64,000 nucleotides of DNA from Pacificibacter marinus (lineage in GTDB: Bacteria > Pseudomonadota > Alphaproteobacteria > Rhodobacterales > Rhodobacteraceae), in NCBI RefSeq assembly GCF_018860665.1, contig NZ_JAHKPK010000018.1, positions 62,001 to 126,000 on the forward strand. Direction: 5' to 3'. Positions 1 to 64,000 of the stretch are shown piece after piece. The number at the start of each line of letters is the position of its first letter. Positions within the stretch are counted from its first letter, which is position 1. Both the position numbers and the translations under genes were made by a program. Below the pieces are notes generated by a model that worked only from the letters and a program-made list of their open reading frames with translations, made no database searches and had not been told where the DNA came from.

Positions 1-861
1 GCCATCGCGCCGATCATCTATCATGACAGCATCAACATGGATGTGGCATGGATGCAGTCACGCTATGACAAAGGCGAGACCGAGGAAGAGCAAAAAGCCT
101 ATCTCAATTGCCCAATGACCAAAGACCAATACGAGGCCTTCATCGACGCGCTTTTGGAGGCGGATAAGACCGAATTCCACGAGGGCGAAACCGCTGGCTA
201 TTTTGACGGCTGCTTGCCCATCGAAGTGATGGCCGAACGGGGGCGTGAAACCTTGCGCTTTGGTCCGATGAAACCCGTGGGCCTGACCAATGCCAATGAT
301 CCTGAAAACAAACCCTACGCCGTGGTGCAACTGCGCCGCGACAACAAACTTGGCACGCTGTATAATATTGTCGGGTTTCAAACCAAAATGAAATACGGCG
401 CGCAGGCGGATGTATTTAAGATGATCCCAGGTTTGGAAGATGCCAAATTTGCCCGTCTTGGCGGTATCCATCGCAATACATTTTTGAATTCACCAACATT
501 GCTTGATGATCAGATGCGATTGAAATCAAAGCCAAATATACGTTTCGCCGGTCAAGTCACAGGCGTCGAAGGCTATGTTGAATCTGCTGCGATGGGATTG
601 CTGGCAGGGCGTTTGGCGGCGCATGAAATTCTGGGCAAGCCCATCACATCGCCCCCCGGCACAACCGCAACGGGCGCATTGATCCATCACATCACCGGCG
701 GCGCTGAGGCGAAAACCTTTCAGCCGATGAATGTGAACTTTGGATTATTCCCGCCTGTCGAAGGTCTAAAATCCGGCAGACGTGGACGCAAAGACCGCTA
801 CAAAGCCTATACAGATCGCGCAAAATCACAATTTAATGAATGGCTTGAAGGTCAGTCTTAA
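1..861 (+). CDS. trmFO: TrmFO, folate-dependent tRNA (uracil-54) methyltransferase, 3' part
   Basis: This is the C-terminal 286 residues of the flavoprotein that makes 5-methyluridine at tRNA position 54 from methylenetetrahydrofolate. The reading frame is open to the left edge, so the N-terminal FAD-binding part (family length about 440-450) lies outside the window. Visible family motifs are the second conserved cysteine in [13 protein letters not shown] (about residue 71 of the visible part), [13 protein letters not shown], and the C-terminal flavin-site motif [16 protein letters not shown] (about 184-199). The stop codon overlaps the gluQ start by one base (TAATG), which suggests translational coupling of two tRNA-related genes. 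Identity is clear from the motifs. Confidence 0.95.
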
Positions 862-1703
862 TGTCTTTTGTGACACGATTTGCACCCAGCCCTACAGGGC
901 CTTTGCATCTCGGGCACGCCTATTCGGCTTGGATCGCCCACGACATGGCTCGCACCCATGGTGGGCGATTTTTGCTACGCTTTGAAGACACAGACCTAGA
1001 GCGCTCCAAACCTGAATACATCGCTCAAATTATTGAAGATCTCACATGGTTAGGTGTGACGTGGGATGAAGACCCTACGTTCCAATCTCAGTCTTTAGAT
1101 GTTTATAATCAGAGCCTTGAATCCCTAATTTCGCGCGATCTAACCTATCCGTGTCGGTGCAGCCGCAAAGAGATCGCAGCCGCCTTATCCGCCCCACAAG
1201 AAGGTGTGCCGCACCATCTTTATCCCCAAATCTGCAAACACCGTTCGATGTCAGATCGCCAAAACGGTGACGCGATACGCCTTCATATGGATCGGGCTTG
1301 CAAGGCTTTAGGGGATTTCAATCTGAATTTTCATGAAATGGGTGACATTAACTGTGGCATATACTCTATTGATAAAAATACACTTATGCGCGACGTTGGT
1401 GATATTGTTATCGGGCGCAAAGATATTCAAACCGCCGCCTATTTCATGGCCTCTGCTGTGGATGATATACGCCAAGGCATCACGCATGTCGTGCGCGGTG
1501 TCGACCTGTTCGAATTCACTCAAGTACAAGTTCTATTACTGCACCTTCTGGGGCATAGAGCGCCGCTTTATCATCACCACAAGCTGATCCGCGATGACGC
1601 GGGCAAACGATTGGCCAAGCGTGACGATGCCCGCGCGATATCGAAATATCGCGCAGATGGTTATTCACCCTCAGATATCAAGATGTTGGTCGGGCTTGTT
1701 TAA
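861..1703 (+). CDS. gluQ: Glutamyl-Q tRNA(Asp) synthetase
   Basis: This truncated glutamyl-tRNA synthetase paralogue activates glutamate and attaches it to queuosine in the anticodon of tRNA(Asp). The 280-residue protein has the HIGH-type motif HLGHA (16-20) and the KMSKS-type motif KRLAKR near residue 252. A zinc site of the pattern C-x-C...Y-x3-C is formed by C98, C100, Y121 and C125. It lacks the anticodon-binding domain of GltX, which is what separates GluQ from a full synthetase. It starts inside the trmFO stop codon. Convergent hisI begins only six bases after its stop. Confidence 0.95.
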   Translation: MSFVTRFAPSPTGPLHLGHAYSAWIAHDMARTHGGRFLLRFEDTDLERSKPEYIAQIIEDLTWLGVTWDEDPTFQSQSLDVYNQSLESLISRDLTYPCRCSRKEIAAALSAPQEGVPHHLYPQICKHRSMSDRQNGDAIRLHMDRACKALGDFNLNFHEMGDINCGIYSIDKNTLMRDVGDIVIGRKDIQTAAYFMASAVDDIRQGITHVVRGVDLFEFTQVQVLLLHLLGHRAPLYHHHKLIRDDAGKRLAKRDDARAISKYRADGYSPSDIKMLVGLV

Positions 1704-1709
1704 GCTCTA

Positions 1710-2069
1710 TCAGGCCTCTGGTTGCATCAATTCAACCGTCTCGCCGTCGCGCACGGCGGTGTAGAAACACGAGCGACGATTGGTGTGACAGGCAGGGCCA
1801 GCTTGATTGACGGTGACCAAAATGCAGTCCTTGTCGCAATCAAAGCGAAAATCAACCAGTTCTTGCACGTGACCAGAACTTTCGCCCTTGATCCAAAACG
1901 ACTGACGTGACCGCGACCAGTAGGTCACTTTGCCAGTGTCCAAAGTCATGGCGACGGATTTGGCATTCATCCAGGCCAGCATCAAAATCTCGCCCGTTTG
2001 TACATCTTGGGCAATGGCGGGAATGAGACCTTTGTCATCATATTTTAGAGAGTTGGGATCAAAGGTCAT
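1710..2069 (-). CDS. hisI: Phosphoribosyl-AMP cyclohydrolase
   Basis: This enzyme hydrolyses phosphoribosyl-AMP, the third step of histidine synthesis. The 119-residue protein carries the metal motif DCDKDC (D77, D79 and D81 for Mg; C78 for Zn) with C94 and C101 completing the zinc site in ACHTNRRSCF. It is a stand-alone HisI with no HisE fusion. The frame can be extended to 2135, but the ATG at 2069 follows a GGAAAGGA ribosome site and matches the family start; the longer form would also overlap the divergent scaffold gene. No other his gene is nearby. Confidence 0.96.
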   Translation of the reverse strand: MTFDPNSLKYDDKGLIPAIAQDVQTGEILMLAWMNAKSVAMTLDTGKVTYWSRSRQSFWIKGESSGHVQELVDFRFDCDKDCILVTVNQAGPACHTNRRSCFYTAVRDGETVELMQPEA

Positions 2070-2133
2070 GGCGGGTCCTTTCCTATGCCTATCGCATGCC
2101 CTATCTAAGACTGTAATTGATGAAAGGCAAATC

Positions 2134-2580
2134 ATGTCCGCAGATCTTGCATCCCTCTATTCTGGTCGCCTTTTGGCGCTGGCCGCAGACATTCCGCATC
2201 TTGGTCGTCTTGACGCGCCGGACGCCACTGTACGCGAACGTGCGCCGCTGTGCGGATCAACTGTGACGGCAGATGTGGTGGTGCGCGATGGCCGCATTAT
2301 CGACTTTGCACAAGACGTCAAAGCCTGCGCGCTCGGCCAAGCCGCTGCGGCTGTCTTGGGACAAAATATCATTGGCAGATCGGTTGACGAGCTGACCACC
2401 GCTTTGACTGAACTCCGCGCGTTTCTCAAAGAGGATGGTCCGGTCCCTTCTATGCCCTTTGAAGGCTTTGAAGCGCTGCTGCCTGCGCGCGCTTATACAA
2501 ACCGTCACGCCTCTATAATGTTGTCTGTCATCGCCGCACAAAAAGCGATGATCGATGCAGATTTGGCGTCCACCAGCTAA
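2134..2580 (+). CDS. NifU/IscU-like iron-sulfur scaffold protein with altered third ligand
   Basis: A 148-residue protein with the fold signature of IscU/SufU N-terminal domains. The first two scaffold cysteines are present, C40 in PLCGST and C65 in KACALGQ. The region that normally holds the third cysteine reads YTNRHASIM, with H125 and no cysteine, so it may bind or pass on a cluster differently, or have lost that role. No suf or isc genes are adjacent. The chosen ATG follows GAAAGGCA and is divergent from hisI across a 64-base gap; the longer frame from 1930 is antisense to hisI. The family assignment is good, the function only inferred. Confidence 0.75.
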   Translation: MSADLASLYSGRLLALAADIPHLGRLDAPDATVRERAPLCGSTVTADVVVRDGRIIDFAQDVKACALGQAAAAVLGQNIIGRSVDELTTALTELRAFLKEDGPVPSMPFEGFEALLPARAYTNRHASIMLSVIAAQKAMIDADLASTS

Positions 2581-2617
2581 TCCATATCTGCATCCATTTT
2601 ACGCGCGCCTATAGCGC

Positions 2618-2656
2618 AAAAAAAAACCGCCGCACTTCAAATTGAAGACGGCGGGT
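2618..2656 (-). terminator. Intrinsic terminator of the small membrane protein transcript
   Basis: On the minus strand a CCGCCG/CGGCGG stem, extended by a CTTCAA/TTGAAG inner stem, is followed directly by nine T residues. It lies about 125 bases past the stop of the minus-strand small gene at 2783. Confidence 0.8.
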
Positions 2657-2782
2657 AAAGTTGGGATTCGAACAACAATTCAGCGGGATGAGGCTCCGCA
2701 GGCGGACGGGAATAGGTAAGACGTCTGCAACACCCGTTGGGACATGAGGTGTCGGTTGGTTGTTTGAATCACAGGCAGAAAC
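2657..2782 (-). other. Structured 3' untranslated stretch, possible sRNA source
   Basis: Non-coding sequence between the small gene at 2783 and the terminator at 2618. Read on the minus strand it can form a hairpin with arms ACACC and GGTGT (about 2731-2760). It also contains GTTCGAATCCC, which looks like a tRNA T-loop, but no cloverleaf can be built around it. It could be a long 3' UTR or a terminator-derived small RNA; nothing here proves either. Confidence 0.3.
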
Positions 2783-2905
2783 TTAGAAAAATGCAGGGGC
2801 TATAAGACCTCCGAATAGGATCACCAAAAGGGCGGCAGCACCGATCATATCTTCGACCAAAGTACCTTGTGAGCGCTCTACAACGGATTTGATATCGCGG
2901 ATCAT
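2783..2905 (-). CDS. Small single-pass membrane protein, 40 residues
   Basis: A short open frame with a good ribosome site (AAAGGACG) ahead of its ATG. The product starts with a charged segment, MIRDIKSVVERSQGTLVED, and then has one hydrophobic helix (about residues 20-40, IGAAALLVILFGGL) ending at the C terminus. It is single-gene sized, with its own terminator downstream and the recG 3' end beyond. I do not recognise a named family. Small proteins of this shape recur in this window (17069, 28676, 49557). Initiation signal, hydrophobic pattern and terminator together support a real gene. Confidence 0.65.
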   Translation of the reverse strand: MIRDIKSVVERSQGTLVEDMIGAAALLVILFGGLIAPAFF

Positions 2906-3016
2906 TATGTCGTCCTTTCGTGAGGTTAATAGGTTGTTGCCTATTTGTTCTCATTTTTAACGACTTGTGTAAAGAACTTTTTGAGAACATTCGCGAACAA
3001 AACGAACGAAAACAGG

Positions 3017-7305
<4,289 letters not shown>

Positions 7306-7333
7306 CTAAAAACTGCGTCAGCCCTGAAAATAT

Positions 7334-8047
7334 TTAGGCACCAATTGCCATTGGGGTTTCCATGTCAACAGGATCAGAGTCACGCAAAACATAGCCGCGC
7401 CCCCAAACCGTTTCGATGTAATTGTCACCGTCAGTGGCGTTTGAAAGCTTCTTGCGTAATTTACAAATAAAGACGTCGATGATTTTGAGTTCAGGTTCAT
7501 CCATGCCACCGTAGAGGTGATTGAGAAACATTTCCTTGGTCAAAGTTGTGCCTTTGCGCAGCGACAAAAGTTCCAACATTTGATATTCTTTACCAGTGAG
7601 GTGCACAGGTTTGTTGGCAACAGACACTGTTTTTGCGTCAAGATTGACCTCGATCTTGCCAGTGCCAATCACAGATTGTGAATGCCCTTTTGAGCGACGG
7701 ATGATGGCGTGGATACGGGCCACCAGTTCTTCGCGGTGGAAAGGTTTGGTCAGATAATCATCCGCACCAAAGCCAAAGCCTTTGATTTTGTTTTCGGTAT
7801 CGTCAGCACCAGAGAGAATCAAAATAGGCGTTTCGATTCGCGCGAGGCGCAATTGGCGCAACACTTCGTGTCCGTTCATGTCTGGCAGACCAAGATCCAA
7901 AAGGATCAGATCATAATCATAAAGTTTTGCGAGATCGATGCCTTCCTCGCCTAAATCCGTCGTATAGACGTTAAGATTTGCATGAGTCAGCATCAATTCA
8001 ATGCTTTTTGATGTCGTTGGATCGTCCTCGACCAGAAGAATACGCAT
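7334..8047 (-). CDS. ctrA: Cell-cycle response regulator CtrA
   Basis: CtrA is the OmpR-family master regulator of alphaproteobacterial cell cycle, motility and, in Rhodobacterales, gene-transfer-agent and quorum-linked genes. The receiver domain (1-120) has the phosphoacceptor D51 in [11 protein letters not shown], acidic D8/D9 and the conserved lysine K101 in YLTKPFH. The winged-helix DNA-binding domain follows (about 130-228), with [11 protein letters not shown] and GRGYVLRD. The protein ends in GA, where Caulobacter CtrA has the Ala-Ala degradation signal. It lies downstream of sciP on the same strand; the gap between them carries its own regulatory motifs. Confidence 0.97.
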
Positions 8048-8156
8048 TACCTAGAGTCTCCGTTACTAAATTTTTTTCGAGCGTTCGTTCGATAAAAATA
8101 TTGGCCAAAAATGGTTAACTACACGTTACTAGATTTAACCTTTTAGCACTCTCAAC
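8048..8156 (-). promoter_or_regulatory. ctrA upstream region with GANTC and CtrA-like half-sites
   Basis: The AT-rich gap upstream of ctrA holds a GAGTC site (8054-8058, the GANTC target of CcrM) only seven bases before the start codon. It also holds TTAA-N7-TTAC (8115-8129), one base off the CtrA box TTAA-N7-TTAA. GGTTAA and TTAACC (8113-8118 and 8135-8140) form an inverted pair. This layout suggests autoregulation and methylation-state control as in Caulobacter, by inference only. Confidence 0.5.
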
Positions 8157-8435
8157 CTAAGGTTGTCGATATTTTTGCAAAGAAGTGGCTTTTAACGCGA
8201 TTTCACCATGGTTCTGGATCGCTGTTTTCCATGAATTATACTCTTCTTCACTCAAGCCATAGGTTTTCAAAGCCTCGGTCAAAGGCATCAATCCATAAAC
8301 CACTGCTTTAACGATGATCGCTTTGCGCGAGGCCACCCAGCGTCGTGTTTCAGGCGGTGGCAGGTCTGCACGTGTCATGATACTGCCGTCTGGCAAGGTG
8401 ACGGCACGCGGTCCGTCTACTTTTTTTAGATACAT
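8157..8435 (-). CDS. sciP: SciP, small CtrA inhibitor (DUF1153)
   Basis: SciP is a helix-turn-helix protein that binds CtrA and blocks it from recruiting RNA polymerase after the start of S phase in Caulobacter. The 92-residue product has the family hallmarks: N-terminal GPRAVTLPDGSIMTRADLPP, then RRWVASRKAIIVKAV and LSEEEYNSWK in the DNA-binding core. It is of normal length. It is encoded directly upstream of its target ctrA on the same strand, so antagonist and target may share transcription. Divergent mnmA shares the upstream promoter region. Confidence 0.93.
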   Translation of the reverse strand: MYLKKVDGPRAVTLPDGSIMTRADLPPPETRRWVASRKAIIVKAVVYGLMPLTEALKTYGLSEEEYNSWKTAIQNHGEIALKATSLQKYRQP

Positions 8436-8501
8436 GGGCTCACCCTCATCAACTTTACGTATTTGTTTTGACGCAAGGGTCTTAATGGGTGGTGAAACCT
8501 G

Positions 8502-8534
8502 TCATTGAGAATATATAGGATTTTCATATATTCT
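8502..8534 (+). promoter_or_regulatory. mnmA promoter overlapping a perfect inverted repeat
   Basis: TTGAGA (8505-8510), a 16-base spacer and TATATT (8527-8532) make a plausible housekeeping promoter pointing at mnmA. AGAATATAT (8508-8516) and ATATATTCT (8526-8534) form a perfect 9-base inverted repeat inside it, an operator-like arrangement between divergent sciP and mnmA. No regulator can be named. Confidence 0.45.
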
Positions 8535-8560
8535 GAGCATGTTCTGGAAAGGTTTTGTTC

Positions 8561-9718
8561 ATGACTGTTGCTGCACCCGATACAACGACGCATCCGATCA
8601 ATTCTCTTGGCTTTGCCAAGCCCCCGTCTGAAACGCGGGTTGTCGTCGCTATGTCTGGCGGAGTGGACAGCTCTGTCGTGGCGGCACAGCTGGCTGAAGA
8701 GGGCTATGATGTGGTCGGGGTGACATTGCAATTGTATGACCATGGGGCTGCTTTGTCGAAAAAAGGCGCTTGCTGTGCGGGACGTGACATTCATGACGCG
8801 CGACGCGTGGCCGAAGAAATGGGCTTTCCGCATTATGTCTTGGATTATGAGAATGTGTTCAAGGATGCAGTGATCGATGAATTCGCTGACAGCTATTTGG
8901 CGGGGGCGACACCTGTGCCCTGTATTCGCTGCAACGAGCGGGTGAAATTTAAGGACCTACTAGAGACGGCCAAAGATTTGGATGCCGATTGCATGGCGAC
9001 GGGTCACTATATTCAACGCAAAATGGGCAAAGGCGGTGCAGAATTGCATTCCGCCGCCGACGCCAACCGCGATCAGTCGTATTTCTTATTCTCGACCACA
9101 GAAGCGCAACTCGATTACTTGCGCTTTCCTTTGGGCCATCTGGCGTCCAAAGATGAAACCCGTGCGCTGGCGTCAAAATATGGTTTGGCCGTGGCGGATA
9201 AACCTGACAGCCAAGACATTTGCTTTGTGCCAAACGGCAACTATGCCTCTGTGATCGAAAAATTGCGCCCCGGTGCAGCTGAACCTGGTGATATTGTTGA
9301 CACCGATGGCAACGTATTGGGGCAACACAACGGTGTGTTGCACTATACTGTCGGGCAACGTCGCGGTCTTGGCATCGGCGGTTTGGCTGATCCTTTATAT
9401 GTGGTCAAATTGGATGTCGAAAAAAAGCACGTCATCGTTGGCCCTAAAGAGATGCTTGCCACCCGTAAAATTCCTGTTCGCGAAATCAATTGGTTGGGCG
9501 ATGAGCCTTTAACAAGCCGCGAAGAATGGCATGTTCTGGTGCGCGTGCGCTCGACCCGCCCCCCGCGTGAGGCGATCATCCGGCCAATTTCTGATACTGA
9601 GGCAGAGGTCGAACTGATCGTCGCCGAAGAAGGTGTGTCAGCCGGTCAAGCTTGCGTATTTTATGATTCCGATAGCACGCGTATCTTTGGCGGCGGCTGG
9701 ATTTGGCGTGGGTATTAA
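8561..9718 (+). CDS. mnmA: tRNA-specific 2-thiouridylase MnmA
   Basis: Adds sulfur at C2 of the wobble uridine of tRNA(Lys, Glu, Gln). The 385-residue protein has the PP-loop ATPase motif SGGVDSS (32-38), the catalytic cysteine region [14 protein letters not shown] (C121, C124), and the second catalytic cysteine in [11 protein letters not shown], followed by the C-terminal beta-barrel domains. The ATG at 8561 is preceded by GGAAAGG with eight-base spacing; the TTG two codons upstream is less likely. It is divergent from sciP. Confidence 0.96.
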
Positions 9719-9734
9719 GGCAATAGCTTTATTA

Positions 9735-9784
9735 TAAAAATGACCCGCGCACATGTTGGACGATATCCAAATTAATGCGCGGGC
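9735..9784 (-). terminator. Terminator-like hairpin after the membrane protein gene
   Basis: CCCGCGCA (9744-9751) pairs with TGCGCGGG (9776-9783), with a TTGGA/TCCAA inner stem. On the minus strand it is followed by ATTTTTAT, which fits termination of the gene ending at 9793; mnmA converges from the other side. Confidence 0.55.
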
Positions 9785-9792
9785 CATGTCAA

Positions 9793-10281
9793 TTAATGGG
9801 CAGGTGTCGCAGATCCGCTGCCCAAACGGCGAAACGCCAGAGCCATCACATGCGCCATGATTAGCGTCATGCCAACATGGCCGACAAATGACGACTGCGT
9901 GTAAGTGCCAAAGCCCATCATAAATGTCCGTCCGATCACTGGCGCCAAAATCCCTTGGGCGACAACCCATAAGATAAAGCCAGAGGCAATACCTGTCAGC
10001 CAAACTTTGTTTGGCATAACGAGGCGGATAAAATATGTGAACAGACCAAAGCCTAAGGCACCGATGATGAAATGCAGCGGGAAGGCTACGGCATGAGACA
10101 GCTTCACACCGGTAAATTTTGCGGTCAAGGCAATCACCAAATTGGATGGCTGTAAGGTGACGCCGAACAAAACCGGTGAAATGAGCCACGCATAAAGCTC
10201 AAAAGCGATTTCTCCAATTAGGCCGGACAGTGCAATGGAGAGTAGTAATTTCTTGTTTGTAAGCGATTGAAAGATGTGCAT
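9793..10281 (-). CDS. Integral membrane protein of unknown function
   Basis: A 162-residue protein with about four hydrophobic helices (near 12-32, 62-84, 92-112 and 130-150). Its N-terminal segment MHIFQSLTNKKLLLSIALSG looks like a first membrane helix, not a cleaved signal. I recognise no family motif. It stands alone between convergent mnmA and lpxB, with a terminator-like hairpin behind it. Codon use looks like that of its neighbours, so there is no sign of recent transfer. Confidence 0.75.
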   Translation of the reverse strand: MHIFQSLTNKKLLLSIALSGLIGEIAFELYAWLISPVLFGVTLQPSNLVIALTAKFTGVKLSHAVAFPLHFIIGALGFGLFTYFIRLVMPNKVWLTGIASGFILWVVAQGILAPVIGRTFMMGFGTYTQSSFVGHVGMTLIMAHVMALAFRRLGSGSATPAH

Positions 10282-10418
10282 ATTTTTCTCTTTTGATGTG
10301 TCGCCCTTACTTACGAACGGGCTGCATCAACAACAAGAAACGTCTTTTCACACCTGATTATATATGCGTGATCATGCCGTGAGCAGCGCCCAATTGGTGG
10401 GGCGGTGGGCTTGGGTGG

Positions 10419-11564
10419 TTACTGAGATAGCCCTGCGACAATAGCTTTTGCGGCGCGCAAACCAGGGGCCTCACCACCCTGCCCCAAACGCTGCATGGTG
10501 AGATTAAGTGCTGCACTTTGGGCACTTGGATTTTGCAAAACATCGCCGAGCGCTGTCGCTATTTTCTCTGGCTGGCAGTTGTTCGCCAGAAACTCAGGCA
10601 CGACGCGGGTCTCGGATACTAGATTGACCAAAGTCACCGTATCTATCAGCAGTTTGCGTTCGACGATTGTCTGGGTCAACCATTGCATTTTATAGGCGAT
10701 CACCATCGGTGTTTGGTTGGCGGCGAGCTCCAATGACACGGTGCCAGAAGCGGCCAGCGCAATGTCGGCGGCTTTGAAAGCGGTGCGTTTGGCGGTTTTG
10801 TCCGTGGCTTGGATCAAGATTGGCTGCACGGGCCATTGGGCCGTTTTCTCCCGCACGAGCGTCTCAACGGGTCCAGCCATGGGCAGAACATAGCGTGCAT
10901 CGGGATTAGCCTTTGCAAAGACACCAAGCGCCTCACCAAAATCATCAGACAGCCTTGCAACTTCGCCCTTGCGCGACCCCGGCAGAACCAAGACCAGTGG
11001 CGCATCGTCGATACCCTGCGCAGCGCGAAACTGGGACACTTGCGCATCTGTGGCCACAATTTCTGTCGATACAGGATGCCCAACAAAATCACAGAGCAGA
11101 CCCACGGCGTCAAAGTAGGGTGGTTCAAACGGAAAAAGTGCTAAGACTTGATCGACTTTGGCTGCCATCTTGGCAGCGCGTTCAGGTCGCCATGCCCAAA
11201 CCGTTGGGGCCACATAATGGCAAATGCGCAGATCGGATTGCGATTTCACAATATCGGCCACGCGTAGGCAAAAATCAGGACTGTCGATGGTCAAGATCAC
11301 ATCAGGTTGCCACGCTAAAGCGGCCTCAGCGGTCTCGCGGATGCGGCGTTTGAGGTGGAAATACTTTGGCAGAATTTCCATGATACCCATAAGCGACAAT
11401 TCATCCATCGCGAACAGGCTGTCCAGCCCTTCAACCGCCATCAGGGGCCCGCCAACGCCGCGAAACTCGACATCAGCCAGCTGTTTGAGACCTGCCATAG
11501 CCGCCGCCCCCAATTTATCGCCGGATTGCTCGCCTGCGATGACAAAGACTTTCAAAGCGCTCAT
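10419..11564 (-). CDS. lpxB: Lipid-A-disaccharide synthase
   Basis: A peripheral membrane glycosyltransferase that condenses UDP-2,3-diacylglucosamine with lipid X to make the lipid A disaccharide. The 381-residue length is normal. The N-terminal signature FVIAGEQSGDKLGA (about 6-19) and VLPGSRKGEVARL in the donor-binding half are present. The start overlaps the lpxI stop as ATGA, making lpxB the last gene of fabZ-lpxA-lpxI-lpxB. Downstream there is a GC-rich hairpin without a T-run, so termination is unclear. Confidence 0.96.
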   Translation of the reverse strand: MSALKVFVIAGEQSGDKLGAAAMAGLKQLADVEFRGVGGPLMAVEGLDSLFAMDELSLMGIMEILPKYFHLKRRIRETAEAALAWQPDVILTIDSPDFCLRVADIVKSQSDLRICHYVAPTVWAWRPERAAKMAAKVDQVLALFPFEPPYFDAVGLLCDFVGHPVSTEIVATDAQVSQFRAAQGIDDAPLVLVLPGSRKGEVARLSDDFGEALGVFAKANPDARYVLPMAGPVETLVREKTAQWPVQPILIQATDKTAKRTAFKAADIALAASGTVSLELAANQTPMVIAYKMQWLTQTIVERKLLIDTVTLVNLVSETRVVPEFLANNCQPEKIATALGDVLQNPSAQSAALNLTMQRLGQGGEAPGLRAAKAIVAGLSQ

Positions 11565-12352
11565 ATGGCTTTCAGGAAAATACCTGCCTCTTCAACACGG
11601 GATTTGAGCGTGGCACGATCAAGCACGATCACGGTGTCAGACGGAACCACCAGCCCCGCAAGGCCGGCTTTGATGACAGATTCGATGGTCTTGGGGCCAA
11701 TGGTCGGCATATCAATACGCAGGTCTTGGTTGCGTTTCGGCGATTTCACAAACACCCCCTTGGCGCGGCGCAGGTGATCTGGAGTGGCCGCGACATAAGA
11801 CAGCATAGAATCTGTGCCTTGCAGCGTCTCAATGCCCAAGATCAGCCCGCCTGCACAAACGGCGCCTTGGCCAACATCAAGCGGCGACAATGTAGTGAGC
11901 ACCTCTAAAGCGCGTGCGGCATCTTTATCATCTTGCTTGCTGGGCTTTACGCCCCAGACCGTGCCTTTGGGCAGCACCAGATCGGGGCAAATATCGACCG
12001 CACTTTTGATGTCAAAGCCCTGATCGCCAAACACCGCCAAAACCTCGCGCAGTAAAGCGTCATCGCCCTTTCCCATCGACATGGCCAGTCGCAAGGCGTG
12101 GCGATCGAGTAAAACAGGATTCACTTTGGGGCGCGCCATGGCACCTGCGAAACTCACCGAGGTGACGTCACGGTCTTTTAAGTCTTTGAACAGGCGACCA
12201 AGTTTTTCGATTCGCGCGGTGAGATGATCAATGCCCTTAGGCACAAAACTGTCATCCAAAGTCACATAGACAGGCCTATCCAAAGCCTCGGCCAACAGGC
12301 GTGGCAAATCCCCTGATCCTGCGATGATGGCCGTTCTGGACACGCGCGTCAC
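11561..12352 (-). CDS. lpxI: UDP-2,3-diacylglucosamine pyrophosphatase LpxI
   Basis: Hydrolyses UDP-2,3-diacylglucosamine to lipid X, the step done by LpxH in E. coli. The 263-residue DUF1009 protein has the N-terminal loop TAIIAGSGDLPRLLAEAL and the later conserved DVGQGAVCAGG and PTIGPKTIESVIKAG stretches. It sits between lpxA and lpxB, exactly where the missing activity is needed. The spacing to lpxA is 19 bases and its stop overlaps the lpxB start. Confidence 0.94.
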   Translation of the reverse strand: MTRVSRTAIIAGSGDLPRLLAEALDRPVYVTLDDSFVPKGIDHLTARIEKLGRLFKDLKDRDVTSVSFAGAMARPKVNPVLLDRHALRLAMSMGKGDDALLREVLAVFGDQGFDIKSAVDICPDLVLPKGTVWGVKPSKQDDKDAARALEVLTTLSPLDVGQGAVCAGGLILGIETLQGTDSMLSYVAATPDHLRRAKGVFVKSPKRNQDLRIDMPTIGPKTIESVIKAGLAGLVVPSDTVIVLDRATLKSRVEEAGIFLKAI

Positions 12353-12371
12353 CTTATGTGTGTATTTGATA

Positions 12372-13169
12372 TCATTTAGGGGTCAAAAAACCGCGATCAC
12401 TGTCGCCCATTACAAAGGCAACCATTCGCGCCACGTAATCGCTGTCGAAATCTTCATGCAGACGTGCGGCGCGTTCTTTGAATGATCCGTCGCCTTGTTT
12501 GAGCATTTGAAAGGCTGCGCGCAATTGGTTGATGTCATCACGCGCCACGCCGCGACGTTTCAGCCCCACAAGATTAAGACCATCAAGCTCGGCCCGCGGG
12601 CCTTGGACCAAAGCATGCGGCAAGACATCGCCCGTCACCATAGACAAAGCGCCGATGATCGCGCCCTGCCCGATCCGCACCCATTGGTGGATGCCGGACA
12701 GCCCACCGATGATCACGTCATCATCGATCACACAATGGCCGGCCACCGCAACGGAATTGACCAAAATCACCCGATTGCCGATTTGCACATCATGGGCGAC
12801 ATGGGCGCTGGCCATCAGCAGGTTGTCATCGCCCACACGTGTCACGCCGCCACCGCCAACTGTGCCCAAGTTCATGGTCACATATTCGCGGATGCGGTTG
12901 CGCTTGCCGACGATCAATTTGGTCGGTTCGCCATCATATTTCAAATCCTGTGGGATTGCGCCGATGGAGGAGAACTGGAAAATCACAGTCTCGTCGCCAA
13001 TAATCGTGTCACCAGAGACAACAACATGGCTTTTCAACACAACGCCAGCGCCCAACACGACATCAGGCCCTACAAGGCAAAACGGGCCAATGTGGCAGTT
13101 TTCACCGATAACAGCACCGTCTTCGATCACAGATGAGGGGTGAATATTTGCGCTTGGATGGATGCTCAT
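12372..13169 (-). CDS. lpxA: Acyl-ACP--UDP-N-acetylglucosamine O-acyltransferase
   Basis: Catalyses the first step of lipid A synthesis in the cytoplasm. The 265-residue protein is built of hexapeptide repeats (left-handed beta helix, about 1-190) and a C-terminal helical part. The catalytic histidine is in SAHVAHDVQIG (H126, matching E. coli H125). It lies 43 bases after fabZ and ahead of lpxI. Confidence 0.96.
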   Translation of the reverse strand: MSIHPSANIHPSSVIEDGAVIGENCHIGPFCLVGPDVVLGAGVVLKSHVVVSGDTIIGDETVIFQFSSIGAIPQDLKYDGEPTKLIVGKRNRIREYVTMNLGTVGGGGVTRVGDDNLLMASAHVAHDVQIGNRVILVNSVAVAGHCVIDDDVIIGGLSGIHQWVRIGQGAIIGALSMVTGDVLPHALVQGPRAELDGLNLVGLKRRGVARDDINQLRAAFQMLKQGDGSFKERAARLHEDFDSDYVARMVAFVMGDSDRGFLTPK

Positions 13170-13212
13170 AACGGGCTCCGAATTTGGAAAATATGACCTG
13201 ACCCGAGATGGG

Positions 13213-13671
13213 TCACTCTTTTGGAAGATCCATCATCGCTGTGAATGACGCTTGGCACGCCACTTCGCCATCAACTTCTGCACGGCCTTCAAATTTCCAA
13301 ACCTTGCCGCCACCGCGTTTCGTTGTGATGTGCATTTTCAACACGTCACCGGGAACGACTTTGCGGCGGAATTTACAGGATTCGATCGACATGAAATAGA
13401 CAAGAAAGTCTTTATCCGCGAGGCCGTTTTCAACGCCAACCATCACAGCGGCGGTTTGCGCCATGGCTTCGACAATTGTCACACCCGGCATGATCGGCGC
13501 GCCAGGGAAATGACCTTGGAAATGGGGTTCATTAAAGGACACGTTTTTGATGCCAGTACAGGTCTTGTCACCATCGATATCAACCACACGATCCACCAAT
13601 AAAAACGGATAACGATGCGGGATAATGCGTTGAATGAGATCAATATCTGCGGTTTTGAAGCTCTCTGTCAT
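13213..13671 (-). CDS. fabZ: 3-hydroxyacyl-ACP dehydratase FabZ
   Basis: Dehydrates 3-hydroxyacyl-ACP in fatty acid elongation and balances flux with LpxA, which uses the same substrate. The 152-residue hot-dog protein has the catalytic pair H54 ([13 protein letters not shown]) and E68 (VEAMAQ). It opens the fabZ-lpxA-lpxI-lpxB group. A 208-base gap separates it from ompH; in E. coli this position is filled by lpxD. Confidence 0.96.
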
Positions 13672-13879
13672 GTCCGTCCCTTGTCTTTTCGTATCTTTGC
13701 CCCGTCAGGGGTATTGTGTTGCATGAAGATCATGCTTAGGCGCCATATATATGACCAAGGTTGCAACCTGTCATGCTGCTCTATCACGAGCCCTTAAGTC
13801 TTTATATCCAATACATCAGGTGGTGTCTGTATCAATGGCTTGCCCCTATGACAAGGCAGCACAGGCGTTAGGTGTGTGG

Positions 13880-14527
13880 TTACTGATCTTCAATATCGGG
13901 TTGCGGGTCTTGCGCCAAAGCCTCGGCCTCCGCTGTTTGTTGACTGCTGGCATTGAGCCGCTTGATGACCTCAAGCGAAATATCGATTGACCCAGACATG
14001 AGATAAATCTGCGCTCTCTCGAAAACAGCCACAGCACGGACTTCTTGAGCGATATCTTTTAAAACCACGTTCAGCATGTCCTCAAACGCGCGCAAACCTT
14101 GATCTTTCGTTTGCTCAATGGCCTCTGACTTGGCTTTTTGCTCTGCACGGATGGCAATGACCTTTTCGTCGAATGCGTCAGCTTTTTTGGCAAAGTCTTC
14201 TTTCGACAGTGTGCTTTTTAGCTCTGTTAGCTCTTGTTCTTCCGCCTCAAGGGCCGCGAAGATCGTATCATTTTCGACCACGAGGTCGTTGAGCAATGTT
14301 TCAATTTTGGCTTCAAGTGCGCGCCCAATGTCGGTGTTCTCAAAAATGCGTTCGCGATCAAACGCGATCACAGGGACATGAGCGATTGTGTTTTGAGGTT
14401 GAGATTCCATTTCAGGCTCTGAGGCAACAGATTGTTCTGCGGCGTCGTTTTCAGCGTCTTGAGCCGACAAAGGGCCGGACACATTGACGGAAAGAACCGC
14501 GCAAATTATCCAGCCCCAAACCCGCAT
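13880..14527 (-). CDS. OmpH/Skp family periplasmic chaperone
   Basis: A probable periplasmic holdase for outer membrane proteins. The 215-residue product has an N-terminal signal peptide (cleavage near SAQD, about 22-24), then a Skp-type body: a beta start (VPVIAFDRERIF) and a long charged coiled coil (about 70-150). It has an acidic tail and an acidic stretch after the signal, so it is longer than E. coli Skp (161). Its ATG overlaps the bamA stop by one base, placing chaperone and Bam core in one transcript. Confidence 0.88.
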   Translation of the reverse strand: MRVWGWIICAVLSVNVSGPLSAQDAENDAAEQSVASEPEMESQPQNTIAHVPVIAFDRERIFENTDIGRALEAKIETLLNDLVVENDTIFAALEAEEQELTELKSTLSKEDFAKKADAFDEKVIAIRAEQKAKSEAIEQTKDQGLRAFEDMLNVVLKDIAQEVRAVAVFERAQIYLMSGSIDISLEVIKRLNASSQQTAEAEALAQDPQPDIEDQ

Positions 14528-16866
14528 TAGAATTCAGTCGCGATCGTCAAATCAAAGTTTTGTTCGATGTCATAATCTTCTTTTTGCAACGCATGGGTGA
14601 AATTGAACCGCAACGGACCAATAGGCGTTCTCAAGAACACAGAAGCACCAATAACAGTACGCCAGCTCAAATCTTCACTGCCATCTATTGCGCCAGTGGC
14701 GTCATCCAAGCCCCAAATGGCACCGTGATCCAAAAACAACCCACCCTTGATGCCGTATTCTTCAGGCAACCCCAATGGAAAATCGGTTTCCAAGCGGGCC
14801 ACAGCATAGAAATTACCACCTAAAGCGAGATCCGTGTCTTCATCGCGTGGACCAATACCACCGGGTTCGAACCCGCGAATAATCGAGGTGCCAGAAAAAT
14901 AACGATCTGAAACCCGTGTGTTCGCCCCGAGACCGTCGATCATACCGCCTTCAATAGAGGCGCTCACATTGATCGTTTCGTTGAACAAAGAGGACTTAGC
15001 GACTATTTCTGCAGAATTGCGCAAGTATTCAGCGTCGCTACCAAGTCCTGCGTAGTCTTGGCTAAACTTGAACGCAAAACCCGTTTCCGTTTCCACGCCA
15101 CTGCGGCTTGTATCAAAGCTATAGGTGTATCCGACAGATTGTTGGAACACCTCGCCTGCGGCGATGTCATCTTCAATGATGTCTGGCAAATCGTTGTCAT
15201 CGGGATTTGTGAGCTCGTTCAGGCCCGCACGATACCGTAATGACAACCGTCCGAGGTCAGACACCGGAAAGGTCAAGCTTGGGGATACGTATAGATTTTT
15301 TTCAGTGTGATCTGTATAAGTTGGCTCTGAAAATCCGTAACCCGCTGACAAGCCAAAGGCCACATCACGTCCTAAAAATGCAGGTTCTGTGAAGTTAAAG
15401 CTCAGACTGCCATCCTCTAAGGCTGTGGTCAGACTGAAGGACAAGGATTGCCCCCGCCCCAAAAAGTTACGTTCAGAAAACGACGCGACAAGGTTCATCC
15501 CTGAGGACACAGAATAGTTCGCACCGAATGAGAAACTGCCTGTGGGTGTTTCATCCACATCGACATCCACAACAACTTGCTGGCTGCTTGTGCCTTCGCG
15601 CGCGTTGACACGAACGTCAGAGAAAAACCCAAGGGCGCGAATGCGGCTGGCCGCCTCGCGAATTTCGCGTGGGTTAAAGGGATCACCTTCAACGACACGG
15701 AATTTTTGGCGGACAACGCGATCAAGTGTGGTGGCGTTGCCTTCGATATCAATGCGTTCCACAAACACACGTGGCCCACGCACCAAAACGAATTCGATGT
15801 CCAAAGTTTGGTCACGATCATTGCGGGTGACACGCGGCTCCACACGCAAAAAGTCGAGACCTTTTTTGGTCGCGAGAATTTCCATCCGTTCTACGACGTT
15901 TTCAACGGCAACCGGTGAATATGTTTGGCCAGACCGGATATTCAGAACTTTTTGAAAATCTGCGGCGTCTGCGCCGTCAAAATTGGACACGGTGGTCATG
16001 GTGCCAAAATCAAAACTTTGGCCTTCGCGGACATTAAACGTCAAAAAGTAAGCGTTTCGCTCGCGCGAAAATTCGGCAGCAACGTTTAGAACTTCGAAAT
16101 CGATATAGCCACGTGATGTGTAGAAATCAGCCAAGACCCGCTTGTCGAACTCGACACGATCTTCTGCAAAGGTATCGCGGCCCACAATAAAGCGCAAAAG
16201 CCCCGCTTGTTTGGTTTCCAAAACGCGACGCAGGCGGGAATCAGGAAACGCGCGGTTGCCAACAAAGGTCAGGCGTTCGACTTCAACACCTTTGCCCTCG
16301 GTCACTTCAAACACAACATCAACGCGGTTGTCAGACCGGCGGATGATACGCGGGGTCACCGTCGCAGCCAATTGGCCTTTGGTTTCATAAATTTCTGTGA
16401 TCGCTGCGGCATCAAATTCAACAGTAGTGGGCGAATAAACGCGGCGCACTTGGGTTTGCAGCGACGCCAAAAGCTGTTCGTCTTTGATCTTTGAATTGCC
16501 CTCGATATTGATCCGCGACACCGTTGGATATTCGGCAACTTTGATCACCAAACGCGATCCCTGAGGGGTAAACTCAACAGTTTCAAACAATCCTGACCCC
16601 AAAACACGCTGGTAAGCGTCATTCAATTCGCCCGCTGAGACACCTTGTCCGCGCGCGATTCCCGCATAGGATAGAATGGTTTCAGCTGAAACACGTCCAT
16701 TGCCTTCAATAGCAACGGTAGAAAACCGGAATTCTTGTGCGTATGCGGCACCCGGCGTCGCTATATAAGCCGTTGACCCCAATGCCAAAACTGAAAACGA
16801 CAGCGCAAAAGCGCGTGGCAAGTCTCCGCTTAGTACAGTGTGAATTCCACGTTTTTGAAACCGCAT
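14527..16866 (-). CDS. bamA: Outer membrane protein assembly factor BamA
   Basis: The core of the BAM complex that inserts beta-barrel proteins into the outer membrane. The 779-residue protein has a signal peptide (about 1-43, ending GAAYAQ), five POTRA repeats (about 44-440) and a C-terminal 16-strand barrel. The conserved barrel-lid motif appears as SIIRGFEPGG (consensus VRGF). The chain ends in phenylalanine (ATEF), as expected for an outer-membrane barrel. It is followed by ompH with TAATG overlap. rseP lies upstream beyond a small protein gene and a terminator. Confidence 0.96.
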   Translation of the reverse strand: MRFQKRGIHTVLSGDLPRAFALSFSVLALGSTAYIATPGAAYAQEFRFSTVAIEGNGRVSAETILSYAGIARGQGVSAGELNDAYQRVLGSGLFETVEFTPQGSRLVIKVAEYPTVSRINIEGNSKIKDEQLLASLQTQVRRVYSPTTVEFDAAAITEIYETKGQLAATVTPRIIRRSDNRVDVVFEVTEGKGVEVERLTFVGNRAFPDSRLRRVLETKQAGLLRFIVGRDTFAEDRVEFDKRVLADFYTSRGYIDFEVLNVAAEFSRERNAYFLTFNVREGQSFDFGTMTTVSNFDGADAADFQKVLNIRSGQTYSPVAVENVVERMEILATKKGLDFLRVEPRVTRNDRDQTLDIEFVLVRGPRVFVERIDIEGNATTLDRVVRQKFRVVEGDPFNPREIREAASRIRALGFFSDVRVNAREGTSSQQVVVDVDVDETPTGSFSFGANYSVSSGMNLVASFSERNFLGRGQSLSFSLTTALEDGSLSFNFTEPAFLGRDVAFGLSAGYGFSEPTYTDHTEKNLYVSPSLTFPVSDLGRLSLRYRAGLNELTNPDDNDLPDIIEDDIAAGEVFQQSVGYTYSFDTSRSGVETETGFAFKFSQDYAGLGSDAEYLRNSAEIVAKSSLFNETINVSASIEGGMIDGLGANTRVSDRYFSGTSIIRGFEPGGIGPRDEDTDLALGGNFYAVARLETDFPLGLPEEYGIKGGLFLDHGAIWGLDDATGAIDGSEDLSWRTVIGASVFLRTPIGPLRFNFTHALQKEDYDIEQNFDLTIATEF

Positions 16867-16975
16867 GACAGCTCATCCATTTACCCAAGTTATAGCTTGA
16901 GTAACGGGAATACTTGCCCTTGTCAAAAGCATGTGCCGCAGAATCCAATACGCGGGCAAACCCTCGCCATCAAAC

Positions 16976-17003
16976 GAAAAAGGGCGGCCAACCGGCTGCC
17001 CTT
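16976..17003 (-). terminator. Intrinsic terminator after the 43-residue protein gene
   Basis: AAGGGC and GCCCTT, with an inner GCC/GGC pair, form a stem that on the minus strand is followed by TTTTT. It separates the small gene at 17069 from bamA, which therefore needs its own promoter. Confidence 0.75.
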
Positions 17004-17068
17004 GAAATACGCGTTGACTTTGATGTTCTGACCTAGAGCGACGCGGGTCAAAGATCGGTCGCATCCTG

Positions 17069-17200
17069 TTACAAAAACATATTTGCGAAAACGGACCCAG
17101 CCACCAATGCCACAGCAATTGTGATACCATACATCAGACGGTCCCAATTCAAACGCGCCAACAGAGACAGCCCCCTATAGCTTGTGATGATCGATGTCAT
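17069..17200 (-). CDS. Small single-pass membrane protein, 43 residues
   Basis: The open frame starts 9 bases after an AGAGGT ribosome site. The product begins MTSIITSYRGLSLLARLNWD and continues with a hydrophobic helix at about 22-43 (YGITIAVALVAGSVFANMFL), giving a cytoplasmic N terminus and a membrane anchor. I recognise no named family. It lies between rseP and bamA inside the envelope block and has its own terminator, so it may be an independently expressed small envelope protein. The shape parallels the product of 2783-2905. Confidence 0.6.
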   Translation of the reverse strand: MTSIITSYRGLSLLARLNWDRLMYGITIAVALVAGSVFANMFL

Positions 17201-17360
17201 GACTGACCTCTTGTCGTTATGTCGATGCCCTTGGGCATGCCGAGAAAAACCATTGGGTTTGCACCCTGATCAAAAGGAATAATGGCTGAATATGGCAAGA
17301 TTAGGGCCGCACTTGGCGGCCCTTAAAGTTTTATTCATCTATTGCAGTCTTGGCCTGTGC
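17201..17360. other. rseP to small-gene spacer with two inverted repeats
   Basis: It contains GGGCCGC/GCGGCCC (17304-17310 and 17316-17322), a weak terminator candidate behind rseP, and ATGCCC/GGGCAT (17225-17230 and 17233-17238), close to where the small gene's promoter should be. I see no open frame with a ribosome site. Confidence 0.4.
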
Positions 17361-18683
17361 CTATTTGCAGAATAAATCACTGCCAAGACCCAGCACCATC
17401 ATCGACAAAATCAATGCCATACCCACCATCATCATCACGTTGACGGCTTTGTCAGGCAGCGGTTTACCGCGCACGGCTTCGTAGGCGTAGAACACCAAAT
17501 GGCCCCCGTCCAAAACGGGAATTGGCAATAGGTTCAGCAACCCAATGGCGACTGAAATAAAGGCAATCTTACCAACATAGTCTGCGATCGTCGGCGCACT
17601 GCCCACGAATTGCGCCATACCGATAGCACCCGACATATTACAGGTCGAAATCGCGCCGGTAATCATATGGACGATCCCAGACAGGGACATCACGATAATG
17701 GTCCAAACCTGCTCAATAGAGGACACAATCGCTTTGCCAAGGGGCATGGTTTCTGTGGCGGGTGAGAAAAAGTACGTGCCTTCAATCCCGATCAACCAGC
17801 GTTTTTCAAACCCGCCTTCGGGTAAGGGAATATCGCGTGACAAGGCTGCGAGCGTCATCTGTAACACTTCGCCATCGCGCCAAACTTCCAGCGCGATATC
17901 CGCGCCCTCTTTGGCTTTCACTACGTCTTGTAGGTCGTAAAACGTTGGCAAGGACACGCCATCCGCGGTCATAATCACATCGCCCGCTTCAATACCTGCG
18001 CGCTTGGCTGCGGATTTAATCTGAACGGTATTGACCAGCACAGGGAATGGGTGTGGCGCCGTCACAGTCTGCTCAACGCCATCACGCAGCACCGTATATT
18101 CAAGCGTATCCTTGCGAGGCAAGTCTTGGAAAAAGCTTCCAACGCCAGAGACATCGGGCACATCAAGCCCCTCAATGGTCAGCAATTCATCGCCAGCAAC
18201 TAAACCGATTTCGCTTGGCAAATCTGTAATATTGTCAACGATCAAACGATCTTGCACTTGACCGTAAAACATCATCAAAAACACGAAAATAATCGCAGCA
18301 GAGATGAAGTTGAACATCGGACCTGCAAGCACAGTCAATGTGCGCGCCCACAACGGCGCGCCGTGCATCGTATGGCGGCGCTCTTCGTCAGTCAGACCTT
18401 CCGTGGAAGCACTATCTGGAGCCGAGGCCGCATTGGCATCGCCCGCAAATTTCACATAGCCACCCAAAGGAATAGCCGCGAGTTGCCATACTGTGCCGCG
18501 TTTGTCAGTGCGCTGGTACAGCGGTTTGCCAAAGCCGATTGAAAACACATCTGCTTTGATGCCACTCCATCGGCCGACAATATAGTGACCATATTCATGG
18601 ATCGCGACGATGATCGACAGCGCGATGATGAACACCACCACCGTAAAAAGACCGCCACCGAAGAGAGATAAGAGACTGCTCAT
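17361..18683 (-). CDS. rseP: RseP-type site-2 membrane metalloprotease
   Basis: An intramembrane zinc protease that cleaves anti-sigma factors and signal peptide remnants. The 440-residue protein has the HEYGH zinc motif (29-33) in its first membrane helix, PDZ-like sequences in the middle (about 140-300) and the third ligand motif PVLDGGH near 395. It lies between dxr and bamA, the classic position in the envelope block. With an RpoE-type promoter elsewhere in the window, a sigma-stress role is plausible, although RpoE-ChrR release works differently. Confidence 0.95.
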   Translation of the reverse strand: MSSLLSLFGGGLFTVVVFIIALSIIVAIHEYGHYIVGRWSGIKADVFSIGFGKPLYQRTDKRGTVWQLAAIPLGGYVKFAGDANAASAPDSASTEGLTDEERRHTMHGAPLWARTLTVLAGPMFNFISAAIIFVFLMMFYGQVQDRLIVDNITDLPSEIGLVAGDELLTIEGLDVPDVSGVGSFFQDLPRKDTLEYTVLRDGVEQTVTAPHPFPVLVNTVQIKSAAKRAGIEAGDVIMTADGVSLPTFYDLQDVVKAKEGADIALEVWRDGEVLQMTLAALSRDIPLPEGGFEKRWLIGIEGTYFFSPATETMPLGKAIVSSIEQVWTIIVMSLSGIVHMITGAISTCNMSGAIGMAQFVGSAPTIADYVGKIAFISVAIGLLNLLPIPVLDGGHLVFYAYEAVRGKPLPDKAVNVMMMVGMALILSMMVLGLGSDLFCK

Positions 18684-18755
18684 TGTCTAAAAACGTCCTG
18701 TATTACTGTATTTTGGGCTCTTTTGGCCCGTTATCTTGCGCTGCACGCTATGCGC

Positions 18756-19922
18756 TTAGGCCCCTGCCTGCAAGGACAGCACTCGCGCGCGCGCCTCTGC
18801 ATCGGCTTGATACACCATATCAAGGGTGATTTGGACATCTTGATGACCCAAATCAGGTGACATTTGCGCGAGGACGCGTTCGACCATTACCGCCATATCA
18901 GTGAACCCGACCTGCCCTGCAATGAACAGATCAAGTGCGGTTTCTTTGGCGGCGTTAAACACGGCTCCAGCCAATCCACCCGTTTGCATCACCTCGCGCG
19001 CAAGCCGCAGTGCGGGAAAGCGGACCTCGTCCGGGGCTTCGAACTGCAATGATCCAAGCTTGGCCAGATCAAGGCGTTCCACAGGCAATGCGCGGCGTTC
19101 AGGCCAGTGCAGCGCGTATCCGATGGCGTGACGCATATCAGGCACGCCCATATGCGCCATCAGCGCGCCATCTTTAAACCCGACCAATGCGTGAATGTAA
19201 GAACCTGGATGAACGATGACTTCGATTTCCTCAGGCTCTAGGCCAAAGTATTCTTTGGTTTCAATGATTTCCAATGCTTTATTAAACATGGAAGCGCTGT
19301 CAATCGTGATCCTTTGGCCCATATCCCATGACGGATGTTTGCAGGCCTGCGCCAATGTCGCGCCCTTGAGCTGCTCGGCAGACCATGTGCGAAACGGACC
19401 GCCTGAGGCGGTGATAATCACCCGCTCGACCTCGGAAATCTGTTCGCCGACAAGAGCTTGGAAGACGGCGGAATGTTCGGAATCAACTGGCAGAATGCGG
19501 GCTTTATGTTTTGCGGCCTCAGCCAGCAACAGCGGTCCAGCGGTGACAAGGCTTTCCTTATTGGCCAAGGCCAAACTGGTGCCATGTTTGAGGGCTTCAA
19601 ACCCCGGCGCAAGACCCGCTGCACCAACAATCGCTGACATGATCCAATCTGCAGGGCGTGCCGCGGCCTCTACCAGCGCCGCCTGCCCCGCGGCCACTTC
19701 GATACCAGTGCCAGAGAGCGCATCGCGCAATGCGGGCAACTGTTCTTCATAGGCAGTGATGGCAATATCGGCGGATAGATCGCGGGAATCTTGGGCCAAT
19801 TGCGCGATATTTGCGCCCCCTGTAAGCGCAATTACATCATATGAGGCTTTATCGCGTTTGATCAGGTCGATGGTGGATTGACCGATTGAGCCCGTCGCAC
19901 CGAAAATAGAAATCCGTTTCAA
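18756..19922 (-). CDS. dxr: 1-deoxy-D-xylulose 5-phosphate reductoisomerase
   Basis: The first committed enzyme of the non-mevalonate isoprenoid pathway. The NADPH motif GATGSIGQ is near residues 8-15, and the metal/substrate motif region has VDSEHSAVFQAL. I chose the TTG at 19922, which overlaps the cdsA stop as TTGA and gives KRISIFGATGSIG at the usual N terminus (388 residues). An ATG at 19943 adds seven residues inside cdsA without a ribosome site. It is coupled to cdsA upstream, with rseP following after 72 bases. Confidence 0.94.
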   Translation of the reverse strand: MKRISIFGATGSIGQSTIDLIKRDKASYDVIALTGGANIAQLAQDSRDLSADIAITAYEEQLPALRDALSGTGIEVAAGQAALVEAAARPADWIMSAIVGAAGLAPGFEALKHGTSLALANKESLVTAGPLLLAEAAKHKARILPVDSEHSAVFQALVGEQISEVERVIITASGGPFRTWSAEQLKGATLAQACKHPSWDMGQRITIDSASMFNKALEIIETKEYFGLEPEEIEVIVHPGSYIHALVGFKDGALMAHMGVPDMRHAIGYALHWPERRALPVERLDLAKLGSLQFEAPDEVRFPALRLAREVMQTGGLAGAVFNAAKETALDLFIAGQVGFTDMAVMVERVLAQMSPDLGHQDVQITLDMVYQADAEARARVLSLQAGA

Positions 19923-20632
19923 GACGCGCCCCACATTGTCCATGTCACAAGGCGTAAGAAAAACAACACGGCCCCGACGGCCAAAAGCGCATCAAAGCGG
20001 TCCAGAACACCGCCATGACCGGGAATGATGTTTGAGCTGTCCTTGACTCCCATCCGACGTTTGATCGCACTTTGCGCGATGTCGCCCAATTGAGATGCGA
20101 AGGACAAGACAATCGCAAAACCGACGATCATCAGGCTTTCACGCAGTTCCAAGCGCAAAAAGAGAACGGCGATCAAGGCGATCAAGGCCGCGCCAACCCA
20201 ACCGCCAAGCACGCCAGACCATGTTTTTTTGGGACTGACACTTGGCCAGAATTTTTTGCCACCAATGGCGCGACCGACAAAATAGCCCATAGAATCTGTG
20301 GCCACGACCAAGGACACCACGAATATAAGCCCCGCAGGTCCGGTGAGAAATGACACAGCCCAAAGACCAGCAAGTCCAAGCACAAAAAGAATAAAATAAG
20401 CTCCGAGGGCATAGAAATCCTCTGCAATCAAGCCCGTCACATCGGCCTTAAACCGCGCCATCTTGTAAAATTCCCATACGCCGATAAGCGCGAGCCCTGC
20501 CAAAAGCACTTCAAAAGCGATATGGCCCGAAATGATCACAAGAATACCTATGCCAATCATCACGGCGGCAGAGGCCACACGCGGTCCAAGGTCACGCCAA
20601 TTACGTGCGGGTTTAGGACTTTGCGCGCTCAT
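19919..20632 (-). CDS. cdsA: Phosphatidate cytidylyltransferase
   Basis: A multi-pass inner membrane enzyme making CDP-diacylglycerol for phospholipid synthesis. The 237-residue protein has about six to seven hydrophobic helices, and the signature region SPKKTWSGVLGGWVGA followed by KDSSNIIPGHGGVLDRFDAL matches the family pattern. It overlaps uppS upstream (ATGA) and dxr downstream (TTGA), so the three are translationally linked. Confidence 0.95.
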   Translation of the reverse strand: MSAQSPKPARNWRDLGPRVASAAVMIGIGILVIISGHIAFEVLLAGLALIGVWEFYKMARFKADVTGLIAEDFYALGAYFILFVLGLAGLWAVSFLTGPAGLIFVVSLVVATDSMGYFVGRAIGGKKFWPSVSPKKTWSGVLGGWVGAALIALIAVLFLRLELRESLMIVGFAIVLSFASQLGDIAQSAIKRRMGVKDSSNIIPGHGGVLDRFDALLAVGAVLFFLRLVTWTMWGAS

Positions 20633-21345
20633 ATTTTCACGCCACCAAAACGGCGGTCCCGCACACCGTAACGCGCGATACAGTCAGCGAACACGTCTTT
20701 GGTAAAATCAGGCCAGAGCGTGTCGATAAATTCATATTCAGAATAAGCCGATTGCCAGAGCAAAAAGTTGGAAATGCGTGCCTCGCCGGAAGTGCGGATC
20801 ACCAGATCAGGATCGGGCAAAACGCGGGTGTCGAGATACCCCGCCAAAGTGGTTTCATCGACAGTTTCCGCGTCAAGCTTGCCTGCAGCTGCATCGCGCG
20901 CCATTTCTTTGACGGCACGGGCCACCTCGTCACGACCGCCATAGTTCAAGGCAATGGTCAAATGCACTTTATCATTTTTTGATGTGGCCTCTTCCAAACC
21001 GTCCATCAGTTTGATCAGTTTCGCATCCAAACGCGGGCGATCCCCGATAAACCGTACTCGCACGCCTTCAGCGACAAGGTCTTTCATTTCGCCAGTGATA
21101 TAGCGGCGAAACAAGGACATAAGACCAGAAACTTCGGTTTGGGTCCGTTTCCAATTTTCCGTAGAAAAGGCAAATATCGTCAGGTATTTCACGCCCACAT
21201 CAGGACAGGCCCTTACGATTTCTTTCACGCGTTTGGCGCCCGCGTGATGCCCAAACAGTCGGGGTTTCCCCTTCATCTGGGCCCAGCGACCATTGCCGTC
21301 CATGATAATGGCGACATGTTTTGGGCCAGTTTGACTGTCGGACAT
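20629..21345 (-). CDS. uppS: Undecaprenyl diphosphate synthase
   Basis: Makes the C55 lipid carrier for peptidoglycan and other cell-wall glycans. The 238-residue protein has the catalytic D16 in IIMDGNGRWA and the later RTSGEARISNFLLWQ and EYEFIDTLWPDF motifs. The ATG at 21345 follows AGGTTG and fits the family start; the frame up to 21393 is longer but unsupported. It is followed by cdsA with ATGA overlap. Confidence 0.96.
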   Translation of the reverse strand: MSDSQTGPKHVAIIMDGNGRWAQMKGKPRLFGHHAGAKRVKEIVRACPDVGVKYLTIFAFSTENWKRTQTEVSGLMSLFRRYITGEMKDLVAEGVRVRFIGDRPRLDAKLIKLMDGLEEATSKNDKVHLTIALNYGGRDEVARAVKEMARDAAAGKLDAETVDETTLAGYLDTRVLPDPDLVIRTSGEARISNFLLWQSAYSEYEFIDTLWPDFTKDVFADCIARYGVRDRRFGGVKI

Positions 21346-21465
21346 CAACCTAAGGTCTCCTAAAGCGTCCAGTGACGCCCTATAAGACACCATATGGACA
21401 AAAAATCAAAGACCTGCACGGATAGCCAGCCCCTGCGCGGATCCAAGAAACTACACTGAAACGTG

Positions 21466-22029
21466 TTAAACCTGCATGATCTCGGCTTGTTTGCTTTCGA
21501 GGGTTTCGTCCACTTTTTTGATGTGGAGATCGGTCATCTCTTGGACTTCGTCTTCCCAGATCTTTTGATCATCCTCAGACATGCCATCGTTTTTGGCTTT
21601 CTTGATCTGATCCATGCCATCACGACGAATGTTGCGCACAGACACACGGGCGCTTTCAGCGTAGCCAGCTGCCACTTTGGTCAATTCGCGGCGGCGTTCT
21701 TCGTTCAATTCAGGGATTGGTAACATAATGATTGTGCCGTTAAGCTGTGGATTGATGCCCAAACCACTTTCGCGGATGGCTTTTTCCACTTTGCCCACAA
21801 GACCCTTATCCCAAACGTTGATCGTGACCAAACGAGGTTCAGGCACATTGACGGTGCCCACTTGGTTGATCGGCGTCATAGATCCGTAGGCGTCGACCAT
21901 AATTGGCTCGAGCATAGATCCAGACCCGCGTCCGGTGCGCAAAGACGCCAGTTCGACACGCAAGTTGGCAATCGCGCCATCCATACGTTTGGACAGATCA
22001 TCGGTATCAAGCATGAAATCTTCGGACAT
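21466..22029 (-). CDS. frr: Ribosome recycling factor
   Basis: Splits post-termination ribosomes together with EF-G. The 187-residue protein shows [20 protein letters not shown] and [16 protein letters not shown], both family hallmarks, and a C-terminal coiled coil. The frame runs upstream to 22152, but the extra 41 residues have no family counterpart, so the ATG at 22029 was chosen. It follows pyrH in the usual pyrH-frr order. Confidence 0.96.
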
Positions 22030-22179
22030 AGTGTTCGTGGCCTCGGTTGTAATGGTATATGTTTCGTGTGGTTCAGCGGTCTGAGTGACGTTGTATAGAG
22101 GCAGCGCGTTCAGGGCAAGCTGCGCATATCGCACAACATCGCCCCAAAGCATCGCCGCCTCTCACTTCTGTCAGATCAA

Positions 22180-22914
22180 TCAATTAACGAGTGTATACGT
22201 GCCTTCGCCCGCCAAGATACCTTTGAAACCACCGGGTTCATCCAATGAGAATACGATGATTGGCAAATCATTGTCACGGGCCAGCGCGATGGCAGAAGCA
22301 TCCATAACATTCAAATGCTTGGCCAAAACTTCGTCGTAAGTGACGTTATCATAGCGCACGGCATCGGCGTGTTTGGCTGGGTCTTTGTCGTAAACGCCAT
22401 CAACTTTGGTGCCTTTCAAAATCGCTTCACAGGCCATTTCATTGGCCCGAAGCGTTGCGGCTGTGTCGGTGGTGAAATATGGGTTACCTGTGCCCGCTGC
22501 AAAAATACACACGCGGCCTTTTTCCAAGTGGCGCACGGCGCGACGACGAATGTAGGGTTCGGCCACTTCATTCATGGTGATCGCGGAAATCACCCGCGTG
22601 TGGATACCCAAATCTTCCATCGCAGCCTGAACCCCCAAGGCGTTCATCACGGTGGCCAACATCCCCATATAATCTGCTGTGGTGCGTTCCATGCCTTGCG
22701 CTGAGCCTTGCAGCCCGCGGAAAATATTGCCCCCGCCAATGACCATACAAATCTCGACGCCCATGTCGTGCACCGTTTTGACTTCGCGTGCGATGCGTTC
22801 AACGGTTGGAGGATGCAAACCAAACCCTTGGTCTCCCATCAGCGCCTCTCCAGAGATTTTAAGCATCACCCGCTTATATTTCTTGCTGGTTTGGCCTTGA
22901 TCCTGATCGCTCAT
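22180..22914 (-). CDS. pyrH: Uridylate kinase
   Basis: Phosphorylates UMP to UDP in the pyrimidine pathway. The 244-residue product has the amino acid kinase motifs [10 protein letters not shown] near the N terminus, [11 protein letters not shown], and the late [11 protein letters not shown]. The ATG at 22914 is the family start; the frame to 23031 adds 39 unsupported residues. It begins the long minus-strand envelope block. rpsB-tsf, which often precede it, are not here; the divergent neighbour is miaA. Confidence 0.96.
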
Positions 22915-23068
22915 GAGGTATCCCCTAATATGTCCGCTGATTTTTCGCAAAATGCGCCAATTCTCAGCAATATTCAATGAGCCAGTGCCAAAAAGTTGAT
23001 GGCCTTGCAGATAAAAATCTTTGGCGGCCATTTCGAGGCCGCCTTAGTCATAAATTTAAGGGCTTTTC

Positions 23069-23977
23069 ATGTCTTTGTCCGCGCAAATATCAAGGCACTT
23101 GGATGCACTGTCCCCTGATCAACCGGTTTTGATCGCAGGGCCAACGGCCTCTGGAAAATCTGCTTTGGCGCTTGAGATTGCCGAGGCTCAAGGTGGTGTA
23201 ATTATCAACGCCGATGCGCTGCAAGTCTTTGACAACTGGCGCGTTTTATCCGCACGCCCAAGCACAGATGACGAGGCCCGCGCCCCCCACGCGCTTTACG
23301 GTCACGTGAGCCACAACTTTGGATATTCTGTCGGTCATTGGTTGCGTGACGCTGTACCCTATCTTTCTGGCCCTCGACGCCCTATTTTTGTCGGTGGTAC
23401 AGGGCTTTATTTTTCGGCGCTGACAGAAGGCTTGGTCGAAATTCCCCCCACGCCGGACGACATTCGCGCCACAGGCAATGCGCGGCGCGCAGATGAAGGC
23501 AATCATTTGGGGCTTTTGGCAGAATTAGACGCCGAAGACCCTAAAACAGCGCAAAGGGTCGATCGCTTGAACCCCATGCGTGTGCAGCGCGCGTGGGAAG
23601 TTTTGCGCGCCACGGGCCGTGGTTTGGCCGCATGGCAGGCCATGACCCCGCCCCCAGCATTGGCTTTGAACCGCGCCTACCCCATCGTTATGGATGCAGA
23701 TAAAGATTGGCTGAACGCGCGAATCGCGCGGCGGTTTCAAATGATGCTTGATGAAGGCGCTCTAGAGGAAGCTGAGGTCAATTTGGCAACTTGGGATCCA
23801 AAACTGCCGTCCTCAAAGGCCATCGGCGCGCCTGAATTGATCGCGCATCTACAAGGTGAGATGACATTGCAAGCCGCACAAGAGGCCGCAACCATCGCAA
23901 CGCGTCAATTTGCCAAACGTCAGCGCACTTGGTTTAGGGCGCGCATGAAGCAATACCACAAGATATCGCTGCCCTAA
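23069..23977 (+). CDS. miaA: tRNA dimethylallyltransferase
   Basis: Adds a dimethylallyl group to A37 of tRNAs reading codons that begin with U. The 302-residue protein has the P-loop [13 protein letters not shown] (24-36), INADALQVF, and the [18 protein letters not shown] stretch common in alphaproteobacterial MiaA. The usual serine after NAD is alanine here (NADALQV), a minor change. It is monocistronic and divergent from pyrH. Confidence 0.94.
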
Positions 23978-24038
23978 CTATTGGTTGTGGCATGAGTAAA
24001 TGCCGACATACACCATTGTTTTTAAACAAAAAATCTCA

Positions 24039-24066
24039 TTGACCTCTGGTATGCACCGATTAAACT
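24039..24066 (+). promoter_or_regulatory. Putative housekeeping promoter of the AraC-family gene
   Basis: TTGACC, a 16-base spacer and TAAACT lie about 40 bases upstream of the start codon in an AT-rich gap. Confidence 0.4.
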
Positions 24067-24103
24067 GAAATCATATAAAAATAAACAGGCTTTCAGCGTC
24101 CTT

Positions 24104-24997
24104 ATGTCGATAAAAATTTTCCAAACGCCCCCTATTGGCACCCTTGCGGCGCAATCGGGTCCTCAGACTGTAAGCGCGCGCAATCTGTCTGACGATGCGC
24201 CGGACATTCCGATGCCTGCAGCATATCGCGTTACCGCTTTGGCGCGCATGTCATCGCAAAATTCAAAATGGCGCACAGAAGCGATGCGCAGCCATCGTTC
24301 GCCAACATTGCTATGGTTCACACGCGGTCAAGGTCGGATCACCATTTCAGGCGTCGCCCGCGGCTTTGGCGGTCACAATTTGATATTCTTGCCCAAACAT
24401 ACAATGTATGGCTTTGAAATTATCGGCCAAGCCTATGGGTCCATCGTGCATTTGGCAGATGATCCCGCGCTCAATCTGCCCGACGAGCCGCTTCACATGC
24501 GGTTTTCGGACTTGGCACAACAAAACGAAGTCACTCATATGATTGAAAATCTCGCCCGCGAGATTGATCATGATGGGTCCAACAAAGATCGCGCCCTATT
24601 TTTACAAGCGGGCTTGATTTCTGTTTGGCTTGAGCGCCAGATCGAAAACATGCCTGACTACGATATGACACCAGACGCATCGCGCCGTTTGGCTGCGGCC
24701 TTCACGGCTTTGGTAGAGCAAGATTTCAAACAAACGCACAGTGTGAACGATTACGCAGCCGCCTTGGGCGTCACGGCCACGCATTTATCGCGGGCCTGCA
24801 ACATTGCCTCTGGACGTCCCGCGTCTGCCATTGTTGCGGATCGGGTGTATTTTGAAGCGCGTCGCATGCTTAAGGAAACCAAATATCCTGTGAAAGCCAT
24901 CAGTGAAAGCCTTGGGTTTCACTCGCCTGCCTATTTCACGCGGGCGTTTCAAAAGCAGACGGGCCTCACGCCAAGTGCTTTTCGCAAAGCAGGCTAG
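24104..24997 (+). CDS. AraC-family transcriptional regulator
   Basis: A 297-residue regulator with an N-terminal cupin-like sensing domain (about 40-150, with FTRGQGRITISG) and a C-terminal pair of helix-turn-helix motifs (about 195-297). The second carries the family signature VKAISESLGFHSPAYFTRAFQKQTG (in two halves). The ligand is unknown. No adjacent metabolic operon gives a clue: miaA precedes it and a convergent lytic transglycosylase follows. Confidence 0.9.
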   Translation: MSIKIFQTPPIGTLAAQSGPQTVSARNLSDDAPDIPMPAAYRVTALARMSSQNSKWRTEAMRSHRSPTLLWFTRGQGRITISGVARGFGGHNLIFLPKHTMYGFEIIGQAYGSIVHLADDPALNLPDEPLHMRFSDLAQQNEVTHMIENLAREIDHDGSNKDRALFLQAGLISVWLERQIENMPDYDMTPDASRRLAAAFTALVEQDFKQTHSVNDYAAALGVTATHLSRACNIASGRPASAIVADRVYFEARRMLKETKYPVKAISESLGFHSPAYFTRAFQKQTGLTPSAFRKAG

Positions 24998-25053
24998 ACC
25001 AACAGGGCAGTCTAAAGAGGGCGTCCAAAGCTGAGGCATGAGCCGTAAAAGGC

Positions 25054-25653
25054 TTAACTGCCCCAGATCACACGCACGTAGTTTTTCGTCTCTTTATAAG
25101 GTGGCACGCCGCCGTATTTTTCAACAGCCCCTGGCCCCGCATTGTAAGCCGCCAAGGCCAAACGCCATGTGCCAAACTTATTGTACATCTGACGCAAATA
25201 CCGCGCACCGCCTTCTAGGTTTTGATGCGGATCATTGGGGTTCACACCCAAAACGCGCGCGGTTTGCGGCATAAGCTGCGCCAAGCCAAGTGCGCCCTTA
25301 TGCGACTTTGCACTTGGGTTCCAACCGCTTTCTTGCTGAATGAGGCGCAAAAACAGATCAGGCGGAACATTGTGGCGTTGCGCGATGCTGCGCGCCACAG
25401 CCAAATATTCACCTTTGTATGATCCAGTATAGGGCAAGCCCGATGCGCCGGGGATCATTGTCGTCACAGGCTTCAACGACACAGACCCAGAATATTGTTC
25501 ACTTGCGCGCCCATCAAGAACACTCAATTGCGACGCATAAATTGATCCGCGCGATTTAGTGCCAAAGATCAAATCTTCGGCCTGCGCAGTGGGACCTGCC
25601 AAAAGACAGGTCAAACCGATTGAGGTGGCGCATAACTTGGTCGCAAGGGTCAT
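25054..25653 (-). CDS. Lytic transglycosylase, SLT domain
   Basis: A periplasmic peptidoglycan lytic enzyme. The 199-residue product has a signal peptide (about 1-25, ending PTAQA) and a C-terminal SLT domain with the catalytic glutamate in [22 protein letters not shown] and [14 protein letters not shown], standard SLT motifs, follow. The middle linker is short. It is monocistronic, convergent with the AraC gene and divergent from ssb. Confidence 0.92.
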
Positions 25654-25814
25654 ATAAAATCGTCCGCCTTAAGTACCGGCGCAATATAGGGCGCAGCACG
25701 TCACATTCCAAGCCCAGACATCGGCAAAGAGCGCCGATCCGCCGCTTTTGCCCTTTCAAACTGCCGCGTGGGATGGTGTAACAGACCAAACGAGAATCTA
25801 ACGGGAGACGCGAT

Positions 25815-26318
25815 ATGGCGGGTTCGGTCAACAAAGTGATCATCATTGGCAATTTGGGACGCGATCCCGAAGTGCGTAATTTCCAAAATGGCGGCAAAGT
25901 GTGCAACCTGCGCATCGCGACATCCGACACCTGGAAAGACAAAACCACAGGTGAGCGCAAAGAGCGCACAGAATGGCACTCCGTCGCGATTTTCCAAGAA
26001 GGTCTTGTCCGCATCGCTGAACAATACCTGCGCAAAGGCTCGAAAGTTTACATCGAAGGCAAATTGCAAACCCGTAAATGGCAAGACCAATCTGGCGCTG
26101 ACCGCTATTCCACAGAAGTGGTTTTGCAGGGGTTTGACGGCGTTTTGACCATGCTTGATGGACGCAATGAAGGTGGCCAAGGTGGCGGCGGCAATTATGG
26201 TGGCGGCTCTGGCGGTTACGATCAAGGCGCGTCATCAGGCGGTTATGGTGATGGTGGGTCTTCTGCGCCAGCCGGTGGCGGTCGCTCCAGCATGGATGAC
26301 GACGAAATCCCGTTCTAA
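25815..26318 (+). CDS. ssb: Single-stranded DNA-binding protein
   Basis: Coats single-stranded DNA in replication and repair. The 167-residue protein has the OB-fold (about 1-110, opening [21 protein letters not shown]), a glycine-rich flexible linker (about 118-155) and the acidic tip MDDDEIPF that recruits partner proteins. It is followed by a strong terminator. Confidence 0.97.
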
Positions 26319-26359
26319 ATCCAACGCGTTTGATCAACTCAAATCGATATCTTGAAAAT

Positions 26360-26386
26360 AGGGCCGGCATTCGCTGGCCCTTTTTT
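26360..26386 (+). terminator. ssb terminator
   Basis: AGGGCC pairs with GGCCCT around a short loop and is followed by TTTTTT. Confidence 0.85.
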
Positions 26387-26504
26387 AGTGTGCAAGGGTA
26401 TTATTGTGTAAGGCACAGGCAGCACGCACAGATATGTGAACGCCATAGGGGTTGTGACGGACTTTGATGCGCCCTTTATCTAAGGCAACAAAAGGAACAC
26501 GCAT

Positions 26505-26801
26505 ATGACCGCACCAAGCCAGTCCTCCCAACTGCCCAAAGCCGTTCTTCACCGTATGGATTTGCCGAATTACACCTGTGGCTATGGCACTGCGGCTTTA
26601 AAGCTGCTTCAAAGCAACGGTTTTGATGTCGAAGATCATGTCTTACGCACGCGTCATGAGACAGACGCTTTCAAAGACAAACATCACATCACGACAACTC
26701 CGTTGATCTTTATCGACGGCGTGAAAATCGGCGGTTTCACCGATTTGCAAAAACATCTCAAAGCGCAAAAGCCCAAACGAAAAGGGCTTTTCTCGCGTTA
26801 A
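26505..26801 (+). CDS. Glutaredoxin-like protein with CGYG active site
   Basis: A 98-residue thioredoxin-fold protein. The active site is CGYG (25-28) in NYTCGYG, intermediate between the dithiol CPYC and the monothiol CGFS of Grx4-type Fe-S carriers; the cis-proline motif TTPLIFIDG and the GG-F/T turn (IGGFTDL) are kept. With a single active-site cysteine it should act as a monothiol reductase or cluster carrier. The C terminus is lysine/arginine-rich. RBS AAGGAA precedes the ATG; aroB converges four bases beyond its stop. Confidence 0.82.
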   Translation: MTAPSQSSQLPKAVLHRMDLPNYTCGYGTAALKLLQSNGFDVEDHVLRTRHETDAFKDKHHITTTPLIFIDGVKIGGFTDLQKHLKAQKPKRKGLFSR

Positions 26802-26804
26802 GTC

Positions 26805-27956
26805 TTAGCACTCGCGCAGGGCGTCCTTTATCACTTTTAGCACGGCCTCGCGTGGCACATCTGATGTGACAAAAGTTTCGCCGATGGAACGCGCCAAAAT
26901 AAAGCGCAACTGACCATCCAGAACTTTTTTGTCTTGCGCCATCAGATCGACCAGCGCCTCGGCTGAAGGCAAATCGCCCTCGATGTCTTTCAGGTCGCAT
27001 TTCATGCCCATGGCTTTGATCTGTGCGCGCACCCGGCTTGGGGCTTCCTGCGAACAGAGACCCAAACGCGCGGACAGCTCGTAAGCCAAAGCGCAGCCAA
27101 TCGCCACGCCTTCGCCGTGCAGCAATCGATCAGAATATCCAGTGGCGGCCTCAAGAGCGTGGCAAAAGGTATGCCCCAAGTTCAACAGTGCCCGATCACC
27201 CTGCTCTGTCTCGTCGCGCACAACGATTTCAGCCTTCATTTCAACGGATCGTTTCACCGCATAAGTGCGCGCAGCGACATCACCAGAAGCCATCAGAGGC
27301 CCATTTGCCTCAAGCCACTCAAAAAACGCCTCGTCGCCCAACATGCCGTATTTCACGACCTCTCCGCAGCCCGACAAAAAATCGCGGGCAGTCAAAGTCC
27401 CAAGCACAGACACATCGGCCAAGACCAAAGACGGCTGGTGAAAGGCACCGATCAGGTTTTTGCCCGCATCGCGCGAATTGATACCGGTCTTGCCGCCGAC
27501 AGAGCTGTCAACCTGTGCCAAAAGCGAGGTCGGTATTTGCACAAAGCGCACGCCGCGCCGCAAAATAGACGCGGCAAAGCCCGCCAGATCGCCAATCACA
27601 CCACCGCCAAAGGCCACCACTACATCGTTGCGCTCAACCTTTTGCGCCAGGAGCCATTCGACGGATTTGGTCAGCTCAGCCCAGCATTTCGTGCTTTCAC
27701 CCGCTGGTAAAACAAGCGCTTCCATCTCGATACCGGCCGCGGCCAAACCGCCTCGCAATGTTTCTAAATGCAAAGCCGCGACGTTGTCTTCGGTGATCAC
27801 ACAGACGCGTTTTTTCTTACCCAAAAACGGTGCAATATGTGCGCCCGCCAAGGCCACCAAGCCCTCGCCAATGCGCACATCATAGGCGCGATCCCCAAGT
27901 GGCACATGCACGGTTTGAAAGGTTCCCAAAGCGCCTAAAGATCCGATATCGTTCAT
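26805..27956 (-). CDS. aroB: 3-dehydroquinate synthase
   Basis: The second step of the shikimate pathway, converting DAHP to 3-dehydroquinate with NAD and a metal. The 383-residue protein has AFGGGVIGDLAGFAASILRRG, QVDSSVGGKTGIN, and LNLGHTFCHALEAATGY with its metal-binding histidine. It starts in ATGA overlap with aroK, forming an aroK-aroB operon as in many proteobacteria. Confidence 0.96.
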   Translation of the reverse strand: MNDIGSLGALGTFQTVHVPLGDRAYDVRIGEGLVALAGAHIAPFLGKKKRVCVITEDNVAALHLETLRGGLAAAGIEMEALVLPAGESTKCWAELTKSVEWLLAQKVERNDVVVAFGGGVIGDLAGFAASILRRGVRFVQIPTSLLAQVDSSVGGKTGINSRDAGKNLIGAFHQPSLVLADVSVLGTLTARDFLSGCGEVVKYGMLGDEAFFEWLEANGPLMASGDVAARTYAVKRSVEMKAEIVVRDETEQGDRALLNLGHTFCHALEAATGYSDRLLHGEGVAIGCALAYELSARLGLCSQEAPSRVRAQIKAMGMKCDLKDIEGDLPSAEALVDLMAQDKKVLDGQLRFILARSIGETFVTSDVPREAVLKVIKDALREC

Positions 27957-28501
27957 TTGCTGTCCTTTACTATCCCGCCATGCGCCACCAGCGCATCCAC
28001 GACTTTTTGGGCCATTTGCTCAATGCTCAAACTGGGTTCTGCATCCACAACGATACCGGCCATTGCATAAATAGGGTCGCGCAATTCGGCCAATGATTTC
28101 AGCGTTTCGAATGGGTTATCTGTTTGCAGCAAAGGCCGCGTGTTTTTATGGCGCACGCGTTGCCAAAGAATATCCAAATCCGCCTTAAGCCAAACAGCAA
28201 CTCCTTGGGCCGCTATGGTTTCACGGTTTTCAGCACTCATAAAAGCACCGCCACCAGTGGACAGAATGCAGCGCTCGTCTTCCAGCAAACGCGTGATCAC
28301 TTGGGTTTCTTTGCTGCGAAAAAACGCCTCGCCATCGCGTTCAAAAATTTCAGCAATGGTTCGGTCTGCTGCACGTTCAATTTCAGTATCCGAATCCAAA
28401 AAAGGAACCTCAAGGATCTGTGCAATCGCCTTGCCAACAGCCGTTTTTCCTGCGCCCATCATCCCCACGAGTGCAACTGTTTTGTCCAACCCTTTGTACA
28501 T
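27953..28501 (-). CDS. aroK: Shikimate kinase
   Basis: Phosphorylates shikimate at the 3-hydroxyl. The 182-residue protein has the P-loop GMMGAGKTAVGK, the substrate motif DSDTEIE, LSTGGGAF, and the lid/adenine region LWQRVRHKNTRPLL. The ATG at 28501 is chosen; the frame extends to 28621 without family support. It is the first gene of aroK-aroB and is divergent from the small protein gene at 28676. Confidence 0.95.
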   Translation of the reverse strand: MYKGLDKTVALVGMMGAGKTAVGKAIAQILEVPFLDSDTEIERAADRTIAEIFERDGEAFFRSKETQVITRLLEDERCILSTGGGAFMSAENRETIAAQGVAVWLKADLDILWQRVRHKNTRPLLQTDNPFETLKSLAELRDPIYAMAGIVVDAEPSLSIEQMAQKVVDALVAHGGIVKDSK

Positions 28502-28675
28502 GTTTTCCCCAGTGTCTTTGCGGGTGCGCCGCACGGCAAATTCTTGCTCACATTCATTTGTATGCCTCAATGACGTGATATTGTCGGAAATTCCATATAT
28601 AAATATAGGAAAACATGTCATAGCGACAAAAAACCAGTCATACTAAACAAAAGACTGGGCAAAAGGAGGCAATCG

Positions 28676-28813
28676 ATGCGAAAATTTTTAGGGCGACTTT
28701 TGATCATGACGCTGGCGTTGTGCACAATCGGTTTTGTGGCCTTTGCCTATGTCGGGGATTTGTCACCGACCCGCGCAGACGTCAGCCTGCCCGTGACGCT
28801 CACGTTGCAATAG
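28676..28813 (+). CDS. Small exported or membrane-anchored protein, 45 residues
   Basis: It is preceded by a perfect AAGGAGG ribosome site six bases before the ATG. The product starts MRKFLGRLLIMTLALC, with a positive N terminus and one hydrophobic helix (about 7-26), then a short polar tail LSPTRADVSLPVTLTLQ. It ends two bases before the large exported protein gene, so it heads the small ORF, large protein, xerD unit. I believe I have seen similar tiny proteins at this place in other Rhodobacterales, but I cannot name a function. Confidence 0.75.
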   Translation: MRKFLGRLLIMTLALCTIGFVAFAYVGDLSPTRADVSLPVTLTLQ

Positions 28814-28815
28814 GC

Positions 28816-30474
28816 ATGTCCATGACCGTCTTTGGGGGCCAAACGGCCGCAGTTCGCGCACGGGCTGTAACACCATCACATTGGCCCCTGTCACGTTGGA
28901 CATTGTTAACCGGCACGGCTTTGGCTTTGTTGCTGAACCTTGGCGGCCCCACAAAGGGGGTTGCGCAAGACGCTGTTGCGGAGAGGCCTCTGTCGGCCAT
29001 CAACTGGCTGACACAATCGCTTGATGCGCCCCGCTCCACACCAACCGCTCTTGTGCCATCCCCATCGTCGCGCGACGATATTTCTGAGAACGCACTGCCA
29101 GAGGACGTCACATCAGGCCCGATAGATGCGCCGCGTATCGACGCTGTCGGCTTGCTCAGTACAGCCCAAACCGGATTGCCTCGCGATCTTTGGGGGGCGT
29201 CCAAAGCTTTGGACCTCAGCCGCAGATTGACGTCCATTTCCCAAAATACCGATCTGTTGCCAGCCTCAAGGCGGTTGCTAAACACGCTTATTTTGGCTGA
29301 ACTCGACCCACCATTGGGCATTCAAAATGATGGACGATTGTTTCTCGCGCGCGTGGATGCCTTATTGTCACAAGGTCTCATTGAGGAAGCCGACGCTTTG
29401 ATGCAGCGCGCGGGATCAGATGCGCCAGAGGTCTTTCGCCGCTCGTTTGACGCCAAGCTGTTGATGGGCACCGAAAATGAGGCCTGCGCGCAACTCAAGA
29501 CCACACGCGGGCTGTCGCCTGCATTGCCCACACGGATTTTTTGCCTCGCAAGGGATGGTGATTGGCGCGCCGCTGCGCTGACACTGGAAACCAGCACCGC
29601 CTTGGGGTTGATTTCTATTGACGACGGCAACTTATTGGCACGGTTCTTGGACCCAGAACTGTTCGAAGGCGAGCCCGCCTTGCCGATTCCTGACGCCCCG
29701 ACCCCGCTGACGTTTACAATGATGGACGCGATTGGTGAACCTATTCCCACGCAATCCTTGCCGCTTGCCTTTGCGCAATCTGATTTGCGCCAAACATCAG
29801 GCTGGAAATTGCGCGCAACCGCTGCCGAACGTTTGGCCCGCGTCGGCGCGCTGACGCCCAATCGTTGGCTTGGCATTTGGTCAGAACATTTGCCTGCTGC
29901 CTCGGGGGGGATTTGGGATAGAATTGAAGCATTGCAACGGTTTGAGACCGCGCTGAACACCGGTGATCCCAACGGCGTTTCGCACAGCCTTGGTCGGGTC
30001 TGGACCGAGATGGGCGAATCTGGGCTGCAAATCGTCTTTGCTGATCTTTTCGCGCAAAAACTCAGCGATGCACCGCTTGCTGGAGAGGCGGCCGACGTTG
30101 CATTTGAAGTCGCGCTGCTCTCGCCATCTTACGAAATCATCGCCGCCAACTGGGACAAGCCTTTGTCCAAAAACGCCGCATTCGCGCGCGACATTGCTTT
30201 GGGAGAAGCCCCTTCAGAACGCATATTTGAGGCGCGCAAACGTGCTATCGTTGACGGGTTTCGCAACACTGGCATCCCTGTGCGCCTCAGCGGATTGGTG
30301 CAAAGCAATCGTCTGGGCGAGGCAATTTTGCGCGCCATCGAATTGCTTGAAGGGGGGGCCACTGGCGACTTGGACGAGCTGACGGATGCGTTGCAGTTTT
30401 TCAGGGCTGTCGGGTTAGAGGCCACAGCACGCCGCGCAGCGCTTGAGATATTATTGTTGGAGCGTCGCGGATGA
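28816..30474 (+). CDS. Large exported protein of unknown function
   Basis: A 552-residue product (ATG at 28816; an ATG two codons later is equally possible; the frame opens earlier at 28720 but that overlaps the small gene). After a charged N terminus there is one hydrophobic helix (about 28-45, LLTGTALALLLNLGG) ending GVAQDA, likely a signal peptide, so most of the protein should be periplasmic. The rest is helical, rich in alanine, leucine and acidic residues, without cysteine-rich or enzyme motifs I recognise. The stop overlaps the xerD start as ATGA, so translation is coupled to chromosome dimer resolution, which is unexpected for an exported protein. Confidence 0.7.
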   Translation: MSMTVFGGQTAAVRARAVTPSHWPLSRWTLLTGTALALLLNLGGPTKGVAQDAVAERPLSAINWLTQSLDAPRSTPTALVPSPSSRDDISENALPEDVTSGPIDAPRIDAVGLLSTAQTGLPRDLWGASKALDLSRRLTSISQNTDLLPASRRLLNTLILAELDPPLGIQNDGRLFLARVDALLSQGLIEEADALMQRAGSDAPEVFRRSFDAKLLMGTENEACAQLKTTRGLSPALPTRIFCLARDGDWRAAALTLETSTALGLISIDDGNLLARFLDPELFEGEPALPIPDAPTPLTFTMMDAIGEPIPTQSLPLAFAQSDLRQTSGWKLRATAAERLARVGALTPNRWLGIWSEHLPAASGGIWDRIEALQRFETALNTGDPNGVSHSLGRVWTEMGESGLQIVFADLFAQKLSDAPLAGEAADVAFEVALLSPSYEIIAANWDKPLSKNAAFARDIALGEAPSERIFEARKRAIVDGFRNTGIPVRLSGLVQSNRLGEAILRAIELLEGGATGDLDELTDALQFFRAVGLEATARRAALEILLLERRG

Positions 30475-31403
30475 GCGCAGACCACAATTGGATTTCGCTT
30501 TACGCCGAAGCCCAAGCGGCTGAACTTGGCGCCGCCGAGAATACGCGACTGTCTTACGGGCGTGATTTGCTAGGGTTTTCTGACTGGCTTGGGCGTCAGA
30601 GGCGTTCATTTGAGACCGCCGAACGCGCCGACATAGAATCCTATTTGATCGCTTGCGAGGCCGAAGGTTTAGCGCAATCTACACGGGCGCGCCGGTTGTC
30701 ATCGATCAAGCAACTGTACCGTTTTGCCTTTGAAGAAGGCTGGCGTACTGACAACCCCACCTTACAAATTCGCGGACCGGGGCGCAGCAAGCGTCTGCCT
30801 AAAACCCTATCCGAGGATGAGGTATCATCGCTTTTGACGGCAGCGCGCAATATGGGAAAAACCGCTTATGATCGTGCGCGCAACACCTGTTTAATCGAAG
30901 TGCTTTACGCCACGGGCCTGCGGGCGTCAGAATTGGTCGAGTTGCCGATATCGGCCGTACGCGGCGATCCACGGATGATTTTGGTGCGCGGCAAAGGCGA
31001 TAAAGAACGCATGGTGCCCCTGTCACCGCCTGCACGCAGCGCGCTGTCGGATTGGTTGGTCCATCGCGACGCGGCAGAAGACATCGCGCGCATTGAAAAG
31101 GGAAAAAAGCCATCACCATTTGTCTTTCCTTCACGCGCCAAATCAGGGCATTTAACCCGCGTGGGCTTTTATCAACTGATCAAAGAGATCGCGGTACAGG
31201 CTGGCCTGTCACCTGACAAAGTCACTCCGCATGTGATGCGTCACGCTTTTGCCACGCATTTGTTGGCGCATGGGGCCGATTTAAGGGCGATCCAGACACT
31301 TTTGGGTCATGCGGATCTGTCGACCACTGAGATTTATACCCATGTGTTGGATGAACGTCTCAAGGAATTGGTGCTGACCCATCATCCCCTCGCTGACACA
31401 TAA
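30471..31403 (+). CDS. xerD: Tyrosine recombinase XerD
   Basis: Resolves chromosome dimers at dif together with XerC. The 310-residue protein has the SAM-like N-terminal core-binding domain and all catalytic residues: R151 (ATGLRASEL), K175, H254 and R257 (HVMRHAF), H280 (LLGHADL) and Y289 (EIYTH). The ending ERLKELVLTHHP resembles E. coli XerD (ERLRQLHQQHHP) more than XerC. A housekeeping recombinase fits better than a phage integrase, as no mobile-element genes surround it. Confidence 0.88.
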   Translation: MSADHNWISLYAEAQAAELGAAENTRLSYGRDLLGFSDWLGRQRRSFETAERADIESYLIACEAEGLAQSTRARRLSSIKQLYRFAFEEGWRTDNPTLQIRGPGRSKRLPKTLSEDEVSSLLTAARNMGKTAYDRARNTCLIEVLYATGLRASELVELPISAVRGDPRMILVRGKGDKERMVPLSPPARSALSDWLVHRDAAEDIARIEKGKKPSPFVFPSRAKSGHLTRVGFYQLIKEIAVQAGLSPDKVTPHVMRHAFATHLLAHGADLRAIQTLLGHADLSTTEIYTHVLDERLKELVLTHHPLADT

Positions 31404-31536
31404 AAATATTGATCGAATTTGCGTCTGCGACTGGGCCATCCCTTGCGCGTCGTGCAGCGCGGCCCCATAACAATGCACAATACCTCGCACCGTGCATCGC
31501 ACCTTGCCGCCCCCTGTGAAAAATGGAGCCTGACCT

Positions 31537-32844
31537 ATGGACCTCACCATGCTTGACGCCGCCTTTTGGATGACATCTGCTGCCATCTTTGGCTTGCTTG
31601 TGTTGTCGGGGTTCTTTTCGGGGTCCGAAACGGCTTTGACGGCTGCCTCGCGCGGGAAACTGCGCGCGCAAGCCGACAAAGGCGCAAAGGGGGCGCAAAA
31701 AGCCTTGGATGTCACCGAAGACAACGAACGTCTGATTGGATCGGTGTTGCTGGGCAATAACCTTGTGAACATCCTCGCAACCTCTTTGGCGACGGCGCTG
31801 TTCACACGGGTGTTTGGTGAAAGCGGTGTGGCATTGGCGACCTTGGTGATGACCGGTCTTGTGCTTGTTTTTGCAGAAGTTTTGCCCAAAACCTATGCCA
31901 TCACCAATCCTGAATCAGCGGCTGCTCGAGTGGCAAAACCCATTTCGGCTGTTGTGTTGATCTTTTCCCCTGTGGTGAGCTTTGTACGCATGTTGGTGCG
32001 CGGCATGTTGCGTCTGTTTGGCGTCCAAACTGACCCTGACAGTCATTTTTTGGCCCTAAAAGACGAAATCGCAGGTGCGATTGCCCTTGGCCACGTCGAA
32101 GGCGCTGTTGAGAAAGAAGACCGTGATCGCCTGCTTGGCGCGCTGGATTTGGGCGAGCGCACGGTCGAGGAAATCATGCTTCACCGTTCGAAAATCGAAA
32201 TGATTGATGCCGATACGCCGCCACGTGACGTGCTTGAGGCCTGTTTGAAATCGCCGCACACACGTTTGCCGCTTTACCGTGATGATCCTGAAAACATCGT
32301 TGGCGTCATCCATGCCAAAGACCTGTTGCGTGGCATGTATGCCGAACGCGTTGATGCGTTGGGCGATACAGAATTTGCTGCATTCGATGTCATGGGCGTG
32401 GCAATGGAGCCTTATTTCGTGCCCGAGACCACAACGCTTGATGATCAAATGCGTCAATTTTTGCGCCGCCAAACCCATTTTGCCCTCGTCGTTGATGAAT
32501 ATGGCGCGCTGCAAGGTTTGATCACTTTGGAAGATATTTTGGAAGAAATCGTCGGAGAAATCACCGACGAATTTGACCAATCCGAAAATGCGCCCGTTAA
32601 ATCTAAAGAAGGCGGCTGGGTCGTCGATGGCGGAATGACAATCCGCGACTTTAACCGTTCCACAGAATGTAACCTGCCAGATGACGAGGCCAACACCATG
32701 GCCGGTCTGGTCATCCACGAGGCTCAAATGATTCCCACAGCTGGACAAGTTTTCTCTTTCCACGGACACCGTTTTGAAGTGGTCGCCCGCAAAGACAACC
32801 GCCTTTCAACCTTGAAAGTGCGCCCTTTGCGCCGTGGCTTATAA
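31537..32844 (+). CDS. CNNM/CBS-domain membrane protein (HlyC/CorC family)
   Basis: A 435-residue protein of the family annotated as hemolysin or magnesium/cobalt efflux. It has an N-terminal CNNM transmembrane domain (about 1-185) beginning with LVLSGFFSGSETALTAASR, two CBS motifs (about 200-330) and a C-terminal transporter-associated domain (about 345-430). The substrate is probably Mg2+ or related ions, based on the family only. RlmJ follows with TAATG overlap. Confidence 0.88.
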   Translation: MDLTMLDAAFWMTSAAIFGLLVLSGFFSGSETALTAASRGKLRAQADKGAKGAQKALDVTEDNERLIGSVLLGNNLVNILATSLATALFTRVFGESGVALATLVMTGLVLVFAEVLPKTYAITNPESAAARVAKPISAVVLIFSPVVSFVRMLVRGMLRLFGVQTDPDSHFLALKDEIAGAIALGHVEGAVEKEDRDRLLGALDLGERTVEEIMLHRSKIEMIDADTPPRDVLEACLKSPHTRLPLYRDDPENIVGVIHAKDLLRGMYAERVDALGDTEFAAFDVMGVAMEPYFVPETTTLDDQMRQFLRRQTHFALVVDEYGALQGLITLEDILEEIVGEITDEFDQSENAPVKSKEGGWVVDGGMTIRDFNRSTECNLPDDEANTMAGLVIHEAQMIPTAGQVFSFHGHRFEVVARKDNRLSTLKVRPLRRGL

Positions 32845-33635
32845 TGCTGTCGTATCAGCACGGGTTTCACGCGGGCAATTTGGCAGATGTGCAAAAGCAC
32901 GCGTTATTGGCGGTGATGATCGAATATCTCACCCGCAAAGACAAACCGCTGTCCTATATTGAAACGCACGCGGGGCGTGGACTGTATGATCTGCAAGGCT
33001 CGCAAGCACAAAAGACGGGTGAAGCAGAGACCGGCATATTAAAGGTCGCCAAATGGTTCAAGCCGGACCACCCTTATGCCCGTGCGCGCAAAACCGTTTC
33101 AGATGCACAAGGCAAAAACATCTATCCAGGGTCGCCTGCCTTGGCGCAGGCCTTGTTGCGCGATGATGACAACATGCATCTGGCCGAACTGCACCCAGCG
33201 GAATTTGATCTGTTGCGCACTTCTATGCGCTCCTCAAAATCTTACGTGGGTTTGCATATGCTCAAACAAGACGGCATGGCATTCGCGCAAAGTGTCTGCC
33301 CCCCGACCCCGCGTCGGGGATTGTGCCTGATCGATCCGCCTTACGAGATGAAATCCGATTACAACACCTTGCCGAGCTTTATCGAAAAGCTGCATCGCAA
33401 GTGGAATGTCGGCATCATCGCGTTGTGGTATCCGATCTTAGAGGGCGGCGCGCATAAGACGATGACAGATATGCTGCTAGGTCTAGACCTGCCAGATGTG
33501 CTGCATCACGAGGTGCGTTTCCCCCCAGCACGCGAGGGACATGGCATGATCGGATCGGGTATGTTTATCGTGAATACACCATGGGGATTGACCGATGAGG
33601 CGCGGCGCCTGAGCAAATTGTTCAACACGCTGTGA
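32844..33635 (+). CDS. rlmJ: 23S rRNA (adenine-2030 N6)-methyltransferase RlmJ
   Basis: Methylates A2030 of 23S rRNA. The 263-residue protein opens with the typical MLSYQHGFHAGNLADVQKHA, has the SAM-binding region around THAGRGLYDL (41-50) and the N6-adenine motif IV DPPY (164-167). Its start codon overlaps the stop of the upstream CBS protein by one base. Confidence 0.95.
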   Translation: MLSYQHGFHAGNLADVQKHALLAVMIEYLTRKDKPLSYIETHAGRGLYDLQGSQAQKTGEAETGILKVAKWFKPDHPYARARKTVSDAQGKNIYPGSPALAQALLRDDDNMHLAELHPAEFDLLRTSMRSSKSYVGLHMLKQDGMAFAQSVCPPTPRRGLCLIDPPYEMKSDYNTLPSFIEKLHRKWNVGIIALWYPILEGGAHKTMTDMLLGLDLPDVLHHEVRFPPAREGHGMIGSGMFIVNTPWGLTDEARRLSKLFNTL

Positions 33636-33793
33636 TCCTGAGGCAGGAAAATCATACAGACATGTAAAATACGCATACATCCTATGCAGTCTTGGATGTT
33701 TATTTCCAAATTTTAAATCGATAGCCATCAAAAGATTCATTTTTCGCAGTACCGCTTTGAATCTTATATCTATTTATCACAAGGAAATCACAC

Positions 33794-34888
33794 ATGGATC
33801 GCCGTTCTTTTTTGAAAACCTCAGCTTTTGGTGGCGCGTCCGCAGTAGCAACCACAACATTGGCAGCCCCCGCATACGCACAAGGCAAACGGACTTTAAC
33901 AATGGTCACAAGCTGGCCACGCGGTTTAGCGGGCGTTTGGGACGCCGTTGAAGCCTTTGCAAAATCCGTCACTGACATTTCCGAAGGCCAACTGATGATT
34001 GAACCCAAAGCTGCGGGCGAATTGGTCGGCGGTCTTGAAGTCTTCGATGCCGTCACATCCGGTCAAGCTGACATGTACCACAGTGCGGATTACTACTTTG
34101 TCGGCCAACATCCAGCCTGGGCCTATTTTACAACTGTTCCATTCGGCATGTCTGCGCCGGAAATGATGACATGGTATTACGGTGCTGACGGTATGCAAAA
34201 GCACCACGAGCTAGGGGAAATCTTCGGGTTGAAACCGTTCATTGCAGGCCAAACAGCGGCGCAAGGTGGCGGTTGGTTCCGCAAGGAAATCAACTCCGCA
34301 GATGATTTCCTAGGCCTTAAATTCCGTATTCCAGGTCTTGGTGGTGAAGCACTTTCTAAACTCGGCGCGTCAGTGCAAACCATTCCGGGCGGAGAAATCT
34401 ATCAAGCGCTTTCAACTGGCGCTCTCGACGGCACAGAGTGGATCGGGCCTTGGGCAGACGAAAAGCTGGGGCTTCAAGAAGTCTGTGACTTCTACTACCC
34501 AGCGGGCTTCCACGAGCCAAATGGTGCGATGACCGTTGCAACGAACTTGGAAGTCTTCGACGATCTGACCACAGGACAACAGCGGGCCATCGAAGTGGCT
34601 GCAAGTTCGGCTCATCAGGGAAGTTATGCTCAGTTCATGGCGAGCAATGGCCCTGCGCTTAAGCGTCTTATCGCTGGCGGAACTCAAATCATGTCATTCT
34701 CTGACGATGTTTGGGATGCCTTTGGATCAGCCTCTAAAGAGGTTCTCGACGGTTACATGGACGACAGCCTTTTCGCTGATATCCGCGCATCCGCTGAAGC
34801 CTCTATGGCGGCAACATCTGGTTGGTCTGGCCGCTCGGACAACATTTACACCGCACAGCGTGACCGCGTTCTCGCAAACATGAAGTAA
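33794..34888 (+). CDS. TRAP transporter substrate-binding protein, DctP/TakP type, without membrane partners
   Basis: A 364-residue periplasmic binding protein. The N terminus DRRSFLK fits a Tat signal (about 1-30, ending PAYAQ), and the body has the DctP-like domain with PFGMSAPEM and SAFRIP-like KFRIPGLGGEALSKLG. It resembles TakP-type proteins for 2-oxo acids, though the ligand cannot be read from sequence alone. The dctQ and dctM membrane genes are absent on either side, so it must work with permease subunits encoded elsewhere, or be an orphan. A terminator follows. Confidence 0.9.
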   Translation: MDRRSFLKTSAFGGASAVATTTLAAPAYAQGKRTLTMVTSWPRGLAGVWDAVEAFAKSVTDISEGQLMIEPKAAGELVGGLEVFDAVTSGQADMYHSADYYFVGQHPAWAYFTTVPFGMSAPEMMTWYYGADGMQKHHELGEIFGLKPFIAGQTAAQGGGWFRKEINSADDFLGLKFRIPGLGGEALSKLGASVQTIPGGEIYQALSTGALDGTEWIGPWADEKLGLQEVCDFYYPAGFHEPNGAMTVATNLEVFDDLTTGQQRAIEVAASSAHQGSYAQFMASNGPALKRLIAGGTQIMSFSDDVWDAFGSASKEVLDGYMDDSLFADIRASAEASMAATSGWSGRSDNIYTAQRDRVLANMK

Positions 34889-34910
34889 ACCATTTAACAT
34901 ATTGAAAAAT

Positions 34911-34944
34911 AAAGATGCGCACCTGTTAGGCTGCGCATCTTTTC
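34911..34944. terminator. Bidirectional terminator
   Basis: AAAGATGCGCA and TGCGCATCTTTT form a strong stem with A/T tracts on both sides. It lies between the TRAP gene and the convergent HerA-like gene. Confidence 0.8.
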
Positions 34945-34992
34945 ATTTTAACCGTTCGAGTTCTGACTATCATTCGTCTGAGAGATGAGGTC

Positions 34993-36576
34993 TCAACGCG
35001 CCTTAAATAGCCCGCCCAAGATACCGCGTACGATGCGCCGTCCTGTTGTGCCTTTTAGCTCTTTAATCACCAGATTGGCGACAGATTCCCCAATCGAATC
35101 CGACGAGGACGACCGACGAGATGACGACTTTCCATAGGATTTAGATTCGTATCGGCGCGCTTTTTTGAACTCGCGTTCCAATTCTGCGCGGTGCTTTTGC
35201 TCGGATTTTGCCTCTTTGGCAGCCAATTCTGCAGCCTCTTCAGCGGCCTCGGCCTCTTGTGCGGCTTTTGCGGCCTCATCAGCGCGTTTGCTCAAAAGCT
35301 CGAACGCGCTTTCGCGGTCCAAAACGGTCTCGTATTTGCCCGCAATCGGCGAGGTTGCAATCACCCCTGCCCGCTCTAACGCACTCAAAGGTCCAAGTTG
35401 CGACGACGGAGGGCGAATTAGCGTGCGTTCCGCAATTGATGGCACACCTTTGGCCTCTAACATAGATGTCACGGCCTCGCCTGTGCCCACCGATTTGATT
35501 GCCTCTTCAATGTCAAAACGCGGATTGATTCGGTAAGTTTCAGCGGCGCGCTCAAGATTTTTTTGGTCCCGCGCCGTAAACGCCCGCAACGCATGTTGAA
35601 CGCGGTTGCCCAACTGGCCCAAAATATCATCCGGCACATCGGCAGGGTTTTGAGACACAAAATAGACACCAACACCTTTGGACCGGATCAAACGTGCCAC
35701 TTGTTCGACCTTATCGACCAATGCTTTGGGCGCATCATCAAACAGCAAATGTGCCTCATCAAAAAAGAACACCAATTTCGGTTTGTCAGGATTGCCGATT
35801 TCCGGCAGCTCTTCGAACAACTCAGACAAGAGCCACAGCAAAAACGTTGCATAAAGCCCCGGCGAAGACATTAATTTATCCGCCGCCAAAACCGAAATAC
35901 GCCCGCGCCCATCGGCATCAGTGCGAATAATATCCGACAGGTCCAGCGCCGGTTCGCCAAACAATTTGTCACCACCTTGGTTTTCAAGCACCAAGAGACC
36001 GCGTTGGATAGCGCCGATCGAGGATGCGGAAAGATTGCCGTAGCGCAGGGTCAGATCATCGGCGTTTTGACCACACCAGACCAACAAGGCTTGCAGATCT
36101 TTGAGGTCCAGCAAGGGCCAGCCTTGCTCGTCGGAGACCCGAAACGCGATGTTGATCACGCCTTCTTGGGCGTCGGTCAGTTGCAACATCCGCGACAACA
36201 ACAGCGGCCCCATTTCGGCGACAGTTGTACGAATGGGATGGCCTTGCTCGCCAAAGAGATCCCAAAAGGTGACGGGAAAGCTTTCGTATAGGAATGTGGT
36301 GAAATTGATCGTCTCGTTGCGCGCCATAAAAGGCGCATGCAGTTTGCCATCTTTGGACCCAGCCTTGGCAAGCCCCGACAGGTCTCCTTTGACGTCAGAC
36401 AAGAACACAGGCACACCCGCGTTAGAGAACCCTTCAGCCAGAATTTGCAAAGTGACGGTTTTTCCAGTGCCCGTGGCCCCTGCGATCATCCCATGGCGGT
36501 TGCCGTATTTCAGCAAAAGCTGTTGTGGTTCTTTGTAATCGATCCCGCCACCGCCAATAAAAATTCCGTCACTCAT
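34993..36576 (-). CDS. HerA-like ATPase (helicase HerA C-terminal, DUF853)
   Basis: A 527-residue P-loop ATPase of the HerA/FtsK superfamily. Walker A is GATGTGKT (33-40) and Walker B is [12 protein letters not shown]. The body up to about 430 is the conserved core. The C terminus is a long alanine/glutamate/lysine coiled coil followed by arginine- and serine-rich sequence ending near GGLFKAR. The likely role is a DNA-translocating or membrane-associated motor, but it is not proven in this group. The chosen ATG has a GGAGAAAC site; the frame to 36657 is unsupported. NurA is not adjacent, unlike in archaea. Confidence 0.9.
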
Positions 36577-36677
36577 CTTATTGTTTCTCCAACTGATTCC
36601 GCGCCTGTTGCGGATCACTATATCTATCGTTGCGCGTAACAATACAATTTTAACCAAGTGATGTCAGTATCACATAT

Positions 36678-36766
36678 GTTCTGGTCATGTCCTCCTAGGT
36701 CAGAACAGACTTCCTCCCTGTCAGACTGGCCGCGCGTGACGAAAGCCACCGCGGCCTCTTTTTTTG
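36678..36766 (+). ncRNA. Candidate sRNA with two anti-Shine-Dalgarno loops and terminator
   Basis: A first hairpin has stem GTTCTG/CAGAAC (36678-36683 and 36701-36706) with GTCCTCCTAGG in its loop. A second, shorter one is closed by ACAG/CTGT or GAC/GTC and exposes TTCCTCCCT (36711-36719). Then comes a strong terminator, GGCCGCG-C-GTG (36728-36738) against CAC-CGCGGCC (36747-36756), and T-rich TCTTTTTTT. A possible promoter is TTAACC, 17 bases, CATATG just upstream. The loops look like the alphaproteobacterial 'cuckoo' (CcsR) sRNA family. No open frame fits. Confidence 0.7.
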
Positions 36767-36805
36767 TCAAACCTCAAACTCAGCATTTTTTCATCTAAAT
36801 TATAG

Positions 36806-36834
36806 TTGACGGCATATATCTTCTTGCCTAGATT
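36806..36834 (+). promoter_or_regulatory. Predicted sigma-70-type promoter
   Basis: TTGACG (36806-36811), an exact 17-base spacer and TAGATT (36829-36834), in an AT-rich setting. It would start RNA near 36841, ahead of the hairpin region and ialB. Confidence 0.55.
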
Positions 36835-36841
36835 TTTCATC

Positions 36842-36932
36842 AATGCGTCGGCCATGTCCGACAGGGAGCAAATTGATCTGACAGTTTGACAAGATCACCA
36901 AAGGGGTGCCATGCGAAAAATGGCACCCCTTT
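36842..36932 (+). ncRNA. Structured leader or small RNA upstream of ialB
   Basis: It contains GTCGG/CCGAC (36847-36851 and 36858-36862) and a perfect 13-base inverted repeat, AAAGGGGTGCCAT (36900-36912) and ATGGCACCCCTTT (36920-36932), with a 7-base loop. No T-run follows directly, so it may end an sRNA weakly or form a stable 5' leader of ialB. No open frame with a ribosome site is visible. Confidence 0.4.
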
Positions 36933-37098
36933 GAGACTTTTGAAGGCTGGTCATCTGTCTCAAACCTGCGCAAGCAAGAGTTTGCCTGTTTTGCCAATAA
37001 CCAGTGTTTTTGGGCGAAATCGAGTGAATCCCGCCTGACACTCCCAAATCTACATGATAGAAAATATTCAAATTGACCCAAGCATTTATGGATTTCAT

Positions 37099-37746
37099 AT
37101 GAACTTCGCGAACAGCACTAAAACGTTCACCCTGAGCACAGTCATTTCACTTGGATTGTGTTTTTCTGCTGCGGCGCAAGACGCAGAGCCTGCCGCACCA
37201 GAGGCAACAGCCACGGTCCCAGGTCTCAGCACAGGCACGCCCGTTGATGAAACCGGCGGCATCGGTCAACCTTACACGCTTGAGCAGCACGGCGATTGGA
37301 ACATCAATTGCCTCAAAGCGCCAGAAGGCCAATCAGACCCCTGTTCCATGTTCCAATTGCTTCAGGATGACCAAGACAATCCAGTGGCCGAGATGTCTTT
37401 GTTTCACCTTGGCAATGGCGGCATTGAAGGCGCGGCCACAGTCACTGTACCTTTAGACACTTTACTCACAGAGCAACTGACATTGACTGTCGATGGGGCA
37501 AATGGGCGTCGTTACCCATTCTCAGTATGTGCTCCAGCGGGTTGCCAAGCACGCATTGGTCTTGCCACTGCAGATATAGATCTGTTGAAAAAAGGCTCCA
37601 AAGCCACATTGACCATCGTGCCCTCTGCAGCGCCTGACGTGCAAGTGCCTGTGTCCGTGTCTTTGACCGGTTTTACCGCGGCCTATAACCGCGTGACAGA
37701 AATTAACTTGGCAGCGCGTGCCGCGGCAACACCTGCCGCAGAATAA
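37099..37746 (+). CDS. Invasion-associated locus B (IalB) family protein
   Basis: A 215-residue periplasmic or surface protein. It has a signal peptide (about 1-27, ending SAAAQDA), then an acidic, proline/alanine-rich spacer, and an IalB-like domain with WNINCL and two further cysteines (CAPAGCQARIGL), probably disulfide bonded. The family is widespread in alphaproteobacteria and named from Bartonella invasion, but it also occurs in free-living marine species. The ATG at 37099 gives a clean signal peptide; the frame starts earlier at 37054. A terminator follows. Confidence 0.85.
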   Translation: MNFANSTKTFTLSTVISLGLCFSAAAQDAEPAAPEATATVPGLSTGTPVDETGGIGQPYTLEQHGDWNINCLKAPEGQSDPCSMFQLLQDDQDNPVAEMSLFHLGNGGIEGAATVTVPLDTLLTEQLTLTVDGANGRRYPFSVCAPAGCQARIGLATADIDLLKKGSKATLTIVPSAAPDVQVPVSVSLTGFTAAYNRVTEINLAARAAATPAAE

Positions 37747-37761
37747 ACCAACTGCACACTC

Positions 37762-37801
37762 AAAAAAACGACCGTCACAGATGATGTGACGGTCGTTTTT
37801 T
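37762..37801. terminator. Bidirectional terminator between ialB and the fabF-like gene
   Basis: A perfect 16-base inverted repeat, AAAAAACGACCGTCAC (37763-37778) and GTGACGGTCGTTTTTT (37786-37801), has T-runs on both strands. Confidence 0.9.
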
Positions 37802-37821
37802 ATGGCTCATCGCGTTTTAAA

Positions 37822-39033
37822 CTAAGAGGCTTTGCGCAGGGCAATCACCGCATTCAAACCACCAAAAGCAAAGGCGTTTGACAGCACCACATCCACATCC
37901 GCATCGCGCGCCTCATTGGGCACCACGTCCAGCGCACATTCGGGATCGGGCTCTTCATAATTGATCGTAGGCGCGATCACCCCGTCTTTAAGCGCCATGA
38001 TACAGGCCAAAAGCTCAACAGCACCAGTACCACCAATCAAATGCCCATGCATCGATTTGGTCGAAGACATCATAACAGTATCCGCATGATGTCCCAGCGC
38101 ATCTGCCACTGCGGCGCATTCGGTTTTATCGTTGGCAGCCGTTCCAGTGCCATGGGCGTTGATATAGCCAATGTCTTCGGGGTTGATCTGCGCATCAGCC
38201 ATCGCGCCAGCAATGGCCCGCGCTGCGCCCTGTTTGGAGGGCATCACAATATCAGAGGCATCCGAAGTCATAGAAAACCCGATCACCTCACATAAAATCT
38301 CAGCACCGCGGGCTTTCGCGTGCTCATACTCTTCGAACACGAAGACCGCAGCACCTTCGCCTTGTACCATACCATTGCGGTTGAGACTGAATGGCCGGCA
38401 GGCGTCTTTCGACATCACCCGCAGACCTTCCCATGCTTTGACGCCGCCAAAGCACAGCATGGATTCTGATCCGCCTGTGACCATCGCCGTCGCCATGCCA
38501 CAACGCACCATGTTAAACGCCTGCCCCATCGCGTGATTGCTTGAGGCGCAGGCCGTGGCCACCGTGAAACTTGGCCCTTTAAGGTTGTATTCCATCGAGA
38601 CATGCGAACAGGATGCGTTGTTCATCAGCTTGGGCACCACGAAAGGATGAACGCGGTTTTTGCCCTCTTCATAAACCATGCGGTAATTGTCATCTTGGGT
38701 GTTCAAACCGCCACCAGAGGTGCCAAAAATCACCCCTGACTTAGCTGCAAGATCGCCGATGAATTCCAAACCCGATTGCTCGATCGCCTCTTTCGCTGCC
38801 GTCAACGCAAACTGCGTGAAACGGTCATACAAAGCGATTTGCTGACGATTGAAGCGGTTTTCAGTGGTCCAGCCATGAATCTGTCCGCCAATTTTGATCG
38901 ACAGCCGGTCCACATCACGAAATTTCAGTTCTGATATGCCGCAATGGCCCTCGCGCATGGCCTCTAAGGTTGAAGGCACATCGAGCCCCAGAGCGTTGAC
39001 TGTGCCCGCCCCCGTAATCACCACGCGTTTCAT
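37822..39033 (-). CDS. Beta-ketoacyl-ACP synthase, FabF-like
   Basis: A condensing enzyme for fatty acid elongation. The 403-residue protein has the active-site cysteine C162 (VATACASSN), H294 (NAHGTGTAAND), K326 and H331 (STKSMHGH). It is translationally coupled (ATGA) to an acyl carrier protein gene upstream and followed across a terminator by ialB. Lying with acp and lpxD, it may make a special hydroxy-acyl chain for lipid A instead of serving bulk synthesis. In rhizobia, acpXL is grouped with fabF genes for a similar purpose. Confidence 0.9.
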   Translation of the reverse strand: MKRVVITGAGTVNALGLDVPSTLEAMREGHCGISELKFRDVDRLSIKIGGQIHGWTTENRFNRQQIALYDRFTQFALTAAKEAIEQSGLEFIGDLAAKSGVIFGTSGGGLNTQDDNYRMVYEEGKNRVHPFVVPKLMNNASCSHVSMEYNLKGPSFTVATACASSNHAMGQAFNMVRCGMATAMVTGGSESMLCFGGVKAWEGLRVMSKDACRPFSLNRNGMVQGEGAAVFVFEEYEHAKARGAEILCEVIGFSMTSDASDIVMPSKQGAARAIAGAMADAQINPEDIGYINAHGTGTAANDKTECAAVADALGHHADTVMMSSTKSMHGHLIGGTGAVELLACIMALKDGVIAPTINYEEPDPECALDVVPNEARDADVDVVLSNAFAFGGLNAVIALRKAS

Positions 39034-39296
39034 GACGATTGCTCTGCTATCAATCCTTGAACTGCTTTGACAATCGCCGCCACGGAAGAGATATCAAAAT
39101 CTGATTGATCAGGCTCGTTTGCGTTAAACGGCACTGAAATATCAAAGGTTTCTTCGATGGCAAAAATACATTCCACAAGGCCGAGACTGTCGATTCCAAG
39201 GTCATCTAGGCCTTGGTCGTCGCGCACGTCACTGGGCTCAAGCACGGCTTGCTCGGCGATGATTGCGATAATCTTTGTTTTGATCTCATCAGACAT
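39030..39296 (-). CDS. Acyl carrier protein, specialised
   Basis: An 88-residue carrier protein with the phosphopantetheine serine S37 in GIDSLGLVE and the usual helical bundle. It differs from the conserved housekeeping AcpP (DSLDTVEL). It overlaps the ketoacyl synthase and lies 99 bases downstream of lpxD, so a role in lipid A acyl chains, like rhizobial AcpXL, is suggested by context only. Confidence 0.88.
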   Translation of the reverse strand: MSDEIKTKIIAIIAEQAVLEPSDVRDDQGLDDLGIDSLGLVECIFAIEETFDISVPFNANEPDQSDFDISSVAAIVKAVQGLIAEQSS

Positions 39297-39395
39297 TTCG
39301 GTGTCTCCATCTTTCACGGCCTGTATAGGATTTAGACCGAAACATTTGGCTGTAAAACAGAAAAATATGACAGTTGGGTGTCAAAAACTGTGGGC

Positions 39396-40472
39396 TTAAG
39401 CGCCCTTATCCTTTTGAGACGTGAGGTCTTTAAGAATACGTGGCAAGCGTCGCAAGGACTTATACATATCGATATGGGTTTGCATAGCGACCGCAGGATA
39501 GCCCATCATCGCCTTGCCTTTGGGGACATTCGACAACACACCAGATCCCGCGCCGATAATGGCACCCGATCCAATGGTAATATTGTCGGCAGCCCCAGCT
39601 TGGCCGCCCATGACGCAGAAATCGCCCAAGACCGTTGAGCCCGCAATACCAACTTGCCCGCAGAGCAAACAGTGCTGGCCGACAATCACATTGTGACCGA
39701 TATGTACTTGGTTATCGAGCTTACTGCCCGATCCGATTTGTGTGGCCCGAATGGTGCCTTGATCGATGGTAACATTGGCCCCAATCTCAACATCATCGCC
39801 AATGATTACACCGCCGATTGAGGCGATGCGCAGCCAGCTTTGGCCCTTGGCCTCTACATTGGCCCCAAGGCTTTCGCGCGCTTGCTCAACGGCAGAGACC
39901 TCTTGCGTGACAAACGAAAATCCATCGGCACCAATCACGGCACCGGGTTGAATATAAATACTTGCGCCAATCTGTGCCCGCGCGCCAATCCGTACGCCGG
40001 CATGGATTACCGCGTCAGGGCCGATGTGAACACCTGCGCCCACAGTCACTTGCGGCGCGATCTGGCAACGATCACCGATGACAGCGCCAGCGCCAATCAC
40101 CACCAGCGGACCGATTGACACATCAGCGCCTAAGGTCGCCGTAGGATCGACCACGGCGCTGGGGTGAATGCCTTTTGCAAGGCCAAGACCTGCATCAAAA
40201 CTGGCTGTGATCGTGGCCATTGCCAAACGCCCACGGCGCACCAAAATGGCTGCCTCCAATCCGAACGACGTCCAATCCGCCCCCTCCCAAAGCACTGCCG
40301 CACGCGCAGACCCATTGGCCAGTTCTGGTGCAAACTTTGGGTCCATCGCCAAAGCGATGTGATCGGCATCAGCGGTTCTGGGCTCACTGGCAGACCTCAC
40401 AAGCAATGCGCCATTGCCTTCAAATGGCGCGCCGATGCGCTGTGCCAAGTCTGAAATTGTGATGCCTGTCAT
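39396..40472 (-). CDS. lpxD: UDP-3-O-acylglucosamine N-acyltransferase
   Basis: The third enzyme of lipid A synthesis, adding the N-linked 3-hydroxyacyl chain from ACP. The 358-residue protein has an N-terminal uridine-binding domain (about 1-100) and a left-handed beta helix of hexapeptide repeats (about 105-320), with the catalytic histidine in [13 protein letters not shown]. It is isolated from the bamA-ompH-fabZ-lpxA block where E. coli lpxD lies, and is instead grouped with acp and the ketoacyl synthase. Confidence 0.95.
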
Positions 40473-40589
40473 GATGAAACCTTTGAGAATACATGTGTTC
40501 CTTTGACATAATGCCTCAAGGCACGCATGGAAAGGACCGAGGCCAAACTTGGCCGCAAGTTTTGTCGTCTCGCTTGCGCCACAAACGAC

Positions 40590-40615
40590 AAAGGGCGCCC
40601 CGCAGGACGCCCTTT
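40590..40615 (-). terminator. Terminator between L,D-transpeptidase gene and lpxD
   Basis: AAAGGGCG and CGCCCTTT form the stem with a short C/G-rich loop. On the minus strand only TTTGTCGTTTG follows, so it is moderate. The neighbouring bases resemble the terminator at 16976. Confidence 0.6.
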
Positions 40616-40635
40616 AAACTTATATGAACGGTCGT

Positions 40636-42285
40636 TTAGCTGCCAACTGCGCGCAGTTGAACGCCTTGTTTTTGCAAAGCAGACCAAATTTTCGCATCGC
40701 GGCCATAAACGTCACGACGGTACTCCATGCCACCTTTCGCAACCGTCAACGCCGTGCGGTAAACGATGTGCACAGGCACTTGCTCTTCCAACCCGACAAC
40801 AGATTCAACGCCAGATTTCAAACGTGCCTGAAACAGCCCCACTGGGTCGTTGGATTGCTTGGCAAGCAAAGCGTAAGCAAAATCAAACGGATCTTGCAGG
40901 CGCACACAGCCATGTGAAAACGCGCGGGCTTCGCGTGCGAATAGGCTCTTGGACGGTGTGTCGTGTAGGTAAATGTTGTACTTGTTTGGGAACATGAACT
41001 TCACCAGACCCAAAGCATTGCCGTCCGACGGAGGTTGCTTCAGGTTAAACGGAAAGGTTTTTGATGTGTAGGCATTGAAGTTCACATTGGCCCGGTTCAC
41101 CGTACGACCACGCGAATCCACCAAACGCAAATGTCCCGCAGCCCCTGCGTTCTTTTGCATCAAAGGCAAATATTCGCGAACAGCAATAGAGCGAGGTACA
41201 TTCCAAGTTGGATTGATCACCATGTGCTCCATAACGTCCGAAAACTCTGGTGTGCGGCGGTGGGAATCATTGGCACCAACAACTGAGCGCGTTTGAAACG
41301 TCACATTGTCATTGTCGATGATCTTGGCCGTGAAATCGGTGATGTTCACCCAGATATGGCGTTTACCGCGTTCGATATTCATCCAACGTTCACGTTCCAG
41401 CGCCACATGAACCAACGCGAGGCGCTGTTCAGGCTCGACATTCAACTCTTTCAATGTCCCCGCACCCGCGACACCATCAGCAGACAAACCATGACGCTGT
41501 TGGAACAATTGCACCGCTTTTTGGATGTTTGCGTCATAAACAGTGCTTGCATTGCGCTTGAGATACCCCATCGCGATCAAACGGTCGCGCAAGGCCACAA
41601 CATTCGCGTTGGATTGACCTGGTTCAAGCGCCTTGCCGCTGACCTGAGGTCCCCAACCGCCCTTGCCAAGTGTTTTTTCCAGCACAAGTTTTTCTTTAAG
41701 CAAACGCGTATATTCTGGCGACTTAGGCATCAAGCTTTTCAAAAAAGCCGCTGGCGTAGACTTTGCGAAACTGTCCATAAGCGACACACCATCACGGTAC
41801 GGAACTTGGCGCACAATTTCGCCGTCGATGCGTGATGGGATCAATTGACCTGTTTGCATGTCTCTGGCGTAGTCCAAAAACAACGTCGCCATTGCCACTT
41901 CTGCACGGCCCAAATCACGTTCGGATTTGATCGCGCGCATATTCGCTTTCAACAGGCTCGTGTCATAGGGCGCAATCCCATGTTCCGGCGCAGCATCTAA
42001 CGCACGCAACAAAGCCTGACGACGATTGCGGGCACGACCCGTATTATCGGCAAAGATCGGTTTATAGCCTGTCGCACGATAGTAATCCGACAGATCTTTG
42101 GATTTGGATGCGGCCTCAGCGATGGATTGCATCATAGCAGTCACTTGCTGGGCAGAAGCTTTATCAGGGGCCGCAGCGATAAAGGCCATCGAAAAAATGG
42201 CAATGAAACCGAACCGTAAGCTCTGCGACGCGGCGGACGCTAAACGCGACGTGAGTGCTGCGCGTGGTGCTGAAAAGAAAAACAT
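40636..42285 (-). CDS. L,D-transpeptidase (YcbB-like)
   Basis: A periplasmic enzyme that makes meso-DAP crosslinks in peptidoglycan. The 549-residue protein has an N-terminal hydrophobic/signal segment (about 15-45), a scaffold domain, a PG-binding helical domain (about 225-290, DGVAGAGTLKELN) and the YkuD catalytic domain with SHGCVRL (catalytic cysteine). The start at 42285 is preceded by GAGG with suitable spacing; the ATG six bases upstream is too close to the site. It has a hairpin-bearing 5' region. Confidence 0.9.
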   Translation of the reverse strand: MFFFSAPRAALTSRLASAASQSLRFGFIAIFSMAFIAAAPDKASAQQVTAMMQSIAEAASKSKDLSDYYRATGYKPIFADNTGRARNRRQALLRALDAAPEHGIAPYDTSLLKANMRAIKSERDLGRAEVAMATLFLDYARDMQTGQLIPSRIDGEIVRQVPYRDGVSLMDSFAKSTPAAFLKSLMPKSPEYTRLLKEKLVLEKTLGKGGWGPQVSGKALEPGQSNANVVALRDRLIAMGYLKRNASTVYDANIQKAVQLFQQRHGLSADGVAGAGTLKELNVEPEQRLALVHVALERERWMNIERGKRHIWVNITDFTAKIIDNDNVTFQTRSVVGANDSHRRTPEFSDVMEHMVINPTWNVPRSIAVREYLPLMQKNAGAAGHLRLVDSRGRTVNRANVNFNAYTSKTFPFNLKQPPSDGNALGLVKFMFPNKYNIYLHDTPSKSLFAREARAFSHGCVRLQDPFDFAYALLAKQSNDPVGLFQARLKSGVESVVGLEEQVPVHIVYRTALTVAKGGMEYRRDVYGRDAKIWSALQKQGVQLRAVGS

Positions 42286-42848
42286 GATCATCCTCAAAAA
42301 AGTCAGAAAACTAGCGTTCAAAATACACAATTTCCCTCACTATGTGAGGGGGAAACTGGCCAGAAATGCCCCCTGTGGTCACCAAGGCACACATTTTATC
42401 GTGATCAAAAGCCCCCGCAGTTCCCCTTGTTTTTTTCAAAAACAGACATGTGTCCGATCGTATCTTCCAATGCCAGCTAGAGTTTTCAGTCTAAATGCGC
42501 AAATTTCTGCCTACTTTCGGCCATTTAATGCCGCATGATAAAGGGAGGCTTGGAGGGTGATTCACTTTATGCCATAAGACTGACAGGCATATCAGTGAAT
42601 TCAGACTGATGAATAAGATTGATCAAGCCAAAGTTTCAAAATTGCTTTGGTCCACCCAATATTTCATCAGCGCGACTATGGTTTGCGTCCAAGACCTCCT
42701 TGAGGCAAAGCCCTGACCTTTTTGTATCCTCTTTTGGGGACGATCTGGGTTAATATTGAAGACAGTGAATGCGTTAGAATGTCGCAAAACGGCACAAACG
42801 AACAAACCGCGTTGAGGCGGGAATGATAAAAACGGGACGCTTGAGATC
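42286..42848. other. Long non-coding gap between divergent cell-wall genes, with hairpins
   Basis: The gap holds an inverted repeat TTTCCCTCAC (42331-42340) with GTGAGGG plus AAA, in the leader of the L,D-transpeptidase gene. It also holds a strong hairpin ATTCACT-T-TATGCC (42560-42573) against GGCATA-TC-AGTGAAT (42586-42600). CCAAAG/CTTTGG forms a weaker one near 42630-42652. I see no open frame with a good ribosome site and no T-run that would define an sRNA end. Confidence 0.4.
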
Positions 42849-43418
42849 ATGACGACAGACAAGTCCAGTACACTTACACGGCGCACACTTTTGCGCAGCT
42901 TTGCAGCCGCTAGTCTTTCTGCTGCTCCAGTTTACGCCAATGCAGCAGGGTTTCTGCGCGGGTCTGGCGACATTCGTAGATTGCGCATGTATTCAGGCCG
43001 TACCGGCGAAAGCATCGATACCATTTATTGGGTCGAAGGCGAATATATCAAAGAAGCCCTCAAAGAAGTCACCTATTTCTTCCGCGACTGGCGCAACAAC
43101 AAAGTAAAATCCATCGACGCCCGCACCATCGACATTATGGCCGCCGCGCATGGATTGATGGACGTGAATGAGCCTTACATGTTGCTCTCCGGCTATCGCT
43201 CCCCTGAAACGAACAACATGCTGCGCTCTCGCTCAAGCGGAGTTGCCAAGAATTCGTTACACATGAAGGGCGAAGCTGCAGATTTGCGCCTTAAATCTCG
43301 CTCTGTGAGCCAAATGGCATCTGCTGCCAAAACCTGCTCTGCTGGCGGTGTTGGAGCCTATCGTGGCTCTAACTTTGTACATATGGATTGCGGTCCCATC
43401 CGCACTTGGAACGGCTAG
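42849..43418 (+). CDS. DUF882 (YcbK) zinc peptidase-like protein
   Basis: A probable periplasmic peptidoglycan amidase/carboxypeptidase of the M15 type. The 189-residue product has a twin-arginine signal (TRRTLLRSF, about 11-19) and the family body with SGYRSPETNN, SLHMKGEAADL and VHMDCGP, supplying the zinc ligands H, D and H. The pairing with a divergent L,D-transpeptidase is common, and both act on the cell wall. A terminator follows. Confidence 0.88.
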   Translation: MTTDKSSTLTRRTLLRSFAAASLSAAPVYANAAGFLRGSGDIRRLRMYSGRTGESIDTIYWVEGEYIKEALKEVTYFFRDWRNNKVKSIDARTIDIMAAAHGLMDVNEPYMLLSGYRSPETNNMLRSRSSGVAKNSLHMKGEAADLRLKSRSVSQMASAAKTCSAGGVGAYRGSNFVHMDCGPIRTWNG

Positions 43419-43463
43419 ACGGCCCCCATCGCATCACAGCCTCAACAGCATTGACTGTCAAAA

Positions 43464-43497
43464 ATGAAAGCCGCCCCAAAGGGCGGCTTGTTTATTT
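43464..43497 (+). terminator. Terminator after DUF882 gene
   Basis: GCCGCCC and GGGCGGC (43470-43487) with a CAAA loop, followed by TTGTTTATTTG. It is also usable from the ribH side. Confidence 0.7.
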
Positions 43498-43525
43498 GTC
43501 GAAAAGCCCAGTCAGGCAAATGCAC

Positions 43526-44005
43526 TTATTCACAAACCAGCTCTGGCAATTCCAATTCCAGAATATCACGCACCGCATTTGCGGCCTCTAAACCCTTTTT
43601 CACAAAATGCTCTGTATAGAACTTGATGTGATCTTCGGTGGAATGAAAATGATGCGGCGTCAAAGACACCGAGAACATCGGCACTTCTGTTTCCAGTTGT
43701 GCTTGCATTAACCCTGACACCACAGCGTCAGCGACGAAGTCATGGCGGTAAATACCGCCATCAACGACCAATGCCGCGACAACGATGGCATCATATTTAC
43801 CGGTTTTTGCCAAACGTTTCGCCAAAAGCGGCGCCTCGAATGCACCGGGGACATTATAAACATCCGTGGTGGCGTTTGGCGCATGCTCCTTCATTTGTGC
43901 GAGAAAACCAACATGGGCTTGATCCACAATATCGGCGTGCCAACGGGCACGAATGAACGCGATACGAGGAGAAGATGTTTCGAAATTTGAAGTCATATTT
44001 GTCAT
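43526..44005 (-). CDS. ribH: 6,7-dimethyl-8-ribityllumazine synthase, type II
   Basis: Condenses ribityl-aminouracil with dihydroxybutanone phosphate in riboflavin synthesis. The 159-residue protein resembles Brucella RibH2: W22 in RARWHADIVDQ, the active-site H88 in VDGGIYRHDF, and LTPHHFHSTEDH instead of the usual lumazine synthase loop. It stands alone, without ribD, ribE or ribBA, directly behind an FMN riboswitch. The ATG at 44005 has AAGGG seven bases upstream; an ATG three codons later is possible. Confidence 0.93.
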   Translation of the reverse strand: MTNMTSNFETSSPRIAFIRARWHADIVDQAHVGFLAQMKEHAPNATTDVYNVPGAFEAPLLAKRLAKTGKYDAIVVAALVVDGGIYRHDFVADAVVSGLMQAQLETEVPMFSVSLTPHHFHSTEDHIKFYTEHFVKKGLEAANAVRDILELELPELVCE

Positions 44006-44086
44006 TTTGGAACCCTTGAGTTTACACTGTTAGGTCCCAGAGCTCGAAGGAACGCGCACTGCGAGCCAAAGCCCCCTGCCCGCATT

Positions 44087-44217
44087 CCATTCTCTACCAT
44101 CCGGACTTTAACCGTCGGTTCTGGAATTTCACCAGATCTGCTGACCCAAGCCTTTTCACGTGCGAGGCGCTCGCGGACTATAACCGCCGGTGGGGAATTA
44201 CACCCCGCCCTGAGAAC
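44087..44217 (-). promoter_or_regulatory. FMN riboswitch (RFN element)
   Basis: On the minus strand the conserved blocks appear in order: AGGGCGGGGTG, ATTCCCCACCGGCGGT, GTCAGCAGATCTGGTGAAAT, CCGACGGTTAAAGTCCGG and ATGGTAGAGAAT. It controls ribH, about 80 bases downstream, probably by hiding the start region or terminating when FMN is high. The downstream stretch that pairs GGAATGC/GCGTTCC is a candidate expression platform. Confidence 0.96.
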
Positions 44218-44282
44218 TGATTTGAATTTACGGATGGTCAGGAAAAAGGTCAAGAGCGCCCCTGCGGATAAAACACTCTTGT

Positions 44283-44308
44283 GAATGTGGTTTTTGAATG
44301 TGGTTTTT
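44283..44308. repeat. Perfect tandem repeat of 13 bases, two copies
   Basis: The unit GAATGTGGTTTTT occurs twice head to tail (44283-44295 and 44296-44308), close to where the ribH/riboswitch promoter should be. It may be a slipped duplication or a paired binding site. Confidence 0.6.
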
Positions 44309-44313
44309 GACAA

Positions 44314-44347
44314 CAAAAGGACCCGCTAAGTTTCCTTAGCGAGCCCC
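44314..44347 (-). terminator. Terminator of the zwf-pgl-pgi operon
   Basis: On the minus strand, a CGCTAAG/CTTAGCG stem with a GAAA loop, extended by G/C and wobble pairs, is followed by TTTTGTTG. It lies about 20 bases after pgi. Confidence 0.75.
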
Positions 44348-44367
44348 GTAAACACCGTTTGGCGAGT

Positions 44368-45984
44368 TTAAACCTGCAAAAACTTTACAAGGTTTCGTGT
44401 TGATCCGTCTTTGTCAGCGCCATCCTGAGTGCCTGCCAATACAGGTTGCAAGGCAACAGCAAGCTCTTTGCCAAGTTCAACCCCCCATTGGTCGAAAGAA
44501 TTGATCCCCAAGACGACACCTTCGACAAAGACGCGATGCTCATATAGAGCAACAATCTGTCCCAAAACGAATGGGGTTAAGCGCTCGTAAGCCAGTGTTG
44601 TTGTTGGGCGATTGCCTGGGAACACGCGATGGCGTGCTTGGCGTTCAAGTTCCGCCCCCTCAAAACCTTTGGCACGCATGATGGCACGCGCCTCATCCAA
44701 GGACCGGCCGCGCAACAACGCCTCCGATTGCGCCAAGCAATTGGACACAAGCAATTCATGTTGATGCTCAAGACCCGCTTCATGGCCGTATTTTCCAACC
44801 ATAAATTCACATGGAACAACCCGTGTCCCTTGGTGAATCAGTTGATAAAACGCGTGTTGGCCATTGGTACCAGGTTCGCCCCAAACAACAGGGCCAGACT
44901 CAAATGGCAAATCTTCACCATCCATTGACACGCGTTTGCCGTTACTTTCCATTTCCAACTGCTGCAAATAGGCCGGCAATCGCACAAGACGTTGTTCATA
45001 TGGCAAAACCGCACGCGTGGCGTGACCGCAGACTTGATTGTGCCAAATCCCCGTCAAAGCCAAAAGCGCAGGCAGGTTTTCGCCCCAAGCTGCAGTGCGA
45101 AAATGTGTGTCCATCGCTTGCGCACCACGCAAGAAATCCGCGAAATTCTGTGGACCAATCGCCAGCATCAAAGGCAGACCGATAGGGCCCCAAACAGAAT
45201 AACGCCCCCCGACCCAATCCTCGAATCCGAAGACAAGATCAGGATCAATGCCAAAGGCTGCCGTTTTGTCACGCGCGGTTGAGAGCGCCGCAAAGTGGCT
45301 TGAAATACCGTCTTCGCCGACATGTTCAACAAGCCAATCCCGTGCGGTTTGGGCGTTGGTCATTGTCTCGATCGTCGTGAAGGTTTTAGAGGCAACAATA
45401 ACCAATGTCGTCAAAGGGTTAAGACCCTTCAACACATCATAGATATGCGCACCATCAACGTTGGATACAAAATGACACTGCGGCCCATCGGTATAGGGGC
45501 GCAGCGCCTCATAGGCCATAACTGGCCCAAGATCAGATCCGCCGATCCCGATATTGACGATATTTTCAAACGGCGCATTGGACGATGAGGTGATGTTTCC
45601 ACGGCGCACGCGATCTGCAAAATCGTCCATGCGTGCCAAAACATGACGCACATCTTTCATGATGCCTACGCCATCGACGGTGATGTCATCGCCATCAAGA
45701 TTGCGAAGCGCCGTGTGCAAAACGGCGCGCCCTTCGGTGTCGTTGATCTTTTCACCACTGAACATCGCATCGCGTTTTCCAGCCACATCGGCCTGTTCAA
45801 GCAGATCAATCAAAGCGGCCTTTTGCGCTGCATCGATATTGGTTTTTGAGTAGTCAAACAAAAGCCCGTCCGCTTCGACAGAAAACGACTGAGCCCGCGC
45901 GGCATCATCGGCAAACAGATCAAGAATGTGGCGATCTGCGGCTGCTGCGTTCAATGCTTTCAATCCGGAAAAATCAACGGACAT
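44368..45984 (-). CDS. pgi: Glucose-6-phosphate isomerase
   Basis: Interconverts glucose-6-phosphate and fructose-6-phosphate. The 538-residue protein has the family signature GIGGSDLGP and, near the C terminus, [18 protein letters not shown] with its catalytic lysine. It is the last of the zwf-pgl-pgi series, 106 bases after pgl, suggesting coordination with the oxidative sugar-phosphate and Entner-Doudoroff entry route. Confidence 0.96.
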
Positions 45985-46090
45985 GGTATCTCCTATCAGG
46001 GGGTGACCCCATTTTAGTCTTAAACAGTTTATGTGTCCCTAATGGGGTAAGGCGAAATCAGCGCACAGATTGGGCCATCTACAACAGGTT

Positions 46091-46762
46091 TTATGCAGCC
46101 CAATGCACAGTTGCACCTTGCAAGAAAGCAGCAATCGGCGCATCGAAAGGTTGTAATTTACGAGCCCGTTCCAAAGCATCACGTTTTTCGGTACCTGTGA
46201 TCAGAATATGTGTAGAGACGGCTGATTTCAAAGCCTTAGCAGACAGGGTGATCCGCGGTTCTGGCGCACCGGGCGCACGCATCGCAAGCAAGGTCGGTGC
46301 ATCATCAGATAGACCAAGCGCGAGTTGATCGGCACCGGGAAACAGGCTTGCCGTATGCATATCAAGCCCCATGCCAAGCACCAAAACATCGAGTGGCAAT
46401 GCGGCATCAACGGCAGGCATCAAACCATCCAAGCCCTCTTCAGGTGTTGGCACGTCCGTGTGCAACGGAATCAAAGCCGCCCCTGCGGCATGTCCCGTGA
46501 CCAAGCGTCGTTTGAGCAAAGCCGTGTTAGACCGATCAGAGGTTTCGGATACCCAGCGTTCATCGTTGAGCAAAATATCGATCCGATCCCACGCCAAAGG
46601 GACCCCTGACAACGTGTCGAAAATCGGCCCCGGCGTGGTGCCGCCCGGCACGCATAAAGACGCACGATCCGAGTGGTCCAGCGCCGCTCGCAATTCCCCC
46701 GCGATGATATCCGCCAAATCAAGCATCAAGGCATCACGGTCAGCATACTCTATAAAGTTCAT
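46091..46762 (-). CDS. pgl: 6-phosphogluconolactonase
   Basis: Hydrolyses 6-phosphogluconolactone to 6-phosphogluconate. The 223-residue protein has the family motifs VPGGTTPGPIFDTL, LLNDERWV and VLGMGLDMHTASLFPG. The last resembles the usual GMGxDGHTASLFP with M in place of G, a small deviation. Its ATG overlaps the zwf stop (ATGA), so the two steps are translationally linked. Confidence 0.94.
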   Translation of the reverse strand: MNFIEYADRDALMLDLADIIAGELRAALDHSDRASLCVPGGTTPGPIFDTLSGVPLAWDRIDILLNDERWVSETSDRSNTALLKRRLVTGHAAGAALIPLHTDVPTPEEGLDGLMPAVDAALPLDVLVLGMGLDMHTASLFPGADQLALGLSDDAPTLLAMRAPGAPEPRITLSAKALKSAVSTHILITGTEKRDALERARKLQPFDAPIAAFLQGATVHWAA

Positions 46763-48210
46763 TCTTTGATCTCCCGCCACGCACGGTTTTCACGCTTGAG
46801 CATCAAAGCCGCATCCTCGGGCCCAGCAGAGCCGACATCATAGAGTTTTGGCACATCGTTGCGTGCTTTCCAGCCGTTGATCAACGGGTCGGTCCACGCC
46901 CAAGCGGCCTCGACTTCATCGCCACGCATAAACAGGGTTTGGTTGCCACGGATCACATCCATGATCAAACGTTCGTAGGCATCTGGCACATCATCCTCAT
47001 CGCCCAAAGCATCGGCAAATGACATATCCAGCGGCACATCGACAAGACGCATCCCGCCGGGACCAGGTTCTTTGATCGTCACCTGCAACGTCATGCCCTC
47101 ATTGGGCTGCAACCGAATGCGCAAGACATTGGCATGTGTGCCTGCCTCTTCGCCAAATATCGAATGCGGGGTCTCTTTGAACACAACAGCAATTTCAGAG
47201 GCGCGCGCTTTGAGTTTTTTGCCCGTACGGATGTAGATCGGCGTATTCGCCCACCGCCAGTTGGCGATTTGACAGCGCAGCGCGATATAGCTTTCGGTCC
47301 GTGATTTTGGATCACCCGCGTCGTCGCGGTAGGATTGCTCAGTCTCCGTCGCGTCATACTGACCGCGCACGATGTGATGCGGCGCAATAGGTTCTAAGGC
47401 ACGGATAACTTTTAGCTTTTCGTCACGCACAGCGTCAGGATCATATTTGCTTGGTGGTTCCATCGCGATCAGGCACAACAGCTGCATCAAATGGTTTTGC
47501 ACCATATCGCGCATGGCGCCTGCACGGTCATAATATTCACCGCGCCCGCCCACACCGACAGTTTCCGCCACTGTGATCTGAATGTGATCGATGTATTGCG
47601 CGTTCCACAAAGGTTCGAACAAGATATTGCCAAACCGTACAGCCATAAGGTTTTGCACGGTTTCTTTGCCAAGGTAATGATCGATGCGGTAGATTTGCGT
47701 CTCGTCGAAATGAGCCGCCAAATCGCCGTTCAAAGCCTTAGCTGTCGCCAAATCACGCCCGAATGGTTTTTCAACCACGATGCGGCTGTCAGCATCAGAA
47801 ATACCGTTCATGTGCAACCGCTCTGCAATCGGGCCGAACAGGCTGGGCGCGACTGAGAAATAAAAGGCTTTGACAACATCGTTGCGCATCAAGGCTTTTA
47901 ATTCAGACCAACCGCCCTCGCCTTTCGCATCGATGGTGACATAGTCCAACTGCGCCAAGAATTCTTCGATGTTACATTCGTCGCAATCGTTCTTTTCAGA
48001 GAACTCATGTATGGCGTCACGCACGAGATCACGGAACTCTGATGTGCCAAAGTCAGATCGTGCCGCACCAATGATGCGGGCGTCACTGGGCATTTGGCCA
48101 GAACAAAAACGACGGTATAAGCCCGGCAAAATTTTGCGGCGGGCCAGATCGCCCGTGCCACCAAAAATAACCAAGTCGAAGGTCTCGACCGGAATGACGC
48201 GTGACGCCAT
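46759..48210 (-). CDS. zwf: Glucose-6-phosphate 1-dehydrogenase
   Basis: Oxidises glucose-6-phosphate, producing NADPH. The 483-residue protein has the dinucleotide site GGTGDLARRK (17-26), the substrate-site motif RIDHYLGKETVQN, and PFGRDL. The ATG at 48210 has AAGGAG nine bases upstream. It is the first gene of zwf-pgl-pgi. A perfect palindrome 93 bases upstream of the start is a candidate operator. The 470-base gap upstream is otherwise without clear coding sequence. Confidence 0.97.
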   Translation of the reverse strand: MASRVIPVETFDLVIFGGTGDLARRKILPGLYRRFCSGQMPSDARIIGAARSDFGTSEFRDLVRDAIHEFSEKNDCDECNIEEFLAQLDYVTIDAKGEGGWSELKALMRNDVVKAFYFSVAPSLFGPIAERLHMNGISDADSRIVVEKPFGRDLATAKALNGDLAAHFDETQIYRIDHYLGKETVQNLMAVRFGNILFEPLWNAQYIDHIQITVAETVGVGGRGEYYDRAGAMRDMVQNHLMQLLCLIAMEPPSKYDPDAVRDEKLKVIRALEPIAPHHIVRGQYDATETEQSYRDDAGDPKSRTESYIALRCQIANWRWANTPIYIRTGKKLKARASEIAVVFKETPHSIFGEEAGTHANVLRIRLQPNEGMTLQVTIKEPGPGGMRLVDVPLDMSFADALGDEDDVPDAYERLIMDVIRGNQTLFMRGDEVEAAWAWTDPLINGWKARNDVPKLYDVGSAGPEDAALMLKRENRAWREIKE

Positions 48211-48302
48211 GTTGTGTCTCCTTTGTGTGTTCAAGCGACGCTGTTTACGCGGACCGACTTAACCATTGTATTTCACCGCTCCGACAGCTTTTCCCAGAGC
48301 AT

Positions 48303-48316
48303 CGTTAGCGCTAACG
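48303..48316. promoter_or_regulatory. Perfect palindrome, candidate LacI-type operator of zwf
   Basis: CGTTAGCGCTAACG is fully self-complementary with a central GCGC, the shape used by LacI/GalR-family regulators. It is positioned just upstream of the zwf-pgl-pgi promoter region. Confidence 0.5.
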
Positions 48317-48504
48317 CGTAAGCTTTAACGCCCCAATTCTGCAAAGTCTAGCACCTGATGCCTCAATCGTCTGCCGCTCTTTTGGCATACCATTTGCATC
48401 ATAAATGATGGCCAACTTCACAATATGGTAGCATGGCATGAGATGCTTTTTTAACAGGTCACAAACGCATATCACAGAAAGAACAAGTCGCAACGGGCGC
48501 CCCC

Positions 48505-48687
48505 ATGAAAGACTTTGACGCGCCCCACCTGAATGTACTCCATGGTGAAAAATTCATCGAACCTAAGGTCATCGCCAACAATGACAGCCGCGTGACGGTT
48601 CTTTCAAAAATCCGCACAAGCTTTGGCTCAAGACGGCCCCCTGTGCAACATCACGTGAAGCCTTGGATCGTGAGTTCTTGCTCTTAA
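48505..48687 (+). CDS. Possible small protein, 60 residues
   Basis: A plus-strand frame beginning MKDFDAPHLNVLHGEKFIEP and ending at the 3' end of the HNH gene, overlapping it by four bases. No ribosome site is visible ahead of the ATG. The codon pattern is not unlike that of the neighbours. It could equally be a chance frame in a non-coding gap. Confidence 0.25.
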   Translation: MKDFDAPHLNVLHGEKFIEPKVIANNDSRVTVLSKIRTSFGSRRPPVQHHVKPWIVSSCS

Positions 48688-49268
48688 GCTTCCAACTCTG
48701 AATCCCAATACAAAAAGTCGATCCAACTGTCATGCAGGTGGTTTGGCGGAAATTTACGTCCGACATTGCGCAATTGCTCGCATTCCGGCGCACGCGGTGT
48801 TTTGCGCAGCTGCATTCCGATCTGACGCAGAGATTTTGACCCTTTACGCAGATTACAGCGCTGACAGGCCGCAACGACATTTTCCCATGAAGTGATACCG
48901 CCCCGTGCACGTGGAATTACGTGATCAAAGGTCAGATTGCCCATCGAACCGCAGTACTGACAGCAAAATTCATCCCGTAAAAATAAATTAAAGCGCGTGA
49001 AGGCCACGCGCTTTTGAGGTTTGACATAATCTTTCAGGACGACAACAGACGGGATCTTAATCTCATGTCTGGGACTGCGCACCACTTGATCGTATTCGGC
49101 AACGATTTCGACACGATCCAACCAAACGGCTTTGATCGCCTCCTGCCATGGCCACAAAGACAAAGGATAATAGGACAAGGGACGGTAATCCGCATTGAGT
49201 ACCAAAGCGGGATGCGCCTTGCGGATATTCGGTTCTCTTACAAAATCGGTTCGAAACTCACTGTCCAT
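48684..49268 (-). CDS. HNH endonuclease family protein
   Basis: A 194-residue protein with the HNH/zinc-finger centre at about 105-150: CQYCG, then TFDHVIPRARGG and ACQRCNLRKGSKS, supplying four cysteines and the catalytic histidine. N-terminal sequence (HPALVLNADYRPLSYYPLS) is shared by a widespread bacterial group of unknown function. It may be a repair or restriction-type nuclease. Inteins or introns are not visible around it. The chosen ATG follows GGAAG; the frame extends to 49304. Confidence 0.86.
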   Translation of the reverse strand: MDSEFRTDFVREPNIRKAHPALVLNADYRPLSYYPLSLWPWQEAIKAVWLDRVEIVAEYDQVVRSPRHEIKIPSVVVLKDYVKPQKRVAFTRFNLFLRDEFCCQYCGSMGNLTFDHVIPRARGGITSWENVVAACQRCNLRKGSKSLRQIGMQLRKTPRAPECEQLRNVGRKFPPNHLHDSWIDFLYWDSELEA

Positions 49269-49448
49269 CTGTACTTCCAATCGCACCTCTTGCACATATG
49301 CCAAGGCTCGGGCGTCTTTGGTCAGGCGCGCGTCCTAAACATACCCTCACTATATATCGGGGATGGTAGCTGGCAAGACCCCTGTATATATGATCGATAT
49401 GGGGTGCATAATAAGACCTGTGTGATGACGTCTGTGTGACAGAGTGCA

Positions 49449-49484
49449 TAAAAAAAGATCGCATGGTAATCCATACGATCTTTG
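49449..49484 (-). terminator. Terminator of the 38-residue protein transcript
   Basis: AAAGATCG-c-ATGG (49454-49466) pairs with CCAT-a-CGATCTTT (49471-49483). On the minus strand this is followed by a run of seven T. It lies about 70 bases past the small gene at 49557. Confidence 0.75.
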
Positions 49485-49556
49485 ATTTGCTACGGTGTGA
49501 CCAAAACCGGTACACCGGATATATCAACCGAACCTAAAGCTGTTCGCAGCTAAATT

Positions 49557-49673
49557 TTAACGACGCTTGTCTTCGACGCGGACGCGAATTTTACGTGGCT
49601 GCTGCTGAGGAACATACGCGACGCCAGCAATCAGTAAAACAGATACGGCGCTCAAAGTGATAATCAGGTCCAT
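49557..49673 (-). CDS. Small membrane protein, 38 residues
   Basis: It has a strong GGAGAG ribosome site ahead of the ATG. The product is MDLIITLSAVSVLLIAGVAY (a single hydrophobic helix) followed by a basic tail rich in glutamine, arginine and lysine, PQQQPRKIRVRVEDKRR. Such a small membrane anchor with a cationic tail could contact nucleic acid or a partner protein. There is no family match I can name. A terminator follows. Confidence 0.7.
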   Translation of the reverse strand: MDLIITLSAVSVLLIAGVAYVPQQQPRKIRVRVEDKRR

Positions 49674-49851
49674 GGGACTCTCCTCCAACTGGTTCTTAAC
49701 AAAATGGTAACAATGTGGCGCAGATCGTCAAGCGGTTCTGTCTGTAATCCGCGAAAAACCTAAAATTATTGTAAATAACGTTAGGTAACTTGAAGGCACC
49801 AGTCATTTCCATGTCAAAGCGCGCCCACCTCAACAGTCTTGCGTTATAGGT

Positions 49852-50517
49852 TTATTCGTAACCAAGCCGTTCGCGCAAGAAAGCCAAGGCCACGGAAAGC
49901 CCCTCTGGGTCGATTCCATGAGCCGTACCTTCCATAGAATGCGCATAGACTTTCTCAAACCCTGCGGCCTCTAATGCTTGCACGGCATCCGGCATAGACT
50001 GCGGTGGCACAACATTGTCTTCATCGCCATGGGCCAACAGAATTGGCATTTTTACGCGCAATTCATCTTCTAGCATCTCAGGTTCTAGCAAACGGCCCGA
50101 AAAGCCAACAACACCCGCAACAGCATCTTCGCGGCGCGGGGCGACATGCAGCGCCATCATGGTGCCTTGTGAAAAGCCAACCACGGCCATCTGTGCAGGT
50201 TCAAGATCAAGATCGACAAGAATATCGTCCAAATAGGCGTTCAATTCATGCGACGCGCGTTCCAAACCCACCCGCGATTCCTCTTCCGATGAACCATCAA
50301 TCCAAGGAATCGGAAACCATTGAAATCCACCGGGCGCGCCGGCACAAAGTTCCGGCGCATCTGGGGCATAAAAAATCGTGTCAGGCATATGTTCGGCCAT
50401 TGGGTCAGCCAGCCCCAAAAGGTCCGCGCCATTGGCCCCGTAACCATGCAAAAACACCACAACGGAGTGGGCGGATCCAGATTGGCTTTCTTTCATTTTA
50501 TGGTCGAGCACAGACAT
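49852..50517 (-). CDS. Alpha/beta hydrolase, phospholipase/carboxylesterase type
   Basis: A 221-residue hydrolase. The nucleophile serine is in GFSQGTMMAL, the oxyanion region is FLHGYGANGADL, and the acid and base fit LAHGDEDNVVP and the late TAHGIDPEG. Short-chain ester cleavage is the family activity. The ATG at 50517 overlaps the alkA stop by one base, so it is the last gene of the cobK-alkA-esterase run. Confidence 0.88.
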   Translation of the reverse strand: MSVLDHKMKESQSGSAHSVVVFLHGYGANGADLLGLADPMAEHMPDTIFYAPDAPELCAGAPGGFQWFPIPWIDGSSEEESRVGLERASHELNAYLDDILVDLDLEPAQMAVVGFSQGTMMALHVAPRREDAVAGVVGFSGRLLEPEMLEDELRVKMPILLAHGDEDNVVPPQSMPDAVQALEAAGFEKVYAHSMEGTAHGIDPEGLSVALAFLRERLGYE

Positions 50518-51140
50518 CAACGTATTCCTTCACGGGTTTTCTCAACACGGTAATAGGCCCATAGAAGCCGCGCTGCAACTGATCTATAGGGAGCCCAATC
50601 TGCTGCCATGGCGCGCATTTGTTTTTCATTCGGGCGGGTGTCCAATTCAAACAAGATTTTAGCGGCCTCTTGCAGGGCCAAATCATTGGCAGCAAAGACA
50701 TCCGCATGGCCCAGCGAAAACTTGGCATAGATTTCTGCCGTCCAGCGCCCAACGCCTTTGACTTGGGTCAGCACAGTTATGACCTCATCCGTTGAGGCGT
50801 TGCGCAGCGCGTCAAAATCAATCCGCGCCTCAGCTAAAGCTCTGACATATTTCACTTTAGGCCGCGACAATCCACAAGCACGCAATTCGTCATCTGTGGC
50901 GGCGCACACAGCGGATTCGGTGTGCAACTGAGCATCCACAAGCCGTTGCCAGATGGCCTTGGCAGAGGCCACTGATACCTGCTGAGAGACAATCGTCGAC
51001 ATCAATTCTTCAAAACCATCTTGGCGCAACCGCAAAGGCAATTGCCCTGTCATACCGTAAGCTTTGGCAAACTGCGGGTATTTGTCCGCCAAAACAGCGG
51101 CATCCGCATCCACATCTGCCTGACAGGTGATGCGCCTCAT
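50517..51140 (-). CDS. alkA: DNA-3-methyladenine glycosylase II
   Basis: Removes alkylated bases from DNA. The 207-residue protein lacks the N-terminal domain of E. coli AlkA and has the helix-hairpin-helix-GPD core: VKGVGRWTAEIYAKF and the catalytic D143 in VFAANDLALQE. The start overlaps the cobK stop as ATGA. Operon placement with cobalamin and esterase genes looks accidental. Confidence 0.92.
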   Translation of the reverse strand: MRRITCQADVDADAAVLADKYPQFAKAYGMTGQLPLRLRQDGFEELMSTIVSQQVSVASAKAIWQRLVDAQLHTESAVCAATDDELRACGLSRPKVKYVRALAEARIDFDALRNASTDEVITVLTQVKGVGRWTAEIYAKFSLGHADVFAANDLALQEAAKILFELDTRPNEKQMRAMAADWAPYRSVAARLLWAYYRVEKTREGIR

Positions 51141-51868
51141 GCGAATTGCTCGGCCCATTCAAGCGCATCACAAATCTGTTCGCGCCGCTCTATCCCTTCA
51201 GGCGCTTCGGGGCGTGTCATCATCGCCACTTGAATACCCAAAGCACGCGCGGCGGCCAGTTTGGTTTTACCACCTGCCCCGCCTGCGTTTTTCACCACAA
51301 GCCAATCAGGTTTGAGCCGCGCGAACATGTCACGTTCATGAGCCTCAGAAAACGGCGGACGCCCGATGATCCATTCGCCCGTCCCTAACGGAAACGGTTC
51401 TGTCGGCGCGTCAATCACACGACACATCAGATGGCGATCTTGCAACGGGCCGTAATGATCAAGGCTTTGACGTCCTGTCGCCACAAACACCCGCGCGCCT
51501 TTGGGGATCAACCGATCCAAATCCGCGTAAGTATCCGCGCGGTGCCAAGAATCACCAGTGCGCGAAATCCATTGGGCACGTTCAAAGCGCAAATATGGCA
51601 GGTCGCGCGCTTTACAAATCTGCGCCGTGCGGGCGGTGATTTTATCGGCAAAGGGATGTGTGGCATCGATCACGGCCGTGATGTTTTCACCGATCAAAAA
51701 GGCCTCGAAAGCCTCAGCCCCGCCAAAACCGCCGATGCGCGTGGGCACCCCCAAATCCATAGGATGACGCGTCGCCCCTGCCAAAGAGGCTATACAGGCG
51801 ATGCCGGCGTCTTTCATATAGCCCGCCAAGTTACGCGCCTCGGCGGTGCCCGCGAGAAGTAGGATCAT
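51137..51868 (-). CDS. cobK: Precorrin-6A reductase
   Basis: An NADPH-dependent reductase of the corrin ring (CobK/CbiJ). The 243-residue protein has the N-terminal signature ILLLAGTAEARNLAG and the later conserved VIDATHPFA and LVVKNAGGAGGKTKLAAA. It is followed by alkA in ATGA overlap and preceded by cbiD. Confidence 0.92.
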   Translation of the reverse strand: MILLLAGTAEARNLAGYMKDAGIACIASLAGATRHPMDLGVPTRIGGFGGAEAFEAFLIGENITAVIDATHPFADKITARTAQICKARDLPYLRFERAQWISRTGDSWHRADTYADLDRLIPKGARVFVATGRQSLDHYGPLQDRHLMCRVIDAPTEPFPLGTGEWIIGRPPFSEAHERDMFARLKPDWLVVKNAGGAGGKTKLAAARALGIQVAMMTRPEAPEGIERREQICDALEWAEQFA

Positions 51869-51882
51869 AGAATTGGTCTTTC

Positions 51883-52950
51883 TTAAGAAGCTGTGGCCAA
51901 AATGGCGCCTGCGCGGTCAATCACCACAATGTCATACTGAATAGCTGTGCCATCACAACCTGTTTTGAACCGCGCATTGACAGTGTCTAAGGCTGTTTCA
52001 GCCACAGCCTTTGCAAAGACAGGCCCAGCGATCTGACTGGCTTCAAGGGCCGTATTGGCAGAGGCAATGTCTGGCATATCAAGTCGCGCCGCCCAAAATG
52101 GCAAATCCACTTGGCCACGCTTGGAGTGCAAATCCATCTCACCTTGAGCGAGCTTTGCAATTTTGCCGATCCCCCCGCCAATAGTGACACGCGGCACGGG
52201 ATGTTTGACGATATATTTCAGCATTCCGCCGACGAAATCGCCCATATCCAACATAGCTGCATCAGTCAGCCCATGATGCGCTTGAACAATGCGTTCAGAC
52301 GTGGCCCCTGTGCAGCCAGACAAATGGGTTAGACCTTCGGCGCGCGCCACATCGACACCGCGATGAATAGAGGCAATCCAAGCGGCACAAGAAAACGGCC
52401 GCACAACACCTGTGGTGCCCAAAACAGACAATCCGCCCAAAATACCAAGGCGCGGGTTCCATGTTTTCTGAGCAATTTTTGCGCCATCGGGAATAGAAAT
52501 GGTGATCTCGACATCAGGGCGTTGCCCCAAACGTGCGGCCATCTCGATGACTTGTGCTGTCATCATCTCGCGCGGCACAGGGTTAATCGCGGGTTCGCCC
52601 ACGCCAATCGGCAGGCCTGCTTTGGTCACAGTGCCCACGCCCTCGCCCGCTTTGAACACGACACCACCATTTGAGCGCGAAACTCTGGCGCGAATTTCGG
52701 CCCCATGGGTGACATCAGGATCATCGCCGGCATCTTTGATGATGCCAGCCTCGGCCCAATCCGTGCCATGATCGATCCCAGACGCTTTATAAGACAAGGC
52801 AAATTCAGGCCGTTCGCCCTTTGGCAGCGTGATGCGCGCCTTATCAGGAAAGCCTTCGCCCCACAGCTGCATCAACGCCGCACGGGTGGCGGCGGTGGCA
52901 CAAGCGCCCGTGGTCCAGCCGCGGCGCAATGGTGTGGGTGTATGTGTCAT
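51883..52950 (-). CDS. cbiD: Cobalt-precorrin-5B C1-methyltransferase
   Basis: Methylates C1 of the corrin ring in the anaerobic-type route. The 355-residue protein has the N-terminal LRRGWTTGACATAATRAAL, and later LSGCTGATSER. The ATG at 52950 is the family start; the frame runs on to 53082 with no support. It pairs with cobK and diverges from cobA. Its presence suggests that a CbiD-type enzyme covers the step done by CobF in strictly aerobic pathways. Confidence 0.93.
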   Translation of the reverse strand: MTHTPTPLRRGWTTGACATAATRAALMQLWGEGFPDKARITLPKGERPEFALSYKASGIDHGTDWAEAGIIKDAGDDPDVTHGAEIRARVSRSNGGVVFKAGEGVGTVTKAGLPIGVGEPAINPVPREMMTAQVIEMAARLGQRPDVEITISIPDGAKIAQKTWNPRLGILGGLSVLGTTGVVRPFSCAAWIASIHRGVDVARAEGLTHLSGCTGATSERIVQAHHGLTDAAMLDMGDFVGGMLKYIVKHPVPRVTIGGGIGKIAKLAQGEMDLHSKRGQVDLPFWAARLDMPDIASANTALEASQIAGPVFAKAVAETALDTVNARFKTGCDGTAIQYDIVVIDRAGAILATAS

Positions 52951-53066
52951 TGTGCTGACTATAAAACGGGCCTGTGACGAATTGCTATGCGTTTTCTTGT
53001 CCAAAGGCCAAGCAACTGCATCTGACGGGTCTTTCCTAGACCTGCGTGCTGCGTCATAAATCGCAT

Positions 53067-53927
53067 ATGACAGAATCAACACTCACTTTGCCCACAGGCA
53101 ATTGGCCCGAGATCAAACCTGGATGGGTTTGGCTATGTGGCGCAGGCCCCGGTGACCCCGGTCTTATGACAATGCATGCTGTGAATGCGCTGCGCCAAGC
53201 GGATGTGATTGTATATGACGCATTGGTCGCGCCTGAGATTTTAGAGTGGGCGCGTGATGACGCTGAAAAAATATATGCGGGCAAGCGTGGAGGCAAACCC
53301 TCTGCCAAACAGATCGATATTTCTCTGACCTTGGTGGAATTGGCACAGCAAGGCAAACGGGTGATGCGGCTCAAAGGTGGCGATCCTTTTGTCTTTGGTC
53401 GTGGCGGCGAAGAAGCGCAGACCTTGATCCAACACGGGATCAATGTGCGTATTGTTCCTGGCATTTCGGCGGGCATCGGCGGTTTGGCCTATGCGGGTAT
53501 TCCTGTGACCCACCGTGATGTGAACCAAGCCGTCACCTTTGTCACGGGCCACGATCAAACTGGCGAAGCGACGAAGACGCTTGATTGGGATGCTTTGTCA
53601 CGCGCCTCAGGTGTCTTGGTCATCTATATGGGCATGAAACATGCGCCCTCTATTCGTGCAGGCCTGCTTGGGGCCGGACGCGAAATGGATGAACCCGTTG
53701 CGATTGTGTCCCAAGCGACGACACCAAACCAAAAGGTGTTAGAGACCACTTTGGGCGCAATGCTGGACGACATCGCCAATACCGAAATGGGGCCGCCCGC
53801 GATTATCTGCGTGGGGCGTTCCGTTTTGATGCGTCAGGTGTTGGATTGGCAGGCTTTGGAGCGGGGCGAAAAACCACGCAATCTGGACCCTTTGGGACGC
53901 GGCAAACCCGCTGAGTTGCGCGATTGA
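53067..53927 (+). CDS. cobA: Uroporphyrinogen-III C-methyltransferase
   Basis: Makes precorrin-2 by methylating uroporphyrinogen III at C2 and C7. The 286-residue protein has the SAM-binding LCGAGPGDPGLMTMHA and the RLKGGDPFVFGRGGEE motif; PVTHRDV and VIYMGMKH follow. It is a stand-alone SUMT, not a CysG fusion. It is coupled to cobB by a TTGA overlap. Confidence 0.95.
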   Translation: MTESTLTLPTGNWPEIKPGWVWLCGAGPGDPGLMTMHAVNALRQADVIVYDALVAPEILEWARDDAEKIYAGKRGGKPSAKQIDISLTLVELAQQGKRVMRLKGGDPFVFGRGGEEAQTLIQHGINVRIVPGISAGIGGLAYAGIPVTHRDVNQAVTFVTGHDQTGEATKTLDWDALSRASGVLVIYMGMKHAPSIRAGLLGAGREMDEPVAIVSQATTPNQKVLETTLGAMLDDIANTEMGPPAIICVGRSVLMRQVLDWQALERGEKPRNLDPLGRGKPAELRD

Positions 53928-55213
53928 CCCGTGCCGTCTTGATCGCCGCCCCCAGCTCTGGATCTGGCAAGACCACGTTGACTTTGGGAATTTTGCGCGC
54001 GCTGACGCGACGAGGTCATACTGTACGTGGCGCAAAATCAGGCCCTGATTATATCGACCCACGCTTTCACGAAGCCGCCTGCGGGCAACCCTGTTTCAAT
54101 CTGGACGCTTGGGCGATGGGTCCAAGCCGCCTGAAATCCCTTGCGCATTGTGATTCAGACACGACTTTGATCATCGAGGGCGCGATGGGGCTGTTTGACG
54201 GTGCGCCAAGCCTTGATCCCGCCTTGGATGGCAAAGGATCTTCGGCCGATTTGGCGCGTCTCTTTGATATTCCGGTGATCTTGGTGATTGATGCGGCGCG
54301 TATGGCGCAAAGCATTGGTGCGGTGGTGGCAGGATTTATTGCTCATGACCCACGCATCAACATCGCGGGCATCATCTTGAATAAGGTCGGATCACAGCGT
54401 CACCGAGATATGCTTGTGCGCGCTTTGGCCCATGTGAATGTGCCTGTTTTGGGCGCGGTGCCGCGCAGCGCTGATATTATTCACCCCGATCGTCATCTTG
54501 GATTGGTTCAAGCCCAAGAGCGTCATGATTTGGATGCTTATCTAAACACAGTGGCAGACAGCCTTGCCGCTCATGTCGATTTGAAATCTATTTTGTCGCT
54601 CGCGAGTGATGTCGCCCCTGCCCCGACGCATGCCGCTTTGACACCACCAGCCCAAACCATTGCCGTGGCACAAGATGCTGCTTTTGCCTTTGCCTATCCG
54701 CATCTTTTGGCAGATTGGCGCGCTCAAGGTGCCGAGGTGTCGGTCTTTTCGCCTCTCGCAGATCAAGCACCGCCCGCAGTTGAGTTGACCTATTTGCCCG
54801 GTGGCTACCCCGAATTATATGCCGGTCAGCTGGCGAACAATCATCATTTCATGCAGGGCCTGCGCGAAGCCGCCGCGCGTCGCGCCGTTTACGGCGAATG
54901 CGGTGGCTATATGGTTTTGGGCGATGGCATGATCGATGCCACAGGTCAGCGGCATAAGATGGCGGGGCTTTTGGGGCTAGAGACTTCCTTTGCAACACGC
55001 AAATTACACTTGGGGTATCGCGCGGTGCAATCAGATTGCGGGCCGTTCCAAGGATCATGGCGTGCGCATGAATTTCATTACGCCTCCACGTTGAAAGCCT
55101 CAGGCAGACCTTTGTTCAAGGTCAAAGACGCTATGGATCAGGAATTGCCTGACACAGGATTGATCAACGGCTCGGTGTCAGGGTCGTTCATGCATTTGAT
55201 CGACCGCGTATAA
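53924..55213 (+). CDS. cobB: Cobyrinate a,c-diamide synthase
   Basis: Amidates the a and c side chains of the corrin ring using glutamine and ATP. The 429-residue protein has the P-loop APSSGSGKTTLTLG (about 8-21), DYIDPRFHEAACG, and a C-terminal glutamine amidotransferase domain with LPGGYPELYA and GECGGYMVLGDG, which holds the active cysteine. It starts with TTG overlapping the cobA stop. Confidence 0.93.
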   Translation: MTRAVLIAAPSSGSGKTTLTLGILRALTRRGHTVRGAKSGPDYIDPRFHEAACGQPCFNLDAWAMGPSRLKSLAHCDSDTTLIIEGAMGLFDGAPSLDPALDGKGSSADLARLFDIPVILVIDAARMAQSIGAVVAGFIAHDPRINIAGIILNKVGSQRHRDMLVRALAHVNVPVLGAVPRSADIIHPDRHLGLVQAQERHDLDAYLNTVADSLAAHVDLKSILSLASDVAPAPTHAALTPPAQTIAVAQDAAFAFAYPHLLADWRAQGAEVSVFSPLADQAPPAVELTYLPGGYPELYAGQLANNHHFMQGLREAAARRAVYGECGGYMVLGDGMIDATGQRHKMAGLLGLETSFATRKLHLGYRAVQSDCGPFQGSWRAHEFHYASTLKASGRPLFKVKDAMDQELPDTGLINGSVSGSFMHLIDRV

Positions 55214-55222
55214 CGCCGAATG

Positions 55223-55236
55223 ATCACAATTGTGAT
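55223..55236. promoter_or_regulatory. Perfect 14-base palindrome upstream of MFS gene
   Basis: ATCACAATTGTGAT is fully self-complementary, about 90 bases upstream of the MFS start. CACAATTTGT shortly after is a possible degenerate second copy. It may be an operator; the regulator is unknown. Confidence 0.45.
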
Positions 55237-55324
55237 GCCCCATACGCACAATTTGTCACGTGTTTTTTGCACATAAAAACGTTACACACATAGGCCTGAC
55301 GCCTTGGCCAAAAGAAGTTTCATC

Positions 55325-56542
55325 ATGATAAGCTCTATTTTACCTGCCGATCACGCCCGCGCCAAACGCAATGTCTATATCTTGGTGGCGGCGCAAGCCT
55401 TTTTGGGTGCGCAGATGGCAATGATTTTCACCATCGCTGGGCTTGCGGGACAATCTTTAGCGTCGAACCTGTGTTTCGCGACCCTGCCGATCACAGCGAC
55501 TGTGCTGGGATCAATGCTGACAGCGACGCCGATGTCAAACATCATGCAAAAACATGGGCGCAGGGTCGGGTTTTTCATCGGCGCTGGCGCTGGCGCGCTA
55601 GGGGCAGCCATTGGCGCCATCGCTTTGCTGCAACAAAACTTTTGGTTGTTCGTTGTCGGTGGTTTGTTCACCGGCATATATCAATCATCCCAAGGCTTCT
55701 TTCGCTTTGCAGCCACCGACACGGCCTCAGAAGAATTTCGTCCCAAGGCGATTTCTTATGTGATGGCGGGCGGATTGGCTTCGGCCATCATCGGACCGCA
55801 ATTGGTTAAGCTCACATCGCAGGCCATGGTCGTGCCGTTTTTGGGCACCTATTTGGCAGTGATCGCGATCAATATTATCGGCTCAATGCTGTTTTTATTC
55901 CTCAACATTCCCAAGCCCCCTGTGGCCAAAGAGGGCGAAAGCCTTGGGCGAACAAAATGGGAGCTGTTGAAAACACCACGTATTGCCGTGGCGATCATCG
56001 TGGGCATGGTGTCTTACGCTTTGATGAACCTTGTGATGACCGCGACACCTTTGGCGGTTGTGGGCTGTGGATTCACCCAAAACAATGCCGCCGATGTGGT
56101 GTCTTTTCACGTCTTAGCGATGTTCATTCCCTCGTTTTTCACTGGTTCCTTGATTGCACGTTTTGGGGTCGAAAAAATCATGGCCACCGGATTGGCCATT
56201 TTGGGCGTGGCTGGTCTTGTGGCGCTGTCGGGCATATCCCTTGGCAACTTTTTTGTCGCACTTGTGTTCCTTGGGATCGGTTGGAATTTTGGCTTTATCG
56301 GAGCCACAGCGATGTTGTCATCGTCGCATGAGCCATCAGAGCGTGGACGCGTTCAAGGCATGAACGATCTGCTGGTGTTTGGCGGCGTGACATTTGCCTC
56401 GCTGGCCTCAGGTGGGTTGATGAACTGCTCGGGCGGCACTGCGCAAGACGGGTGGAGCGCCGTGAACCTTGCGATGATTCCGCTTTTAACCTTGGCGGGG
56501 GCAGCCCTGATTTGGCTATGGATGCAGCCAAAAAAGGCGTAA
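55325..56542 (+). CDS. MFS transporter
   Basis: A 405-residue permease with about twelve hydrophobic helices and the family loop motif after helix 2, MQKHGRRVGF. FRFAATDTASEEFRPKAISY in the first half and HEPSERGRVQG late match a bacterial MFS subgroup of unclear substrate. The ATG at 55325 gives a plausible cytoplasmic start; a TTG at 55304 is possible. It follows the cobalamin genes, so vitamin or cobalt handling is only a guess. Confidence 0.85.
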   Translation: MISSILPADHARAKRNVYILVAAQAFLGAQMAMIFTIAGLAGQSLASNLCFATLPITATVLGSMLTATPMSNIMQKHGRRVGFFIGAGAGALGAAIGAIALLQQNFWLFVVGGLFTGIYQSSQGFFRFAATDTASEEFRPKAISYVMAGGLASAIIGPQLVKLTSQAMVVPFLGTYLAVIAINIIGSMLFLFLNIPKPPVAKEGESLGRTKWELLKTPRIAVAIIVGMVSYALMNLVMTATPLAVVGCGFTQNNAADVVSFHVLAMFIPSFFTGSLIARFGVEKIMATGLAILGVAGLVALSGISLGNFFVALVFLGIGWNFGFIGATAMLSSSHEPSERGRVQGMNDLLVFGGVTFASLASGGLMNCSGGTAQDGWSAVNLAMIPLLTLAGAALIWLWMQPKKA

Positions 56543-56573
56543 CAGCTTATAGCTAAGCAAAAATAGGCAAAAA

Positions 56574-57443
56574 CTAAATTTGGTCTAGCCTGTCCTTGTG
56601 GCGGGCCAGCCAAAGTGCTGACACCATCAAAGGCCCCGTGTCCAACGCGCCTTGATCGGCCAAAACCATCAACTCATCGAAGCTTAAGATCAGACTGGCG
56701 ATATCTTCTTGCTCAGATGCCAAACCACCGATGCCAACCACGCCATCAGGCAGATCAGCAATGCCCACGTAAGAGGTGACATATTCCGTCAACGCGCCCG
56801 GGGAAGGGTAATAGCCGCTTACGAGATGCAAATCCCGCAAGGCAATCCCCGCTTCCTCCATGGCTTCACGCCGCGCCGTTGTGACCTCTGTTTCACCTGC
56901 ATCAACGCGACCGGCAATAGGTTCAAGCAACCACGGCTGTGTGTCACCGCGCACGAAAGGGGCAACTCGAAATTGTTCAATCAGCATCACGCGTTGGCGG
57001 ACAGGGTCATAGGGCAAGACAGTCACAGCATCGGCAGACACAAAAGCTGCGCGATCCATCGTGGCCGAGGTGCCGCCATCAAAACGTGTGTGGCTTAGTT
57101 TCAGATCCTCAACAGCGAAAAAATCGGAATAAGGATAGGCTTTGGCATGAACATTGACCGCATCCAGTCCACGACCACGCCGCCGCAAAGATGTGCCCTG
57201 CCCCATTGGACGCCCCATGCCAGCCCTCAGACGACTATCGGCGCGCACCAAAATCATGCCGCGCCGTTGTGCGACCTCTTTGGCGGGCTCAAACGGCATA
57301 TACGCCAGAACTTCATGCGCGGCGGCGGTGATCAAATCAGCCGTTAGCTCAGACTCTGATCCATCCAAGACCTCGCAGAGATAGGCAAGCTCGTCGTTTG
57401 AAAAACGCCCTTTGAGCGCTTCAAACGCTGAATTTACGACCAT
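56574..57443 (-). CDS. trgB: TrgB-like Nudix hydrolase (tellurite resistance)
   Basis: A 289-residue protein with a full Nudix box at 178-199 (GRVDAGETEVTTARREAMEEAG pattern), similar to ADP-ribose pyrophosphatases, and an N-terminal extension of about 95 residues. TrgB together with TrgA gave tellurite resistance in Rhodobacter sphaeroides. The real substrate is not known from sequence. Its start overlaps the end of trgA by ten bases. Last gene of the phrA-cfa-trgA-trgB series. Confidence 0.87.
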   Translation of the reverse strand: MVVNSAFEALKGRFSNDELAYLCEVLDGSESELTADLITAAAHEVLAYMPFEPAKEVAQRRGMILVRADSRLRAGMGRPMGQGTSLRRRGRGLDAVNVHAKAYPYSDFFAVEDLKLSHTRFDGGTSATMDRAAFVSADAVTVLPYDPVRQRVMLIEQFRVAPFVRGDTQPWLLEPIAGRVDAGETEVTTARREAMEEAGIALRDLHLVSGYYPSPGALTEYVTSYVGIADLPDGVVGIGGLASEQEDIASLILSFDELMVLADQGALDTGPLMVSALWLARHKDRLDQI

Positions 57444-57874
57444 TTGCGTCCTACTTTTTCGACAATCCAGCCCCCGAACAGGCCGCCAAATACCAATACG
57501 ATCAGAATATCCCACTTCAGCAACAATAAAAAGTGTTTGCCCATCAGTTCGACACAATTTGTCAGTGCATGCATCGGGCCGTCGTAGCGTTTACGCAATG
57601 AGCGGCGGATCATTTCTTCGAATGAAAAATAAAACACACAGTATAAAACGAGCAGAAATATTGCAGTCAGGCCATATCCGTAAGCTGCACGCATCGAATC
57701 GCCTGCGCGCCTGCCTGCAAAGGTCCAACCGACCAAACCGCCGAACCCCGCACTGATCAACAGCAGTTGGCCAACCTGCGACCCTTCAGGAAGATAGGGA
57801 ATAACCAATTGTGCCGAGAACCAGCCAACGAGGGCGTACCAAAAGAGAGCTGCGAGTTTGGGCGCTGTGGGCAT
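57434..57874 (-). CDS. trgA: TrgA family membrane protein
   Basis: A 146-residue inner membrane protein with about four hydrophobic helices (near 8-28, 34-52, 66-86 and 118-138) and a central charged loop. Its size and placement match Rhodobacter TrgA, the partner of TrgB in tellurite resistance. It follows cfa by three bases, so it is surely co-transcribed. Confidence 0.85.
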   Translation of the reverse strand: MPTAPKLAALFWYALVGWFSAQLVIPYLPEGSQVGQLLLISAGFGGLVGWTFAGRRAGDSMRAAYGYGLTAIFLLVLYCVFYFSFEEMIRRSLRKRYDGPMHALTNCVELMGKHFLLLLKWDILIVLVFGGLFGGWIVEKVGRKWS

Positions 57875-57877
57875 GAG

Positions 57878-59125
57878 TTACCGATCCGGTTTGGACATTG
57901 TGATCTGTGTTACGTCGCAATTTCCACTGTGAAACGTCGCAGCGCAAGAGGTCAGATAAAAATTCCACATTTTACGGAACTCTGTGTCAAATCCGAGCGG
58001 TTCAATCTGGTCCCAATTGGCATTGAAAGCCTCATACCAGAGCCGCAGTGTTTTGCTGTAGCTTTCGCCGAATTCTTTGGATGTTTCAAATTCCAATCCA
58101 GAGGCAGCGATCTGCGCGCGCAAAACAGTCGGACTTGGCAACATGCCACCCGGAAAGATGTGCTTTTGGATAAAATCGACGGACTTTCGGTAAATTTCAA
58201 ACCGGCGATCTTGCACAGTGATAATCTGTAACGTGGCGCGGGCTTTCGGTTTCAAACACCGCCGAACCGTGTCAAAATAGACTGGCCAATATTTCTCGCC
58301 AACGGCTTCGAACATCTCGATGGACGCGATACCGTCATACTGGTCAACCTCGTCGCGATAGTCTTGCAACTTGAGAGTCACCAGATCAGTTAATCCAGCT
58401 TTTTCAATGCGATCCGTCGCAAAGTTAAACTGCTTTTGCGAAATGGTCAGCCCCGTTACCCTCAAACCACGATGCTTGGCAGCATATTCTGCAAATCCGC
58501 CCCAACCACAGCCGATTTCCAACACGTGATCCCCAGCTTTCACGCCCATTTCATCCACCATAGAGCGATATTTGGCGATCTGTGCGTCAGAAAGGCTTTG
58601 TGTATTGGTTTCAAACAAGGCCGAAGAATAGGTCATACTGTCATCCAACCACAGCCCGTAAAACCTATTGCCCAAATCATAGTGATGCGAGATGTTTTTG
58701 CGGGCTTGGCGCTTGGAATTTGAATTTAACCAATGGCGCAGACGCTCAAAGGCGCGCACCATTCCCATGCCCGGAAAGCTGTCATACATCTCGTCATTGT
58801 CAGCGTGGACCAAATCCATGAACGCCTGTAAATCAGGTGTATCCCAGCCACCTTGCACGTAATCTTCGCAAAACCCCAGATCGCCTTCGCGAATGAGGCG
58901 CGCAAAAACATCATCGTTTTTCAACACAACCACGGCGTGCGGGCCGTCAGACAGACCTTTGGCGCGAAAAACACGCCCATCGGTGAGCACGAAATCAAGT
59001 TGACCCCGCTCTAATCTGCTGATCATCGCAAAGGCTTGAGCAAAATAACGCGGCAGATTGCTTTGACCCTTTGTGCTGGTCAAAACCTCAGTATCGTCAA
59101 ACGGTGTTGCAGCATAATCAAGCAT
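57878..59125 (-). CDS. cfa: Cyclopropane-fatty-acyl-phospholipid synthase
   Basis: A SAM-dependent methyltransferase that modifies membrane unsaturated fatty acids. The 415-residue protein has the SAM site VLEIGCGWGGFAEYAAK, and the family core FETNTQSLSDAQIAKY and EMFEAVGEKYWPVYF. The ATG at 59125 follows AGGGGC. It lies 99 bases after phrA and ahead of trgA. In Rhodobacter sphaeroides, cfaA and phrA belong to the RpoE singlet-oxygen regulon, which fits the promoter found upstream. Confidence 0.93.
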   Translation of the reverse strand: MLDYAATPFDDTEVLTSTKGQSNLPRYFAQAFAMISRLERGQLDFVLTDGRVFRAKGLSDGPHAVVVLKNDDVFARLIREGDLGFCEDYVQGGWDTPDLQAFMDLVHADNDEMYDSFPGMGMVRAFERLRHWLNSNSKRQARKNISHHYDLGNRFYGLWLDDSMTYSSALFETNTQSLSDAQIAKYRSMVDEMGVKAGDHVLEIGCGWGGFAEYAAKHRGLRVTGLTISQKQFNFATDRIEKAGLTDLVTLKLQDYRDEVDQYDGIASIEMFEAVGEKYWPVYFDTVRRCLKPKARATLQIITVQDRRFEIYRKSVDFIQKHIFPGGMLPSPTVLRAQIAASGLEFETSKEFGESYSKTLRLWYEAFNANWDQIEPLGFDTEFRKMWNFYLTSCAATFHSGNCDVTQITMSKPDR

Positions 59126-59224
59126 AATAGCCCCTTTTTCGGTTGTCGGTCCCACCTGTTCTTCAAAGGATGTCCCGTCAAATTTATCATATTTTGCGCG
59201 ACACGTCGCGTGGCAGCCTTAATT

Positions 59225-60631
59225 TTAAGCGGATTTTGGCAAAGCGCTGTATGCATCAAGCGCACGAAGTCGCCCTTCGCTCAAAGGTGCTATGGGCTTT
59301 GGATATCGATCTTGCGGTGCCAAAGCCCATGATTTTGGAATGGCGTCATAATAGCTAAGTGCCGTTTCACTAGGATGAGATTGGCCTTCGGCAAGCCATC
59401 GGGCCAAATACACACCCTGCTTGTCGAATTTCTCGATCTGACCATCAGGATTAAAGATACGAAAATAAGGTGACGCATCTGGGCCGCAGCCCGCAACCCA
59501 TTGCCAGCCCAACGCGTTCGCAGCGGGATCCCAATCAATCAAACAGTCCTCGAACCAAGCGCGCCCCACACGCCAATCGGTCATCAGATGTTTGGTCAAA
59601 TAAGAGGCTACGATCATCCGCGCGCGGTTGTGCATCGTGCCCGTTACATAGAGTTCGCGCATGGCGGCATCGACAAATTTGATCCCTGTTTGCCCGCGCT
59701 GCCATCGTTCGACCTCTGGGCGCGATACATCCGTATTCCACGGGAAATCCCCCCAATGCGGGCGATAATTCTCGGTCGGCAAATCAGGGCGATGATATAA
59801 CAAATGATAGGCAAACTCGCGCCAGACCAGTTCTTTCAAAAAATGCTCTGCCCCAGCGGCCCCCTCTTCCAGCGCCCGTAGGCCCGCCTGCCAGATTTGG
59901 CGGGGCGAAATTTCGCCGTAAGTCAGGTTTTCAGACAGGCCAGAGCATACGGGCTCTGCCGGAAAATCACGGCGGGCTTTGTAATGGCCTATATGGTCTT
60001 CGATAAAGCGCGTCAGACGCGTTTGGGCTGCATCCTCACCCACGTGAACGTGGCGGATTACGACATCTGCCCCGCGTTTCATGGCGGCCCCAAGATGCCA
60101 GTCTTCTAGCGCTTCACTTGGCGGCATGGGCGCAAATTTCAAAACTGGAATTGGCAAAGCCGCATCTACATTACGATGTTTGACCGTGTTCCAATAGGGC
60201 GTGTAGACCTTGTAGAACCCGCCCTGTTTGGTCTCAACCGACCACGGCTCAAACAACAAATGCCCCGCAAGAGAATGAGCCGCAATATCATGAGCCTGCA
60301 GATTGGATTTCACATCGGTGTCACGCGCAATACATCCTGCATCATATAAGCGCGACCAAAACACCGATGTTGCGCCTGTCTCTTGGGCAAGCTGCAGCAA
60401 AATATCGCGCGGATCACCACTGCGCAGCACCACGTCACCGCCAAGCGCTTTCAGTTGATTTTGCAGATGCGCAAGGCCCAGCCCCATGCGCCACTTGGGC
60501 GCGGCCCCCAAAACGTCAACAACGCCATCACGAACGAACACAGGGATCACATCGCCAGCACGCACCGCCGCACATAGTGCTGGGTTGTCCGCAAGCCGCA
60601 TATCGCGCCGTATCCACCACAGTGCCGTCAT
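59225..60631 (-). CDS. phrA: Deoxyribodipyrimidine photolyase
   Basis: Repairs UV-induced pyrimidine dimers using light. The 468-residue protein has the N-terminal antenna domain (WWIRRDMRLADNPAL, about 5-19) and the C-terminal FAD domain with the DNA/FAD motifs WRGFAYHLLYH-like VWREFAYHLLYHRP, TGIKFVDAAMRELYVTG and NALGWQWVAGCGPDASPYFR (all typical of class I). It is the first gene of a stress operon behind an RpoE-type promoter. Confidence 0.94.
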   Translation of the reverse strand: MTALWWIRRDMRLADNPALCAAVRAGDVIPVFVRDGVVDVLGAAPKWRMGLGLAHLQNQLKALGGDVVLRSGDPRDILLQLAQETGATSVFWSRLYDAGCIARDTDVKSNLQAHDIAAHSLAGHLLFEPWSVETKQGGFYKVYTPYWNTVKHRNVDAALPIPVLKFAPMPPSEALEDWHLGAAMKRGADVVIRHVHVGEDAAQTRLTRFIEDHIGHYKARRDFPAEPVCSGLSENLTYGEISPRQIWQAGLRALEEGAAGAEHFLKELVWREFAYHLLYHRPDLPTENYRPHWGDFPWNTDVSRPEVERWQRGQTGIKFVDAAMRELYVTGTMHNRARMIVASYLTKHLMTDWRVGRAWFEDCLIDWDPAANALGWQWVAGCGPDASPYFRIFNPDGQIEKFDKQGVYLARWLAEGQSHPSETALSYYDAIPKSWALAPQDRYPKPIAPLSEGRLRALDAYSALPKSA

Positions 60632-60662
60632 CAATCGCCCCAGTCGTAACCTGTTGTTTTAA

Positions 60663-60692
60663 AGGTTACGCAAGCGTGATGTGATTGGATCA
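60663..60692 (-). promoter_or_regulatory. RpoE (ECF, singlet-oxygen) promoter of phrA
   Basis: On the minus strand, TGATCC (60687-60692), exactly 18 bases, then TAACCT (60663-60668), about 32 bases before the phrA start. It fits the Rhodobacter RpoE consensus TGATCC-N18-TAnnn. Confidence 0.7.
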
Positions 60693-60739
60693 CTTTGACA
60701 AGAGATTCAGGTCATTAAGACCCATACGGGTTAAAAACA

Positions 60740-62563
60740 CTAAGCAACATCTTCACGATCTTCGGCCTGTGCCGCCCACATGGCACTGTATTTTCCGTGA
60801 CGTTCCAGCAACTCCTCATGCGTGCCGCGCTCTGTCACCTGACCTTTTTCCAGCACCACGATCTCGTCTGCATCGGCCACAGTGGACAGGCGGTGCGCGA
60901 TGGTTATGACAGTACGCCCCTCGCCCGCAGCTTTCAAAGCCCCCAAAATATCGCGTTCGGTTTGGGTATCTAGCGCCGACGTGGCCTCGTCCAGCAGCAA
61001 AATCGGCGGATCTTTCAACAGGGTGCGCGCGATGCCCACCCGTTGTTTTTCGCCTCCGGAAAGTTTCAGCCCGCGTTCGCCCACTTGGGTCTCATAGCCA
61101 TTGGGAAGACTTAGAATAAAGTCGTGGATTTGCGCTTTTTTGGAGGCCGCAACAATTTCGTCAAATGTTGCATTGTCTTTGCCGTAAGCGATATTGTAGC
61201 GCACGGTGTCATTGAACAAAACAGTGTCTTGCGGCACCACACCGATGGCAGCGTGCAAAGAGGTTTGCGTCACATCGCGCACATCTTGGCCATCGATCAA
61301 CAAACTGCCGCCAGAGATATCGTAAAAGCGAAACAGCATGCGCCCGATGGTGGATTTACCCGCACCAGACGGGCCGACGACAGCGACCTTTTTGCCAGCC
61401 GGCACAGACAGGTCTAGCCCACGCAAAATGGGGCGTTCAGCATCATAAGCGAAATCGACGTTATTGAATTCAAGTGCACCGCCTGCGACCCGCAAAGCTT
61501 TGGCATCCTGTGCATCCACCACTTCCGCAGGCTGGTCTAACAGACCGAACATTTCTTCCATATCGACCAAAGATTGGCGAATGTTACGGTACATAGACCC
61601 AAGGAAATTCAGCGGCATAGTGATTTGGATCATATAGGCGTTGACCATCACAAAATCACCAACGCTCATTGTCCCGTTTTGCACGCCCATAGCGGCCATA
61701 ACCATCACACAGACCAAACCAGAGGTGATGAACACAGACTGGCCAAAATTCAAGAACGCCAAAGAATATTCGGTTTTGACCGCCGCTTTCTCATAGGCCG
61801 CCATCGCGGTGTCATAACGAGCGATTTCGCGGGCATCTGCGTTGAAATATTTGACCGTCTCGTAGTTCAGCAAGCTGTCGACGGCCTTTTGATTGGCATC
61901 ATTGTCTTGGTCGTTCATTTCCTTGCGAATTTTGACCCGCCATTCGGTGACCTTAAACGTATACATCACATAGGCCGCAATCGTAATTGCGACGACCAAA
62001 AGATAGGAAAACCCAAAAGCGCGCCACAAGATGAGCAAAACCATGCCAAGCTCTAGGATCAACGGAAACACGCCGAACAGCATGACGTTGAGCAAAAAGG
62101 CAACGCCTTTGACGCCGCGCTCGATGATCCGGCTCAAACCGCCGGTTTTACGGGTCAAATGATAGCGCAGCGATAGGGCGTGAATGTGCTGGAACGTCTG
62201 CAAAGCCAATTGGCGCAGTGCGGCTTGGCCCACAGGGGCAAAGATCGCATCGCGCAACTGTTGAAACCCATTGGTCATCAAACGCGCCAACCCGTAGGCC
62301 ACCGTCAATCCAACCGCGCCGAACACCAACATCATCTCAGGCTTATCCGCGATATCTCCGCTAAGCACATCCACCGCGAGTTTATACAAATAAGGGGCCG
62401 TGACAGAGATGACTTTTGCCGAAATCATCACCAGCAAGGCCAAAATCACGCGCACACGCGCAGGGCTATTGTTCTTGGGCCACAGGTACGGCGCCACTTG
62501 TTTGACCACGGACCATCCGTTTTCGGGACCTTTAGAACTGGTGATCGACGGGCGTGGTGACAT
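60740..62563 (-). CDS. Atm1-type ABC transporter, fused permease-ATPase
   Basis: A 607-residue half-transporter. The N-terminal six-helix membrane domain (about 40-320) is followed by an ATPase domain (about 360-600) with Walker A GPSGAGKS, signature LSGGEKQR and Walker B ILLLDEATSALD. It resembles the HMT1/Atm1 subfamily that exports glutathione or Fe-S related cargo. Export of heavy-metal conjugates is plausible beside trgAB, by inference. The start at 62563 follows AAAGGCAG. Confidence 0.9.
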   Translation of the reverse strand: MSPRPSITSSKGPENGWSVVKQVAPYLWPKNNSPARVRVILALLVMISAKVISVTAPYLYKLAVDVLSGDIADKPEMMLVFGAVGLTVAYGLARLMTNGFQQLRDAIFAPVGQAALRQLALQTFQHIHALSLRYHLTRKTGGLSRIIERGVKGVAFLLNVMLFGVFPLILELGMVLLILWRAFGFSYLLVVAITIAAYVMYTFKVTEWRVKIRKEMNDQDNDANQKAVDSLLNYETVKYFNADAREIARYDTAMAAYEKAAVKTEYSLAFLNFGQSVFITSGLVCVMVMAAMGVQNGTMSVGDFVMVNAYMIQITMPLNFLGSMYRNIRQSLVDMEEMFGLLDQPAEVVDAQDAKALRVAGGALEFNNVDFAYDAERPILRGLDLSVPAGKKVAVVGPSGAGKSTIGRMLFRFYDISGGSLLIDGQDVRDVTQTSLHAAIGVVPQDTVLFNDTVRYNIAYGKDNATFDEIVAASKKAQIHDFILSLPNGYETQVGERGLKLSGGEKQRVGIARTLLKDPPILLLDEATSALDTQTERDILGALKAAGEGRTVITIAHRLSTVADADEIVVLEKGQVTERGTHEELLERHGKYSAMWAAQAEDREDVA

Positions 62564-62660
62564 AAAGCTGCCTTTCAAAATGAGGTGGCGCCAGCGGTAT
62601 CCAGCACGAATGACGGGCTAAAACCAAACAAGATGAGGTATATAGGCGCTGCCCCAGTCT

Positions 62661-62698
62661 ATAAACAGGGGCAAATGACGCGCCTGCCCCTGTTTTTA
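62661..62698. terminator. Terminator after LysM protein gene
   Basis: AAACAGGGGCA and TGCCCCTGTTT (62663-62673 and 62685-62695), with T-rich flanks on the plus strand and a shorter one on the minus strand. It separates the LysM gene from the ABC gene. Confidence 0.65.
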
Positions 62699-62729
62699 CT
62701 AAAATATCGATATGCAAAACGTGCAGAGG

Positions 62730-64000
62730 TTATTCGTCGGGCAACACAAACACCTGTCCGGGATAGATCAAATCAGGGTCACGTATTTGGGCCACATTGG
62801 CGTTGAACACACGCGCAAACAAAAATCCATCGCCGTAGGTTTCAGAGGCAATCCCCCAAAGCGTATTGCCCGGCTGCACAGTGACGGAAGCAATCCGCGG
62901 CTGAGGTGCATCTTGTGTCGCCCTATCAGAACGCGCGGCCCGTGCGGTTTCGGTCTGGCTGCCTGCTTCAGTAGTCATCACTTGATCTGCAACCGGTTCC
63001 GTGCTCTGCGCAGCCCCTTGCGCCAAACGCTCTAGCACAGTGACATCTTCGCGTTTGAACGGAATTTCAACGCGGCTAAGCACTTTGCCAGCCTCATCCA
63101 CCATATCTGCACGCAAAGAATATATGCCAGTCGCGACATCCATTTTCGCACGCCACTGACCATCAGTGCCCACGGTTGTGTCCATCAAGGCCGCATTGTT
63201 CAGATACAACCGCACAGTCGCGCCCGCCGTGCCACGCCCAGACGCAAAGACAGCGCCATCGGGATCATAGGTGATCGCGTCGATACTGACGCCTGTGAGG
63301 GGCGCTGCCGATTGCAAGATTTTCACACCGGTCTCATCGGCCACCATTACGGTAGGCGCTGCGGGCGTTTCATTTGAAACTGTGGTGCTGACAGGCGGGG
63401 TCTCTGGTAAGGTTTGCGTTTTTGCCGCCTCGGTTTCGGTCACTTCCGCAACATCAGAATTGGCCTCAGTGACAGGATCAATCTGCGCGGTTTCGACAGG
63501 TTCCGGTGCCTGAACAGGCTTAAAGGGCGCGATGACGATTGAACTGCTGGCAAAGACGCGGGTCTCGCCCTTTTGCGCTGCGATCTGCATCTCGCGCGGG
63601 TGATCGACCGCAGGGATATCAAACAACGCAACATAGTCGCCGCTTGCGCCTGTTGTGACACGGGTCAATTCAACCCCATCAATAAAGATCAGAATATCCA
63701 CGTCAGAATCCGCGCGACCAGCAACGGTGGAAATGCCCTCTGGCGGAATACGCACGATATCGACCGTGGGCACAGACAGATTAGGCACAGCGGCGTCAAG
63801 GGGACTGTCATTCGGTTTCGGTGTCGGGTCTTGTGCGACGTCTTGAGGTGTAGCAGCACTAAGCGCGGCTGTTGCCGTTCCACTGTCTACAGCTTGGTCA
63901 ATGTCTGCGGGCACAATTTCAGGCGCAGTTATGGCGAGCGTTTCTGTCGGCGTGGTATCAACAAAATCTTCTTGCGCGGGAGCATGCTTGGGCTGAACAG
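62730..64000 (-). CDS. LysM domain protein with bacterial Ig-like repeats, 5' end outside window
   Basis: An open frame continuing beyond the right edge, with 422 codons visible. The C-terminal LysM domain (last 50 residues, VQPGNTLWGIASETYGDG and NAQIRDPDLIYPGQVFVLP-like motifs) binds peptidoglycan. The rest contains low-complexity proline, threonine and alanine-rich parts and two Ig-like beta domains with DGVELTRVTTGASGDY and RGTAGATVRLYLNN. It is probably an exported, cell-wall-attached protein. No start codon is visible; ATG is absent upstream in the window. Confidence 0.85.
   Translation of the reverse strand, partial: VQPKHAPAQEDFVDTTPTETLAITAPEIVPADIDQAVDSGTATAALSAATPQDVAQDPTPKPNDSPLDAAVPNLSVPTVDIVRIPPEGISTVAGRADSDVDILIFIDGVELTRVTTGASGDYVALFDIPAVDHPREMQIAAQKGETRVFASSSIVIAPFKPVQAPEPVETAQIDPVTEANSDVAEVTETEAAKTQTLPETPPVSTTVSNETPAAPTVMVADETGVKILQSAAPLTGVSIDAITYDPDGAVFASGRGTAGATVRLYLNNAALMDTTVGTDGQWRAKMDVATGIYSLRADMVDEAGKVLSRVEIPFKREDVTVLERLAQGAAQSTEPVADQVMTTEAGSQTETARAARSDRATQDAPQPRIASVTVQPGNTLWGIASETYGDGFLFARVFNANVAQIRDPDLIYPGQVFVLPDE

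Follow-up and report, generated by a model that had tools for sequence, protein, structure and literature searches.

What does the gap between a herA-like and an ialB-like gene of Pacificibacter marinus encode? We analysed a window of 64,000 nucleotides in which positions 36678 to 36766, within this gap, had initially been annotated as a putative small RNA of the alphaproteobacterial cuckoo/CcsR group. Computation shows a conserved structured RNA gene here: its neighbours hardly change, its seed is constant, its promoter is distinct, and the sites that the seed could pair with show a bias. This herA-ialB RNA is real and conserved, is without an Rfam match at gathering score, and is an anti-Shine-Dalgarno (anti-SD) RNA of the SorX/SorY/alphaR8 kind. 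Probably, the locus encodes a trans-acting anti-SD small RNA (sRNA) of about 88 nt that is a sibling of SorX and SorY and a predicted repressor of transporter substrate-binding proteins. The features of the region are as follows.

36678–36766, plus strand: small RNA gene (match of covariance model R1 at 36673–36762, 94.7 bits, own sequence in the model)
about 36677/8–36765, plus strand: predicted transcript of the small RNA gene
36678–36706, plus strand: hairpin 1, 9 bp (36678–36686 with 36698–36706), loop 36687–36697 ATGTCCTCCTA, from the fold
36707–36727, plus strand: linker UUCCUCCCUGUCAGACU, with the nonamer CCTCCCTGT at 36713–36721 as the proposed target-pairing seed
36728–36765, plus strand: intrinsic terminator, stem GGCCGCG 36728–36734 / CGCGGCC 36750–36756, T7 tail 36759–36765, from the sequence
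36662–36670, plus strand: extended −10 TGT-CAGTAT of the sRNA promoter, hexamer CAGTAT at 36665–36670, from orthologue conservation
36650–36655, plus strand: TTAACC box, conserved among orthologues, 5' of the −10
36639–36667, minus strand: divergent promoter-like element of herA, CTGACA, 17 nt, TATTGT, from a pattern scan
34993–36576, minus strand: herA-like ATPase gene (PF05872 HerA_C, E 1.8e-217)
37099–37746, plus strand: ialB-like gene, ORF start possibly 37054 (PF06776 IalB, E 2.3e-35)
36806–36834: promoter-like site TTGACG-17-TAGATT 5' of ialB, from a pattern scan

The promoter pattern scan returned 2 sites in the scanned stretch against 0.9 expected. The GC-rich terminator ending in a T-run is present, as initially described; it was absent from a generic terminator scan, whose loop limit was 8. 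An inverted repeat with exact 13-nt arms (36900–36932, AAAGGGGTGCCAT ... ATGGCACCCCTTT) lies between the sRNA terminator and ialB and is carried by just five of 466 fetched loci, all of them this very place.

Structure and conservation of the RNA

The 89-nt RNA folds with −29.3 kcal/mol (z = −2.5), which 3 of 200 shuffled sequences equal. The same kind of per-sequence test, which needs no alignment, was applied to the 62 distinct orthologous 5' domains, own included (65 minus two duplicates and one that was too short). Their median z was −3.07, and for 52 of them at most 10 of 200 shuffles (5%) folded equally well. Covariation was measured on a 63-sequence alignment that was fitted to covariance model R1, itself built from 14 orthologues, and so leans towards the model; 64 loci had been hand-chosen among the higher scorers, with lower-scoring orthologues omitted, and 63 passed E ≤ 1e-9. 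In this fitted alignment 86 cells were double-changed, against a shuffled mean of 29 (0 of 500 shuffles reached the count), and 94.6% of cells were paired, against 84.8% in shuffles and 40–48% in slid controls. Double changes fell at 8 of 12 pairs (shuffled, 5.3) and at all five modelled outer pairs of hairpin 1; terminator pairs were retained in 98.4% of cells. Covariation was weak in the unfitted 14-sequence seed alignment, with 9 double-changed cells (reached by 31 of 500 shuffles), 89.2% of cells paired (145 of 500 shuffles) and 79.7% paired in hairpin 1. RNAalifold, run on a 56-sequence MAFFT alignment, recovered the terminator alone (8 pairs), because hairpin 1 is misaligned there. The conserved stems on which the initial annotation had staked its reading are thus found among relatives, both by per-sequence folds and by covariation. 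A variable stem next to a constant string is how a base-pairing regulator should look.

Both CCTCC strings are where the initial annotation had placed them, and its first hairpin loop belongs to a strong hairpin. The supposed second loop, however, is held around TTCCTCCCT by a closure of only 3 bp (GAC/GTC) in our RNA, and among the 65 orthologues four pairs are possible there in 26 and none in four. With so weak and non-conserved a closure, we read the region as a linker. The “two loops” thus come down to a single loop followed by a linker, and of these it is the linker that is conserved. Loop 1 is the less conserved CCTCC site: among 65 orthologues it has CCTC in 34 and CCTCC in 7. Within the linker, UUCCUCCCU (36711–36719) is at least 0.99 unpaired in the ensemble, and the GUCAGA that follows is mostly paired (36720–36725, unpaired 0.19–0.43). 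All 56 aligned orthologues have the string CCUCCCUGU unchanged. The same holds for the nonamer CCTCCCTGT, which is also invariant in all 65 collected orthologues; because these were gathered with a 23-nt core, allowing up to 5 edits, the invariance of the seed is partly built in.

Loop 1 also contains an ATG (ATGTCC), and one might suppose that a small peptide is encoded from it: in nine orthologues the ATG frame is open over the 26 or more codons read. ATGTCC occurs, however, in only 19 of 65 orthologues, which divide 8/6/5 among the three phases relative to the core, and in our own RNA the frame stops after three codons. We give a peptide next to no credence.

Neighbours, distribution and promoter

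Of 148 genomes, 66 (counting our own) matched in a plain DNA search at E ≤ 0.01; these include 18 of 19 relatives of the same genus. The 29 loci other than our own that came from this search (L009–L037) have ialB in 29 cases and herA in 27. Starting from herA gave the same picture. We took 80 named herA contigs, the best 80 HerA protein matches among those listed, and ialB adjoins herA in 44 of them; the core was detected within 5 edits at 36 of these 44 loci and at 0 of the 36 without ialB. Six of the 44 named loci with both neighbours had no detectable core, and two more had it only at 6 edits. The closest named herA relative among the matches listed is from Pacificibacter marinus itself (L046, herA 97%).

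Model R1 matched 319 of 394 Rhodobacteraceae genomes at E ≤ 1e-3 (own included, nearly one genome per genus; 318 of 393 sampled genera without it), a count that may include SorY-type matches near the threshold, since the matches outside the family are partly SorY-like. At E ≤ 1e-3, R1 matched 21 of 240 genomes of the class, our own genome and G074 included, and the matches outside the family have 28–40 bits. Of eight out-of-family loci inspected, four follow a LysR gene of the kind found at SorY, and one further locus is MmgR above its cut-off. Run on 12 SorX/SorY-type loci, R1 gave up to 28.3 bits, about E 1e-3 per genome. The 30 best R1 loci, own included, are flanked by ialB in 30 cases and by herA in 28. 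Most Rhodobacteraceae loci examined therefore share the herA-ialB placement, a synteny to which the initial annotation had looked as a check. Neither the DNA search nor R1 found a match in G005, of the same genus, or in the Rhodobacter sphaeroides-like G070; a HerA search of G070, run without a positive control, was empty.

Of the neighbours ialB varies least; it lies on the strand of the sRNA and is present at 30 of the 30 best loci. It might own the element in cis, as a conserved leader, or as an attenuator with a terminator that adjusts read-through to the gene. We consider this unlikely. In 47 of 65 loci the stretch from the terminator to ialB contains a separate TTGAC[GA] box, and five of the first 25 loci listed have TTGACC there. 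The distance from core to ialB varies by hundreds of bases, and what stays constant is an anti-SD string for which sibling RNAs are known.

The proposed trans-acting sRNA appears to have a promoter of its own kind. By best fuzzy match, the 65 upstream regions share AnnATACA-nnn-TTAACC-n6-TGCCAGTnT, ending just 5' of hairpin 1. Because promoters were located by such matches (at most 12 substitutions) and the motif was read off the same sequences, the following conservation figures are inflated: across the 65 orthologues, A2 of the −10, (TGn)CAGTnT, is kept in 98% and T6 in 97%, and in the TTAACC box the TTAA positions are kept in 95–98% and the two C positions in 88% and 82%. The distance from −10 to core is 35–44 nt in 57 of 65 orthologues, and L068, L085 and L089 fit the motif poorly, with 9–10 substitutions. 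From a conserved −10 at 36665–36670, transcription would start at about 36677/8, the base of hairpin 1. The promoter first proposed, TTAACC followed by CATATG, survives in its upstream half: TTAACC is real and conserved, but the orthologues do not preserve CATATG (36673–36678), which would place the RNA start within the stem; the conserved −10 hexamer is CAGTAT.

On the minus strand, CTGACA-17-TATTGT overlaps this block and its −10 positions are conserved too, as one would expect if the block were merely a divergent herA promoter beside a terminator and no functional RNA were made. Three loci without herA in 3 kb speak against it: L013 (the same place as L179), L023 and L189 have lost the herA −10, yet each retains a TTAACC-like box (TTAA in L013 and L189, TTTACC in L023), a −10-like hexamer, the hairpin and the linker. 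Their loss of the one and retention of the other make it most likely that the TTAACC box is part of the sRNA promoter. Covariation in the hairpin and the constant linker likewise need an RNA explanation, and a herA promoter alone is very improbable. Instead, two promoters, one for herA and one divergent from it for the sRNA, appear to overlap in about 30 bp (36639–36670), with the TTAACC box mid-way. The box may resemble a CtrA half-site.

Candidate targets and mode of action

Transcription, Hfq binding, repression and the identity of targets, as we infer them, would run as follows. Its own promoter and terminator would yield an sRNA of about 88 nt, in which hairpin 1 probably stabilises the 5' end and the U-tail of the terminator probably loads Hfq. 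The linker UUCCUCCCUGU would pair with purine-rich SD regions such as CAGGGAGGA; pairing would block ribosome entry and lower expression. The main targets are predicted to be the periplasmic substrate-binding proteins of ABC and TRAP transporters. That a stand-alone sRNA here pairs with ribosome-binding sites through CCUCC had been suggested initially, and synteny, covariation, the constant anti-SD linker and a bias in target sites all argue for it.

The complement of the seed is (A)CAGGGAGGA. A first 80 target stretches, hand-picked from larger lists of several genomes, served to form the idea of a target bias, and we then counted gene starts of the form CAGGGAGG-N3-10-ATG in our own genome (G000) and in G012 of the same genus. 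In this test, which is post hoc and covers two genomes of one genus, 12 of 21 CAGGGAGG starts belong to substrate-binding proteins by Pfam (5 SBP_bac_1, 4 DctP, 2 Peripla_BP_6 and 1 NMT1). The controls gave 13 of 61 for AGGGAGG not preceded by C, where the 13 were read by eye and then each confirmed by Pfam and the rest were not all scanned singly, and 2 of 22 by Pfam for AAGGAGG. One-sided Fisher tests of the CAGGGAGG set gave uncorrected p values of 0.003 against non-C AGGGAGG and 0.0009 against AAGGAGG. With p 0.17 between the two controls, non-C AGGGAGG is not clearly above AAGGAGG; it is also uneven, with 12 of 36 in G000 and 1 of 25 in G012. In G000 alone, 5 of 9 CAGGGAGG starts belong to substrate-binding proteins (p 0.012 against AAGGAGG). 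Sites counted were all of those in G000 (9 distinct) and G012 (21) for CAGGGAGG, all 44 of G000 and 30 of 74 in G012 for non-C AGGGAGG, and 30 of 36 in G000 for AAGGAGG; 9, 13 and 8 sites, respectively, were dropped because they had no 60-aa frame or none was read.

A reversed-pattern control (180 vs 16 matches, nine genomes) was rejected as unfair, since an enrichment of ribosome-binding sites ahead of ATG is to be expected in any case. With the seed common to SorY as well, the bias is not attributable to the herA-ialB RNA alone, and a preference of substrate-binding-protein genes for GGGAGG could have other causes. The 9-mer ACAGGGAGG is seldom used, the base 5' of CAGGGAGG being mostly T in substrate-binding-protein sites, and the GU of the seed is partly paired in our own RNA. 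As the exact 10-mer ACAGGGAGGA occurs in our own genome only at the RNA gene itself, long seed matches fail to account for targeting. The TRAP binding-protein gene of the window (33794) has an AAGGAA site. We also observed that AGGGAGG-N3-10-ATG is commoner in G000 than its AAGGAGG version (54 vs 36 listed matches, a few overlapping) and that the AGGGAGG starts are rich in substrate-binding-protein genes.

Relation to known small RNAs

Searches of the window at Rfam gathering thresholds gave no match for the sRNA; the sole match was an FMN riboswitch aptamer (44085–44221, minus strand, 117.8 bits, above gathering score). A permissive scan of our RNA returned, in place of the cuckoo/CcsR models that the initial annotation had looked to, SorX (25.1 bits, E 0.0011 for 801 bases), suhB/mmgR (16.2 bits) and SorY (15.6 bits). 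The RNA lies below every Rfam gathering score concerned (SorX RF02784, 46.6; SorY RF02651, 111; alphaR8 RF00519, 41). SorX-model scores in three scanned relatives were 24.1, 31.7 and 39.1 bits, the last at L015. In G070, our positive control, SorX scored 88.8 bits and SorY 115 bits; its SorY position, 1,632,645, compares with a start of 1,632,642 in R. sphaeroides 2.4.1, as given in the accessible text of PMC6238624.

Cuckoo/CcsR RNAs share with the herA-ialB RNA an anti-SD sequence, exposed CCUCC and an origin in Alphaproteobacteria. According to the available portion of PMC3927594, the cuckoo-type SmelA075/SmelA099 carry CCUCCUCCC in each hairpin loop, and RS0680a is a two-loop relative with aSD motifs. 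Their defining CCUCCUCCC, however, has no exact match in the window; the nearest string within our RNA, CTTCCTCCC, lies in the linker rather than in a loop. Where cuckoo/CcsR RNAs have two or more stable motif-exposing hairpins and stand in clusters behind ccaF1, the herA-ialB RNA has one before its terminator, then a weak, non-conserved second closure, and its neighbours encode HerA and IalB. No DUF1127 (ccaF1) gene was seen by eye in the ORF list (50-aa minimum), in agreement with the initial annotation. The Rfam scan at E ≤ 10 gave no cuckoo match either, although Rfam may hold no such model. That this is a bona fide cuckoo/CcsR RNA is extremely improbable; we reject that filing and regard the RNA as one of the SorX/SorY/alphaR8 kind.

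The features by which this kind may informally be told, a hairpin, a CCUCCCUGU linker, an intrinsic terminator and covarying stems, are all present. SorX (RF02784), the best Rfam match, also has a hairpin, the CCUCCCUGU linker and a GGCCG terminator. SorY (RF02651) has the same architecture and seed and, like the herA-ialB RNA, its own promoter and terminator; SorX and SorY share CUCCCUGU. The differences concern locus and promoter. SorX arises by cleavage of the 3' UTR of an ompR-family mRNA, in the account accessible in PMC6238624, whereas the herA-ialB RNA seems to have its own promoter. In G070, an OmpR-type gene precedes SorX, and SorY is flanked by a lysR-type and a purL-like gene (genes named by eye). 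SorY has its lysR-purL locus and a CTTG (RpoH-type) promoter, and the herA-ialB RNA has neither: CTTG is found upstream, by eye, in 29 of the 30 best SorY-model loci, as against TTAACC-TGCCAGTnT here. SorY and SorX are called RpoHI/RpoHII-dependent in the part of PMC5036791 available. Our own genome carries a SorY orthologue at the lysR-purL place (C33:86.2 kb), whose 72.4 bits fall below the cut-off of 111, so that this cut-off appears narrow; downstream of its ompR homologue is a plain terminator with no SorX-like linker. The herA-ialB RNA is thus a separate locus and not a displaced SorY. We place it beside Rhodobacter SorX and SorY as a sibling at its own locus; it also resembles alphaR8 RNAs. 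We infer that SorY is the older and more widespread copy, and that the herA-ialB RNA is a duplicate belonging to Rhodobacteraceae.

Several RNAs of other alphaproteobacterial families (L229–L244) combine a ACGTCTCCCAGACGT hairpin with the same CCTCCCTGT linker, and four of eight inspected lie behind a LysR-type gene. They reach up to 42 of the 46.6 bits required for SorX, which makes the Rfam SorX/SorY cut-offs look narrow. At L236 of G577, a stretch of about 600 bases contains such an RNA three times in tandem.

Marine Rhodobacteraceae depend centrally on taking up sugars, amino acids and organic acids. It is conceivable, though we hold this more loosely than the assignment itself, that a third sibling completes a family-wide SorX/SorY set, with a constant seed that fits the ribosome-binding sites of genes for transporter substrate-binding proteins. 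If so, roseobacters and their relatives would carry a shared “uptake brake” of RNAs under different promoters, the herA-ialB RNA being driven by a putative TTAACC-binding activator. Its promoter being unlike the RpoH-type one of SorY, the siblings would connect different signals to target sets that overlap. A seed that favours substrate-binding-protein starts would also offer a handle on the group-wise turning-down of uptake. The target bias fits what the accessible parts of PMC6238624 and PMC5036791 report, namely an action of SorY on takP mRNA and of SorX on spermidine uptake. Co-precipitation with Hfq is reported there for both RNAs.

Among the papers returned by our literature searches, we recognised no description of a herA-ialB RNA, though the primary SorX/SorY and alphaR8 phylogeny papers may contain one. 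The alphaR8 RNAs (MmgR of Sinorhizobium, SisA-D of Caulobacter), as far as the accessible accounts describe them, likewise have a 5' hairpin, weak in their case, and a terminator, with a single-stranded UUUCCUCCCU between the two. In the available text of PMC12559287, SisA-D are siblings under different promoters with UUUCCUCCCU as the alphaR8 motif, and Caulobacter SisA represses its target by pairing through it. The herA-ialB linker CUUCCUCCCU matches 9 of the 10 bases of UUUCCUCCCU, and 7 of 65 orthologues have the exact 10-mer. The neighbour of alphaR8 RNAs is an FGase gene, whereas here it is herA and ialB. RFM SmelC671 of Rhizobiales, likened by description alone, is also among the closest known systems. 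AbcR1/2 (alphar15) are anti-SD sRNAs as well and act on mRNAs of transporter substrate-binding proteins, a functional analogy only, since the accessible part of PMC7143759 gives them three stem-loops and another locus. With the herA-ialB RNA, the SorX, SorY and alphaR8 RNAs would be joined into one testable structural theme.
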